64,000 bases of DNA from assembly GCA_025917655.1 (NCBI GenBank), contig CP084616.1:1364001-1428000 (forward strand). The letters are read 5' to 3'. The stretch comes from Chlorella sorokiniana. Taxonomy: Eukaryota > Chlorophyta > Trebouxiophyceae > Chlorellales > Chlorellaceae. The position numbers were made by a program, and so were the translations under genes. Shown piece by piece: positions 1 through 64,000 of this stretch. A model generated the notes under the pieces. It searched no databases and was not told the origin of the DNA. It saw only the letters and a program-made list of their open reading frames with translations. The first letter of the stretch is position 1, and the number at the start of each line of letters is the position of its first letter.

Positions 1-221
1 GTATGTGTGTTGGGGAAGGAGGCCAGGGGGTCAAGAAACCGTGTGGGGAGGGATGCAAGGGGCAAGAGGGGCAACCGGCACGGAGGGGAAGCAGGGACAT
101 GTCAAGAAGCGCAGTGGCTGAATGCAAGCTGGCACCGTGCAACCGGCTCCTGCTGAGGGCAAACAAGGCAGGGGGCCAGAAAGACGGGGATCAGTCATTG
201 CAGGGCGGCGGGGCCCCTCAC

Positions 222-1187
222 ACTCGTACGCGTGCGCCTTGAGGAGGAAGGAGGCGGGGGTGCCGTCGGGTGTCTGGGTCCCCACCACAAACGAGGCTTG
301 GTTGACGCCCAGCAGCGAGTCGTACCACTCGCCTGCGGCCCGGGGTGGAGGGAGGGGCAGCGCCAGCAGGGTGGAGGGGTTGAGGGGGAGCATGAGGTGG
401 CAGGAGCGCCAAGCAGTGCCTGCTGCTGGGCGCAAGGGCCCGCAACTGTGGGCAGCGCAGGGTAGCACGGCAGCGCAGCGCAGGCGTGCCGGCAGCCTTC
501 CAGGCAGCGGGGGCAGGCGGGGCTCACGGGCGCAGCCGCTTGGTTGAGCAGTCGCTGGGGGTTAGCGTGCACAGCAGGTAGCGGGTGACGTGGTAGGCGT
601 CGCCGCTGTAGCCGCGCCGCCAGGTGGGTTTCATGGGGTGGCGCTCCTCGGGCGCCGTCGGCTGCTCGTAGTCGTCGGGGACGGGGCCCCACCGTGCCGT
701 GAGCCCCGCCGGCCGGCGCTGCAGCCAACCCACCGGCCTGGGTAGTCTGAGCAGGTTGCAGGGCACCTGGCAAAGGCATTGGCTGCACATCTGTGGGCTG
801 TAGGGATGGCTGAACGGCTGCAAAATCCACATCAGCAACTTCCAAGGGCGCAGGGCCGGCAAGCCCGGTACCGGTGGGCTGCTGCTGCCGCCCAACAGCA
901 TCTGTTTGCTGCACTGCTACCACCGCTGTTGGCTGCTGCGCTGCTGGATCTTGCAGGCTGGATTGCATGCCAGATCTTGACTGGTCAGGGACAGCGGCAC
1001 GAGGGCTGTCGTCCACAGCTGTTGCCGGAAGCGGCGGCGGCGCTTGCGCCGGTGGCTGCTCCTGGGCGGGCACCTCTTGCGCATGTTCCTCGTTCAATAC
1101 TGCGGGATCTTCCCGTTTCTCCACGATTGCAAGGCCCGGGGCGGCAGGGACGCTAGGTGCTGTGAACTTGTGTTCTTGGGTCGCCAT
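222..1187 (-). CDS. Unrecognised protein, low-complexity N-terminus, gene incomplete at left edge
   Basis: The reading frame opens with ATG at 1187 (MATQEHKFTAPSV) and runs through about 150 residues rich in Ala, Pro and Gln. A better-conserved looking stretch follows in another frame (about 737-528): DDYEQPTAPEERHPMKPTW, then YSGDAYHVTRYLLCTLTPSD. It ends at a GTGAG donor at 527/526. A further exon at 332-222 starts after a GCAG acceptor and encodes GEWYDSLLGVNQASFVVGTQ and a following TPDGTPASFLLKAHAYE, ending at a GTGAGG donor. The change of frame near 737 means either a missed intron or a small indel. The last exon ends in a donor, so the gene continues towards or past position 1. I do not recognise the family. 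Exon order is well supported; exact boundaries of the first exon are not. Confidence 0.5.
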
Positions 1188-1701
1188 TTGAAGGCCCGTC
1201 GTTCAGCTGACCGGTCGAATGGCCACACCACGTTCTCACCAAGCCCCGCCAACCGTCGGGCGCTGCGCACAAGCGCCGTTGACTGTTGCGGCGGCCTTGT
1301 GACAGCGGCAGCGGCACTGGCTCTGGCCTTGCTGCCCTGCAGCGTTTGGCGACGAGTTCGACACTATACGAAGGTGGACAAGCGAATTCCGTGGCAGAAC
1401 ATGCGCCTAGGAAGGTGCTAGCATGAGCACCACGCCGACCTGCGACGCAGGCCGCCACCTGGAAGTAGTGCCCAGGCCGCACAGGCCAGCTCTGACTTGC
1501 AAGATGGACAGGCTACCACCACGACATGTAGCAGCATCTAACCAAGAAGCTCTGTCAAGGGAGGAATCCCATGGCTTTGTACATCGACACACTGCCAGTA
1601 AGGCGCCTGTTCAGCCTGAGCGCCCGGTGAACCCGCGAACAAGCGGGTGGTGCAGCGGGTTGAGCCCCTTTTGGCCTCTAGCGTATGCTTGTGAGCGTCC
1701 G
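1188..1701. other. Intergenic: 3' region of the coiled-coil gene and promoter of the left-edge gene
   Basis: No coding exon with splice support was found. Both flanking genes lie on the minus strand, so this stretch should hold the 3' UTR of the upstream gene and the promoter of the downstream one. No TGTAA signal was seen on the minus strand. Confidence 0.4.
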
Positions 1702-2559
1702 TCAGGGCCGCTTCCGCTGCTGTTGCTGCTTGCTGATGCCGTCGAGCATCCTGCGGATTGCATGGGCACTCTTTGAGCTGTGGACAGAAGGATCACAGTT
1801 GTGTTGAGACCAAGAAGCGCGCTTCTGTGGCACAAACACAATGACCCGGGCATAGCAGCACCAAGCATCAGAGTTGAAGGCATTCTGCCGGCCGTCAAGC
1901 ACCTGCACCAGCTTGACCAGCCGGCCCCGCGCCTCATCGAGTGCTGCCTGCGCATCCGCCGCCTCTTTCACCCTGGCCTCCCGAAGTTCCCGCAGTTCCT
2001 CCAGGCGTTGCTGTACTGCTGCGATTTCTGCATCTATGGTCTCCACGGCCTGGGGGTGAGGGTGAGGACAGTCTCAAGGAGGCACAGGAAGGTGGAGACC
2101 CAGGCATGTATCACTCAGCAACAAAGCCGAGCACTAGAGTAAGCACACTTGGCAGATGCCACTTTGACCTTCTTTGTCGCACCTCTTGCCGCTGCTTTAC
2201 GTCGTGCTCGATCCCTGCCACTGCTGATTCCTCCCTCTTCGCTTGCCCCTCGGCAGCAGCAGCAAGGCGGCGCTCAGACGCAGCCTCTGCCTGCAATCCA
2301 CGCTCGCCCTGGCTTGCTCTGTAGATGTCCAATCCCAACTGCAAGCAACGAAGCACGAGTCAGCGGGCAGCTGATGAGCAAGCCCTGCCTTTTACACAGC
2401 AGCGGGAATGAGACGGTGCCACTGTTGACTGCCGCTACCAGTCATCTTGGCGAGCAGCGTCTGCACAGCTCTATGGTCGCTGTACCGGCCATAAATACTT
2501 ACTATGCCCATGTAAAGGCCGGCACCGCTTCCAGCTAGCACAAAGAGGCGGTTCACCAT
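1702..2559 (-). CDS. Small membrane-anchored coiled-coil protein, family unknown
   Basis: Three exons. Exon 1 (2559-2503) encodes MVNRLFVLAGSGAGLYMGI, a short hydrophobic N-terminus that could be a signal anchor or single membrane segment, and ends at a GTAAGT donor. Exon 2 (2338-2183) follows a TTGCAG acceptor and encodes a charged helix (LGLDIYRASQGERGLQAEAA, then a KREESAVAGIEHDVKQRQE stretch). Exon 3 (from 2049) encodes a clear coiled coil (TIDAEIAAVQQRLEELREL) and then ALDEARGRLVKLVQVLDGRQ. All junctions are in phase 0. The frame stays open to a stop at 1702, but the last 40 residues lack the coiled-coil character, so another intron or earlier end is possible. It shares a 471-bp divergent intergenic region with ClpP. 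No known family was recognised. Confidence 0.6.
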
Positions 2560-3030
2560 GGCGTAGGCTGCTCACTGTGCGTAACGGGAGTAATGTATGC
2601 TTCAAACTAACATCAAGAGCGAAAGGACACCAATTGCGATTACGGTTTGCCCAATGAGTGCCCAAGACAGCGAAAACAGGCCACGCTGGCCCACCAGTGG
2701 AAAGACACACTGGCTTGGATGGATAGGCGTCTGAGGAAGGTGCACGGCACGCTTGTGATCTTCGTTGGCCAGCAGCAGTATGCAGACCGCAGCGGCACGC
2801 CCTGCCGTGGGCTCGGCCCCTATCAGCCGCCCATGCAAGGCGCGCAGCCTCGTACAGGTGTCGGCCAGCGCTAGGTGAGCTTAGGACATCGCTGGGGGCC
2901 CCTGTTTGGCGCTGTGGGCTTGCCAGCCCCGCGAGGCGTGGGAGCCTTCTCTGCCAGCAGGAGCAGCCCAGCCGAAAGATATGCCCTCAATCTGCTTTGA
3001 AACGCTAGTTGAGGCGCAGCGTGGGGACCC
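2560..3030. promoter_or_regulatory. Divergent intergenic region between coiled-coil gene and ClpP
   Basis: The two start codons (2559 minus, 3031 plus) face away from each other over 471 bp, so both promoters must lie here unless ClpP has an upstream leader exon. No TATA box stands out. Confidence 0.4.
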
Positions 3031-3864
3031 ATGGCCGGCTGGCGCCGCCTTAGCGGCAGGTTGCCCAGCGGCGGAGCCCAACTTCCTTTCTCCACTCCTG
3101 GCCACCTTTCGCAGGAACCCTTCCAAGCTGTGGACGCCCACCTCTCAGCGCAGCACGGACTTTGGCAGCCAGGTGGCCCCGAAAACGTCATTTACGCAGG
3201 GCAGGGCCCGCCGCCGCCCAGCCCACTCGTGGTGGAGCGCTTCCAGCAGGTCATCTCGCAGCTCTTCCAGCAGGTGAGCAACCCCACCCAGCGCACAGCA
3301 CATCGCGTGAAGCTGTTGCGGCCTGGCATGCAGGTGGTGTGCAGCAACACCACTCAGACGCCAACCCACCGCCTGTTGGCGCTGGCCCACCTGCCGCTGC
3401 TGCCTCGCCACGCCAAGTGTGGCCCTGACCACCCTCCCTGCCGCAGCGTATTGTGCGGCTAGGCGGCCCCGTGGACGATGACATGGCCAACCTGATCGTG
3501 GCGCAGCTGCTGTACCTGGACTCTGCGGAACCCAACCGCGACGTCACCCTCTACATCAACTCGCCCGGTGGCTCCGTCACCGCAGGTGCGCTGTACCACC
3601 GCCAGCCGCCTTCTGCCTGATGTTGGGCCCCTCTATCTTCTCTACACCTCTCCACCGATCTCGCCACCTGCGCCAGCACTCTCGCGGTTGCTGTTGCAGT
3701 TTGCTTGCCACCTGCTTTTGACCTCTTCCTTCCACCCCCGCAGGCATGGCCGTGTTCGACACGATGCGCCACATCCGCCCGACGTGTCCACCGTCTGCGT
3801 GGGCCTGGCCGCCTCCATGGGCGCCTTTTTGCTGGCCTCGGGCCACCAGGGCAAGCGGTACAGC

Positions 3865-3897
<33 letters not shown>

Positions 3898-4458
3898 CTG
3901 GGTGGCGCCCAGGGCCAGGCGGCAGACATCGAGATCCAGGTGGGCGCGGGCCTCTGCTGCCCGCCTGCCCGGCGTTTGCCCTGCCAACTGCCTGCCCTGC
4001 ACATCGGCGCTCCAGCCTGTGTGCCCTGCTGTGTGGGTCCTGCTCCAGCCTGTGTGCCCTGCTTCAGGACCGCTGGCTTCATTGCCCCCTCTTCCCCAAA
4101 CCCAACCCTGCAGGCCAACGAGATCCTGCACCACAAGCTGACGCTCAACGGCTACCTTGCGGAGTTCACGGGGCAGGGCATGGACACCATCACCGCCGAC
4201 ACCGACCGCGATTTCTTCATGAGCGCGCAGGAGGCGGTGGGTGGCAAGCGATGCGCTGCTTGCTGCTGCAACGCAGCAGTGGCTGGCGGCTGCAGGCACT
4301 GCACTGCTGCCGCTGCCTGGCCTCTCCGCGCATGGTGGGCGGTTGGCAGGGGTAAGGCCGCCTTGACAACGAACACCCTGGCCTAACCTTTGACTTTGCA
4401 GGTCGAGTATGGCCTCATCGACGCGGTCGTCAGCAAGCCAGCTCTGGCGATGGCGTGA
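3031..4458 (+). CDS. CLPP5: ATP-dependent Clp protease proteolytic subunit, chloroplast type (nuclear)
   Basis: Serine protease ring subunit that degrades proteins fed by Clp AAA+ chaperones, expected in the chloroplast stroma. Five exons: 3031-3273, 3447-3585, 3744-3939, 4114-4236, 4402-4458. The mature part begins near [20 protein letters not shown] and follows ClpP closely: [20 protein letters not shown], then [26 protein letters not shown] (catalytic Ser), [20 protein letters not shown] (catalytic His) and [17 protein letters not shown] (catalytic Asp). The whole triad is present. The first 45 residues are Arg/Ser/Pro-rich and can serve as transit peptide. Exon 3 contains a frame break: the MRHIRP frame and the [10 protein letters not shown] frame differ by one base at the C run 3778-3780. 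Adding one C also makes exon 3 agree in phase with its neighbours, so a one-base loss in the sequence is likely. The ClpP5-type assignment is by recalled resemblance. Confidence 0.9.
4007..4062 (+). repeat. Short direct repeat in ClpP intron 3
   Basis: The string CTCCAGCCTGTGTGCCCTGC occurs twice, 31 bp apart, inside intron 3 (3940-4113). No functional role is evident. Confidence 0.6.
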
Positions 4459-4594
4459 GCATGCCTTGCTGTCATAAGCTGGCATACAGACCCCATCTGC
4501 ATCACAGCTGTACACTGTGCCTTGATCTCTGTTTCTCAAGTCTCTTTATGTCAACAACTCGTACCCACGCAATAGCACACAGTTCTCACCCTCC

Positions 4595-4599
4595 TGTAA
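4595..4599 (+). terminator. TGTAA polyadenylation signal of ClpP
   Basis: TGTAA, the usual poly(A) signal of green algal nuclear genes, lies 137 bp after the ClpP stop codon. The gap between ClpP and the convergent one-helix gene (4459-4786) holds only 3' sequences. Confidence 0.6.
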
Positions 4600-4786
4600 C
4601 TGACTCTCGGGAGGGTTGGGCCTGACATGATTGGTGCTGTTGACAGTTCAGTAACATGCTGGCCCGGTTTGTCATGAAAGTCTTGGAAGCAATTGGGGCA
4701 TCAAATCGTTGAAATCTCTCTCACACACTCAACAGGTAGAAAACCAGGCGGGGAGGCTGGCTACCCGCGTGTCGGAGCGCTGCTCT

Positions 4787-5337
4787 TCACAACTCGAAGC
4801 CCAGGCCGTTTCCGGTGGCGAAGCCCGCCAGGTCCAGGATACCCTTGTTGGCCACCAGCTCCACCAGCAGCAGCGCAAAGAAACCAATCTGCAGCATGAG
4901 GAGTGCTTGCATGCGACGTGAACAACCGCAGGGCGTGCAGCCTTGCAGACAGGCATGGGGGAAGACCATGCTTGGGCACAGGGCATGCCTCAAGGCCAAC
5001 ACAGGCTGCCAGCCAGCGGGCTTACCATAGCCGCACGGCTGTTGAGGCGCTCTGCATTGTCCACGAAACCAAAGGTGGAAGGGACCTCCACCGGCTTCTT
5101 GGGCGGAAGCGTAACGCCCTGCAGCGCGGGAGGGTGGACACGGATGGTTACCTTGGCAGCTGCTGTGAATTTGCCAACTTGATGGTTGAAACAGGCAGCC
5201 ATGGTTGCAGAGCCTCAAACATACGAAAGGCTGCTCACCTGAGGAGGCTTCACTGCTGCCTCCGTGCGCACTGCTAGGCGCCGGGCGGGCGCCATGGTGC
5301 GTGCGGCAGCACAGCGGCTGCAGGCATTGAGCATCAT
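4787..5337 (-). CDS. One-helix chlorophyll-binding (HLIP/OHP-type) protein, chloroplast
   Basis: Small thylakoid protein of the light-harvesting superfamily, about 97 residues, thought to bind chlorophyll and carotenoid during photosystem assembly or photoprotection. Three exons in phase 0: 5337-5239, 5118-5026, 4888-4787. Exon 1 (MMLNACSRCAAARTMAPARR, then LAVRTEAAVKPPQ) is a typical transit peptide with a VRTEA-like cleavage site. Exon 2 encodes GVTLPPKKPVEV and FGFVDNAERLNSRAAM. Exon 3 encodes IGFFALLLVELVANKG and ends NGLGFEL. The chlorophyll-binding motif ExxNxRxAM spans the exon 2/3 junction and is followed by a single membrane helix. The acceptor before GVTLPP was chosen because it is the only one that keeps phase; acceptors further upstream do not. 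No indels were seen. It differs from LHC and ELIP proteins, which have three helices. Confidence 0.85.
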
Positions 5338-6094
5338 GTTCGTCAACTATTGTGATCCGCAGTTTAGATCATGCAGGTGGCAGGCCTGCAGCAACGGCAG
5401 AGTGGTGCAAGCGCAAGACAGAGGGACTGGTGCACTTGCCCCTCACCCACCTGCCCAGGCTGCAGCGCTGAAGCTGCACATTGCTGCCAAAGCTGGAGGC
5501 GACCGACTGCATCGCGGTTGGCTGGAGTGCGAGTGGGAGAAGGAGCGCGGAAAGCCAATCAGGCCAAAAAGCCGCGCGATAACCCGTTGTTGAGTTATGG
5601 AAACAGAGTATGCACAATGTGTGGGCAAACAGGCCCTTTGGACGGAACTTTTAGATCTGACCGGTACAAAAGCAGTACTCAGAATGGGCCCAGTCCAAAA
5701 CCCGCTTGGGCCTCCTATGCCAAACCTCAACCCTCCCGATCGAGCCCCAGTAGCTGCCGAACAGACTGGGCCGCTCATGGTGCTCCATAGCTGTTAACAC
5801 AACTTCAGCTGCACGTTTCAGTCTCACGGGGTCTCGCCACCCCGTTCACCGGCATCGGAAAGGAGGTTGATGGGCTTTTATGCCCTCTTACAGCGCTTTT
5901 CTCGTAACAGGGATGAGAGGTGAGGTGGGGAATCTCGCGGTTGACACCCGCGCGCGAGCACCGGAAGCGAACTTGAGCCTTCAGGCTTGATATCAACGTG
6001 CCGGGGCTGGCAAGCGACTGGTCCTGCCTTCGCTCCGTCACCCTGCCCTTGCCACTGTGGCCCCACTCTGCGACCGGCTTGCAGCGACAATATC
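5338..6094. promoter_or_regulatory. Divergent intergenic region, one-helix protein / EPL1 gene
   Basis: 757 bp separate the start of the minus-strand one-helix gene from the plus-strand EPL1 gene. No conserved exon, RNA gene or clear TATA box was recognised; it presumably holds both promoters and 5' leaders. Confidence 0.4.
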
Positions 6095-9000
6095 ATGGAC
6101 ACGCGCGTGAGGTCTCGCAGCGGCGGCACTGGGACAGGGCGACCTGCAGCAGCGGCGGCACCAGCCAGCGTCGCCCAGCCGGACGCCAAGGTGCCGCGTG
6201 TCAGCCGCGAGACCGCAGCGCTGCTGCGCGCCAATGGTTACAGTGTGCTGACCCATGAGCGGCTTCGCGGGGGTCACGAGGCCCTGGATGCCCCGTCGCA
6301 AGAGCCGCTGCAGCTCTCGCAGCCGGCATTGCCGCAGCGGCACGTGCGGGTGGCGGAGCCTGCAGCCCCTGCCGCTGCCCAGCCCAGCCGCCGCCCGGGG
6401 ACAAGCGCAAGCTGCTGGAGCCTGCATCATCCTCAGAGGACGAGCCCCGGCGCGTGCCACCCGCAGCAGCGGCGTGGCGCCGCTGACGGCGGTGCAGGCG
6501 GCGGCGCCAGGGGCCTGAAGCGCGTGCGCAGCTCCTGGAAGATGCGCCCGCTGTTTGTAGGTGGGTCCGCGCTGCCCAGCCATGGCACGGCGCTTGTGCA
6601 GGGTCCGCGGCATTGCTCGCGGCAGCCAGCAGGGCAGCGCCCACCCCGCGCTGTTGCTGATGCCTACCAACCCCTCCACCCCCCGCCCCCGGCAGACGAG
6701 CCGCTGGCGGTGTTCGTAGAGGGCCGGGACGAAGCGCTGCTGCACTACGACGGCGGCGAGTTCTATCAGTGGCTGCAGGACTGCGAGGCCGGTGCGAGCC
6801 GCCGCTCGGCACGCTGCTGCGTCAGCAGCGCCCGCGCCGCAGCCGCTGAGGCCGGCCCTGACCGCATGCGCCGACCCTGCTGTGCCCCACCACCCCCAAC
6901 CCCCCACCCCGCCGCAGGTCGTGCGGACCCCGCCGACGGCCTGCCCTACCCGCTGGTGGTGCAGGACCGAGAGATGCGCACGCTGCTGGAGGTGCGGCCG
7001 CCCGAGGCGGCGGCTGCTGAGGCGGGCGGCGCAGCATCGCCCCCGCTGCCCCCGCCACGCAGCGGCGAGGGCATCATCGTTCCCACCGTGCGGCTGCTGC
7101 CGCCGCTGGAGCAGCCCGACGAGCTGGTGCGGGAGGTGGGGCCGCCCGTGGTGCAGCGCGCGGCGGCAGAAGCGCCCGACGTGCCGGGCACCTCAGCCGT
7201 GGCGCTCGCCGCCTTGGCAGCCTGGCGCTCGGCAGAGGCGGCGGTGGCGGCGGACCCGCCCTACATCCGCTACGTGCAGGTGTGCTCTGTGCGGTGCGGT
7301 GTGATTGGTGTAGCTGCACGCTGTTGGGGGATGCCCTGGTTCGGGATGGGTGTGCTTGGGAAGGTGGCCTGCCAGCGCACCGAAGGACCCGCTCTCATGA
7401 GCCCCTCTTTGCCTGCCCCCCGGGCTGCAGCCCACCCCCGACGACCTGGACCTGGCTGTTGAGTACGACCTGGACGAGGAGGACGAGGAGTGGCTGGCGG
7501 CATACAACGCAGAGGTGGGGGCCCGTGCCTGGGTGTGCGTGTGGGCAGGAGTGCCAGGTGCAGGGGTGTTGCATGACGCCACCCTGCCGCATCCCTGTCG
7601 AGGTCTGCCGCCCGCGCTGCGACCGCAGGCCAAGCGCGCCAAGAGCCGCACAGGCCGCCGCCTGCTTGGTGAGGAGTGGATGGAGCACCTGATCGACCGC
7701 ATGGAGAAGGAATACACGGCGGAGCTGCAGGTGGGGCGGCATTGCAGAGCGCTTGGGGGTGTGCGGGTGGCGGGTGCGATGGGTATGGACCGAGGCGGAG
7801 CCGACATTGTGTTGTATGCTGCCACTCCCATGCTGCCAGTCGCCCTCGCCCGCCGCGCCCCAGCTCGCCCGCGCCGACCAGGCCCGCCCTTTACCGGCTG
7901 TGCTGCCCCCACCTTACACCCCGCAGAAGCACCCGGACAAGTGGGTGATGCAGGCGAGCGACCCCGCGGCGGCGGAGCCCCCGCCATCTCCATCCCCTCC
8001 ATCGACGACGTCTTCCCGCTGGACAAGTGCCTGCAGGTGGGGGGATGGAGATGTGTGTGTGTGTGGGGGGGGGGTCGGGCGTTGGGTGTGTATGCAGATG
8101 GCTGATACAGGGCAACAACGCCGCCCGGCCCCGCAAGCCCCGCCCGCCTTCCCGCTCACGAGCAGCCTCCTCACACACACACCCCACCCCACCCCTGCGC
8201 AGGTGCCCGGCATCAACCACTACGCCAACGTGATCCAGGCGGTGTACGCGTACTGGCGGGGCAAGGCGGCGCGGGCGGGCGCCCCCTCATCCAGCGCCTG
8301 TGGTACGAGCCGCCCTGGGACCGGCGCAAGGCGGCGCAGCGCCTGGCCAGCTCCGCGGAGGAGGGGGAGGCTGCGGGGGAGGAGGGGCCGTTCTGGGCGC
8401 AGGACTCGCCCGCCGCGCTGGCCGGCATACGGCGGCGGCGCATGGACCCGGAGGAGGCTCAGGCGCGCTTCCAGGAGATCAGGTGCGCCCGCTGAGCTGT
8501 GCGTTGGGCCTGGTTGGGGTTGGTGCCTGTCAAGTGTCTGCCAGTGCTGCCCAGCTGCAGCACGTGCCTGTGCAGCAACCCCCTGCTGCCCCACCCTCTG
8601 ACGCTCCTGCTGCCTGTCGGCGGCGTGCAGGCGCGACCTGGAGTCTGCCCGCACCCTGGCCGATCAGATCCGCAAGCGGGAGAAGCTGAAGCGGCGCGAG
8701 CTGCAGCTGTACAAGGAGGAGTGGGCGGCGCGCATGCAGGGTGGGCGGCAGCGGGCGTTGCGTGTTGGCGTTGTGCCGCCTGCGCCAGGGCTGCTGCTGG
8801 GCGTTCAGCGGTCTGGAGGTGTCACAGCCTGGTTTGCATGCATGCTTGCTGACCCGGGTCTCCCGCCTCAATCACCGCAGCCATCCGGGACGGCGCCGAG
8901 CGTGTAGTGGTGCGTGGGGGCGCGTGAAGGACCCTCCCGCCCAGCTGTCGGCGGTGTGGCGGCTGGAGCTGGCGGCGGAGGCGGAGGCGGAGGGCAGCGA

Positions 9001-11078
9001 GGGCGGCGACGAGGATGCCGTGGCGGTGGGGGCGCCCCAGGACCCGGCAGCGCAGGCGCAGGAGCGCGCGGCCCGCCTGGCCATGCGCCGCTTCGCTCGC
9101 GACGTAGGCGGCGGCGGCGGCAACGGCGGCGCAGCGCAGCCTGTGGCACGCGGCCCGGGCGCCCGCGGCCCGCGCCAGCCCCCAGCAGCGCAGGAAGGAG
9201 AGGCCGGCGGTGTCGGGGCGGGCGGCCAGCGCTCCCACCAGCCCCCTGCTCAGCCAGGGCGGCAACGTGCGGGGGCCCTCCCCAGCGCCAGGTGACCCCT
9301 GGGCCCGCCCCGTGCTGCCCATGCGGGCTGCCTCAGCTGGCGGCCGCGCTGGTGCCCGCTGGCCACCGTCGCTTCACCCTAGGCCACCGTCGCTTCACCC
9401 TAATCGCTGCTGGCCTCACCCACCCCCTCCCCTGCAGGCGTGCGCCGCGTGCCGCTGTGCGCCTGGTGCCGCTCCGCCGACTACGTCATGCTGGGCTGCG
9501 CCGCCTGCCCCCGCTGCTTCTGCTTCAAGTGCTTCCAGCGCCGCCCGGGCTGGGCATCAACAACTGGAGCAGGGCGGGTGAGGGGGCCGGGGCATTTGCT
9601 GGGAAGTAGGGCAGAGGCAGACTGGGCCACGCCTGGGCCCAGCAACTGCCGCCCCTCCCAACACGCTCACCGTGCCGTCCCTCTGCGTCCCTGCCCCTCG
9701 CAGTCAAGGACCCCGCCTATACCTGTGTCATCTGCCGGGGGCTGGAGGCGGAGGATGCGCCGTCGACAAACACCGCAGGCGCGGCGGCCGTGGCCGACGC
9801 CGCCGATGCGACGTCGCCGGGCGGCCGCGGTGCTGGGGCGCCGCAGCGCCAGCGGCAGCAGCAGGCGGAGGCGGATGCAGCGGGGCGGCGCGTGCACAAG
9901 CGGGCGCGGGAGGAGGCCGAGGAGGAGGGCGGCAGCAGCGGCGACGAGGCCGAGGAGCGGCGGCGGCGGGCGGGCGCCGCGCGGCAGCGGCCCCTGCGCG
10001 CCGCAGCAGCAGCTGGGCCAGGGCACGGCCGCGCCCGCCGGCAGCAGCTGCAGGCTGTGGCGGCGCCGCAGGCGCGCCGTGCCGCCGCCAGCGACAGCAG
10101 CGGCAGCGACGTGGACGACGAGGGGCGGCGCCGCCCAAGCAGCGGAAGCTGGGCGGCGCCGCGCTGGCCTCGCACCTACGCAGGCTGGAGCAGCGGCGGC
10201 GCGAGCGCCAGCAGCAGGCCTCGCCCGAGCCGCAGCAGGAGGAGCAGCAGCAGCAGGCGGCGCCCAGCAGCAGCGGCCGGGCCGGCGGCGAGGACGAGTG
10301 GCCGTACGCCGACATCCCGCCGCCGCCGCGCAGGCTGGGGGCGCCGCGCTGCGCAGCTACATCCGGCGGCAGCAGCAGCTGCTGGAGGCGGGGTCGGGCA
10401 GCGAGGCGGCGGGGAGCAGCGGGCAGGGGGCGCCGCTCACGGTGGCCGACCCCGAGGAGTGGCCCTTTGGCCACATCCCGCCCCCGCCCCGCCGCCTGGG
10501 CGGCGCCGCCCTGCGCAGCTACATCAAGCGCCAGGAGCAGCTGCTGGGGGGCAGGAGGGGGAGGAGGCGCGGGGGGCCGGGCGCCCCTCCCCGCCAGCTC
10601 TGACAGCGAGCACAGCCAGGGGCTGGCGGCGGGCGTGGCTGCGGCGGCGGACAGCTGGCCCTACTCCCACATCCCCGCCCCCTCCCGCAAGCTGGGCGGC
10701 GCCGCGCTGAAGAGCTACATCCGGCGGCAGGAGCTGCTGCTGGAGGAGGCGGCAGGGGGCGGCGGCGAGCCCTCGGGCAGCTCCTCGGGCACGGCAGAGG
10801 AGTTTGGGGCCAGCAGCAGCGAGGACGAGGGCGGCGCGGGGCACGCCCCCCAGCAGCGACGAGGAGCGGTCGGAGCACAAGGAGAACCGCGCGCCGGCGG
10901 GCGGCGGCACCGCCCGCTTGGCGGCGCAGCGCTCGCGTCGCACCTGCGCAAGCAGGCCGCGGCGGCGGCGGCGGCTGGGCACGCTGCTGCGCGGCGGCCC
11001 GCCGGCGGCGGCTCGGCTGGCGGCTGGCGGTCTGCCCGCGAGGCGCAGAGCCTGCGCTTGCATGCCCGCCGCGGCTGA
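6095..11078 (+). CDS. Enhancer of polycomb-like (EPL1-domain) chromatin protein with Cys-rich finger and C-terminal repeats
   Basis: EPL1-domain proteins are scaffolds of NuA4-type histone acetyltransferase complexes in the nucleus. Eleven exons: 6095-6560, 6696-6791, 6918-7279, 7431-7514, 7629-7730, 7927-8036, 8203-8482, 8631-8740, about 8880-9291, 9438-9577, 9704-11078. The hallmark acidic motif is PDDLDLAVEYDLDEEDEEWL (exon 4); further EPL1 features are EEWMEHLIDRMEKEY (exon 5), ISIPSIDDVFPLDKCLQ (exon 6) and YAYWRGKAARAG (exon 7). Exons 10-11 carry a Cys-rich finger: CAWC, then GCAACPRCFCFKC, then YTCVICRG. Exon 11 encodes a long Ala/Gln/acidic tail with five related repeats (separate entry). 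Single-base frame breaks in C or G runs occur at about 7980, 8283, 8919, 9547, 10132, 10336, 10555, 10601, 10850 and 10915, with more in exon 1 near 6400. The protein is readable only after allowing for them. Finger subclass (ADD, PHD or 4CXXC type) is uncertain. Confidence 0.8.
9361..9402 (+). repeat. Two tandem 21-bp units in an EPL1 intron
   Basis: The 21-bp unit starting GGCCACCGTCGCTTCACCCT occurs twice without gap just upstream of the exon 10 acceptor. A simple intronic duplication. Confidence 0.8.
10148..10953 (+). repeat. Protein-coding repeat array in EPL1 C-terminus
   Basis: At least five related units at about 10148, 10296, 10456, 10650 and 10914. Full units read W-P-[YF]-x-[DH]-I-P-x-P-x-R-[RK]-L followed by GGAALRSYIRRQxxLL; the middle three have both halves, the outer two only the second half (LGGAALASHLRR and LGGAALASHLRKQ). 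Units are separated by variable Gly/Ser/acidic linkers. The DNA is in different frames because of one-base breaks, yet the peptides align, so selection on protein sequence is implied. Confidence 0.75.
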
Positions 11079-11359
11079 GCTGCGTCGCGGCGGCGGGCGC
11101 ATTGCCATCCCCGCTCCTTGCTGGCTCCCCTCTCGCTTCTTATTGTGCTCAGCTTCCTTCTGTTCTCTTGCTGCCTTCTGAGCGCTTTCAGGCTGTCATT
11201 CCACTCTGCTCTCCCCGCACCTCTTCCGACTGTACCACCCTCCCTGACTTTTGAGGTGCGGCCGGCGCGACTGCCGGTTGCCCCCTCCACGCCTGTATCC
11301 CTCCTTCCCCCTGTGCAATCAGTTGCGTCCATCCGTTGCCCGCCCATTGCATCCCCGGC

Positions 11360-11364
11360 TGTAA
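11360..11364 (+). terminator. TGTAA polyadenylation signal of EPL1 gene
   Basis: TGTAA on the plus strand 282 bp after the EPL1 stop and 233 bp before the pyrophosphatase start codon. Confidence 0.5.
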
Positions 11365-11596
11365 ACGGATGCGAGGCGCATGATATCCTCGCTGGAAGCA
11401 TCCAGCTCTCTTGGGCCAACGAGCCTGGGACATCGATGCATGGGGCAAGTAAGGCGTCCGAACGGCACTCTGGCAATTTCTGTTTGTCAACAAGTTCAAT
11501 CGAGCACGTCTTGCGCCGCTGCAAGCCCCAGTGCCTCGGCTCTCCGCTGAAGCACGAACAGTTCTGCCGGTGACCACAAGCAAGCTGAAGCGAGCC

Positions 11597-13367
11597 ATGA
11601 CGCTGGGTCCTTCTAGGTAAGAGCCTGCCATATCCAATGCACAATGCACGAGACAGGGAGCGGGGAGCTGGGCAGATCGCGACCTTCCACTGAACTTGAC
11701 TCATGCAAAAGCCAGCGGCCGGTGGGAGGGCCGCCGATGCCCGGTGCTCTCCTCTCTCCTTAATGCGGGTAGAACTTGATGTGCGCGGGCGGCGCCCAGG
11801 CACACCAACCAACCTGGCGCCGCCACCACGCCGCTGCCGTCGTGCCAGCCCGGCAATGTGCATCCAATGATGACTTCCCCCGCCCTCTGTGCACTTTGCG
11901 GAGCTTTTTTGTTTTTGCTTCATTGCTCTTGTCGTGCATACGGCCACCGCCGCGCCAATGAGGCGAGCTGCGGCACAGCCTTGGACAAGCCGCGGCACAG
12001 CCTTGGACAAGCCGCGTGCTGAAACCCCCCACCCCACCTCGTGCCCCCTCGCTGCCCACGCAGCCACAACGCCAGCCACCCCTGGCACGACCTGTCGATC
12101 GGCGAGAAGGCTCCCGACATGGTGAACGCGGTGATTGAGATCCCTCGCGGCTCCAAGGTGAAGTACGAGCTGGACAAGAAGACGGGCATGCTCTACGTGG
12201 ACCGCGTGCTCTACTCCTCCGTGGTCTACCCCCACAACTACGGCTTCATCCCCCGCACCTACTGTGAGCCCCTGGGCCTTGGATCTGATTGTTTTTTGGG
12301 TGGGGGAGGGGGTCGTCATGCAGCTGCATGTGCGTTTTTGGGGGGAGGTCAGTTTGTCGGGAGGGTCAGAATGAAGTCTCCCGGGCGAAAATCATAACGT
12401 AGTTTGAGGCGTGTTCTGCAGTCCTGCAGCCCCGGCCTCCTCCCCTCACCAATCCCTGCCCCCTGCCCCCCCAACACACACCAGGCGCGGACCACGACCC
12501 GCTGGATGTGCTGGTGCTGATGCAGGAGCCGGTGGTGCCCTTCTCCTTCCTGCGCGCCAAGCCCATCGGCGTGATGCAGATGGTGGACCAGGGGGAGCAG
12601 GACGACAAGATCATCGGTGGGTGGGGGCGGGGGGGGCAGGGGGCTAGCTAGCATGCTGGTGGGCTGGGCAGCAGCCGGCGTCGGCCGCGGCGGCGGCTGC
12701 GCTGCCACTTTTAATGCCTGCCCGTCGCATTGCTCTGTGGGGCTTGTGCAGTAGCTCAGTCAGAGGGTAAGCAGCTTTCTGTGGTTGGCAGCAGCAGCGC
12801 GACTCCCGCACCCCACCGCCCCGCCGCCGCAGCGGTGCACGCCGACGACCCGGCCTACCGCGACTTCAGCGACATCTCGGAGCTGCCCCCACCGCCTGGC
12901 GGAGATCAAACGGTCAGGATTTGTACATATGTGCTTGCAGGGGGCATAGCCCACTGCTGCACATGCATGGCTGCTGGGCCGCGGCAGTGCCTACTGGTGG
13001 CGCACATCAACCCGCCCGCGCTGCCTGACTTCCTTCTCCTCTGCTCCCCCTTCCCCTCCCCCCTTTCTGTGGTGCAGGTTTTTCATGGACTACAAGAGCA
13101 ATGAAAAGAAGGAGGTTGTGGTTGGTAAGCTGGGGAGCAGGGCGCCTGCCTTGCCCAACAGCCGCCAGCTCAGCCCGCTTGCAGCTGCAGCGCGCACGCC
13201 CCGCTGTCGCCCAGCGCCGCTGGAGCCCCTGCCTGCCACCCACTCTCCCTCCACAATGCTGCTGTGCAGAGGACTTCCTGGGAGCGCCCGATGCCAAGCG
13301 TGTGATCCAAGAGGCCATGGACATGTACACCGACCTGTTTGTGCCCAAGCGCCAGCGCCAGAGCTGA
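11597..13367 (+). CDS. Soluble inorganic pyrophosphatase (family I)
   Basis: Hydrolyses pyrophosphate to phosphate with Mg2+, pulling biosynthetic reactions forward. Exons: 11597-11616, 12064-12263, 12485-12616, 12833-12912, 13078-13124, 13270-13367. Conserved blocks: [57 protein letters not shown], the metal-binding [22 protein letters not shown], then [18 protein letters not shown]. Length is about 192 residues. The first exon is only 20 nt (MTLGPS plus two bases); it was chosen because its GTAAGA donor and phase join exactly to [10 protein letters not shown], but an earlier start remains possible. No transit peptide is seen, which suggests the cytosol. The expected [12 protein letters not shown] is broken at the C run 12886-12890: exon 4 is two bases short of the phase required by its neighbours. 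Confidence 0.88.
11971..12014 (+). repeat. Two tandem 22-bp units in pyrophosphatase intron 1
   Basis: CGGCACAGCCTTGGACAAGC plus CG is repeated twice without gap, about 50 bp upstream of the exon 2 acceptor. Confidence 0.8.
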
Positions 13368-14325
13368 GCGGCGCCGCCGCCCGGTGCAGCAGCAGCGCTG
13401 GGCCAGCGGATAGAAACCCTGCATGGGGCATCTCAGCCCCTCTAGCCAGCACTCCCTCTTTCCACGCTTCATAGGTTTGGTTCGGCCGCCATTGCAGGCT
13501 GTACAGCCAGACAAACGAACCTCGAGCTTAACCCCACCTCTCCTACCGCATTTCGTTGAGACCTGTCGTCCCCTGTCAGTGTGTGCTGTGAGTGCCGCTT
13601 CTTCGCTTGACTCTGCACCCGATACGGACCACATCCGACTCGCTTGCTTTTCATTCCACCATTGCGTTCCCGATTTTATCCTGCACGCCATTGCGCATTG
13701 CACCCCGCCCGCCAGGCCAGCCGCCCTTCTGCTCCTCCGGCTGATGATGCGTTGGCCCCTGTGAACAGCTGCATGACAGAGGGCTGAGGAAGGCTGCGAG
13801 CCAAGGGCAGCTGGGCTGCCATCACCAAGCACACGAGAAAACCGCGATGCCTATAGCTTCGCGCTGGCACAGCTGGCAGCAGGTTGCATTGCCGGCACAA
13901 TGGCGGGACACCCTACCTGCCTTGTTCGTTGCTCGATGCTCTCTTCTGCGCGCCAGAACACTTAAGAGTTGCCTGTGGCTTTCATGCCCAATCTGGTGTT
14001 TGTTTGGCCTGTGGCAGGCATTTATGACGCCTGCAACGGCCCTGCCAGTGTGTAGGCTCTCTTGGGTGCTGCTGGCTCTGCTGGCCCTGCCAGTATTGTT
14101 GCTGCAATGCTCTGGCAGCAGCTAACAGTGCAGCCAATCGGTTTAGCCGGTATCCCTCTGCCAGGGCGGATGGGTGGGTGAAAAACAAATCCCTAGGAAT
14201 GCTTGGGCAGGTGCAGCAAGCCTCTGGGAAACCCTCAACCCTGCATGGGCGATCTCTGCCTCCTGCGCTGTATACCTGCGTGTGCGCTTCAGACCTGAGA
14301 CCCGGCATTTCAGATGAGGCATATA
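13368..14325. other. Convergent 3' intergenic region
   Basis: About 950 bp between the ends of the convergent pyrophosphatase and carboxylase genes. Open frames here show no splice support or family similarity. Only 3' UTR material is expected. Confidence 0.4.
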
Positions 14326-14330
14326 TTACA
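14326..14330 (-). terminator. TGTAA polyadenylation signal of the carboxylase gene (minus strand)
   Basis: TTACA on the plus strand, that is TGTAA on the minus strand, 90 bp beyond the stop codon at 14420-14422. Confidence 0.6.
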
Positions 14331-14419
14331 GCACAAGGCGCGAACCAGCATCTGATTCACAGCCTTCCGATCGAACGCAAGCGGGTCTCTTTGCGTGCAC
14401 CCACCGCCAGCAGCCGTTG

Positions 14420-17400
14420 TCACGCTGTGGCAGCTGCCGCCTCCTGTGGCGCCACCACGGCCAGCACGTGCCCCTCCTGGATCTGCGCCTCCGGGAAGCT
14501 GTGCAGCTCGGCCAGCGTGCCTGCGCAGGGCGCCCTCACCGTGTGCTCCATCTTCATGGCCTCCACCACCACCAGGGGCTGCCCCTCCGACACAGCCTCC
14601 CCCTGGCGCACAAACACCTGCAATGGGCGGGGCGGGAGAGGGGGTGTGGCGCGCGCGTGTGATTGGCGGCCAAAGGGGGGCAGTGAGTGAGTGGATGGGT
14701 AGGGGGTATGGAAGTGGCAGGGCATTGCCGCGGTGGTCAAGGCGAAGGAAAGGCGTGCAGGCACGCACGTGGCAGCTGCGCTGCCCAGTTTTGGAAGAAA
14801 GCAGGGCGCAACAGCCTGGCCCCGCCCACCCACCTTCACCACCCGCCCCGGCATGGGCGTAACCACGGTGCCGGCCTGCTGGCTGGCGGCACCGCTGCGC
14901 AGCCAGCGGCGCACCATGGGGCGGCGGAAGTGGTGGTGTGAGCCGCCCACCCACAGCTCCAGCACCTCCTCCTCGCCCTGGCTGCTCAACATGAGGGGGG
15001 AAGGCCATGGGTTGGGAATCAAGTGGCAGGTCAGGCCGACAGGAAGTTACTATTAGCCGTGCTACCGGGGTTGAGCGAGGGTGAGCATGGCCCAGCCATG
15101 CCCCTACCTGCCACGCACCGCTTTGAAAGCAAGCACAGGGACAGCAAGCACAGGGGACGTCCCACCCCCAGCGGCGGGCCTGGCCGACCGCCCAGGCTCA
15201 CCTGTGCAGGCACCAGCTGCCGGCCAATCGCTCCCCGCCGACCTCCGCCGCCACCCGGTCCTGCCCCACCTCCACGCCCGTCACCGCCAGCTGCGGCACG
15301 GCGTCGCTGCTGCCTTTGGCGGCACCGCTCACGAGCAGGCTGCCGCTCCTGCCGCGAGTGATGGTGAGCTCGTGGTCTGCGCCGCTGCGGGGGTGGGCAA
15401 AGCCCACTGTGCAGCTCCAGTCGTGGTTAAGCCTGGGGGACAGGACGGAGGCGGCAAGGCTCAGGGTGGGCTGTACGGGACACCGCGTGCCAGCATGTGC
15501 CGGCAGAAGGTTGTGGTTGCGGCAGCAGCGACCAACATGGCTTGCCTCACAGGGATGACAGCGGCAGCACAGCCAGAGAGACAGCAATGAACCATATCCC
15601 CCTCCCCCGGCCGTCCAGTCCCTCTACATCGCACCTCAGGCCGCTGGGCTGGCTCCAAGGCCCCGGCAGGGAGTCTGCGGCGGCGGCCGCTGCTCTTGGG
15701 CCGCCGCCGCTTCAAACACCACCGCCGCCAGCGCCAGCACCCCATGCGGCACCGGCTGCGGGCCCAGCAGCTGACCCTCGTGGCGAGCGATGAATGATGT
15801 GTCCACAGGTCCCTGCGTGTGAGTGCACGGAGTGTATGTGTGGTGGTGAATGTGTGGCGTGTTTGTGTGTGTGGCAGGGGGATGGGGAGGCAGGCAGCTC
15901 GACATGATGGCAGTGGGGCTGCCTGCGCGGCAGACGCAAGGCAAAGGCCCCCAGTCTCCCCTTCACCCCCTTGGGACCCGCCACAGCTGTCTGCAGCGCT
16001 TTGCTCCCCACGCGGCAGCGGACTCACCGCCTTGAACTCCTCGTTCTGTGTGATGCGCTTCAGGAACTCGGTGTTGGTGGGCAGGCCGCCCACCTACGTG
16101 TGTGTGTGGGGGTGGGCTGGGTGGTGGCGTGAGCATGTGCGTTTCGGTGATAGTGGGTGCCAGTTCAGCTGACACGTTGGGCTGGCCCCATGGCGCAGAC
16201 AGTCTCTCCCCCAATCCCCAGCCTCAGCCCCCACCTGCAGCTGCTGCAGGGCGGCATGCAGGCCATCCAGGACAGCGCCGCGGTCGGGCCCCGAGCACAC
16301 CACCTTGGCTATCATTGGGTCATAGTGTACACCCACCTGCTGGGGGGCCGGGTCGGTAGAAGGTGGACTAGTGCTGGAGAAGGGGAGGCAGCAAATGAGA
16401 TGTGTGCATCGCAATGGTGACATGCGCGGTGGCTGGCAGCAACAGCAAGCAGCAGGCGGACAGCCAGCAAGGGCCTGGGCCCTGTTGCTGGTGTTCAGCC
16501 GGCGGGCGGGCAGGGCGGCGGCAGGCGGGCGGGCGCCCGCAGCCCACCAGGTCCCCCTGCTGCACGCCAGAGTCCACCCGCAGCGCAGCGTCCCGGAAGA
16601 AGGCAGCCCCTGAAGGCACCTGCCACCGCAGCACCCTGGCTTTGTGGGGGTGGGGGTGGGGAGGCGCGGGCAGGCGGGAAGGACTTGGGGGCGGGATGCA
16701 AGGGGACTGGCGCTCTGCACCAGGGCTTGTTATTGCCCCTCAGCCCCGCCAGGCTCTGCCATGCTCTGCGGCGGCACTAAGGTGCAGCGTTGCTCCTGTC
16801 CCCCGCACCGCCGCACCTTCCGCCTGCCGGCAAGAAGTTGTTTTCCGGGTTCTCCGCATACAGCCGCGCCTCGAAAGCATGGCCCTGCAGCGGCGGCCGG
16901 AGGGGTCGGGCCAGGGGTGGGAAGCACTGGGCGCTAGTGTAGAGAGGGGCAGGGCGGTCTGCATGCCTTGCAGCCCGAGCACTCTTTCTCCCTCCCCGCC
17001 CAACCAGCACCAAGCAAGCCCCTCCGAGCAGCTCACCCGGATGGCCAGGTCTTCCTGCCTCAGCGGCAGCGGCTCCCCAGCCGCCACCCGCAGCTGCCAC
17101 TCCACCAAGTCCTGCCCCGTGATGGCCTCGGTGACGGGGTGCTCAACCTGTTTTTGTTAGGAAGGAAAGAGAGGGGGCCTCCAATGAAAGCTGGCCAGGA
17201 GGGAACCGGGGTCGAACGATTTTGTGTCGTAACGGCCGGCTGGGGGCAGGCTGCCTGCCACAGGAAGCACAGCGGCACGGTCAAATGATCACCATGCCGC
17301 CCCACTCACCTGCAGCCGCGTGTTCATCTCCATGAAGTAAAAGTCCTGCGGGCTGTCGCCGCCGCCGCTGTCCACGTCCACAATGAACTCCACGGTGCCG

Positions 17401-19813
17401 GCGTTGCGGTACCCCACTGCAGCGGGCACAGGCAGAGTGTTTGCGTGGGTGGGTGGGGGAGGGGGCGGGTCGCTACAGGCTGATTGTCAGCACAAACCGA
17501 GTAAGAATGCACCCCATGGGGACATGCCTCCGCAGGAAAGGCACAATGAGCAGGACAGGCACAAGCATTGGCAGCACGGCGTGCGAGCATCCCCACGCAC
17601 CCGCGCGCGCCGCCGCGACTGCCGCCTCTCCAATGGAGCGGCGAAACTCGGGGGGTGATGCCGGGGGCGGGGGCCTCTTCAATCACCTGTTGCACATTAA
17701 ACACAGGTTCAAGGACGCCAGGCATTGGGGCAGGGTCTGTGGCAGGCGGCAGAGGCCGGCTGAGTGCACGCAGGCTGGGTGCGGCGCCCAGGCGGGCCCA
17801 CCTTCTGGTGGCGGCGCTGCACGGAGCAGTCGCGCTCAAAGAGGTAAACTGCGCCGCCGTGGGCGTCCGCAAACACTTGCACCTGCGCTTGCATGGCAGG
17901 GGCTGGGGGAGGAAGTCAACTGACGGTGGCAGTCAGCCTGCCCAGCTGCCCACCCAGAAACACAGGCACTTGCTCACACCCACCACCCGCACCTCGATGT
18001 GACGCGGGCGGCTGATGAAGCGCTCGAGCAGCACGCGGTCGTCGCCAAACCCGGCCAGCGCTTCTCGCTTGGCAGAGTGCAGTGCATCCTGCGGGCGGCA
18101 GGCAAGGCACAGTGGGCAAACTATTAGAAAGGGGAGGCAGTATGCCAGTGAATGGCAAGCAAAAGCGGCAGGAACCCAGAGTTATGCCACATTGAGAGGC
18201 CTGAAGCAAGCTGAGGTTAGAATGGCCGCCGCACGCAAGAGGGTTGTGGGCCCGCTGGCAAGCAGGGCTGCCCTTGCGTCACACGTAGGGGACCCCCTGC
18301 CCACCAGCAGGTGCGGCCAGGGCGCACCAGGAACTGAGCGGGCTCTGCGGCCAGCTTCATACCCTTGCCGCCGCCGCCCATCACCGCCTTGACCAGCAGC
18401 GGGTAGCCGACGCGCGCCGCCTCCTCCTGCACCACAGCAGCAGAGGCGGCGGCATCACGCGCGCGCGTGTTCGTGCACAGCGCTGCACGTTAGGCAGGCT
18501 GCTGGCTGGTCAGCGGGCAGTCTGCGCATCCTCCCGGCCCCTCGTCCTGGCGTATCACAGGCAGGAAGCGGCCAAGCCAGAGCGCATGCAAGGTTGTGCG
18601 GTTGGTGGCCGGTGCACACGCATTCAACTAACTCCGCTCACACCCACCTGCAGGCGCCGCTCCGCCTGGTCCTCTCCGTGGTAGCCCGGCACCACGGGCA
18701 CCCCCGCCCCGCCATCGCCGCCTTGGCCTCGCTCTTGTCGCCCATGGCGCGGATGGCGGCAGCAGGGGGCCCACAAACGCGATGCCCCGCTCCGCGCACG
18801 CGCCTGGGTGTGGGGGGGAGGGGAGGGTGCAGCCACATAGTTGACAGGCTGCTTGTGCAGACAGGTTCAGCTCACAGGGAGGTCGCGGGCAGAAGCAGAG
18901 GAGCAAGCGCTGAAACACTCAGAGCGCCTTCACCGCAACAGCTTGATGGCAGCACAAACAGCAGCGCCAACTGCGCTGCATGCACCCACCCGCAAATGCC
19001 GAGTTCTCCGACAGGAAGCCGTAGCCGGGGTGCACAGCGCTGGCTCCCGACCCCGCCGCCACCTGCACAGAAAGGCAGGCGCAGCCGGCCTGGGCACAAG
19101 GCTACCGGGCTGGCAGAGCAGTCCGGTGGCAGTCTCCCGTGCATAGTCCCACCGCAGTTGCAAGCGCAGATGGCGCAGGCAGCGCTGCCACACAGAGCCG
19201 AGCGATTACCTCCAAGATGCGGTCGGCTCGCAGGTACGACTCCCGGGCCGCAGGGGGACCAATGCAGTACGCTTCATCCGCCATGGCGACGTGCTGTAGC
19301 ACAAGGTCGGTTGCAATCAGCAGCCAAGAGAATGAGCAGCGCCAGGAGCACAAACAAAGCAGCGCCCAGGCCCAACAAAGGGTAGACAGCAAAGGTGGAG
19401 CTTTGGAGGCAACAGAACAGCCAAGACAGGCCTACCCGCGAGTGACGATCTGCTTCACTATACACTGCCACGGTGGGGATGCCCAGCCGCTTGGCTGCAC
19501 GTACCAGGCACCGCACGGTAGGACACCCACCGTGCATGAAGAACGCAGTCTGCTGACAAAGCGGCCCTGCACTAAAGACACACCGCCTGCATTGCTTGCC
19601 TGTGGTGAGCACGCGACATGCAATCTCGCCACGGTTGGCAACCAGCAGCTTGTCTATTGCAGGCCGGGCAGGAGCCGCCGCCGCCTGGCCACTGCTGAAC
19701 CACGCACAGCGGGCGACTGGCGCTTCTCCTCCAGGACCTCGCCCGAAAAGGCACAGGCTCAGCATAGGCACACTGCCCCGCCTGGAGCGCCGGAACGCGT
19801 GTGCCAGGGCCAT
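14420..19813 (-). CDS. MCCA: 3-Methylcrotonyl-CoA carboxylase alpha (biotin) subunit, mitochondrial
   Basis: ATP-dependent carboxylation of 3-methylcrotonyl-CoA in leucine breakdown. Nineteen exons: 19813-19600, 19494-19436, 19293-19210, 19062-18990, 18803-18648, 18426-18328, 18088-17993, 17882-17802, 17686-17601, 17416-17310, 17147-17037, 16884-16817, 16635-16548, 16336-16235, 16093-16028, 15812-15635, 15432-15202, 14984-14834, 14617-14420; about 749 residues. An Arg-rich presequence ([17 protein letters not shown]) precedes [20 protein letters not shown]. Biotin carboxylase signatures: [28 protein letters not shown] (ATP grasp), [16 protein letters not shown]. The C-terminus has the biotinyl site [11 protein letters not shown] with PMPGRVVKV before it. 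MCCA is preferred over propionyl-CoA or acetyl-CoA carboxylase from overall resemblance and its partner gene AUH. Intron 1 uses a GC donor. Frame breaks: exon 5 lacks two bases (about 18714 and 18773), exon 9 has one extra C (about 17652), exon 16 lacks one (about 15695); phases close only with these corrections. Confidence 0.93.
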
Positions 19814-20241
19814 GGCAGCAGGCTGGCTGTCTCAGGCAGCACTTGGTGTAGGGAGGCGGGCGGGCGGGCGGGTGAGTCGGCAGGCAAGGGAGGAGGTGTC
19901 GACCTGGTTGTCACAAGCCGGGAACGCTTGCTGCCAACCCACAAATGTCTTCAGAGTGCACAGCGAGACCAGCAGGAGCGGAAGGGCGAGAAGCCCCTCC
20001 ACCTGCTGCAGAGAGTGAGAATGGCACGTTGAGTAGTGATCACTGTTCAAGTTGGTGCACGTCAGCCAAGAAGCACTGCTGCTTCGCCCTTTTGGGACAG
20101 CGTGTTGTTGCCGTCCTCCGAAATGCCACGTTCGCATGCAGTGCAAAGCAGCCCTGCCAGCCGACTTCCCCTGCAAGTGGACACACCTCGTGATCAACCC
20201 GAGAGTTTGTTATAGTCACGAGGGCCGCTGGGTCCCCTACT
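19814..20241. promoter_or_regulatory. Shared divergent promoter region of MCCA and AUH
   Basis: 428 bp between the start codons of two enzymes acting one after the other in leucine degradation. No exon or clear TATA box was seen. The arrangement suggests co-regulation from a bidirectional promoter; this is inference. Confidence 0.6.
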
Positions 20242-22450
<2,209 letters not shown>

Positions 22451-22651
22451 GCCCATGGCAGGGCAAACAAAGCAGCTTTGCATGTCGGGGACATTGCGGT
22501 TGGCACAATTGGAGCCACATTGCAGTAACAATACAGGAGAAAGGGGCAGGTGCCGGTCGGCGCAGGCAAAGAGAGTTCACATCGAAGTCGGGTCGTTGCT
22601 TGGCGTAATCATTCCCATCACACTTGTGTACAAGCCAGGCAGGCGTGCTGG

Positions 22652-23930
22652 TCACTTCGCCGCACCCAGCACTCGCCTGGCGTTAGGCAGCGCCACATGC
22701 AGCCCTTCCACTTGGCTGCGCAGTGCAGCCAGCTTGGCGGGGCTCAGGCATGCTGCCTTCACCGCCTTTACCAGCATCCCCTCCAGCGCCTTGGCCGTCT
22801 GCGCCTTTGGCTGCACAGAAACAGGGGAGGAGGAGGTAGCATGGTCTGCACACAAGTAAATGCCATCAGCAATGCCAGCAGCCGCAAGATGCTTGCGACC
22901 GTCAGCACCCAGCGTGCCGCCATGCCCTTTTGCGCAAACCCTTCCCCTGCCCCAGCCCAGCCCCGCCGCCCGCCTTGTTGTGTGCGTCTGCATCCCAGCA
23001 GGGCATGCGGTCCACCACCCCAGCGCATGGCCCAGGTAGTCGAGCAGCGAGTCGTGACGCCCGCCCTGGCTCAGCATGCTCCAGCAGGGTGGCCTTCAGG
23101 TCCTGAACCGCACGGGCGAGCGGGGAGTGTTGCAGCACTTACCCCCAGCAGTAAACAGGCAACGCTGCTGCGCCCGTGTCTCATCGCCAGGGACGCAAAC
23201 AGTTGGCCAGCAGCCGAGCCGGTGCAGGCAGCACGTGCGCTCGCGCCAGCTCACCCTGAGATGCGGCCCCACGCGCTTGTAGGCGTAGGCATCGCTGTTT
23301 GTGCCCCACCTTGCATGGGGGAACGCCTTGTCCACCTTGCGCTCCAGCATGGACAGCTCCTCATACATTCCCTGCACAACAGGCAGCAGCCCGCGTTGAG
23401 TGCGGCCGGTGGGTGCTGCGGTGAGCTGCGTGCCCGCCGCTGTCAGCAGCTCACCGTGAGGTCAGGGGGCGGCAGCAGGTCCAGTATGCTTGCCTCCAGC
23501 GTACCCTCAGCATCCTCGTTCAGGTTGAGCAGTAGCGACACAAGCTGGTGCTGCACAGGCGAGCAGAGAACTGGGAGCTCAGCGCGGCCGGCCACAAAGG
23601 GCGCAGCCTCCCACAGTTACAGCAGTGGCTTGCATGCCCATGCAGCAACGGCCTGAAACAACTGTGAAACCCTGCGGATCCCACCTTGGAGGCGCTCTTC
23701 AGCAGGTCACCCAGCTTCACGGCCGGCTGCTTGCGCTTGGGCTTGGGGGCGGCAGCAGGGGCGGTGGCGGCGCGCTTGGCGCCCGCGCTCCCAGCGCCGC
23801 GCTTGGGACCTCGCGCAGGCTTGATTATCTCCTCCTCTTCCTCGGAGGGCACGAAATCGGAGCCGGACGGCCCGGAGGAGGCCGCGTCGTCACTGACGTC
23901 GCTCAAATAGACCACTCCGTCCGCATCCAT
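22652..23930 (-). CDS. Unknown acidic/basic nuclear protein
   Basis: Five exons: 23930-23685, 23550-23455, 23371-23255, 23102-22974, 22810-22652. The N-terminus MDADGVVYLSDVSDDAASSG and a run SEEEEEIIKPARGPKRG are followed by an Ala-rich KPKRKQPAVKLG segment, a probable nuclear localisation signal. The rest looks globular: LLLNLNEDAEGTLEASILDL, GMYEELSMLERKVDKAFPHA, and a C-terminal helix KALEGMLVKAVKAACLSPAK ending RRVLGAAK. Exons 1-3 and 5 are cleanly in phase. Exon 4 appears to change frame and back (DSLLDYLGHALG lies in one frame, VVDRMPCWDADAHNK in another), suggesting two small indels. The junction between exons 4 and 5 fits a GC-AG intron. No family was recognised. Confidence 0.6.
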
Positions 23931-24686
23931 CTCAGCCCTCGAATCAACTAATCGTTTAATGGAAAGGATGTAAGCACAGATGGTTTCGGTTTGCAGCATC
24001 TGTCGCCTGCTGCTGAGTTTTGGGCGGCGCCGCCTCGCGCACAGCGTGCAGACAATCCACAGCCACGTCATGTAGCTGTGCAAGCTTTTTCCTGCATCGC
24101 TTGCAAATGCTGCACAGACATACTGCGGTAAATCGTGAGCTGCCTGATTCTCAGCAAGGATGCCCATATGCGAACAGCGGCATGCCGTGCAAACCTGTGT
24201 CAGCCGCAACGGGCCTGCCCACTGCTGCGGTGGTGCCTCGGCCAGTGATTCAATGCTTGGCTTTAGACAACACTGACATAGTGCAGCGTGATCATGTAAA
24301 GATGCTCCTCATTGGCTAATCTCAAACTCCATACAGTGTCCTCCTCAGATTGCAGCTTGGTCAGCGTCGGGGGCAGGTAGAAAGCGCCACTGTGGGAGGG
24401 CGCCCATCAAGTGGTAGACACGAACACCCCATGGTTTCGCAACTCATCCGCGTCCATTCTTTCTGTAAATCAAATTTCCAGGTCGATCGCATTACCGCAA
24501 CCTCGCAAAGTGAAGCTTGCGCCAGCCCCAGTCACTGCTGCGGGTCTGCTCTTTATTTTGGGCATTGCATCTACACTGAGCGGCAATGCAGCGCTCTATC
24601 TGCGGTCAATTGGTTGAGGCGCGGTCCTCGCGCCCAGCCCAGACAAGCCGCGGAACGCCAAGCAAACGAGCAGGAGCAGCAGTCAG
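23931..24686. promoter_or_regulatory. Divergent intergenic region, nuclear-protein gene / ProRS-like gene
   Basis: 756 bp between two divergent genes. It is less GC-rich than the surroundings and has no recognised exon, but the real start of the ProRS-like gene is uncertain and a leader exon could lie here. Confidence 0.35.
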
Positions 24687-27600
24687 GTGCGCGCTGTGAG
24701 CTTTTTTGAAGCGCTTTGGGGGAGTCGGCTCGTTGCCCAGCTTGGCACTTCAAGTTTGTTGTCGGCATACCGTGACGAACACCGCCCTCCTGCTGCCTCT
24801 CCAGCTGTCAGTCTGCCAGCTCTGGCTGGCAGGCCCTCCGCAGTGACGCTTTTCAAGTGGTGCCATCTGCAGGATCCCGAATGCCACAGCGCCACGCACG
24901 GAGCTGCCCCATGCTGCCAGCACAGTGGTACAGCCGCCGCGTGCGGCGCCAGTGGCCAGCGCACCCACCCCCTGCCTGCGCAGCTCAGCCGCTCAGTAGA
25001 GATCCAGCTGCCAGCCCTGGAAGGCCCTGATGAACTGCAGCACAATCGCGCGACCGGGGAACAGCAGCAGGTGCAGCAGGAGCGCGGCGCAGGAGCACCC
25101 ACGATCGTGCAGGCACCCTCGCAATCGCCCAGCGCTGCTAAGGCGGCAGCAGGCAAGGTGCAGCGGAAGCAGCGCAAGGCAGCCGGCACAGCAGGCAAGC
25201 GCAGAGCCGCTGTTGCTGCGCCAGCGGCAGCGGCGGCAGCGGCTGCACCTGCCCTCCCTGCGCCGGCTGCTGCTGCGGAGCAGGTAGCGGCAGGGTCCGG
25301 CCAGGAGCAGGCAGCGGCAGCCAAGCCTGGCAGGCGCGGCAAGGCGCAGCCGCCAGCCAGCAGAAGCCCAAGAAGAAAGCCAAGAAAGCGGGTCTGCCCT
25401 CCAAGGAGAAGAACATTCTCGAGTGAGGGAGGCGGGTGGCGGGCCAGCCACGCGAGCCGCTGTTCTGGCGCTCACTCGCAGGCGCGCGACCCGGCTCCTC
25501 CCCAGCTCCTGCTGACGTTCCCCACCCTACCGCGCTTTTGACTTGCAGTTGGTACGCCGCCGCCGTGCACGCCGCGGAGCATGCGCACCGCTCCTTCCCC
25601 GGCCGCCGAGCAACCCCCTCCCTGGCCGCCGCGCTGCGCCGCCCGCTGGAAGCGTGGCTGTCGCCGCGGCTGGACGACGTCGGCTTCCAGACCCGCGCCT
25701 TCCCCCAGCTGCTGCCGCTGGATCTGCTGCTGGAGCTGGGCGGCGGCGGCGCCAGCGGCTCTGAGGACGGCGGCGCGGCAGGCTTCTGCACCACCCACGC
25801 CTTTGCCCGCTGGGCGCGCTCCGCCGACGGGGAGCTGCCGCTGCTGGCCAGCCAGTTTCACGATGTGGACAGGTGCACTGCTGTCCACAAAGCAGCGTTT
25901 CCGCTTGCCACGCCCGTGCTGCATGGGCGCGGCGCCGCGTCAGGCCGCGCCCTGCTGCTGCAAGGCCTGTGACAAAGCCCCCCTTCACACCCACCCATAC
26001 ATCCCCCCCCCCCCCTCTTGCTGCAGCTGGGACCTGGACAACCCCGGGCTGCTGCTGCACGAGGCGCACGCCGCCCACGAGTGGCCCTCCACCGCAGAAG
26101 AACACGCGCAGGCCATGATCGGTGCGCCCGCAGCGCCGCCTCGCCCCCAGGGCAGGGTCCCCGCCCGCGTGTCCACTCAGCCACAGCCACAGCCTCACAG
26201 ACGGCGCCGCAGCCTCGCATACTGCGCCTCCCCTCATCCCCCTGCACCCGCCCTGGGCCCCCCTTCCTGGCACCTGCCGCAGAGCTGTACGAGGAGTTTG
26301 CCCGCGACGTGGCCGGCCTGCCGGTGGTGGCGGGCCGCCGCTCCCCGGTGGCAGCCTGCCCGGCGCCGCGGCCAGCTTCACGCTGGAGGCGATGGTGGGA
26401 GGCGGCACCGCGCTGCAGGTGGGGCGCAGCTGCAGCTACTGCTTCTGCTGTTGCTACTGCTTCTGCCAAGTCCCAGCAGCATGCGGCTTGCTTGGGAGCA
26501 GCAGACCAGGCCTGGGTCCCAGCCTGGCGCTGCGGCCACAGCCTCGTGCATGGCCCGCCCCACCGTCGGCAGCCACCAATCACTTGCTCGACGCTCCGCT
26601 CAGCCCTCTTGCTGTGTCTGTCTGCTGCCTGGCTGGGCTCCGCAGGTGGCCCAGAGCCACAGCCTGGCAGACAACTACAGCCGGACGCTGGGCGCCAGCT
26701 ACCGCGGGGAGGAGGGCGACCAGGGTGACTTCTTCAGCCAGATGGCGGCCGGCGTGCGTGGCTCGCTGCTGGGGGTGTGGCGCTGGCGCACGGCGACGCC
26801 GCGGGGCTGGCGCTGCCGCCCGCCCTGGCGCCCCGCCACGTGGTCATCACCCCCATCCCCACCCGCCGCGGCGACGCCGACGCCCTGGCCGCCGAGGCGG
26901 AGCGGCTGCGGCGGGTGCTGGCCCGCGCGGGGCTGCGTGCCGCCGTGGACGCCCGCCGCCTCAAGCCCGCCGCGCGCTTTGCGGCGTGCGAGGCCTCGGG
27001 GGCCCGCTGCGGCTGGAGCTGGGGCCGCGGGACGTGGCGGCAGGCGAGTGCGTGCTGGCGCGCCGCACGGTGCCGGGCCGCGCGGGCAAGCTGCGGGGGG
27101 TGAGCACCGAGCGCAGCCGCTGGTGCGCGCGGTGCTGGAGCTGCTGGAGGATGCGCAGACGGCGGGGCGGGCGGGCGCTGCGGCGGCGCTGCAGGAGGGC
27201 ATCGTGGATGTGGCCTCCTTCATGGAGCTGCGGGTGAGGGATGGGCTGAAGGGCTCCAGAAGCGCTCCACAAGCGTCACGGCACGTTGCAGCTGGTCTGA
27301 TGATGCATGCCGGAGTTTGTGTGATTGGCGTTTCCGATTGTTTCAGGTGGTGAATGTGTGGTGGTGGTGGCTGGGGGGCCATCGCCGCAACCCAGCCACC
27401 CCACTCTTCACCCCCACCCCACCCCGCTTGGACAGCCTGGCTTGACAGAGGCTTGCCTTGCTCTCCAAGCCGCTGAATGCTGGCCTAACTAAAACAGGAT
27501 GCCATCAACTCCATCGCCGCCCCCGCAGGAGGTTTGTGGAGGCGGGCAGGTGGGCGCGCGGGCCGTGGGCGGGCAGCGCCGACGACGAGCGCGCGGTGCT

Positions 27601-27730
27601 TGAGGAGACGGGGGCGCGCCTGCGCTGCTTCCCGCTGCAGCAGCCTGTGTCCGTCTGGTCGGGCTACTCCACCTGCCTCTACTCGGGCTACCAGGCGGGA
27701 CAGGTGGCCATCTTTGCACGCGAGCTGTGA
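24687..27730 (+). CDS. Prolyl-tRNA synthetase-like protein with degenerate class II motifs
   Basis: C-terminal exons: up to 25422, 25549-25872, 26027-26121, 26283-26418, 26646-27233, 27498-27730. An Ala/Gln/Lys-rich N-terminal extension ends in GLPSKEKNIL, then DWYAAAVHAAEHAHRSF. ProRS landmarks: AGLPVVAG, ASFTLEAMVGGGTALQ, VAQSHSLADNYSRTLG, ALAHGDAAGLALPPALAPRH, LRLELGPRDVAAGECVL, VDVASFMELRDAINSI, and the C-terminal zinc-domain-like ARGPWAGSADDERAVLEETG ending VAIFAREL. Active-site sequences are missing: the family's RPTSE is replaced around GFCTTHAFARWARS, the motif 2 arginine and LWQEGHTAHAT-type loop by NPGLLLHEAHAAHEWPST, and the motif 3 Arg of PPRLAP by Ala. Exons 1-3 of this list are in frame, so these changes are not from indels. 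Later exons lack single bases at about 26345, 26775, 27005, 27120 and 27530. The start codon is not established; 24687 is only the open-frame limit. Confidence 0.7.
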
Positions 27731-28347
27731 GCAGCGGGGCAGGCCTGCGCCGCCACCCCCCGGCGTTCCCTCGTTGCGGCAGGGTGCGGCAGCATGCAGG
27801 CTCCTGTCCTCCGGCAAGGTGCACCCATTACAGTACAACGAACCAGTAGTAGTGCAACATTGACTCTCTGTCTGCTCGGCATGACACAAAAATGCACATC
27901 AGCCCCCTTGCTTTCGGCGCTGCACAGGAACCCATTGCCTGCCGGCCCTAGAACCCTTTGCCGCTTGCATGCTGGCCTTATTATCCAAGCACCTACTCTC
28001 ACCAACAAACGTGGATTTATGACTCCTGCTGCATTGACCTTTCATCAGCACACTTGTTTACTCGCTGCCCGCTGTCGCTTGCTTGGCGACGTTTTGTTGC
28101 TCCTGCCGCTGCTCTCTGCTGCTCTCGATGTTTTTTTCATCCCTTGTCCTGCTTGCAAGCTGTAAATGAAGGAAAGGGAGCATCAGCAGCCCCTGCACAA
28201 GCTGGGGTTTGAAGTCACTGATGGGGCGGGACGCTGAGCAGGACACTCTCCTTCATTCAGCGCCCATTTAAGGACAACCTAGGTCCACATATTGTTGAAC
28301 ATTGTTTGGGGTGGTTTGGGGCAGTGCAACGACCATCTGCGCTCACC
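27731..28347. other. Intergenic between ProRS-like and AidB-like genes
   Basis: 617 bp with no supported exon. A TGTAA signal at 28161-28165 probably ends the ProRS-like transcript, leaving about 180 bp for the promoter of the next gene. Confidence 0.45.
28161..28165 (+). terminator. TGTAA polyadenylation signal of ProRS-like gene
   Basis: TGTAA 431 bp after the stop at 27728-27730. Confidence 0.45.
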
Positions 28348-31300
28348 ATGTCGCGAGACAGTGATGGGTTTCTGCAGGAGGCCCCTCATCTCGGCAACCA
28401 ATGGACCGAGGATGCCTTTTTGCGCGATTGGATGCGTCGATTGCTGCCTGCCGACACATTCCGAGACGTGGAGCCTGACCTTGGTGGGCGGCGGTGTTTC
28501 TCTGTCGAGTGCAAGCCGAGCCTTTGCCTCCCACCTGTTTGGTGTTTTGCTATGATGTAGAGAGATTTGGATGGGAAGTAGTGACCCGCGTGAAGATGTT
28601 GGGACGGGCGGCTGAGGTGTGCAGACGACGCAGCTCTGCGATGGCTGATCCCTGTCCTCGGCCCAGCCGCCGTTGACCGGTGGCCCTCGCTGCCTGCAGG
28701 CGCAGCCTCCGCAGCTGCAGCAGTATGATGCCTGGGGCGAGCGTTTGGACCTGGTGGTCACCGCTGCCGCCTGGAAGCAGCTGAAGGCCCTGTCAGGTGG
28801 GTATGCTCCAGGCAGCAGCGGCTCCCCTGCACGCCTTCTGCTCTTGCCAGCAGGCATCCCAAGCCTGCGTGGCCCGGCTGATCCACGGGAGGCTGCGCAT
28901 GGCACGATCCCAATGTGCAGCGGAGGAGGGCCTGGTGGCGGCGGCGTATGAGCGGCGGTATGCGCAGCACAGCCGCGTCTGCCAGATGGCCAAGCTGCAC
29001 CTGTTTGGGGCCTCGTCTGGTGAGGCTGCTGCAGCAGCCCAGCTCTGCACGCCGGCAGCGCTGTGCCCTCTGCGTCAAGCGCTGCCGGCCTGCGCATCCA
29101 GCACTGCCTGCGGCACCCACCGGGCGGCGCTGCATGCAGGCCTCTTCAACTGCCCGCTGGCCATGACCGATGGCGCGGCGCGGCTCTGCCAGGTGCTGCT
29201 GGCCCGGCGGGCGGCGGAGACGAGCTGGTTCTGGAGCTGCAGGCGGCCTACAACCACTTGACCAGCCGTGACCCAGCGCATTTCTGGACCTCGGGCCAGG
29301 CGCGTCGTGCTGTGGTTGCCCGGCAGCGGCTTCAGGGATGCCCTTAGGCTCCCTGCCGCTGGTGGTTGGTCCCCGTTGGTTCCCGTCGCTAACCCAACAC
29401 AGAATGAAGCTTTTCCCCCGCAATCGCCCTCGCTGCTGCAGTGGATGACTGAGCGTGGCGGGGGCAGCGACGTGAGCGGTGCCACAGAGACTGTGGCCGT
29501 CGCCGAGCCTGGCAGTGACGGCGGGGTGGGCAGCTGGTTCAGGTAATCAGGCCGCTGAGCACTGAGCCTGAAACTTATTGGCAAGCTTCCTAGGTATGCT
29601 TCCTTCACCAGTACCCTCATTGCCCCCAGGCCCCAAACCCTTGTGCAACACACACACCGTCATTCCGCCCACTCAACCACCACCCTCTACCTGCGGCCCG
29701 CAGGCTGAGCGGTTTCAAGTGGTTCACCTCGGCGGCCGATGGAGAGATGAGCATGGCGCTGGCGCGAGAGCAGCATGCTGGCGGCGGCAGCGGCGGCGAC
29801 ACAGCTGGGAGCAGCAGCGGTGGAGGGCTGACCCTGTTCTACGTACCGGTGCAGCGCGATGAGCAGGGCAGGCCCCAGGCAACCGGCTGCCGCCCACGTC
29901 ACCTGCTTGTCGCTCACTTGACGCCAGCGGTTGTGCCGGGCCCACGCCGCTGCTTCCCACAGCCTAGCGTCCCCCAGTCAGCCCCACTCCCGAGCCTGCG
30001 CCTCCCTGCGTGCCGCAGGGTTTTGAGGTGGTGCGGCTGAAGGACAAGCTGGGCACCCGGCAGCTGCCCACCGCGGAGCTGCGGCTCACCGGCATGCGCG
30101 CGCTCAAGGTACGACGCCGCCCCGGTTGGTTGGGTGAGGTTTCTCTGTGCTTGTAACGCTGCTGCTGACCCACGCCGCTGGCTGGCCTGGGGTGCAGCGA
30201 ATGCGGGGCGGCCGAGGTTTGACCGCCTGCACCGGCCCTCTGCCTGCGCAGGTGTCGGAGCGGGGGCGGGCGTGGGCGCCATCGCTGCGATGGTGAACGT
30301 CACTCGCCTGCACAACGCGGCGGCAGCCTGCTCCTACATGCGACGCGTGACGGCCCTGTGCAAGGCGCGTGCCAGCGGTCCCAGTCAAGCTGCCCGGTCG
30401 CAGAGTCAAGCGGTGTGCTGCTGCGGTGCCGGGGTCGGCATGCGCCTTTCCCTCTCAACAGCGCGGCTGGCTGGTGGCCCCCTTCCTCTTTCCCCCCTTG
30501 CAGGACTATGCGCGCCGCCGCGTGGCCTTTGGGCGCCCGCTGGCGGCGCAGCCCCTGGCGCTGGCCACGCTGGCCTTGCTGGAGCTGCGCAGCTGCGGGT
30601 GCCTGGCGCTGATGCTGGAGGTCGCGTGCCTGCTGGGTGGGTGGGGTGGGGTGGGGTGGGGGGCGAGGGAGGGACGGAGAAGTGTTCTCGGCAGGTGGCA
30701 TGGGCGCCTGGAAGCTGCTGGGCTGCCGACTTTTGCCGCAGACAGCGGCTGGGCCGGCTGGCGCTCACAGCAACACCTCCCGGGCCTCGCTGCTGCGCCC
30801 GCGCCATACCTAGCCTGCCTGCCGGATCAGCCACCCACGCCCCTGGCCGCCCTCCGCCTGACCGCCTGCAGGGCTGCAGGAGGCGGGGGCTGCGTCGGCG
30901 GAGCAGGCCGCCCTGCTGCGCCTGCTCACCCCGCTGGCCAAGCTGTTCACGGCGCGGCATGCGGTGGAGGTGTGCTCCCAGGGGGTGGAGTTCCTGGGAG
31001 GGGCAGCCTACTGCGAGGACAGCCACGTGCCGGTGATGCTGCGCGACGCTCAGGCGAGTGTGGGGGAGGGTGTGTGTCACCTGCGCTACTTGTGTTGCGC
31101 TACGGGCGGGCAGGTGGGAGGGTGGGGACGCCCCCATCGCAACTGGATGCCAGAGCTAGAGCAGCGTAGGGCGAGTGAGGGTGGGTGGCGCGGAGGGTGG
31201 CCTGGGGGCCGCCTCCTCCGCCTGGCCCCCCTCCTTGCTGGCCAGCCCCAAGCTGGTCAGCCTCCTGCCTGCCGCAAGGCTTGCGCCCCCGGGGGACTTA

Positions 31301-32220
31301 CGTGTGGCTCCCGCCCACCTGCCACTCATGCCGCCTGCAACGTGTGCCGCAGGTGCTGCCCATCTGGGAGGGGTCCACCAACGTGATGGCCCTGGACCTG
31401 CTGCGCGCGCTGGGCAGCGGCGGCGGCGCGCCCCCTCCCCCGCCGCCGCCTACCTGGCGGACAGCCGGCGGCGCGTGCAGGCAGCGCTGGCGGGGCTGGG
31501 CGGCAAGACGGCGGCCACACGCCGCGCGGGGAGAGCCGGCTGGGCCCCGCTGTGCACTCGGAGCTGCTGCAGCGGGCGGCGCGGCTGCTGCTCAGCCGGC
31601 TGGACGAGCTGCAGCCACAGGCGAGCCGGGGGTGGGGCGGGGCGGGCTCTGCCCTGCCCATGGCAGCTGCTGGACCTGATGACGGGCATGGTTTGCCTAG
31701 CACGCCTGCCCGCTGCTGACCCCACCGGGCAACCCGCCGTCATTGCCGCTGTGCAGCTGGAGGGTGTAGCCGCGGCAGGCGCGGGCAGCGACGCGGCGCA
31801 GGCGGCGGCGCGTGACCTGGCCCTGCAGATGAGCCGGCTGACGGTGGGAGGTGCGCGTTCTGATCATCGACTGAAGGCACGCTTGTGCAGGCGTCTCGGG
31901 TGCGGTTTGTGCGACGTCGCCCCCCCCCCCCCCGCCCTGCCCTGCCCTGCAGTGCTGCTGCTGGAGCACGCCGCCTGGAGCCTGCAGCTGCGCCACGCCC
32001 TGCTGGCCACGGAGTGGTGCCGCCAGGAGCTGCTGCACGACAGCTGCAGCGGGGCGGGCGCGCGGCGGCAGGGGCCTTCCTGGACGGCGAGCTCGAGGCG
32101 GCAGGGGGCGGCGGCACTGCACGCAGGGCGGTGCTGGAGGAGCACGGCGCGCGGCTCAAGGCGGCGTGGGTGCTGGCGGGCGTGGGCGAGGAGCTGCCAC
32201 AGCCGCGGGCCAAGTACTGA
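28348..32220 (+). CDS. AidB-type acyl-CoA dehydrogenase family protein
   Basis: FAD flavoprotein of the acyl-CoA dehydrogenase superfamily, closest to bacterial AidB. Fourteen exons: 28348-28483, 28561-28616, 28700-28796, 28921-29019, 29140-29299, 29442-29542, 29704-29878, 30019-30108, 30252-30364, 30504-30636, 30872-31053, 31353-31620, 31757-31850, 31953-32220; about 658 residues. Signatures: MSRDSDGFLQEAPHLGNQW, LLPADTFRDVEPDLERFG, QYDAWGERLDLVV, CPLAMTDGAARLCQ, SRDPAHFWTSGQ joined to WMTERGGGSDVS, LKDKLGTRQLPTAELRLTG, MVNVTRLHNAAAACSYMRR, YARRRVAFGRPLAAQPLA, AVEVCSQGVEFLGGAAYCED and VLPIWEGSTNVMALDLLRAL. Five introns (after exons 5, 7, 9, 11, 12) are best explained by GC donors. One-base losses at about 29208, 30265, 31440, 31532 and 32075 restore phase at each junction. 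A start at 28306 is also possible. The substrate is unknown; AidB itself is reported to bind DNA and to have weak isovaleryl-CoA dehydrogenase activity. Confidence 0.85.
30635..30663 (+). repeat. G-run array with G-quadruplex potential
   Basis: Intron 10 of the AidB-like gene starts with seven closely spaced runs of three or more G separated by single T residues (GGGTGGGTGGGGTGGGG and on). The RNA-like strand fits the G-quadruplex pattern and sits directly on the splice donor. Confidence 0.6.
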
Positions 32221-32524
32221 GGTCCTGGTGCTTGTTGTTGATAACCGACTGGCATTGAGGCTACATGCATGGGGTCAGTATTACGCTCTGCTGCTGCTGC
32301 TGTGCTCTGCTGTGTTGCACAGCAGGCAGCGGTGCCATTTGCAAGTCTCACTTCACAGGCGGCGAGGTGCAAGCACTTGTATCAATCATTGGCCGTGCGG
32401 TAGGCAACCGGAGCGCTTCATAAGACGCAGAGCCTGTTCGGACACTTCACAAGCGCGCAGCATCGACGGCTTAGCAGCTGCTTTCACGGCGTGAGCGGGG
32501 AGCAGAAGCAGCAGACGGCCCAGG
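32221..32524. other. Intergenic between AidB-like and DIM1 genes
   Basis: 304 bp between two co-directional genes. No TGTAA or TATA box was seen. Confidence 0.4.
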
Positions 32525-33584
32525 ATGAGCTACCTGCTCCCCCACCTTCACAGCGGCTTTGCCGTGGACCAGGCCATCATGTCGGTGCGCATTAGCGGCT
32601 CGATCTTGTACACACCAGAAAGATATTAGATTATACCGCTGCCGCAAGTGCCGCAAACTGCTCCCTTTGCATGTCGCGTTCCTGCCCTTGCAGGAGGAGG
32701 ACCGCGTGGTCATCATTCGCTTTGGACACGATTACGATGAGTCATGCATGCAGATGGATGAGGTGCGCGGCCCTGTGCGCCGCCCGCCTGCTAGCAGGCC
32801 CGCCGCCCGCTCCAGAAGCGAGCTGGAGACGTTTGTGGGGCCTGCGTTTTGTCAGTATGTCCGCATGCCCTCACATGCCGTACCAAAGTTTCAGCTGCAA
32901 ACTCAATCACTGCAGGTTCTGGCCGGCACCGCGGAGCGCATGAAGAACTTTGCTGTGATCTACCTGGTGGACATCAGCGAGGTGCCCGACTTCAACGCGA
33001 TGTACGAGCTGTACGACCCCTGCACCGTCATGTTCTTCTTCAGGAACAAGGTGAGTTGGGCGCGTGCGGAGGGGCGACAGCAGTAGGGCTCACAATGCAA
33101 AGGTAATTACCCTGCCAGGCGCACCCCCATGTCTCAAGGGCAGTCCCTTTGCAACATCAATCCCCGCCCACGTCACTGTTGGCACCCGTGGGCCCTTCAT
33201 GCCCCCTGGTGCTGTTTGTACGTGGGCACATGCATCCAAACACCACAGCCATAGCTTGCCTTGCCTGCCCCGGCTGCGGGCCTTCGACTCACCCGCTACC
33301 CCCTGCGCGCGGCTTCCTCTTGCCTGGTGCTTCAGCACATCATGATTGACTTGGGCACGGGCAACAACAACAAGATCAACTGGGCCATGACCGACAAGCA
33401 GGAATTCATCGACATTGTGGAGACGGTGGGTTCAGTGTGACTTGTTAAAGGCGGTTTGGTGCTCAACCCCCTGCCTGCTGCCATGACCTGGTTGTGTTTC
33501 TCATTGCAGGTGTTCCGGGGAGCACGAAAAGGGCGTGGTTTGGTGGTCTCACCCAAAGACTATAGCACGAAATACCGTTACTAA
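32525..33584 (+). CDS. DIM1: U5 snRNP protein DIM1 (thioredoxin-like, 15 kDa)
   Basis: Core component of the U4/U6.U5 tri-snRNP needed for pre-mRNA splicing, with a thioredoxin fold lacking the redox CxxC. Five exons all in phase 0: 32525-32584, 32694-32762, 32916-33050, 33336-33425, 33510-33584. The predicted protein has 142 residues, the length typical of the family. Conserved segments are MSYLLPHLHSGFAVDQAI, EEDRVVIIRFGHDYDESCM, NFAVIYLVDISEVPDFNAMY, YDPCTVMFFFRNKHIMIDLG, TGNNNKINWAMTDKQEF and the C-terminal GARKGRGLVVSPKDYSTKYR. No frame break occurs. The start is fixed by homology. Confidence 0.97.
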
Positions 33585-33911
33585 AAGTTCTGGCGGGACG
33601 AACGGCCCCGACGACCCGGGGGTCCCCAGAACTGCCGCGTCCGTTTGTTGGTTCTCTTGCCTTTTCGGTCACCTTCTTTTCATCCTGCATCTGTTGTTTT
33701 CATTTTCAATCCACCAACACCATATAAGAAGCAGAGGACAGAGAGAGAATGGTCAACTCAGTGCACAAAACAGCGCGGCGGCATGGACGCCATCTGGCGG
33801 CACCCCATGGTCAGGTTGCCCCCGCCAGCCGCACGGCATTGCTTTGCGAGAGCCTTCTGCAACCCTCAACAGAATTGCGGGAGCATGCCGGAGTGCTCCT
33901 GCCTTGTTAGG
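33585..33911. promoter_or_regulatory. DIM1 3' region and putative promoter of the palindrome gene
   Basis: CATATAAG at 33721-33728 is a good TATA-box candidate, about 310 bp upstream of the left palindrome gene's ATG. No similar unit was found outside the right arm. No TGTAA for DIM1 was seen. Confidence 0.4.
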
Positions 33912-34638
33912 CTGCAGAGCGCCAGCATGGCGCCGTGCTGCCTGCCTGCTGCCCTCCCACGGCGATTTGGCCCCGGCCACTCGCGCTGCCTTGGCTTTGT
34001 CAAGGTCAGTAACGTCTTGTCCTACCTGAACCATGAGCAACTACGGCCCGCGAGCCAAGGCAGCAGGCATACACACTGGCCGCCGCCAGGCAGCCATGAA
34101 GGGCCGCCTCATCAACAGGCACCAGGGCATGGATCCCTATGCCCCCAGCCTGCAGGCATCGTACGAGGAGGCGGCAGGCCCCCTGCAGAGCTTCGACGAG
34201 CCCGCCCTGTTCGAGACGCTGGGCCAGTCCGATGGGCCCTACTGTCGCGGCGCTCAGAACGCTTTTGTGGTGGGCAGGGGCTGGCAAGGGGCGCCTCGCC
34301 TAGGGTTGTGTTGTCCAAGACGCTGCCTCTGGTGTTGTCCAAGAAAGCTGCCGCGCCGCCGCAGATCCAGTACATGCCCCCTTTGCATCTGCGCAGGACC
34401 TCAAGGAGGCCGACCTAGCCCGCGCCATCAACGACTGTGTGCGACCTGCGGCTTCCGAGCTGCTGCAAAGCTGGCGCGCAGGGACCAGGGAGCTTTCGCC
34501 GGTACAGGTGCGCCGCCCCCGGGCATAGCGGCAGGTGCCTGTGCAGCTGAGATGCACATGTCCTGCCGGCTGCCAATTTCACTTCTCAACAACACATTGC
34601 CGGCATTGTCAGCCGCAGATGATGGTGCTGGAGGCCCT

Positions 34639-34838
34639 GGCGGCCAGCGGGCGCGCCGACACAAGAGGGCCACGATCGGGAGGAGGCGGCCTGTTGCCTG
34701 GCATCCGCTGCTAGCACCAGCTGTCACACTCGCCTGCAGAGCCAGGCAACAGGCTGCCTCCTCCCGATGGTGGCCCAGATGTTGATGTCGTACATCTCAA
34801 ACGGAAAGGTGGGTATGTCGGTGCGCCCGCTGGCCGCC
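34639..34838. repeat. Left-arm hairpin over the VLEALAASGRAD exon
   Basis: Arms 34639-34701 and 34741-34838 are inverted copies of exon sequence. The first arm lacks about 35 bp that the second arm keeps (the inverted FEMYDINIWATI coding sequence), so the sense exon of this copy is damaged. Confidence 0.75.
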
Positions 34839-35006
34839 ATCTGGCGCTAGCAGCGGATGCCTGGATGGCTGGCACTTTTTCATTCCCGGCCTCTGCATTG
34901 CTTCACTCCACCCCAATCGCAGTTGCGCCTGCCCTGTCTCTTTGTGTGGTTCAGCCAACAGCCCACCGGCGAGACGCACTATTTGCAAGAAGCAAGCAGG
35001 CGTGCT

Positions 35007-35207
35007 GCATGAGCGCAAGCTGTCGTGGCTCGCCATGCTTGCTCAGCCGCAGGCGACCGCCCCCGCTGGTCGAGGCCAGAATGGCCAAAGACGCGCCGCC
35101 TATCAGCCAGTGAGCGCCGCGACCTGGCCATTCTGGCCTCGATCAGCGGGGGCAGTCGCCTGCGAAGCTGAGCAAGCATAGCGAGCCACGACAGCTTGCG
35201 CTCATGC
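35007..35207. repeat. Left-arm hairpin, HERKLSWLAML region
   Basis: Nearly perfect inverted repeat: GCATGAGCGCAAGCTGTCGT at the left end and its complement at the right end, meeting near 35107. Arms are about 95 bp with few mismatches. It lies between the exon ending QEASRRAA and the exon starting MVDRMLPLV. Confidence 0.85.
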
Positions 35208-35403
35208 ATGGTGGACCGCATGCTGCCGCTGGTAGGTTTCAACGCAGGAGTGTGTTGGGACGAGGGCCTGTGCATTGCAAGCCGTGCCGTGCTGCATCTC
35301 ATCAATCTGTTGCAATGCCCATTCAACTTACTCATTGCCCCCATTCCGCCTCCTGGCCGGGTGGCGGCAGTGCCGCTGTTGCAGCGCACTTGTGAGCAGC
35401 ACA

Positions 35404-35519
35404 CGGCAGCTGCGTGCTTCGGGTTCAGGAATCAAACTGGATAGGTCAGATTGGGCGGCTGGTCGATCCAATCTGCCCTATCCGGTTCGTTTGCTGAACC
35501 TTAAGCACGCAGCTGCCGT
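35404..35519. repeat. Left-arm hairpin before the HAAAVLPLISAEAA exon
   Basis: CGGCAGCTGCGTGCTTCGGG at the left end pairs with CTTAAGCACGCAGCTGCCG at the right end. Arms are about 55 bp and imperfect in the middle. The same structure is present in the right arm at 39314-39430. Confidence 0.75.
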
Positions 35520-37321
35520 GCTTCCGCTCATCAGCGCCGAAGCAGCCATGATCCCGGCAGTTGAGGCGCTGCCGGTGGCGGTGGAGCTGGCAAACGGCTG
35601 CAGCGAGATGGAGAAGCAGCACCTGCTGCTGGTGCCCGGCGGCAAGATGCCGCTGCTGCCCGCCATGCTGCGGGACGTGCCCCTGCTGACATGTGTCGAT
35701 CTGCCGTTTGAGCAGCTGGGCCAGCTTGCTGAGGCAGGTGCCGGAGGCATGGAGGCCACCCGGCTGCTGGCACAGCTGCTCAGCGCCGCCGGCAGGGGCG
35801 AGGACGGCGGCGGCGTGCAGGAGTTTTTGGCGGCGGCAGAGGCGGCCACCAAAGCATGCCAGGCCTACCTGCTGACCAAAGCGAGCGAGGCTTCCCGTGG
35901 GCGCGCCGCTGAAGGTGGGCATGATTGTTGTCTGGCCTGCCAGCACATGCCTTTTCCCACAGCTTTCGTTCAGGCATCAGGCTGCCTCATCGAGCAGAAT
36001 GCCTCGTTCGCTGCTGCAGAGCCGGACGATGAAGAGCCGGATGGCGGGGAGGACGAGCCAGATCCCTCAGACCCGCCGGTGAGCCCTGCTGATGCCAGCA
36101 TTGCGGGGCCATCCACCTCGGCAACAGCGGCTGGCGAGCCCACCGCCAAGGCCAAGGGCAGCGTGCCAGCGCGCATGGCTGCGCACAACCAGGAGTCCAA
36201 GGGCTGGCGCCCGGCGCGGGCGAGGACGACTGGGATGCCCTGTCGTACAAGGAGCGCAACTACGGCCCCCGGATGCGCCCGCCCGGCGGCCTGCTCCCCC
36301 TCACTCGCCCAATCGACGAGTTCATGCGTGAGTTGGCCACCGTGCGCGTGCTGACCACCGACAAGCGCAGCCTGCTGCACGATGTGGCGGGCGAGCAGCG
36401 CCCGTTCAACTCTGTGCACTACCTGCTCGTCTTTGACAGCCAGCTGCTGCTGGTAGTTCCGCGCCCAGGGTCGCTGGAGGCCGCAGAGCAGGTGGGGAGG
36501 GGAATGCAGCAGGGGTTGCAGGGGTTGTGTTGCAGAAGCACATTGCAGAAGCAGGGCTGTCATCTGCTCAACGTCAATGTGGACGACGGCTGCACCGCTT
36601 TGCTGCCCACCCATGCAGGGCCCAGATGAGCTGTACGTCTACAGCCCTGCGGCGCTGCCCCACATGGACAGCAGCGTGCTCAGCCGCGCCACGCCTCTGT
36701 CGCTGCTGGACAGCGCCAGAGTGACACCCGCCGAGCTGGTGCACCGCCTGCCCCTGCTGCTGCGCAGCAGCGCCCGACGTGCTGTCGGCCGCCCAGATCC
36801 CCACCAAGCTGAGCCGCCTGACCGGCCTGCTGTTTGCTGTGGGCATGACGGAAGCGGGCATCGACTGGACGAGCGGCGGCCTGCTGCCCACGCTGGGCAT
36901 CGGCGGCTGGACGGGCGACATCTGGCTGGACTTTGTGGTGAATGCTGCAGCCAACCGCCAGCAGGCGCGGCGTGTTGCCGACGCGGTGGCGGCGGTGGAG
37001 GCTGCTGGCTTTGCCGGCCCCCGCCAGTGCCTGAGCACGCTGGGCAACCTGCGCCCCCTGTGGCGCAAGGCGGGCGTCGTCACGCAGCGCAATTCTAGTG
37101 TTCCAGCCGCTTTCATTGAATTTCAGCTCATCTGCCGAGTAACACCTGCTTGCGATGCGCTCCACTTTACAAGAGAACTGTGCAATATCTGGCGCATTCA
37201 CCATGAACAAAACAGCACGGCATTTCAGCTTGGTAAGCTGTACATGCATGAGGCCTTTATAAAGCCAGCAAAATCCCAAAGGGCACCGTTGTTGCTGTCG
37301 GCGCAGAGGTGCAGCGAACCC

Positions 37322-40300
37322 TCAGCCGCGGCGGGTGCGAGAGCCCAGCTGCCCCTCAGCGTCGGGTTCCACGTCCTGCGCGCGGCGCCTGCCCCTGCCG
37401 TTGCCGCTGCGTAACCCCTTGGCCCGTGCCGCCTCCACCACCGCCCGCAGCTCGGGCGAGGCCTTGCCGATGTCGCCCACCCACTTGCGCTGGTTGTTCC
37501 ACCTGTTGGCCAGGGTCGTCAGGGTGGCGGCGCCGCGGGCCAGGGCCGCCTCAAAGATGGCGCGCACGGGCTGCTCGCCCCACCCCTGCTCCAGGATGCG
37601 GCGCCACCTCGCAATTGATCTGTCGCTGCTCGAGCCGTTGACGATGGGGATGCCAGGCAGCCTGCCCACCCCCAGCGCGGTCAGCTGCGCCTGGCATCCC
37701 CGTCGTCAACGGCTTGAGCAGCGACAGATCCATTGCCAGGTGGCGCAGCATCCTGGAGCAGGGGTGGGGCCAGCAGCGTTGCGCTGCGTGACGACGCCCG
37801 CCTTGCGCCACAGGGGGCGCAGGTTGCCCAGCGTGCTCAGGCACTGGCGGGGGCAGGCAAAGCCAGCAGCCTCCAGGGCCAGCCACCGCGTCGCAACGTG
37901 CCGCGCCTGCTGGTGGTCGGCTGCAGCATTCACCACAAAGTCCAGCCAGATGTCGCCCGTCCAGCCGCCGATGCCCAGCGTGGGCAGCAGGCCGCCGCTT
38001 GTCCAGTCGATGCCCGCCTCAGTCATGCCCACCGCAAACAGCAGGCCGGCCAGGCGGCTCAGCTTGGTGGGGATCTGGGCGGCTGACAGCACGTCGGCGT
38101 TGCTGCGCAGCAGCAGGGGCAGGCGGTGCACCAGCTCGGCGGGTGTCACTCTGGCGCTGTCCAGCAGCGACAGAGGCGTGCCGCGGCTGATCAAGCTGCT
38201 GTCCATGTGGGGCAGCGCCGCAGGGCTGTAGACGTACAGCTCATTTGGGCCCTGCATGAGCAGGCAAGCACAGGGGTGCAGCTGTCGTCCACATCGACGT
38301 TGAGCAGATGGAAGCCGGGCAGGCCTCTTCTGCAACACAACCCCTGCAACCCTTGCACTCCCCTCCCCACCTGCTCTTCGGCCTCCAGCAACCCGGGCGC
38401 GGCACGACCAGCAGCAGCTGGCTGTCAAAGGTCAGCACGTTAGTGCACTGAGATGAAGGGGCGCTGCTCGCCCGCCACATCGTGCAGCAGGCTGCGCTTG
38501 TCGGTGGTGAGCACGCGCACGGTCGCCGACTCATCAATGGGCCGGGTGAGGGGGAGCAGGCCGCCGGGCGGGCGCATCCGGGGGCCGTAGTTGCGCTCCT
38601 TGTACGACAGGGCATCCCAGTCGTCCTCGCCTGCGCCGGGCGCCAGCCCTTGGACTCCTGGTTGTGCGCAGCCATGCGCGCTGGCACGCTGCCCTTGGCC
38701 TTGGCAGTGGCCTCGCCTGCCGCTGCCGCCGAGGTGGATGGCCCCGCAATGCTGGCATCAGCAGGGGTCACCGGCGGGTCTGAGGGATCTGGCTCGTCCT
38801 CCCCGCCATCCGGCTCTTCATCATCCGGCTCTGCAGCAGCGAACGAGGCATTCTGCTCGATGAGGCAGCATGAGGCATGAACAAGAGTTGTGGGAAGAAG
38901 CATGTGCCGGCAACAATAGTGCCCACCTTCAGCTGTGCGCCCACGGGAAGCCTCGCTCGCTTTGGTCAGCAGGTAGGTCTGTAAAGAGGTGGCCGCCTCT
39001 GCCGCCACCAGGAACTCCTGCACGCCGCCGCCGTCCTCGCCCCTGCCGGCGGCGCTGAGCAGCTGTGTCAGCAGGTGGGTAACCTCCATGCCCCGGCGCC
39101 TGCCTCTGCAAGCTGGCCCAGCTGCTCAAACGGCAGATCGACACATGTCAGCAGGGGCACGTCCTGTAGCATGGCGGGCAGCAGCGGCATCTTGCCGCCA
39201 GGCACTAGCAGCAGGTGCTGCTTCTCCATCTCGCTGCAGCCGTTTGCCAGCTCCGCCGCCACCGGCAGCGCCTCAACAGCCGGGATGGCTGCCTCGGCGC
39301 TGATGAGCAGCAGCACGGCAGCTGCGTGCTTCGAATCAGAAAACGAACCGGACAGGGCAGATTGGATCGACCAGCCACCCAATTTGACCTATCCAGTTTG
39401 ATTCCTGAACCCGAAGCACGCAGCTGCCGTGTGCAGCTCACAAGTGCGCTGCAACAGCGGCACTGCCGCCACCCGGCCAGGAGGCGGAATGGGGGACAAT
39501 GAGTAAGTTGAATGGGCATTGAGACAGATTGATGAGATGCAGCACGGCACGGCTTGCAATGCACAGGCCCTCGTGCCAACACACTCCTGCGTTGAAACCT
39601 ACCAGCGGCAGCATGCGGTCCACCATGCATGAGCGCAAGCTGTCGTGGCTCGCCATGCTTGATCAACTTCGCAGGCGACCGCCCCCGCTGGTCGAGGCCA
39701 GAATGGCCAGAGGCGCGCCGCCTATCAGCCAGTGAGCGCCGCGACCTGGCCATTCTGGCCTCGACCAGCGGGGGCGGTCGCCTGCGGCTGAGCAAGCATA
39801 GCGAGCCACGACAGCTTGCGCTCATGCAGCACGCCTGCTTGCTTCTTGCAAATAGTGCGTCTCGCTGGTGGGCTGTTGGCTGAACAACACAACGGGACAG
39901 GGCAGGCGCATCTGCGATTGGGGTGGAGTGAAGCAATGCAGAGGCCGGCCATCCAGGCATCCGCTGCTAGCGCCAGATGGCGGCCAGCGGGCGCACCGAC
40001 ACACGCACCTTTCCGTTTGAGATGTACGACATCAACATCTGGGCCACCATCGGGAGGAGGCGGCCTGTTGCCTGGCATCCGCTGCTAGCACCAGCTGTCG
40101 CACTCGCCTGCAGAGCCAGGCAACAGGCCGCCTCCTCCCAATGGTGGCCCAGATGTTCATGTCGCACATCTCAAACGGAAAGGTGCGTGTGTCGGCGCGC
40201 CCGCTGGCCGCCAGCGCCTCCAGCACCTTCACCTGCGGCTGAAAATGCCGGCAATGTGTTGTTGGGAGGTGAACTTGGCAGCCGGCAGGACATGTGCATC

Positions 40301-40870
40301 TCAGCTGCACAGGCACCTGCCGCTACGCCCGGGGGCGCACCTGTACCGGCGAAAGCTCCCTGGTCCCTGCGCGCCAGCTTTGCAGCAGCTCGGGAGCCGC
40401 AGGTCGCACACGGTCGTTGATGGCGCGGGCTAGGTCGGCCTCCTTGAGGTTCTGCGCAGATGCAAAGGGGGCATGTACTGGACCTGCGGCGGCGCGGCAG
40501 CTTCTTGGACAACACCCGACGGAGGCGCCCCTCGCCAACCCCTGCCCACCACAAATGCGTTTAGAGCGCCGCGACAGTAGGGCCCATCGGACTGGCCCAG
40601 CGTCTCGAACAAGGCAGGTTCATCAAAGCTCTGCAGGGGCCTGCAGGCATCGTACGAGGAGGCGGCAGGCGTACGATGCATGCAGGCCCCCTGCAGAGCT
40701 TTGATGAACCTGCCTTGTTCGAGACGCTGGGCCAGTCCGATGGGGGCATAGGGCTCCATGCCCTGGTGCCTGTTGATCAGTCGGCCCTTCATAGCTGCCT
40801 GGCGGCGGCCAGTGTGGATGCCTACCGCCTTGGCTCGTTTGGCTCGGGCTCGTAAGCCGTAGCTGCTCAT
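37322..40870 (-). CDS. Right copy of unrecognised palindrome gene, more complete
   Basis: Starts near ATG 40870 (MSSYGLRARAKRAKAVGIH). Downstream pieces in minus orientation: QSFDEPALFETLGQSDGPYC, DLKEADLARAINDRVRPAA, VKVLEALAASGRADTRTF with PFEMCDMNIWATI, FSQQPTSETHYLQEASRRAA, SLRSCMVDRMLPLVGFNAG, EMEKQHLLLVPGGKMPLLP, an acidic linker, ALPHMDSSLISRGTPLSLLD, GGWTGDIWLDFVVNAAADHQ. A final exon absent from the left copy encodes SIARWRRILEQGWGEQPV, IFEAALARGAATLTTLANRW, ELRAVVEAARAKGLRSG and stops at 37322. Many exons run into hairpins formed by an inverted copy of their own end. Exon boundaries and frame are uncertain. No family was recognised; it could be a host gene or come from a mobile element. 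Confidence 0.45.
37577..37770. repeat. Hairpin at the junction of spacer and right arm
   Basis: GCCCCACCCCTGCTCCAGGA at the left end pairs with its complement ending at 37770; arms of about 85 bp surround a loop near 37675. It contains the start of the last right-copy exon (LPGIPIVNGSSSDRSIARW on the minus strand) plus an inverted copy of it. Its centre is not the centre of the 7-kb palindrome, so it arose separately. Confidence 0.8.
39314..39430. repeat. Right-arm hairpin matching 35404-35519
   Basis: CGGCAGCTGCGTGCTTCGAA pairs with GAAGCACGCAGCTGCCG at the other end. Position corresponds to the left-arm hairpin, so the hairpin predates or was copied with the large duplication. Confidence 0.75.
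39627..39827. repeat. Right-arm hairpin matching 35007-35207
   Basis: Same about 95-bp arms (GCATGAGCGCAAGCTGTCGT and complement). The loop and arms differ slightly from the left-arm version (for example GATCAACTTC against CTCAGC). Confidence 0.85.
39979..40212. repeat. Right-arm hairpin over the FPFEMxDxNIWATI exon
   Basis: Two 98-bp arms (39979-40076 and 40114-40212) enclose a 37-nt loop. The sense exon (minus strand, 40212 downward) and its inverted copy differ at a few sites (MCDMNIW against MYDINIW), showing independent drift. Confidence 0.85.
40584..40746. repeat. Hairpin present only in the right arm
   Basis: Arms 40584-40655 and 40671-40746 are inverted copies of the exon encoding QSFDEPALFETLGQSDGPYC. 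The left arm has this exon once, without a hairpin (34180-34250), so this foldback arose after, or was lost after, the large duplication. Confidence 0.8.
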
Positions 40871-41003
40871 GGTGAGGTAGGGCCAGACGTGACCTTGGAC
40901 AAGGTTCTCATGCAAAGCCAAGGCATGCCAGGTGAATGGCAGGGGCCAAAACTCCACGGGAGGGCAGCAGGCAGCCAGCAAAGCGCCATGCTGGCGCTGT
41001 GCC

Positions 41004-41623
41004 TACAAAGATAAAAGCCAAGGCAGTGCATTCTGCATGCTCGCCATTCTGGGTTGGAAACCTGCACTGTTGATTGAATGGCTGGTGGGCACACAGCAGA
41101 GGTGGCATAGCCACCCGCCAGCCATCGGGAGGTGCAGGGCAGTTGACAATGCTGCAAAGTGCCATGCTGACGAGGCAGCAGCACAAGACTAGTAAAGCTT
41201 AAAGCCATGGCATTTTGCTAGGATGCCAAGGGTCCGCACACGTTGCTTGCCAAGCAGCGCGCAATCCAATTGGCCGGCAAGCATGACCGACCAGTCTTGC
41301 TGCCTGGGAAGCCTGCTCAACATGTGTGTTCTATCGCGCTGCCCATTGGCGCGTTGGGAACTTACAACAGATGGCTGGGAGCGTACAGGATGCGTAGACG
41401 TCATTGTCAGTGGGTAATGTCAGGCTGCTGAGGGCGTCAAAGGGTCGTGCAAGGGAGGGAGCAACAAAGAGCAGGCTGGCCGGCGGGGGCCGACGGCGCC
41501 AAGACACCGGATCCGCCACGCCCTGGCGCATTTGCTGCGCCGAGCTGCTGCCAGTCCATCTCTATGCTGCTGTTAGGCCGCTGCTGCTGCTGTGAGGAAA
41601 AGGCCGCCGTGTGGCGCGCCTGC
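41004..41623. other. Intergenic: 5' flank of right palindrome gene and 3' region of H2B
   Basis: 620 bp outside the palindrome. A minus-strand TGTAA (TTACA at 41362-41366) lies 258 bp beyond the H2B stop and likely ends that transcript. No coding exon is supported. Confidence 0.45.
41362..41366 (-). terminator. TGTAA polyadenylation signal of H2B (minus strand)
   Basis: TTACA on the plus strand downstream of the H2B stop at 41624. It suggests a polyadenylated histone mRNA. Confidence 0.5.
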
Positions 41624-42653
41624 TCAGCCGGAGGTGAACTTGGTCACTGCCTTGGTGCCCTCAGACACCGCGTGCTTGGACAGCTCACCTACGGGGATAG
41701 TGGTGCAAGGCAGGGGTTGTTGGCATGCCTGGAACTGTGTGCCTTCAACTGGTGGTTGGTTGCGACCAGCAATGCAGCGGCGCACAGTCAAGTGCCCCAA
41801 CAAACGCACCAGGAAGGATGAGGCGCACGGCGGTCTGGATCTCGCGGGAGGTGACGGTGGGCTTCTTGTTGTAGCGGGCCAGATTGCCGGTCTCCACAGC
41901 AATCTTGTCGAAGATATCCTGCGTGAGGGGGTGCCGGTATGCGCTGTGAGCCGCCAGTGCTAGATTGGGCAAGACTGCAGCCTTACGCACAACACCCTGC
42001 TCGATCTGCAGCTCCACAAACAGCTGTGGCCATACTGCAAGCGACTGCTCTGACAGCAGACGGCACCACCAGGCAGGGCGCAAGTCCGGCTGGGACTCCT
42101 GCCAGGCTGCAACCACGTGCCAACATGGGCGGGGTGCCGACTCACGTTGATGAAGGAGTTCATGATTGACATGGCCTTGGAGGAAATGCCGGTATCAGGG
42201 TGCACCTGCTTGAGCACCTTGTAGATGTAGATCTTGTATGTCTCAGCCTGCAGGGAGTGAGAGAGCGCGATGAGGGCCGCCGCGAAAGCACAGTCCGCAC
42301 CGCCACCCGCCGACAGCTCTGGCCCCCTGACCCAGCCCGGCAACGCACGCATTCTGCACGCTGCCTGACTCCGACCGTTTGCGCGCCCCGAGGCGCACGG
42401 GGCGCCTGGGGCTGGAATGGAGCTGTTGTTAGCACGCTCAAACGCTCACCTTAGAGATCTGCTTGCGAGCGGCGCGGCTGCGCTTCTCGGCGACCTACAT
42501 ACACAGCAGGATAAAGTGGTGGCGTGAGCGTGCCGCCAAGTCGCCGGCCTGCCACGGCACCGAGACGCCAGCTGCCGCGAGCTCCCTCGCCCTGCTTGCT
42601 GCATACCTTCTTGGCCGTCTTCTTGGCGGGGCCTTCTCTGCCTTGGGAGCCAT
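41624..42653 (-). CDS. H2B: Histone H2B
   Basis: Core nucleosome histone, about 122 residues. Five exons: 42653-42607, 42494-42450, 42247-42146, 41918-41810, 41688-41624. After a short Lys-rich tail (MAPKAEKAP) come [86 protein letters not shown] and the C-terminal [16 protein letters not shown]. The lysine of AVTKFTS is the conserved ubiquitination site. Exon 1 is one base short: the G run 42628-42631 (C run on the coding strand) must gain one base to give APAKKTAKK and to reach phase 0 at the exon 2 junction. Four introns in a histone gene are unusual and, with the TGTAA signal, point to a replacement-type, polyadenylated gene. Confidence 0.95.
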
Positions 42654-43455
42654 CTGCAGGCGGGTGGCGGCGGCCAGCGGCGATTAGGGGCGGGCCCACC
42701 AACAATCAACAGCCAGCGCGCCCCTTGTGGCCTTTTGCTCACCTTAAGCTGTTGTTTGGGAGAGACGGGTGCGGAAGAGACGCGAAAAGGTGGGAGAGCA
42801 GGTTTGGAGTGGGAGAAGAAGGGCACCAAGTGCTCTGCTGGCCCGGCTGGAAAGGGCGTTGAATTTCAAGGCTTCCGGCGGAGTCACCGTTTAGTTCATC
42901 GCCTAGAAATTTGTCATCAGGCAGCACTCTACAAGGCATAAGACGGGGTGCCACTGCGCTGCAGGCTTGCTGGGCGCATATGGCCACCACCTCTTGCTGC
43001 GTGTGCTTCTTTCAGCCGGTAAAACTGTGTCATAGCCAATTGTTGTGTATAGTTGATGGGTAGCTTATCAAGCACCAGGCTCTGTCAACCTACTGCCAGG
43101 CCCTGACAGCCAGGGGCAGCCCACCGGGCACCGTCCCCGCATTGTAGCTGCACCCCCTTCTTGCAGCAGGGGCCTGGGGGCTGCCTGCTCTGCAAGACGG
43201 CCCTTGCCCAAGTATCTCTTGAGCTTCCAGCCAGCACAAATTACAGGTGGATGTGCAGGGTACACGGGGGCCCGCAGGAAACAAAAGGGCACGTGCTGAG
43301 CAGACCCCATTCGTGGGCTCCTTCCGAAGACCAACCGCGGTGCGCAGCTGGCACGCCAGAGCGCGTGAACAAGCGAATGGTTGTGTAATGGCCATCCCGA
43401 GGGTATCCTGCAGGCTGGATCGCTGCCGCCGCCCATGCCATTCCTTTGCATTGCA
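42654..43455. other. Intergenic: H2B promoter and V-ATPase A 3' region
   Basis: 802 bp between two minus-strand genes. It contains TTACA at 43241-43245, that is TGTAA for the V-ATPase transcript. The rest has no supported exon. Confidence 0.45.
43241..43245 (-). terminator. TGTAA polyadenylation signal of V-ATPase A (minus strand)
   Basis: Minus-strand TGTAA 211 bp beyond the stop codon at 43456-43458. Confidence 0.55.
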
Positions 43456-48060
<4,605 letters not shown>

Positions 48061-48567
48061 TGGCGCCCCGCTGCTGCCCGACGCCTGCCAGCTGATCGGG
48101 GCTAGACCGAGGACCTTGCCGGACGATCTAGGTGGGTCAACAACTTAAGGCACGGCAAGCTGCTTCCAGCGCAGAGGCAAGGGTGCCGTAGGGCTTGGCT
48201 CGCAGCAGCGACTTCAACCAAGAGCAGGGCCGCTTGTGGTCAACTGAACAACACACCAGGACCACTATGGTGCGCTGCACGTGCAGATTTACGCAAGGAG
48301 CTCATGCGAAGTACATCGGGGGTGTGTACGAGAGACACATGAGCGCTGACTCTGAGATGCATAGGCCGTTGCCCCGCGAGATTGCTTTTCGCCACCTCCG
48401 TTTTACTGAAGACCATTTGTACGCCGCGCTGCGTCGTCCAGCCCCGCCACGACAGTCTCGTTCCTAAAGAGAGGTAGCGGTGGGGTCCAGGACTTGCTTT
48501 TCGTAACATTTGAACCTTTGCGGCCGTCAATTGTCAAAAGCCGCTGTGGGCAATTCGCTGGACCACC
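48061..48567. promoter_or_regulatory. Divergent promoter region, V-ATPase A / axonemal docking protein
   Basis: 507 bp between divergent start codons. A 90-residue open frame inside (48195-48467) has no splice support or similarity and is not called. Confidence 0.45.
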
Positions 48568-51310
48568 ATGCCGCCGACGGGAGCGCAGTCGCCAGGCGCT
48601 GTTGCGCCGCGCAATGACAATGCACAGTTCCTGCGCAAGCAGCGGGCAGCAATCGAGGCGATCGCGGCTGACAACCTGAAGCTGAAGGAGGAGTTCATGC
48701 TGGAGAACAAGTTCAGCGTCAACCCCACCACTCAGACAGCGGCCGCGCTCATTGCCAACCTGCAGGCCCAAGCCGATGTGTACGTGGTCAAGGTGAGAGT
48801 CGCCACATATCCTAGAACGCAGCTCCTCTGATCCTTGTTTTCAATGGTTTCAACTTCTCTGGGGCGTCGATGCACAACCTGAGGCCCTTGAGTCATAAGG
48901 CAGCGCGCCCATGTCGCTGGAGTGCACCCTCCCCGCAGATCACGGAGGAGCAGCGGCTCAAGGCGGAGCTTGAGCACAGCGTGGTCGAGCTCAAGGAGCA
49001 CATTGCGCAGCAGCGGGTGCAGATGGGCGGCATCAACAACTCGGCGGAGCAGGCGATAAAGGTGAGCGCCGGGGCTGGGCGGTTTGTGGCTGCTGGTGGT
49101 TTGCAGTTGAGCTGTCGCCTGGCTGGACATGTCAAGAACCCAGCATGCGTGCATGGGGTGCTCAGCCTGCACCAACGGCATGCCGCGTCAGCTTGCTCCG
49201 CTTCGCCGCTCCGTGCCACTGCAGCTCCAACGCAAGATCAAGATCCTGGAGGACAGGCTGCAGGGCGCCAGCGTGCGCTACAACGACAGCCTGACGCGCA
49301 GCCGCGCGCTGCGCGCCCGCATCGACTCGCTGCGCTGCGAGCGCCTGCTGTTCGAGGAGCTGCGGCAAGCTGCAGCGGGGGCTGCCCGCAAGAAGACCGA
49401 GATCATGGAGCTGATTGCCCGCATCGCGGCCAGCCACGAGGCGCGGGAGAAGGTGGGGCAGTGCTGGGGACCGGTGTGCTGGGCAGCATCTGTGCCAGCT
49501 CCAAGGCAGTGCCGCCCGTGAGCGTCCTTTTCAAGCTCCCTCACCAACTTGCATTCCAATAATGCACGCCCTGCCAGCACCAAGCCGCCGCGCTACCGCC
49601 AAACTGAACCATGCTGCCGGGCCGCCGCTGTGCAGGCGCTCACTCTCCAGGGCCAGGTCAAGACGCAGGCCGACAAGGACGTGGCGGCGTACGAGGCTGA
49701 ATGGCGCCAGCTGACGCACATTGTGGAGCAGGACCGGCGGGACCGCGAGACGCAGCGCGCGCGAGCTGGCAGCGCGCGAAGAGCAGATGGCGCAGCTGTT
49801 CCAGCAAGAGTTCCGGGCGGGGGAGAAGCGGCGCGCGGCAGCGCGCACGCCGCCCGGCAGCGCAGCTGCGAGGCCTGCAGCCGAAGCACCAGCAGAGGAG
49901 GCTGTGTCCACAGCGACTTCTGCCCCGAGCGTATCAAGCAGCTCAAGGCGGCGCTGGCGGAAGTCCTGGAAGCGACGGGTGTGGCGTCCGGAAGGGGAAG
50001 CCAGCCACTGCGATCGATGCAGGGATTCTGCCGCCACACATGCCGCAACAATTCAGTGACGCTTTGGCTGCATGCACAGTTCAGATTATTCGCACCCTCA
50101 AGGACGTTGCATCTCCTCCTGACAGCTGTCCGCTTGTCCCCTCCAGGCATGGAGGATGCTGATGAACTGCTGGCTACGCTGGCGGAGGGCGAGGAGGCCT
50201 CCTTCTCACTATTCAACTACGTGAACGAGCTGGGAATGGAGGTGGACAGGCTGGAGGAGACCAATGGGGCGCTGAGGTGAGCAGCCAACGGCAGGGAGTC
50301 CGGGCGGTGCCAGCCTGATTGCAACACCTTGGTGGGGGCTTGGTGCTGGAGGCAGCATGCCGCAAACAAGGCGCAATGATGGGCCTACACCGTGCGCAGG
50401 CGGCAGGTGGACCGCTCCCGCGCGGAGATGGAGGCGGCGGCCAACGACGAGCGCGCCATGGCGCTGCGCGCGCTGAATGCCGAGCTGGCGGCGGTGGAGG
50501 AGGGCGCCGACAGCTACGAGGCCAAGCGCAGCGCGGCGGCAGCCACCCTGGACACACTCCGGGGACGGTGCTGAAGATGTTCCACAGCAGCGGGTGATGG
50601 ACGGGGGGGGAGGGGGGAGTGGAGCGCGGGAGCTAAGAGGCTGGGTGCATGCTGCTGGGGCGGAGGCCAACAGGACGCAGCTGACCTGGCGAAGACGGAG
50701 TGTCAATGCAATTGGTGCATTGCCCTCCAGCAGTCAGTTTGTGGAGCGGCGCTCATATCTTCCACTTGGACGGCACACCCAGTGCCATGCCGCTGACCGC
50801 CGCGCCCTACCCACCCTTGCCCGCAGGTGCGCCACCGCTGAAGTGATGGAGGTGCTGGCTGAGGGCGGCGAGGGCGTGACAGAGCGCAACCTGATGCAGT
50901 ACTTGGGCGTGCTGGAGCAGCGCACCAACGAGCTGCTGGCGCAATACTGCCTGCTGGCAACCGACGGCAGCGACGCCGCTGCTGGCGAGCGCGCGGCCGC
51001 AGTGCTGACGGGCAAGGCGGGCGGCGTTGCACCACTGCAGTTTGTGATCGAGCCGCCCAGCACCGGCGGCAGTGGGCCAGGGGCCGTTGGGGGCATCAGC
51101 AGCCTAGGCGCGATCGCCCGTGGCAGCCCTGGCGGCAACTATGCCGGCGCGTCGCCGCTGGCATCGACTGCCGCCCCAGCTGGCGACGAGGAGCGGCCGT
51201 TGAGCCGCGGCTCCCTGGCGGTCAGAGCCAGGAAGGCGGTGGCCATTAAGGCAGATAGTGCGGTGAAGATAAAGGCCATTCGTGGTGGCCCACGGCACAC
51301 GCGCCAGTGA
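48568..51310 (+). CDS. Outer dynein arm docking complex coiled-coil protein (ODA1/ODA3, CCDC114/CCDC151 type)
   Basis: Family members anchor outer dynein arms to axonemal doublets. Seven exons: 48568-48792, 48939-49061, 49225-49452, 49636-49978, 50147-50276, 50400-50593, 50827-51310. It is coiled coil almost throughout: FLRKQRAAIEAIAADNLKLK, EEQRLKAELEHSVVELKEHI, LQRKIKILEDRLQGASVRYN, ERIKQLKAALAEVLEATG. Family marks are SFSLFNYVNELGMEVDRLEE, KMFHSSGC followed by AEGGEGVTERNLMQYLGVLE and QRTNELLAQYCLL. The C-terminal 100 residues are Gly/Ala/Ser-rich with a basic end. Frame breaks: exon 6 lacks one G (50566-50569); exon 4 needs three added bases for phase, with visible breaks near 49757 and 49924. 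DC1 and DC2 cannot be told apart confidently. Divergent partner of V-ATPase A. Confidence 0.82.
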
Positions 51311-51388
51311 ACTGAATCAAGGCCATAAAGGAGGCTTGAAATTGGCCTTACTGCTTGTCGCAATCAATTCATGGGCTTGTTTCATGGC

Positions 51389-51393
51389 TGTAA
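51389..51393 (+). terminator. TGTAA polyadenylation signal of docking-complex gene
   Basis: TGTAA 79 bp after the stop at 51310. The following 370 bp up to 51764 show no exon and should include the next promoter. Confidence 0.55.
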
Positions 51394-51764
51394 ACATCGC
51401 ACGTCGAGCGGGGAACTTTTGAAGGTCGCTCACTCGGGAAGACGGCAGGCTAAGTAACAGACGTTCGTTAAGTGACACACCGCAAACATCTTGATCAGTG
51501 GTGGGCGCAGACGCAAGGAGCTGGCGGCGGAAGATGAAAATCAAGTGTACAGCCTGCACTGCCTGCCTTCCCGGCCGCCAATTACCGCGTTGCCTCAGCC
51601 TCCACACACAGTTTCCCCGCCATTCCTCTCGCCCATCCCTCTTTTACTATCCTATTGCGACCATTGTTGCTTTTGAATTGGTGCCTGGGCTCAAAGCGTG
51701 CTTCCACCCCGATCCCCCAGATTAGGTCTGCCGGGCGGCTACATGGTGCCGTCCCTGAGCTGAT

Positions 51765-53831
51765 ATGCGTTATGAGCGGCTGCTGACAGACAAATCTACA
51801 GCGTCCAGCCCATACGCGCGACTTGCTGAGTTTGGGCGCATCTGGCAACTTGTAGTTTTGCTGTACGCGTTCCTGGCCACTCTCGCCCTCTGGACTCTCG
51901 CACAGGCACCTCCAGGTGCGAAATTAACAGGACAGACATGCGGTTCAGGACGGTCAGTCGGGCCGGCTTCCCCCTGGCGATTGCCACATGTGCTGGCTGC
52001 AATACACCGACACGGCTGGCTGCGGGCTGCACTGTTCCTTCTTCCCTCATTCGGACCGATGCAGCGCCTGCAGCGCTCGACAGACTGCATGGTCTGCTGC
52101 CAGGCGGAGAAGCTGGCGCCGCCTGCCGTCTGCCCTCTGCGCCACTGGCTGCCTCACACGTTGACCGTCCACTCTCACCCCTCCCGCAGGCATCCAGCAC
52201 CTGCTCCTCCTCTGCCTGTTGCGCATCGCCGTCCTCCTCTGCGTTGGAGCTGTCACCTACCAGGCCCACCGCCGCCGGCGTGCCGAAGGCACCCCGCCGC
52301 TGCTTGCTCCCGCTGCGCCGCAGCAGCCCGGTGGCAGCAACCCCGCCTCGCCGCGCGGCTCGCTCGCCCAGGCAGCCCTCTACCTCCAGCTCGCCTGGCT
52401 GGGCTCTGAGCTGGTGCTCGGCTCATCGCTGCTCCTCTTCCACAGGCGCATCCTAGGCAAGCGGCACGCACGCCCCCGCTCCCCTGCTTGCCCCAGCCGC
52501 AGCCGCCGCCCCGCCTGCGCGCCCACCACCGCCTAGCCCTCCCTGGCCGCCCGCGGGCTCGCGCCCTGCTCCTGCGTTGCTGGCAAGCAGCCCTGCTGCT
52601 GGCGAGGTTGCTCTCACCGGCTGATCTCACCCCGCCGTCGCTCTTCCCGCGCCCCCGCCGCTCGCAGGGTCTCTGGCCGCCGAGGGCAGCTCCGCCTCTG
52701 CTGCTGGCACCCTGCTGGCCCTGCTGCCTCTGCTGTGCGCGGTGGCCATGTCTGGCTGCCTCCTCTTCCTGCACCGCTTTGGCCGCCGCCGCCGCGAGCG
52801 CGCCCCGGCTCCCCGCTGGGCTGTGGCTCCGTCAGCACGCGGCCCCTGGCCGCCGGGCTGCCCCCCATTATGCCGCCGCCATGGCGCTGCCTGGCCACCA
52901 CACGCTGGACGTGCTGTGCTCGCCGGCCTCCGACGACGACAGTGCCTCCTTCTCCTCCGCCACCTCCTCCGCCTCCTCCGCCGCCGCCTTCTACTCCCGC
53001 TCCTCCTCCTCCTCCCTGGGCGGCCCCCTCGTGCGGCGTGCCCTCCCCCACGGGCCACCTGAGCAGCCGCAGCGCGGAGGCGGCGGCGCACCAGGCCGCC
53101 ATCCACGCCGCCTGCCAGGTGCTGCTGGTGGAGCACCAGGTGCTGTCGCGGGTGAGCCGCCGCCGCCTGCCGCCCAACACAACAAGCACACCCGGCCCTG
53201 CCTGCTGCCGCCCAGCACGCCCAGCACGCCCAGCACGCCCGCTGCTGCCGCTGGCCGAGGTGTGAAGCGGCCAGCGAGAAATGCTTGCTGGGCTGCCTGC
53301 CTGCTGCCGGGCACTCTGTGCAGCTTGGGCTGTGCAGGCTCGCCCTGAGTCTCTTGCGTCCTAAGGTGACCCCCCCCACACACACACACACACACACACA
53401 CAGCCCGACACCGCCGAGTGCGTGCTGTTTGTGCACAAGAAGCTGCGCCCCATCAGGACGCGGCCGCAGGGTGGGTGAGGATCCCTGCTGCCGCATGCGC
53501 ACCGCATGTGCAGGTTCCGTGGCGCGCAGACACGCCGCATGGGCGGCCTCTCCATGCTCCCTCCGCTCCTTCCTCCCTGGCCCACCCCTCTCCGCCCCTG
53601 CCTGCCTGCCCCCCACCTCCTGCTGCTGCAGAGAAGCAGGCGACGTCGCCCCCGGGCTTGCTGCGGGAGCTGATCACCAACTCCTTCACCTTCCAGCATG
53701 ACCCCCAGCTGGCGGCGCAGCTGGCGGCGGCCGCCGCCGCGCCCGGCGGCGCAGGCTCCTCCCGCGCCTCGGGCGCCACGAGCGTCACGTTCCAGGCCGC
53801 CGCGGCCGCCGTGGGCCTGACGGCCGTGTGA
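51765..53831 (+). CDS. Unknown multi-pass membrane protein
   Basis: Exons: 51765-51915, 52190-52456, 52668-53151, 53404-53470, 53632-53831. At least four hydrophobic segments: IWQLVVLLYAFLATLALWTL (exon 1), LLLLCLLRIAVLLCVGAVTY and LAWLGSELVLGSSLLLF (exon 2), TLLALLPLLCAVAMSGCLLF (exon 3), each followed by Arg-rich loops. A long Ser/Pro low-complexity region comes next. The C-terminus looks soluble: AAIHAACQVLLVEHQVLSR, DTAECVLFVHKKLRPIR, LLRELITNSFTFQHDPQLAA. The junction of exons 2 and 3 fits a GC-AG intron (AG/GCAAGC donor at 52457). Frame in the low-complexity part of exon 3 changes at least once. No family was recognised. Confidence 0.6.
53377..53402 (+). repeat. (CA)13 microsatellite at an acceptor
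   Basis: Thirteen CA units directly before the CAG acceptor of exon 4 of the membrane-protein gene, replacing the usual pyrimidine tract. Confidence 0.9.
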
Positions 53832-54711
53832 CGCGCTTGCTGCCCAGCTGGTTGGCTGCCGAAGATGCATCTCTGCAGCAACCGCAGTGCCGTCGGCCTG
53901 CCAGTCCTGTCGGTCCACAGGCATCACAGCGCTCCTCCGTGTCCACACCCAAGCAGTCCCCCAAAACTCACCGTCTCAAACTGCCAGCAGCCTGGAGCCG
54001 AGGCCTGGCATCCAGCGGTTTTCTGTGCTCGTCGCGGCGCCCTGCCCCCCCAGCTCGCCTGCCCCTCAACAGTACCACAGTTTTGATTTTTGATCCTCTC
54101 CGAGTTGCATGCCCCTCCCGTCCCAGCATTGCGCCATCTCCGTGGCTGTTGCCACGGGAGCCCAGGCCCCCGTGCCGCCGTGCCCCTATGCACTGCCCCC
54201 GAGAGCGGCACGCATGACGCATGAGCGCAGTCGGCGCTTCCCGCCCGCGCCGACCCAGCACGCCCTGGCTCCCCCCCCCCCTCAGCTGCCCTCCACCACA
54301 GGGCTGTCCCCCTTGCCCCCATTCTTACCGATTCGTCCCGTTGCTGATTCATGATGGCCTGCTGCATCGCTGTCCAGCCCCTTCGTACAGGCCCTTTCAT
54401 CTTGCTTTCAACCCAAACCCCACGCGCATAGGGAACACAAAGCAATAGCATTGACGCACTTCACTTGTAAAGATACAGGCTGGCCGTCACTAGGTCAGGA
54501 GGGTGGGGCGACACAGCAGTCGGCTGGGCTGCTGATGCCACATGCTTGCTGGGATGTACGTTGAAACCGCTAGCTGCGCAGTACTTCTGTTAGTGTGCTA
54601 CTTATACTGGCATGCCTGGTAGCGTGCTGCTGCCTGCCTGCTGCTGCCTGCCTGCCGCAGCACTGCTGCCGCTGCTGACCCTCGGTCTCTGCACTGGCGG
54701 CGCTGCTGCCG
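53832..54711. other. Convergent 3' intergenic region
   Basis: 880 bp between the ends of the membrane-protein and epsin genes. A plus-strand TGTAA at 54466-54470 probably ends the membrane-protein transcript. No exon is supported. Confidence 0.45.
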
Positions 54712-57348
54712 TCAGGCGCCCTTAAAGGGGTCGACCCGGAGAAGGGGTCCTCCCGGCCAGCGCAGCACTGCTGGCTGCTGCTGGCTGGTGGCCCTTGGGG
54801 CTGCCGGCTGCCAAGCCGGCGCCCGCAGCCAGGGAGCCCTTGGGCTCTGCGCCCGTGAGGCGGTTGCCCCAAGCGGCAGCGCTGCTGTGAAACTGCAGCG
54901 CAACCTCGGCAGACACGTGCTCCGGAGGAGCCCGGGGCTGCCGGCAGCAGCCTTCCCGCCTGGGCAGGCCACAGCAGTCAGGTTGATGGGGCTGCCAGGG
55001 CTGCCACCAGGCTTGACAAAGTCGGCAAAGCCGGCGGCGCCGCGGTGCGGAGCCGCGTGCCCCGCGGGGCTGCCGCCAGGAGGCGGCGACCTGGCCGGCT
55101 GGTGCGTGAAGCTGTCCAGGCTGGCAGGAGCTACAGCCGGGGCCGCAGGCGGTGGGGCGAGTCCCGCTGAAGGCGGATCGGTTGGCGCCTGGGCGTGCGG
55201 CGACCTGGTCGGCGGCGCCTTGACGCCGCCCAGTGCCGCCTTGATTGCTGGGTTGATGTGGACGTCCTGCAGGCGCTTGGGGCCCGCCTTGCGTGCCGTG
55301 AGTTCCGCCAGCGACGGCTTGGTCTTGGAGGAATGGGGTGTGGGAGGTTGGAGCGGGGGAGCGGGGCGGGGTGGGCGTGGGGGAGGCAGTCGGATAGGAG
55401 AAGAACATGCTGACCCCAACGCCACCCCACTGGAGGGACAACGCCTGGCAGTTGGGGGTAGCAGGCATGTCCATGCAGGCAGTGTCAAGCACCCGCACCC
55501 CTGTGGCACTGACCCCCTCGGTTTCCCACCTGGGAGCCTCTCGAGCGTGCCACTGACAGGTCATCATGCGAGGTGGAGGAGGGCAGGGCTGCGGCAGGCG
55601 GCGGGGAAGTGGCGGAGGAGGCGGGTGCGGAGCACGCTGAGCCTGCTGGGCTGGGCGGCTCGCAGAGCGCCCGCCTGGCGCAGGCTCTCAATGCGCTGCG
55701 CAGTGGCCGTCATGGGGTCGGCGGGTTGGCCGGCCAGGCCCCTGCGCTCAGGTGCGCAACAGAAGAACGGGGAGTGGAGGATGCGAGAGCAAGGCCAGGA
55801 GGTGCAGCGGGGCATTGCTCAACTCAAACTCAACCAGAAGTGGACTCAATGCCTCAAGCAATAGTTCTGTCCAGGACGTCCACATGCCACACACCTTGTT
55901 GACAGCAGAGCTGGGGGTTCCCCTCCCAACCGCTCCTTCCCCTCGTTGGAGTTCGAGTGGCCAGGCGCCAGAGGGGCAATGCGGCCGGTGGGGCATGGCA
56001 AGCCCGCACCACCGCTACCCAACATCTGGCGGCCGAGCTGGGCGCCACAGATGTCAGCATCAGCAGCGCTGCAACACATGCTGCTGCTGCTTCCCGCCCT
56101 GGCCTGGGCTCCGCCAGTGGTCCAGGAGGCTGGGCTTGAGCCATCAGGCCCCCCACCAGCCGCCATCTGCTCCTTGGACACACCGCTGAACTTGCCCTTG
56201 AGCGCCTTGGCCTTTGCCCGCTCCGCGCTGCAACCAGGGGCCAGGGATGCCACCAGGCAGGTGCTCCTGATGCAGGTTGTCCGATTTTTGCATCGACCTG
56301 TGAGAACCACCTCTCTGGCATGCTGGCTTGAGCGCTGGATGAAGGCAGGCTGGGCACTGGTTTCCACTCCCAGCCCAGCACCCGCCCACCGTATGCGGTC
56401 TGGGTCAGCCAGCAGCAGCAGCAGCTCCTTTGCGCGGTTGGACACCTGGGGCCAATGATGGCAGGGTGTCAGCAAGCTGCCAGCAAGAGCAAGTGTGGCG
56501 GCAGCAGGGCACGGCTATGTGATGGAGGGGGCGTCCCCGGCCAGCGGCACCAAGCCCACATTGATGCCCTGGTCCTTGTTCTTCTCGTCCAAGAACTTGC
56601 AGTGCTTGAGGCCCTCGATGGCGCCGGCCCCATCCAGCACCACCTGCACCGCGTGCTGGCTGCTGTTCTTGATCAGGTGCTCCGTCAGTAGCAGCGCCTG
56701 CAACGACAGTTTGCCAGGGCACAGCGGGGCGCAAGTCAGGACATTGCCGCCATCAGCACCGAAGAGCAGTGTAGTTGATGCAAAACAGGGGACTGTCGAA
56801 GGGCAACAGCAGCCGACACATCTGTGCTGCACGCTTGCACAGCTGGCCCGCGCGCGTCCAACCTTGTAGATGCGGCGCCAGTGCTTCGGTTCGCTCGCAA
56901 AGCGCTGGAGTAGCACGCCCCAGACCTGCTTGAAGTTCTCAGCATCGTAGCTTGCCTCCGCAATGTCTGCATCGCATTGACAGGTCATGGAGGCGAGCGG
57001 GTGCTGTCGAAGCCAGCCACCGGGGGCGACGGCCGGCATGTGAAACAGGGGTGCACACCAGGACGTTTCGTGGGCCTCCTGGCATTGCGCTCTGCCTTAA
57101 AGACGGTAATAGAGCGGTCGGGAGTTCGCAGAGCGACCGCAAAGGGCAGTGCACTCCTTCGTCACTGACTGGCCGTGCCTCTGCTCACCAGCCATTTGCT
57201 GTCCAGTGGGCCCCCATGCGACATCATTTGTAGCCTCAAATACCAGCATCTCGATCTTGGTGCGGTTACGGAGGAAGCCCTCAGAGGTCCGCCAGGCGCT
57301 TTTAAGCGCCGCCTTGGCGGCCTCCATGTTCCTTCCGGAGAAAGACAT
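54712..57348 (-). CDS. Epsin-like ENTH-domain protein
   Basis: Endocytic or trans-Golgi adaptor binding phosphoinositides and clathrin machinery. First five exons are firm: 57348-57189, 56966-56863, 56697-56560, 56445-56390, 56227-56157. They give an ENTH domain: RTKIEMLVFEATNDVAWGPT, DIAEASYDAENFKQVWGVLL, EPKHWRRIYKALLLTEHLIK, CKFLDEKNKDQGIN, VSNRAKELLLLLADPDRIR, then RAERAKAKALKGKFSGVS. Downstream exons (about 55760-55520 and 55340-54712) encode low-complexity Pro/Ala/Ser sequence including TATAQRIESLRQAGAL, HDDLSVARSRGSQ and HINPAIKAALGGVK; DPF motifs, which bind AP-2-type ear domains, occur near the end. The C-terminal frame and stop (54712-54714) are uncertain because of probable small indels. 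Confidence 0.8.
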
Positions 57349-57657
57349 GATGGAGAAAGATCAAAGGTCACCGATACAGGAGTCACTCGATCCCAAAGAC
57401 CCTCCCAGTCTGAATGCTATGTACGCTGTGGGCAGCGGCGGGCAGCGCGCACTTTGACCGAGAGTGACGTGCCAACGGGAGGTGCAACGGTGCGTAACGT
57501 CGGCTATTTGCGGTCAACTCGCGTATTGGAAGTAAATAACCGTTGTTTGTTGCCCCAGAGCTGGGCCGGGGCTGCTGCCTGCTGCCTGCCCCCGCTGTCG
57601 TGCACTCAGCCTTGCGGGTACTTTAAGACCAGCCTTGGCTTGCTGCCCCCGCTGCAG
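57349..57657. promoter_or_regulatory. Epsin promoter region and 5' flank of the kinase fragment
   Basis: 309 bp upstream of the epsin start. No kinase N-lobe sequence is present here, although the kinase fragment starts right after it. Confidence 0.4.
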
Positions 57658-58090
57658 GCGTCATCCTATTCATGCTGCTGGGCGGCTACCCGTTGTTCTG
57701 GGACGACAGCCAGCCGCGCATGCTGCGCATGATCAAGGCTGGCATCTTCTGCTCTGATGACCCCATGAGGGAGCTTGTAAGCAGCGAGGCAAAAGACCTG
57801 ATCAGCGAGTGGATGACCCCGGCCAACGCCTCATTGAGCAGGTTGGTTCGCTGCTCCTGTGGTGCTGCCGTTTGCCTTGCCTGCTGCCTGCTAGTGATGA
57901 AGATAGGGTGCCTGCTGGTAGATGCGCGCCCAGGGGCTTGCTTGCGTTGGCATGGCAGAAGAGAGGGCAACTGTCAACGTCTGCCGAGTTGTGCGCTCTC
58001 TGAAGCAACCCATATTCTCCCCAGGCTATGGCGCACGCCTGGATGGTTGGAACCGTGAGAGGAGGGGATCCAGCAACGGCCGAACGCGCC
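57658..58090 (+). pseudogene. Truncated duplicate of the CAMK-like kinase
   Basis: An exon-like piece at 57658-57841, preceded by a CTGCAG acceptor, encodes VILFMLLGGYPLFWDDSQPR and then MLRMIKAGIFCSDD and SSEAKDLISEW. It matches exon 7 of the intact kinase at 60460-60653 (VILFMLLSGRPPFWDDSQPR). A second piece after a CCCAG acceptor at 58025 encodes MAHAWM, matching LAHPWM of the last kinase exon, but the two pieces do not join in phase. The ATP-binding lobe and catalytic loop are absent. It is best read as a partial gene copy about 2.8 kb upstream of its source. Confidence 0.75.
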
Positions 58091-58839
58091 AGCTGCGCAG
58101 GCGAGGCATTTGGCCGAGGTTTCAACAAGCGATCAGAGATGCAACATCGCAGCCTTGGCCAAAGGTCCTATCCCCGACAAGTTTAACTTTGCTAGTGTCG
58201 CCTATTTTGTCGAATAAGCACATTCCATCTCACCATATTGCCTTACCTACACATTCATTTTGATCCAGGCCTGAAACAGCAGTGGACGCAGCAGCGCACC
58301 TCACAGCACTGCTGGCAGCTGAGCAGGGGAGGCAGCGCGACATCACGTCCCCACTGTCGCATCCTACTGACCAAGTTGTAGCCGCATAAGCCAGCAAAGT
58401 GTGGCCGGCAGAGCACGCAGTGCAGCCAGCGGGGCAGCTGGCAGGAAGCTCGCCGCCCCCGCCGCCCCATGCCTGGGGCCGCCCTTGCACTGACAAACTA
58501 GCGATGAACTTGATCGCCAAGAGCCTTAGGTCATGAATATACCACCCTGTCCCGTGTCCATGCACGGGTCGCGCCGCCAATCAAAGGCCCCCTTCCGAGG
58601 GCTGTTTGCAAGCCCCGCAGCGACCAATTTACATTATTGCAATCATTACGGGTGTAAGTTTGCCGCAACAGATCTCCGGGCATGATGGCAGGCTGGATGT
58701 GTCAGCCTGCTCCGCGTGAAATGGACCCGCGACGTGAGAAGGCGGTGCTGATTGCATAACACAACAAAGCCATATACTCATCTTTCCGTGCAGGCTCGCA
58801 TGGTGTAAGTTCTCGCATCTCTGAGCGGACGCAGCCACA
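58091..58839. other. Intergenic upstream of the kinase gene
   Basis: About 750 bp with no supported exon; it should hold the promoter of the intact kinase gene. It includes AT-richer stretches at 58170-58260 and 58600-58680. Confidence 0.4.
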
Positions 58840-61019
58840 ATGGGAGCCTGCGCCTCCACGCAAGTGGCGGAAGCGCCGCCGGTTGACCTGGGGCCCTTCC
58901 CAGAGTGAGTTGGTGCTGCCGAACCTGCAGAGTCAGTTGCAAGCGGCCTCGGACATGTTCACCAGCAGCGCCCGCCGCCGCAGCTAATGCCTGCGGCATG
59001 AGTGGCGGTGGACGCTGGGTCTGCCACCTTCACCCTCTGTGATTCTTCACCAATCGCAACACCTGTTTGCAGGCGTGGCAAAAAGATGAGAACAGATGCA
59101 ACGTTGAAGGAGGTTTACCGTGTTGGCGGCACGATTGGCTGTGGAGGTAGGCGACAATCCGCGAAGGCACCTCCGGACTTGCACGTCTCGTTTTTGCTCC
59201 TGCCGCCATCTCACCTGATGCGCCCGGCTGTCCCCCCGCCCTCTTCCAGGCTTTTCCAAGGTGAAGATCGTGACGCACCGGGAAACGAAGCAGCAGTACG
59301 CATGCAAAATCATGGCGCTTCCGCCCGCCGACAGCACGTGCAAGGAGGACCGCGTCGCGCGCAAGGACACGCTGCGCGAGATCGACGCCGTGCTGGACCT
59401 GGACCACCCCAACGTCGTGGGCATGCGCGAGTACTTTGTGCACAACAACAACGTGTACCTCATCATGGAGCTGCTGAGGGGTGAGGACTGCGTGGCGCGC
59501 TCGGCAAAGGGTGGCACGGCCGTACCGGCATCAACTCCCCACGGAGATGCCGCTGGCCAGCGCTTGCCCAGCTGCCCTTCTGCTCGGTCCTGACCGGGCC
59601 GGGAGTCGTTCCACGCGCCCCCGCGCACGCAACCTGCAGGCGGCGAGCTGCTGGATGCCGTCAACAACAAGGGGCACTACAGCGAGGCGGACGCGCGCAC
59701 CATCTTCTGCCAGCTGATGTCGGGCATCCGCTACCTGCACTCCAAGTGAGCTCAGCCCTGGCAGGCGATGCCGTGGCAGTCAGCAGCCCACGGCACAGCG
59801 GCGGCAAGCAGCAGCTGCTGCCTTTACCCCTTTGCTTAGCTCCCGCCGCTGCCGCCCCTCTGCAGGAACATTGTGCACCGCGACTTGAAGCTGGACAACC
59901 TGCTGCTGGTGAACAAGGACGACATCAGCGCCATGAAAATTGCAGACTTTGGCATCGCGCGCAAGGAGGGCTCAGTCTCGGGGCTCAGCCAGATGAAGAC
60001 CGTGTGCGGCACGACCCGTGAGTGTTGCTGCGCACCGCGGCCACCTTCAGTTGCCGTCATCCCTGGATCCAGGGCCGCAGAGCCTGCTGTACACGCAGGC
60101 ACATGAGTCGTGGAAGGGACAGCGCTGTTGGTCCGCAGTCAGCCTGCTAGCTGTTCATGCCGCCCGAACCTCGCGCCCCCCGCCTGCTTCTGCTGCAGAG
60201 TACATTGCGCCAGAGGTGATTTCCGCGGGCAAGAAGAAGCGTCCCGACGGCACAGTCGTGCGCAACGTATATGGCCCCCAGTGCGACCTGTGGAGCGCGG
60301 GTGAGGAGCAACATTCTGCTGTACGTGCTGCTGCGTTGCGGCCCATGCCTGCGCCCTGGTTGCTGCTTGGGCTGCTGGGCTGCCCGCCGTGCCCAGCATC
60401 AATCAGCAAGCGCGTGCTGAGGCAGACTGGCGTGGGCCTGCCGTCCGTGCTGCCTGCAGGCGTCATCCTGTTCATGCTGCTCAGCGGCCGCCCGCCCTTC
60501 TGGGATGACAGCCAGCCGCGCATGCTGCGCAACATTGTCGCCGGCAAGTTCTCCTTCTCCGATTCGGTGTGGAAGGGCGTCAGCCGCCAGGCCAAAGACC
60601 TGATCAGCCGCCTGCTGGTGGTGAACCCCGCCAAGCGCCTGACCTGCGAGCAGGTAGCGTTCACAGACAGGCGGCTGCTGCAGCCGCGCCGCGTCCGCCT
60701 GCTGCACTCGCTCTTGGCATCCGGCCGCCTGCCCACCTTCGAACAAACCCTCCGACGCACCCCAACCGCGCACGTGCAGGTGCTGGCGCACCCTTGGATG
60801 AAGGGCTGCAAGCCCGGCGGCCCCAGCCGCTTGCTGGCCGAGACGCTGACCCGCATGAAGAGCGGCAGCCTGTCGGGGCGGCGGCGCGCGGAGTCCAAGC
60901 GCCTGCATGACGTCATCGCCGACGTGTCAGTGCGCGCCGCCACCTCGTTCCTCCTTGATACCCCCTCTGGCGGCAACGACGCGACGCCCAGCCTGGGCCC
61001 CACCCCCTGCCCAGCGTGA
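58840..61019 (+). CDS. CAMK-like serine/threonine protein kinase, N-myristoylation signal, no EF-hands
   Basis: Eight exons, all in phase without correction: 58840-58904, 59073-59146, 59250-59480, 59640-59745, 59866-60017, 60199-60300, 60460-60653, 60780-61019; 387 residues. The start MGACAST has Gly2 and a nearby Cys, the pattern for myristoylation and palmitoylation, so membrane attachment is likely. Kinase motifs in order: glycine loop GTIGCGGFSKV, ATP lysine in YACKIMAL, HPNVVGMREYF, catalytic loop NIVHRDLKLDNLLLVNKDD, KIADFGIARK, CGTTQYIAPEVIS, GVILFMLLSGRPPFWDD, VLAHPWMKGC. The order and the PPFWDD stretch fit CaMK/CDPK kinases. No calmodulin-like EF-hands follow; the tail is a short basic Ser/Arg segment. 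A partial copy lies at 57658-58090. A Ca2+ link is inferred from family only. Confidence 0.92.
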
Positions 61020-61813
61020 ACCCCACACCGGCGCCCAGCGTGCGCGGCGACTGAGATGCCAACAGCTTGTCCCAGCAGCGCATGTGCCATCCAAAGTCGT
61101 CCCCTTGAATACATTCCACTGATTTATGAGCGCGCATTCCCTCTACCCTGCTAGTGACCCGTTCTGTTTCTATTCATTGAGAGCGGCAGTGCACCCATCC
61201 CTCCTTCAGCAGCTTTTGAGCGGCCTTCCTGCCAACCAACGTGCGTGTGCCTGTATCCATTCTGTTCATTGCCTCCGAACTTCGTCCCATACCATTGCTT
61301 CAAAAACGGCCCTTGTGGCACCGTTGTCCAACCACCAGTTCCTTCTCCTTCATTGTGCGCCGCCAGTGCGCTCACCAGAATTGTGCATCACCTGATGCAG
61401 CTCACTTATGCCTTGCTTCCAACTCACATACAAATGGTCGAAACTTTCCAGTTCCCTAACTTTGCGTCCAGCCTTGCTGAGTCGCCTGTAAACAAGCCAG
61501 AAATCGTCATGATATATGCTGCCACTCGGCGCGCTGCCGCTCAGCGTGCAGCGTCGCTCCAGCATGTTTTTCATGCAGCTCTCTATCACTGTGGCCTAGC
61601 ATGCTGCTGATGGAAGTGTAGTCTTACATTTTCGAGCCAGTATGTCGGGGTTACAAAGCGCTTTGGCGGGCCTGCGTTTAGAGGAGCGAGCGATGCCGTC
61701 TTTGGCGGAGTTGGCTAGCTGCACACCATGTAACGTGAGGATCACGATGCTGCAACGGTCCGCCGTGCGCGCTGAGCGGGGTCGTTCCAGCGGCGGCAGC
61801 GAAGCCGCTGCCC
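61020..61813. other. Intergenic between kinase and F-box/LRR gene
   Basis: About 790 bp. TGTAA at 61488-61492 likely ends the kinase transcript 470 bp after its stop. ATGATATATG at 61510 is a weak TATA-like element before the next gene. Confidence 0.45.
61488..61492 (+). terminator. TGTAA polyadenylation signal of kinase gene
   Basis: TGTAA on the plus strand in the kinase 3' flank. Confidence 0.5.
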
Positions 61814-64000
61814 ATGTCGAGTGCTCCTTCTGCTGTGCCTCGGCCGAGCCTGGCCAGCCTTGCCGCAGCACTGTCTGATCTCCCTTCTCACGGAACATGT
61901 GGCTGGATGCTGCAGGACTGGGCGTCGCTGCCGCACTCTTTGCTGGCCGACGTGTTTAGGCGCCTGTTGGAGCAGCACCACAGCGTGGAGGACATTGTGC
62001 GTACGTGGCAGGGGCTGGCCCTGGTGTGCAAGGGCTGGCTGTCTGCGCTGCGGGAGGCAACGCCCCTGTGCCTGGAGCTGACAAAACCCGGGCACCTGGG
62101 GCCGGCAGCACGGCGCTGGCTCAGCCACGTACCGCTGGAGGCAAGTGCATTTGCCCTGTTGTCTGCTACTAAGCACAGCATCACAGGGCTGGCATTGTTC
62201 CCTACGCCTGAAATCAAGTGTTGCACAGTGTTTCGCTGCAAATAGGAGCGTGCTGTCCCCACCGCTTTGCTTGGTGCAGGTGCTGGCGCTGGCACGCGCG
62301 CTGCCGCCGCTGGATGGCGCTGACGTCAAGCTGCTGGCAGCGGGGAGGTGCAGGCGCGCTCTGCCTCCGTGCTGCGCTCCCTCATGCACGTTAGCCCCGC
62401 CTTCCTGCCCCTGGCACCCAGCTTCCCACGCTTGAAGCAGGTGCGCGCGGCTGGCGGCCCGGCTGCTGCCTCGGCTGCTGTGCGCCGTGCCTGGGGCTGG
62501 CTGGCAAGGGGTGCTGCTGCTGCTATGCGTGTGTGTTCCAGGCGGGTTGCCTCTGGCCCTGTGCCCCTCCCCCGTGCAGCTTGCCCTGTTCTGTCACGAC
62601 GGCGCCGAGCGCGGCCGCAGCATCGACGCCGCCGCCTTCCACCAGCTGCCCAAGCTCAACTGCCTCACGGTGGCGGGTGCGTCCTTGCTTGCGTGCTGCT
62701 GATCTCCTTCTCATTATTCCCGGCAATGACCAGAGTGGCTGCCATAAGCTAACCTCCTGGTTGTTTCTGCATTGTAATCTCCTTTGTCACTCAACAAACA
62801 ACTTGCTTTGTGCAGTTGGCTGCGGCGGCCACCGGCCTGCTGGCAAGGTGCAGAGGCGGCTACCGTTTCTTCACCACGCCTCGTGCCCACTCGCATCCCG
62901 CCCGTGTGCCTGCACCCCTCCGCAGGTTATTGGGGGCGCTGGACACTGCGGCGCTCCCCACCCGCCTGAAGCATCTGGCCCTCAGGTGCGGCAGCGCAGC
63001 GGGCAGCCGCGGAGCGTGCCTGCTCCCCTCCCTGCCGCCACCACTGCGCTGCACGACCTGGCCGCCCTGCTGCACCTGCTTCCCTTTCTCGTTGCTCCTT
63101 CCCTCACCTTCGCTGCCCACCAAGCCCTGCCCACCAATCTATTGCCGCACCGACCAATCTATTGCCGCACCGCTTTCTTGCACCGCAGCAACCACAACCA
63201 GGGCCACCAGCTGGCGGTGGTGCTGCCAGAGGGGCTGCGCCACCTGGAGATGCTGTCGGCGCGGGCAGACACGGTGGTGAGGCTGGATCCAGGGGGAAGG
63301 AGGAGGGGGCGCAGCGAGCCTGTCGGCAGACCAGCGGTGCTGCTGCATGCCTGTGGCAATGAGACGGCTGTTGAGGCAGGGCATGGCTATGGCCCCCGGG
63401 ATAGCGCTGGCCATGCAACGCTCAGTCGAGCCTGCCCCGCACCAGCTTTGCCTGCCGCCCCCTTCTCACACCCACACCCACTGGCTTCCGCAGGTGGCGG
63501 ACTGGCCCGATTTGTGCGCGCGCTGCGGCGGCGCACCTCACTGCGGGGCTGCTAGTGCTGGAGGCGGGGAAGGAGCCTTTCGAGGGCATCGCGCGGCGTG
63601 TCGGCTACACAGGGCTGCAGGTGCGGCCTGAGGCAGGCAGGGCACCCAAGCAAACAAGTAAAGCGATGCTCGCAGCGCACTCCCATGGCTGGAGGGACCG
63701 CTGCTGCGTGGCTCGCAGGGCGCACGCCACCAACGGCACCTGCTTGACTGGCCTGTCTTTCTGGCTCACCGCCCGCCTCTGCACCTGTACCGCCCGCAGG
63801 ACCACTTGTACAGGCGCGTAGCGGCTGTGATGGCGGAAGGCGAGCGGTTGGTGGAGGTGCGTCAGGCGGGGTCGCGGGCGTTCGCTTGCTGGCACCTCTC
63901 TGGGGCCTGTTCCTTTCGCGGAACTTGTGCCTTTGATTCCTCTGCGCCCAGCTTGCATGCATCCTCTCCCCCTCCCTAGCACCCAGCACACACGCACATT
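61814..64000 (+). CDS. F-box/leucine-rich-repeat-like protein, incomplete at right edge
   Basis: Exons: 61814-62140, 62280-62440, 62580-62676, 62926-62985, 63189-63276, 63494-63620, 63800-63856, continuing past 64000. Exon 1 has an F-box-like region: WASLPHSLLADVFRRLLEQ, then LALVCKGWLSALREATPLCL. Later exons look like irregular leucine-rich repeats: VLALARALPPLDGADVKLLA, HQLPKLNCLTVA, LPTRLKHLALR, VVLPEGLRHLEMLSARAD, and DHLYRRVAAVMAEGERLVE. F-box proteins of this form recruit substrates to SCF ubiquitin ligases; the target is unknown. Intron 1 has a textbook GC donor (GAG/GCAAGT at 62141). One-base losses in G runs at about 62342-62345 and 62932-62936, and one near 63525, are needed to keep frame; exon phases agree with the first two. 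Start at 61814 is the first ATG in frame before the F-box. Confidence 0.7.
63133..63172 (+). repeat. Two tandem 20-bp units in an intron of the F-box gene
   Basis: ACCAATCTATTGCCGCACCG is repeated exactly twice, just upstream of the acceptor at 63188. Confidence 0.9.

Follow-up and report, generated by a model that had tools for sequence, protein, structure and literature searches.

Nested Hairpins in a Diverged Gene Palindrome of Chlorella sorokiniana

Instability and loss are the expected fate of long inverted repeats. What history would leave two inverted copies of a gene side by side, with smaller hairpins inside them? The locus considered here lies in the middle of the window, i.e., the whole 64-kb stretch of DNA analysed, on a large contig that is presumed nuclear. 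The gene is adjoined by DIM1 on one side and by histone H2B on the other.

Arms, Centre and Reading Frames

Self-comparison matched 34,180–37,111 to 40,639–37,760 in inverted orientation (2,971 columns, 88.5% identity with gaps counted) and 33,914–34,147 to 41,002–40,741, also inverted (263 columns, 78%). In a global alignment, the arms share 3,106 aligned bases with 249 substitutions, i.e., 92.0% identity, and are separated by 28 indel events. The two comparisons confirm the palindrome of inverted gene arms proposed by a sequence-only reading. The left arm (33,914–37,111, plus strand) is a 3′-truncated gene copy with its first ATG at about 34,033. The right arm (37,760–41,002, minus strand) has its first ATG at about 40,870 and runs on into the 3′ end of the gene. 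The arms are disposed tail to tail about a 648-base centre (37,112–37,759, minus strand), which can be read as the right copy's last exon and 3′ region: the last-exon frame stops at 37,322–37,324, and a TGTAA is found at 37,171–37,167, both on the minus strand. Of the claim of two gene copies, the inverted copies stand, with the amendment that the left copy stops before the last exon. The sequence-only reading was right about the arms and silent on the missing left 3′ end, the frame lesions and the nested hairpins described below. By eye, likeness of the arms seemed to continue past 33,914 and 41,002; shuffles ruled this out, the outer flanks having a local score of 15 where 300 shuffles gave a mean of 10.2 and a best of 16, which is within chance.

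Every strong inverted repeat of the window (nine in all, defined as at least 100 columns with at least 74% identity) falls within 33,914–41,002, and a sample of 20 genomic stretches of 10 kb (200 kb) has none. Thus, the palindrome is not due to chance. When the threshold is relaxed to E up to 0.001, inverted matches appear in 15 of the 20 control stretches. These are weak; those of at least 60 columns, among the matches listed, have 57–76% identity. Among the best candidates scored, no further copies of 33,900–37,000 or of 37,080–37,800 were found in the 38.8-Mb genome, and no homologous locus was detected elsewhere in it by DNA or protein match.

The arms differ in the manner of coding sequences. 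The arm-versus-arm pN/pS is 0.30 in the predicted frames (bootstrap 0.20–0.46); the shifted frames give 1.43 and 1.61. In the exon pieces, 22, 19, and 49 differences are at first, second, and third codon positions, an excess at the third. As the differences are mainly at synonymous sites, they are not sequencing noise, and the third-position bias supports the earlier view of a diverged duplication rather than a trivial copy. The mainly synonymous differences are evidence that coding constraint acted after the duplication. The signal is uneven: nonsynonymous changes outnumber synonymous ones in 4 of 11 exon pieces, where the synonymous-to-nonsynonymous counts are 0:3, 1:2, 5.5:9.5, and 0:4.

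Frame lesions are present in both copies. The left copy loses its frame through a one-base length difference at 36,772 (plus strand). In this copy, the exon piece at 36,773–37,093 (plus strand) has its right-copy counterpart within 37,778–38,251 (minus strand). In the right copy, there is an in-frame stop at 38,440–38,442 (minus strand) beside a one-base length difference. Several features are hard to square with so low a pN/pS, namely the hairpins within the gene, the truncation of the left copy from its birth, and the lesions that both copies carry; the conflict would ease if the lesions arose late or are sequencing errors left uncorrected.

The protein had been said to resemble no recognisable family, which is borne out by searches of Pfam (9 frames, then 6 pieces), NCBIfam (5 pieces), and PHROGs (5 pieces), all without a credible match, and of PDB sequences, where one 158-residue piece had no match. 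The same piece had no match among viral contigs. Weak rows, i.e., Rv2949c-like (E 0.2), RhlB (E 0.013), LIC13305 (E 0.029), phrog_6236 (E 0.026), and phrog_29211 (E 0.79), were set aside as being far under curated cut-offs or without known function. AlphaFold models of two pieces, made from single-sequence input, have mean pLDDT values of 43.1 and 51.7, too poor for a fold search. Rfam has nothing at the gathering score in the window.

Hairpins Nested Within the Arms

The palindrome is more complex than was described, since hairpins are nested within its arms. Seven compact hairpins have stems of 53–99 columns. H1 extends from 35,006 to 35,208 in the left arm (stems 35,006–35,087 and 35,125–35,208, p-distance 3.7%) and from 39,626 to 39,828 in the right arm (p-distance 5.4%), where its loop is flipped relative to the left arm. 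H2 occupies 39,978–40,213 in the right arm, with a stem of 99 columns and a p-distance of 4.0%. In the left arm, H2 is shortened (34,667–34,776); its 36-column stem (p-distance 5.6%) is below the threshold of the inverted-repeat scan (at least 100 columns, 74% identity), and its loop is flipped relative to the right arm. H3 is at 35,386–35,537 in the left arm (p-distance 13.2%) and at 39,297–39,447 in the right (p-distance 16.7%). H4, at 40,583–40,744 (p-distance 1.4%), is found in the right arm only. H5, in the right copy, extends from 37,570 to 37,777 (p-distance 6.7%), and the left arm ends, at the position matching 37,760, within the outermost 18 bases of the H5 stem. H1, H2, and H3 occur in both arms.

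The stems are imperfect, departing from the perfect stems of coding palindromes. Their divergence spans 1.4% to 16.7%, so the hairpins differ in history, and the unequal p-distances suggest that they originated, or were homogenised, at different times. H4 is an inverted copy that adjoins its source and is absent from the other arm: the right arm has two stems, and the left arm has a single copy within 34,150–34,260. A codon-usage test for the original stem, trained on the exon pieces of the locus itself, gave a clear answer for H4 and a weak one for H3. The stems of H1, H2, and H5 scored alike on both strands, with no strand favoured.

The loops carry a further record. A 32-base word of the H1 loop is on the plus strand at both 35,092 and 39,714 and is absent from the minus strand; thus, the H1 loop is flipped against the symmetry of the palindrome. 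For the H2 loop, the arms match at 39 of 40 columns when inverted versus 25 of 45 when direct. The H3 loop matches direct (19 of 23) and is not flipped. The spacer inversion of template-switch duplications is therefore seen at H1 and H2 and not at H3. The two flipped loops are likely a footprint of template switching or of recombination in inverted repeats. In addition, the four stem copies of H1, read by eye, group differently at adjacent sites, a pattern that patchy conversion would leave.

Proposed Origin by Inverted Duplication

The locus probably arose, we propose, when a gene was duplicated by fold-back at a hot spot for palindromes, and repeated template switching has since kept the copies partly alike. 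The proposed steps are as follows. A once constrained protein gene between DIM1 and histone H2B would have undergone a fold-back inverted duplication, giving a minus-strand copy with the 3′ end and a plus-strand, 3′-truncated copy. Template switching, in replication or in repair, would then have recurrently yielded the smaller inverted duplications, H1 to H5, at the same spot. Further switches at a later time, or recombination involving stems and arms, would have made some hairpins alike again and flipped two loops. The proposal builds on direct observations: two arms, hairpins that have diverged to unequal degrees, loops that are flipped, arm differences with a coding signature, and control stretches that hold no such structures. 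From these, we infer a replication mechanism, a spot made unstable by the arms themselves, and two copies now decaying. The direction of the changes and the order assigned to them are likewise inferred. Ordinary inverted-repeat recombination would flip loops too.

Published systems offer precedents; statements about the papers cited by accession refer to the sections drawn on here. In yeast genes, template switching is reported to homogenise arms and invert spacers (PMC8604942). Template switching is also reported to create and maintain hairpins (PMC8794818). The locus resembles these template-switch quasi-palindromes in that inverted copies lie by their source, arms are alike, spacers are flipped, and events recur at one place. 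In contrast, the yeast examples have arms of 5–16 bp and inverted spacers with 2–5 changed bases, whereas here the stems are 53–99 columns, the loops are up to 40 bases, and several hairpins per gene lie inside a 7.1-kb palindrome. As the yeast cases are far shorter, extension to the present stems is an assumption. ODIRA, an inverted amplification by switching between leading and lagging strands, likewise has junctions at interrupted inverted repeats but yields inverted triplications, whereas only two copies are present here (PMC10766183). The literature on coding palindromes and template switching gave no report of such a locus, nor, among the matches listed, did that on Chlorella palindromes or on algal small RNA and inverted duplications.

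Hairpins of several ages and flipped loops in a diverged gene palindrome amount to a natural record of the birth, persistence, and homogenisation of inverted duplications in a nuclear gene. The locus is also a candidate for the step that turns inverted duplications into small-RNA precursors. A bolder and rather doubtful form of the proposal is a self-reinforcing palindrome factory in a nuclear gene under protein constraint. Each inverted copy would raise the odds of further template switches, hairpins of several ages would accumulate, invert their loops, and remain similar, and the transcripts would be built-in Dicer substrates.

Small RNA and Other Readings

Production of small RNA from the locus, as suggested by the sequence-only reading, is possible. 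It is unlikely that the locus has been retained for making hairpin RNA, which a Dicer-like enzyme would process into small RNAs acting mainly in cis. The RNA could arise by two routes, from local hairpins in the transcript of the gene or by read-through of the left copy into right-copy antisense. The inverted copies are able to pair, as siRNA loci require, both as arms and as local hairpins: when folded as RNA, five hairpins out of the seven, with the left H1 taken at full length as well, gave z values of −11 to −24, with none of 200 shuffles as good. Good folding, however, follows from symmetry alone, and high stem identity is explained by template switching without selection for pairing. A target in trans, another mark of siRNA loci, was not found among the best candidates scored in the genome. 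As to read-through, the right copy has its TGTAA, and the left copy has none on its own strand before 38,980, inside the right arm, but DIM1 likewise lacks a TGTAA downstream on its own strand, so the argument is weak. The genome encodes RNase III domains (two matches above the cut-off, one below) and, on C1, an Argonaute-like gene with Piwi stretches above the cut-off and a PAZ stretch just below it. No Dicer domain was found in the nine frames scanned (3 of 9 listed for L014 and 6 of 11 for L015, excluding L014's RNase III frames).

Hairpins in introns, UTRs, and some coding exons are the source of many small RNAs in Chlamydomonas (PMC4817775). Hairpins are similarly embedded in a protein gene of a green alga here, but they are known from DNA and predicted folding, whereas DCL3 processing is shown there. 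The soybean I locus, with inverted chalcone synthase repeats that make siRNA, also has adjacent, inverted copies of a protein gene; it differs in having other target genes and measured siRNAs, whereas for the present locus, described at the DNA level, no second locus turned up among the best candidates scored (PMC3804491). A paper on Chlamydomonas miRNA origins (PMC5511227) holds, in the sections drawn on, nothing decisive for this locus.

It is improbable that both copies are still working genes, with products that include hairpin-encoded residues. The model for this would be Nematomorpha mitochondria, in which protein genes hold inverted repeats, some overlapping, of up to 284 bp, and conversion by template switching is discussed (PMC6649704). 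Those repeats are perfect, mitochondrial, and in working genes, whereas the present ones are imperfect, taken as nuclear, and accompanied by frame lesions. The pN/pS of 0.30, a right-copy frame that remains open across H4, and the like scores of H1, H2, and H5 stems on both strands under locus codon usage are in keeping with function. As these scores pick no strand, they do not demonstrate that both stems code, and an in-frame stop, odd-length differences within exon pieces, and a left copy without the last exon argue against working genes.

Fold-back reads are a known artefact, and a fold-back chimera joined into the contig during library preparation or assembly could be imagined, with the one-base length differences as residual read errors. 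Read errors would not favour third codon positions, and the two arms are unlike in H4, in the orientation of their loops, and in long indels; an artefact is very improbable. A foldback or MITE-like mobile element is hardly credible, as no second copy was found among the best candidates scored in the 38.8-Mb genome, no transposase or other family in the scanned frames, and no target-site duplication by eye, and the arms have the look of an intron-containing gene under coding constraint, even though the inverted repeats are nested and the arms end outward at 33,914 and 41,002, with likeness beyond at chance level.

Extent and content of the arms

The palindrome lies on contig C11 (the window spans positions 1,364,001–1,428,000), one of the 15 contigs that make up a 38.8-Mb genome. 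Genome size, G+C content, and gene structure suggest a chlorophyte green alga. Pfam places a DIM1 gene to its left on the plus strand and a core histone gene to its right on the minus strand, with matches in three of the four frames scanned at the flanks; H2B was the top PDB match of the histone frame. Self-comparison and alignment put the left arm at 33,914–37,111 (plus strand) and the right arm at 41,002–37,760 (minus strand). Global alignment pairs 3,106 of their bases, 249 of them substituted (92.0% identity), and shows 28 indel events, eight of which are in multiples of three. This bears out the two inverted arms of about 3.2 kb, separated by substitutions and indels, of the sequence-only reading. 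Outside 33,914 and 41,002, the likeness of the flanks is not above that of shuffled sequences.

Both arms read as a single multi-exon gene, tail to tail, with exon borders read by eye from the sequence rather than taken from a gene-prediction tool. The centre (37,112–37,759, minus strand) can be read as the right copy's last exon and 3′ region; the left copy ends ahead of that exon. Thus, of the proposed pair of tail-to-tail copies of one gene, the inverted arms stand but the left copy is incomplete. The sequence-only reading recognized no family for the product, and none was found in Pfam, NCBIfam, PHROGs or, with one piece, PDB. Among the best-scoring candidates in the 38.8-Mb genome, no other homologue was found.

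Divergence as coding DNA and frame lesions

In ten exon pieces (558 codons in predicted frames, codons with a gap or stop left out), the arms differ at 22, 19, and 49 sites at codon positions 1, 2, and 3, respectively. The pN/pS between arms is 0.30 (bootstrap 0.20–0.46), versus 1.43 and 1.61 in two shifted frames; an 11-piece, 566-codon version, with 14 gapped codons left out, gives an identical pN/pS. Of the aligned bases outside the exon pieces, 156 of 1,388 differ (11.2%), close to the pS of 10.9%. From the low pN/pS and the outside-piece divergence near pS, it follows that the arms drifted apart for the most part as coding sequence. The third-position bias and the pN/pS likewise uphold the view that these are diverged copies rather than a trivial copying artefact. 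The coding signal is uneven, as nonsynonymous differences exceed synonymous ones in 4 of the 11 pieces. Had the left copy lacked function from the start while the right copy stayed fully constrained, a pN/pS of about 0.5 or more would be expected. Such a value slightly exceeds the upper end of the bootstrap range, although gene conversion between arms could obscure the difference.

Both copies carry one-base length differences that disrupt the reading frame in or at exon pieces (left coordinates 35,744, 36,420, 36,466, 36,772, 36,977, and 36,990), and a stop lies in frame in the right copy at 38,440–38,442 (minus strand). These lesions and the stop, along with a frame change common to both copies, count against present function. 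The frame lesions may be either late decay or uncorrected sequencing errors; short reads generally map badly in a region of this kind. The common frame change, at 36,213–36,219 (plus) and about 38,631–38,637 (minus), lies between two well-coding stretches and is either pre-duplication decay or a systematic sequencing error within a run rich in G+C.

Nested hairpins and flipped loops

Seven compact hairpins lie inside the arms or centre. H1 (stem p-distances 3.7 and 5.4%) and H3 (13.2 and 16.7%) occur in both arms. The others belong to the right copy: H2 (4.0%), a shortened form of which (5.6%), outside the count of seven, is in the left arm; H4 (1.4%), confined to the right arm; and H5 (6.7%), at 37,570–37,777 in the tail. 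Since the p-distances are unequal, from 1.4 to 16.7%, the hairpins differ in when they arose or were last homogenized. RNA folding of five of the seven (H1 of the left arm at two lengths) gave z-scores of −11 to −24 versus shuffles, which restate the stem symmetry and are no evidence of function.

All nine strong inverted repeats (at least 100 columns, 74% identity) in the 64-kb window fall within the palindrome, namely the seven hairpins and two arm-pair pieces. None was found in 20 sampled 10-kb stretches, a control of 200 kb of the 38.8 Mb at round-number positions, with 8 of the 20 on C11, that does not establish genome-wide uniqueness. When matches with E up to 0.001 were admitted, inverted ones turned up in 15 of the 20 stretches, but these were weak (57–76% identity among matches listed with at least 60 columns).

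The H1 loop is a 32-base word found on the plus strand at both 35,092 and 39,714 and absent from the minus strand. A simple palindrome would reverse one of these loops; therefore, the H1 loop is flipped. A rougher cut matched 24 of 32 columns inverted versus 16 of 31 direct, and the 32-base word was judged the better cut. The H2 loop matches at 39 of 40 columns inverted versus 25 of 45 direct. The H3 loop keeps its orientation, matching at 19 of 23 columns direct versus 10 of 23 inverted. By eye, the four copies of the H1 stem, in counts that take in loop and flanks, group in conflicting ways from one site to the next, a pattern expected of patchy conversion. The left-arm end, 37,111, pairs with 37,760, among the 18 outermost bases of H5 (37,760–37,777), and the duplication end and H5 may share a break point.

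In yeast genes, template switching is described as homogenizing arms and inverting spacers (PMC8604942), and it is also reported to create and maintain RNA hairpins (PMC8794818); long palindromes within coding sequence are reported from Nematomorpha mitochondria (PMC6649704). The palindrome is best called a probable product of known mechanisms; what sets it apart is its scale, its nesting, and the repeated occurrence within a single gene.

Possible read-through and candidate silencing machinery

Inverted gene copies silence relatives at the soybean I locus (PMC3804491). In derived chlorophytes, the usual near-upstream element of poly(A) signals is UGUAA, present on average in about 60% of sequences (PMC1868727). 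The right copy has TGTAA at 37,171–37,167 (minus strand), and the left copy meets its first TGTAA on its own strand only at 38,980. On this basis, read-through of the left copy, giving long self-paired RNA, would be plausible. DIM1 likewise lacks a downstream plus-strand TGTAA throughout 33,585–38,979 (more than 5 kb), so the argument is given little weight.

RNase III gave two matches over the cut-off on contig C3 and a weaker one on C1. Near those two C3 matches, nine of 20 listed long frames were scanned and gave no Dicer domain; the sole domain in the nine was ankyrin repeats, in one frame lying upstream of a C3 RNase III match (positions 2–727 of L015, a stretch of C3). On C1, four Piwi-domain stretches exceed the family cut-off, alone or together with neighbours, and a PAZ match beside them is just below it. 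The four Piwi stretches and weak PAZ, in a row on one strand at C1:3,585,026–3,589,049, are probably a single Argonaute-like gene.
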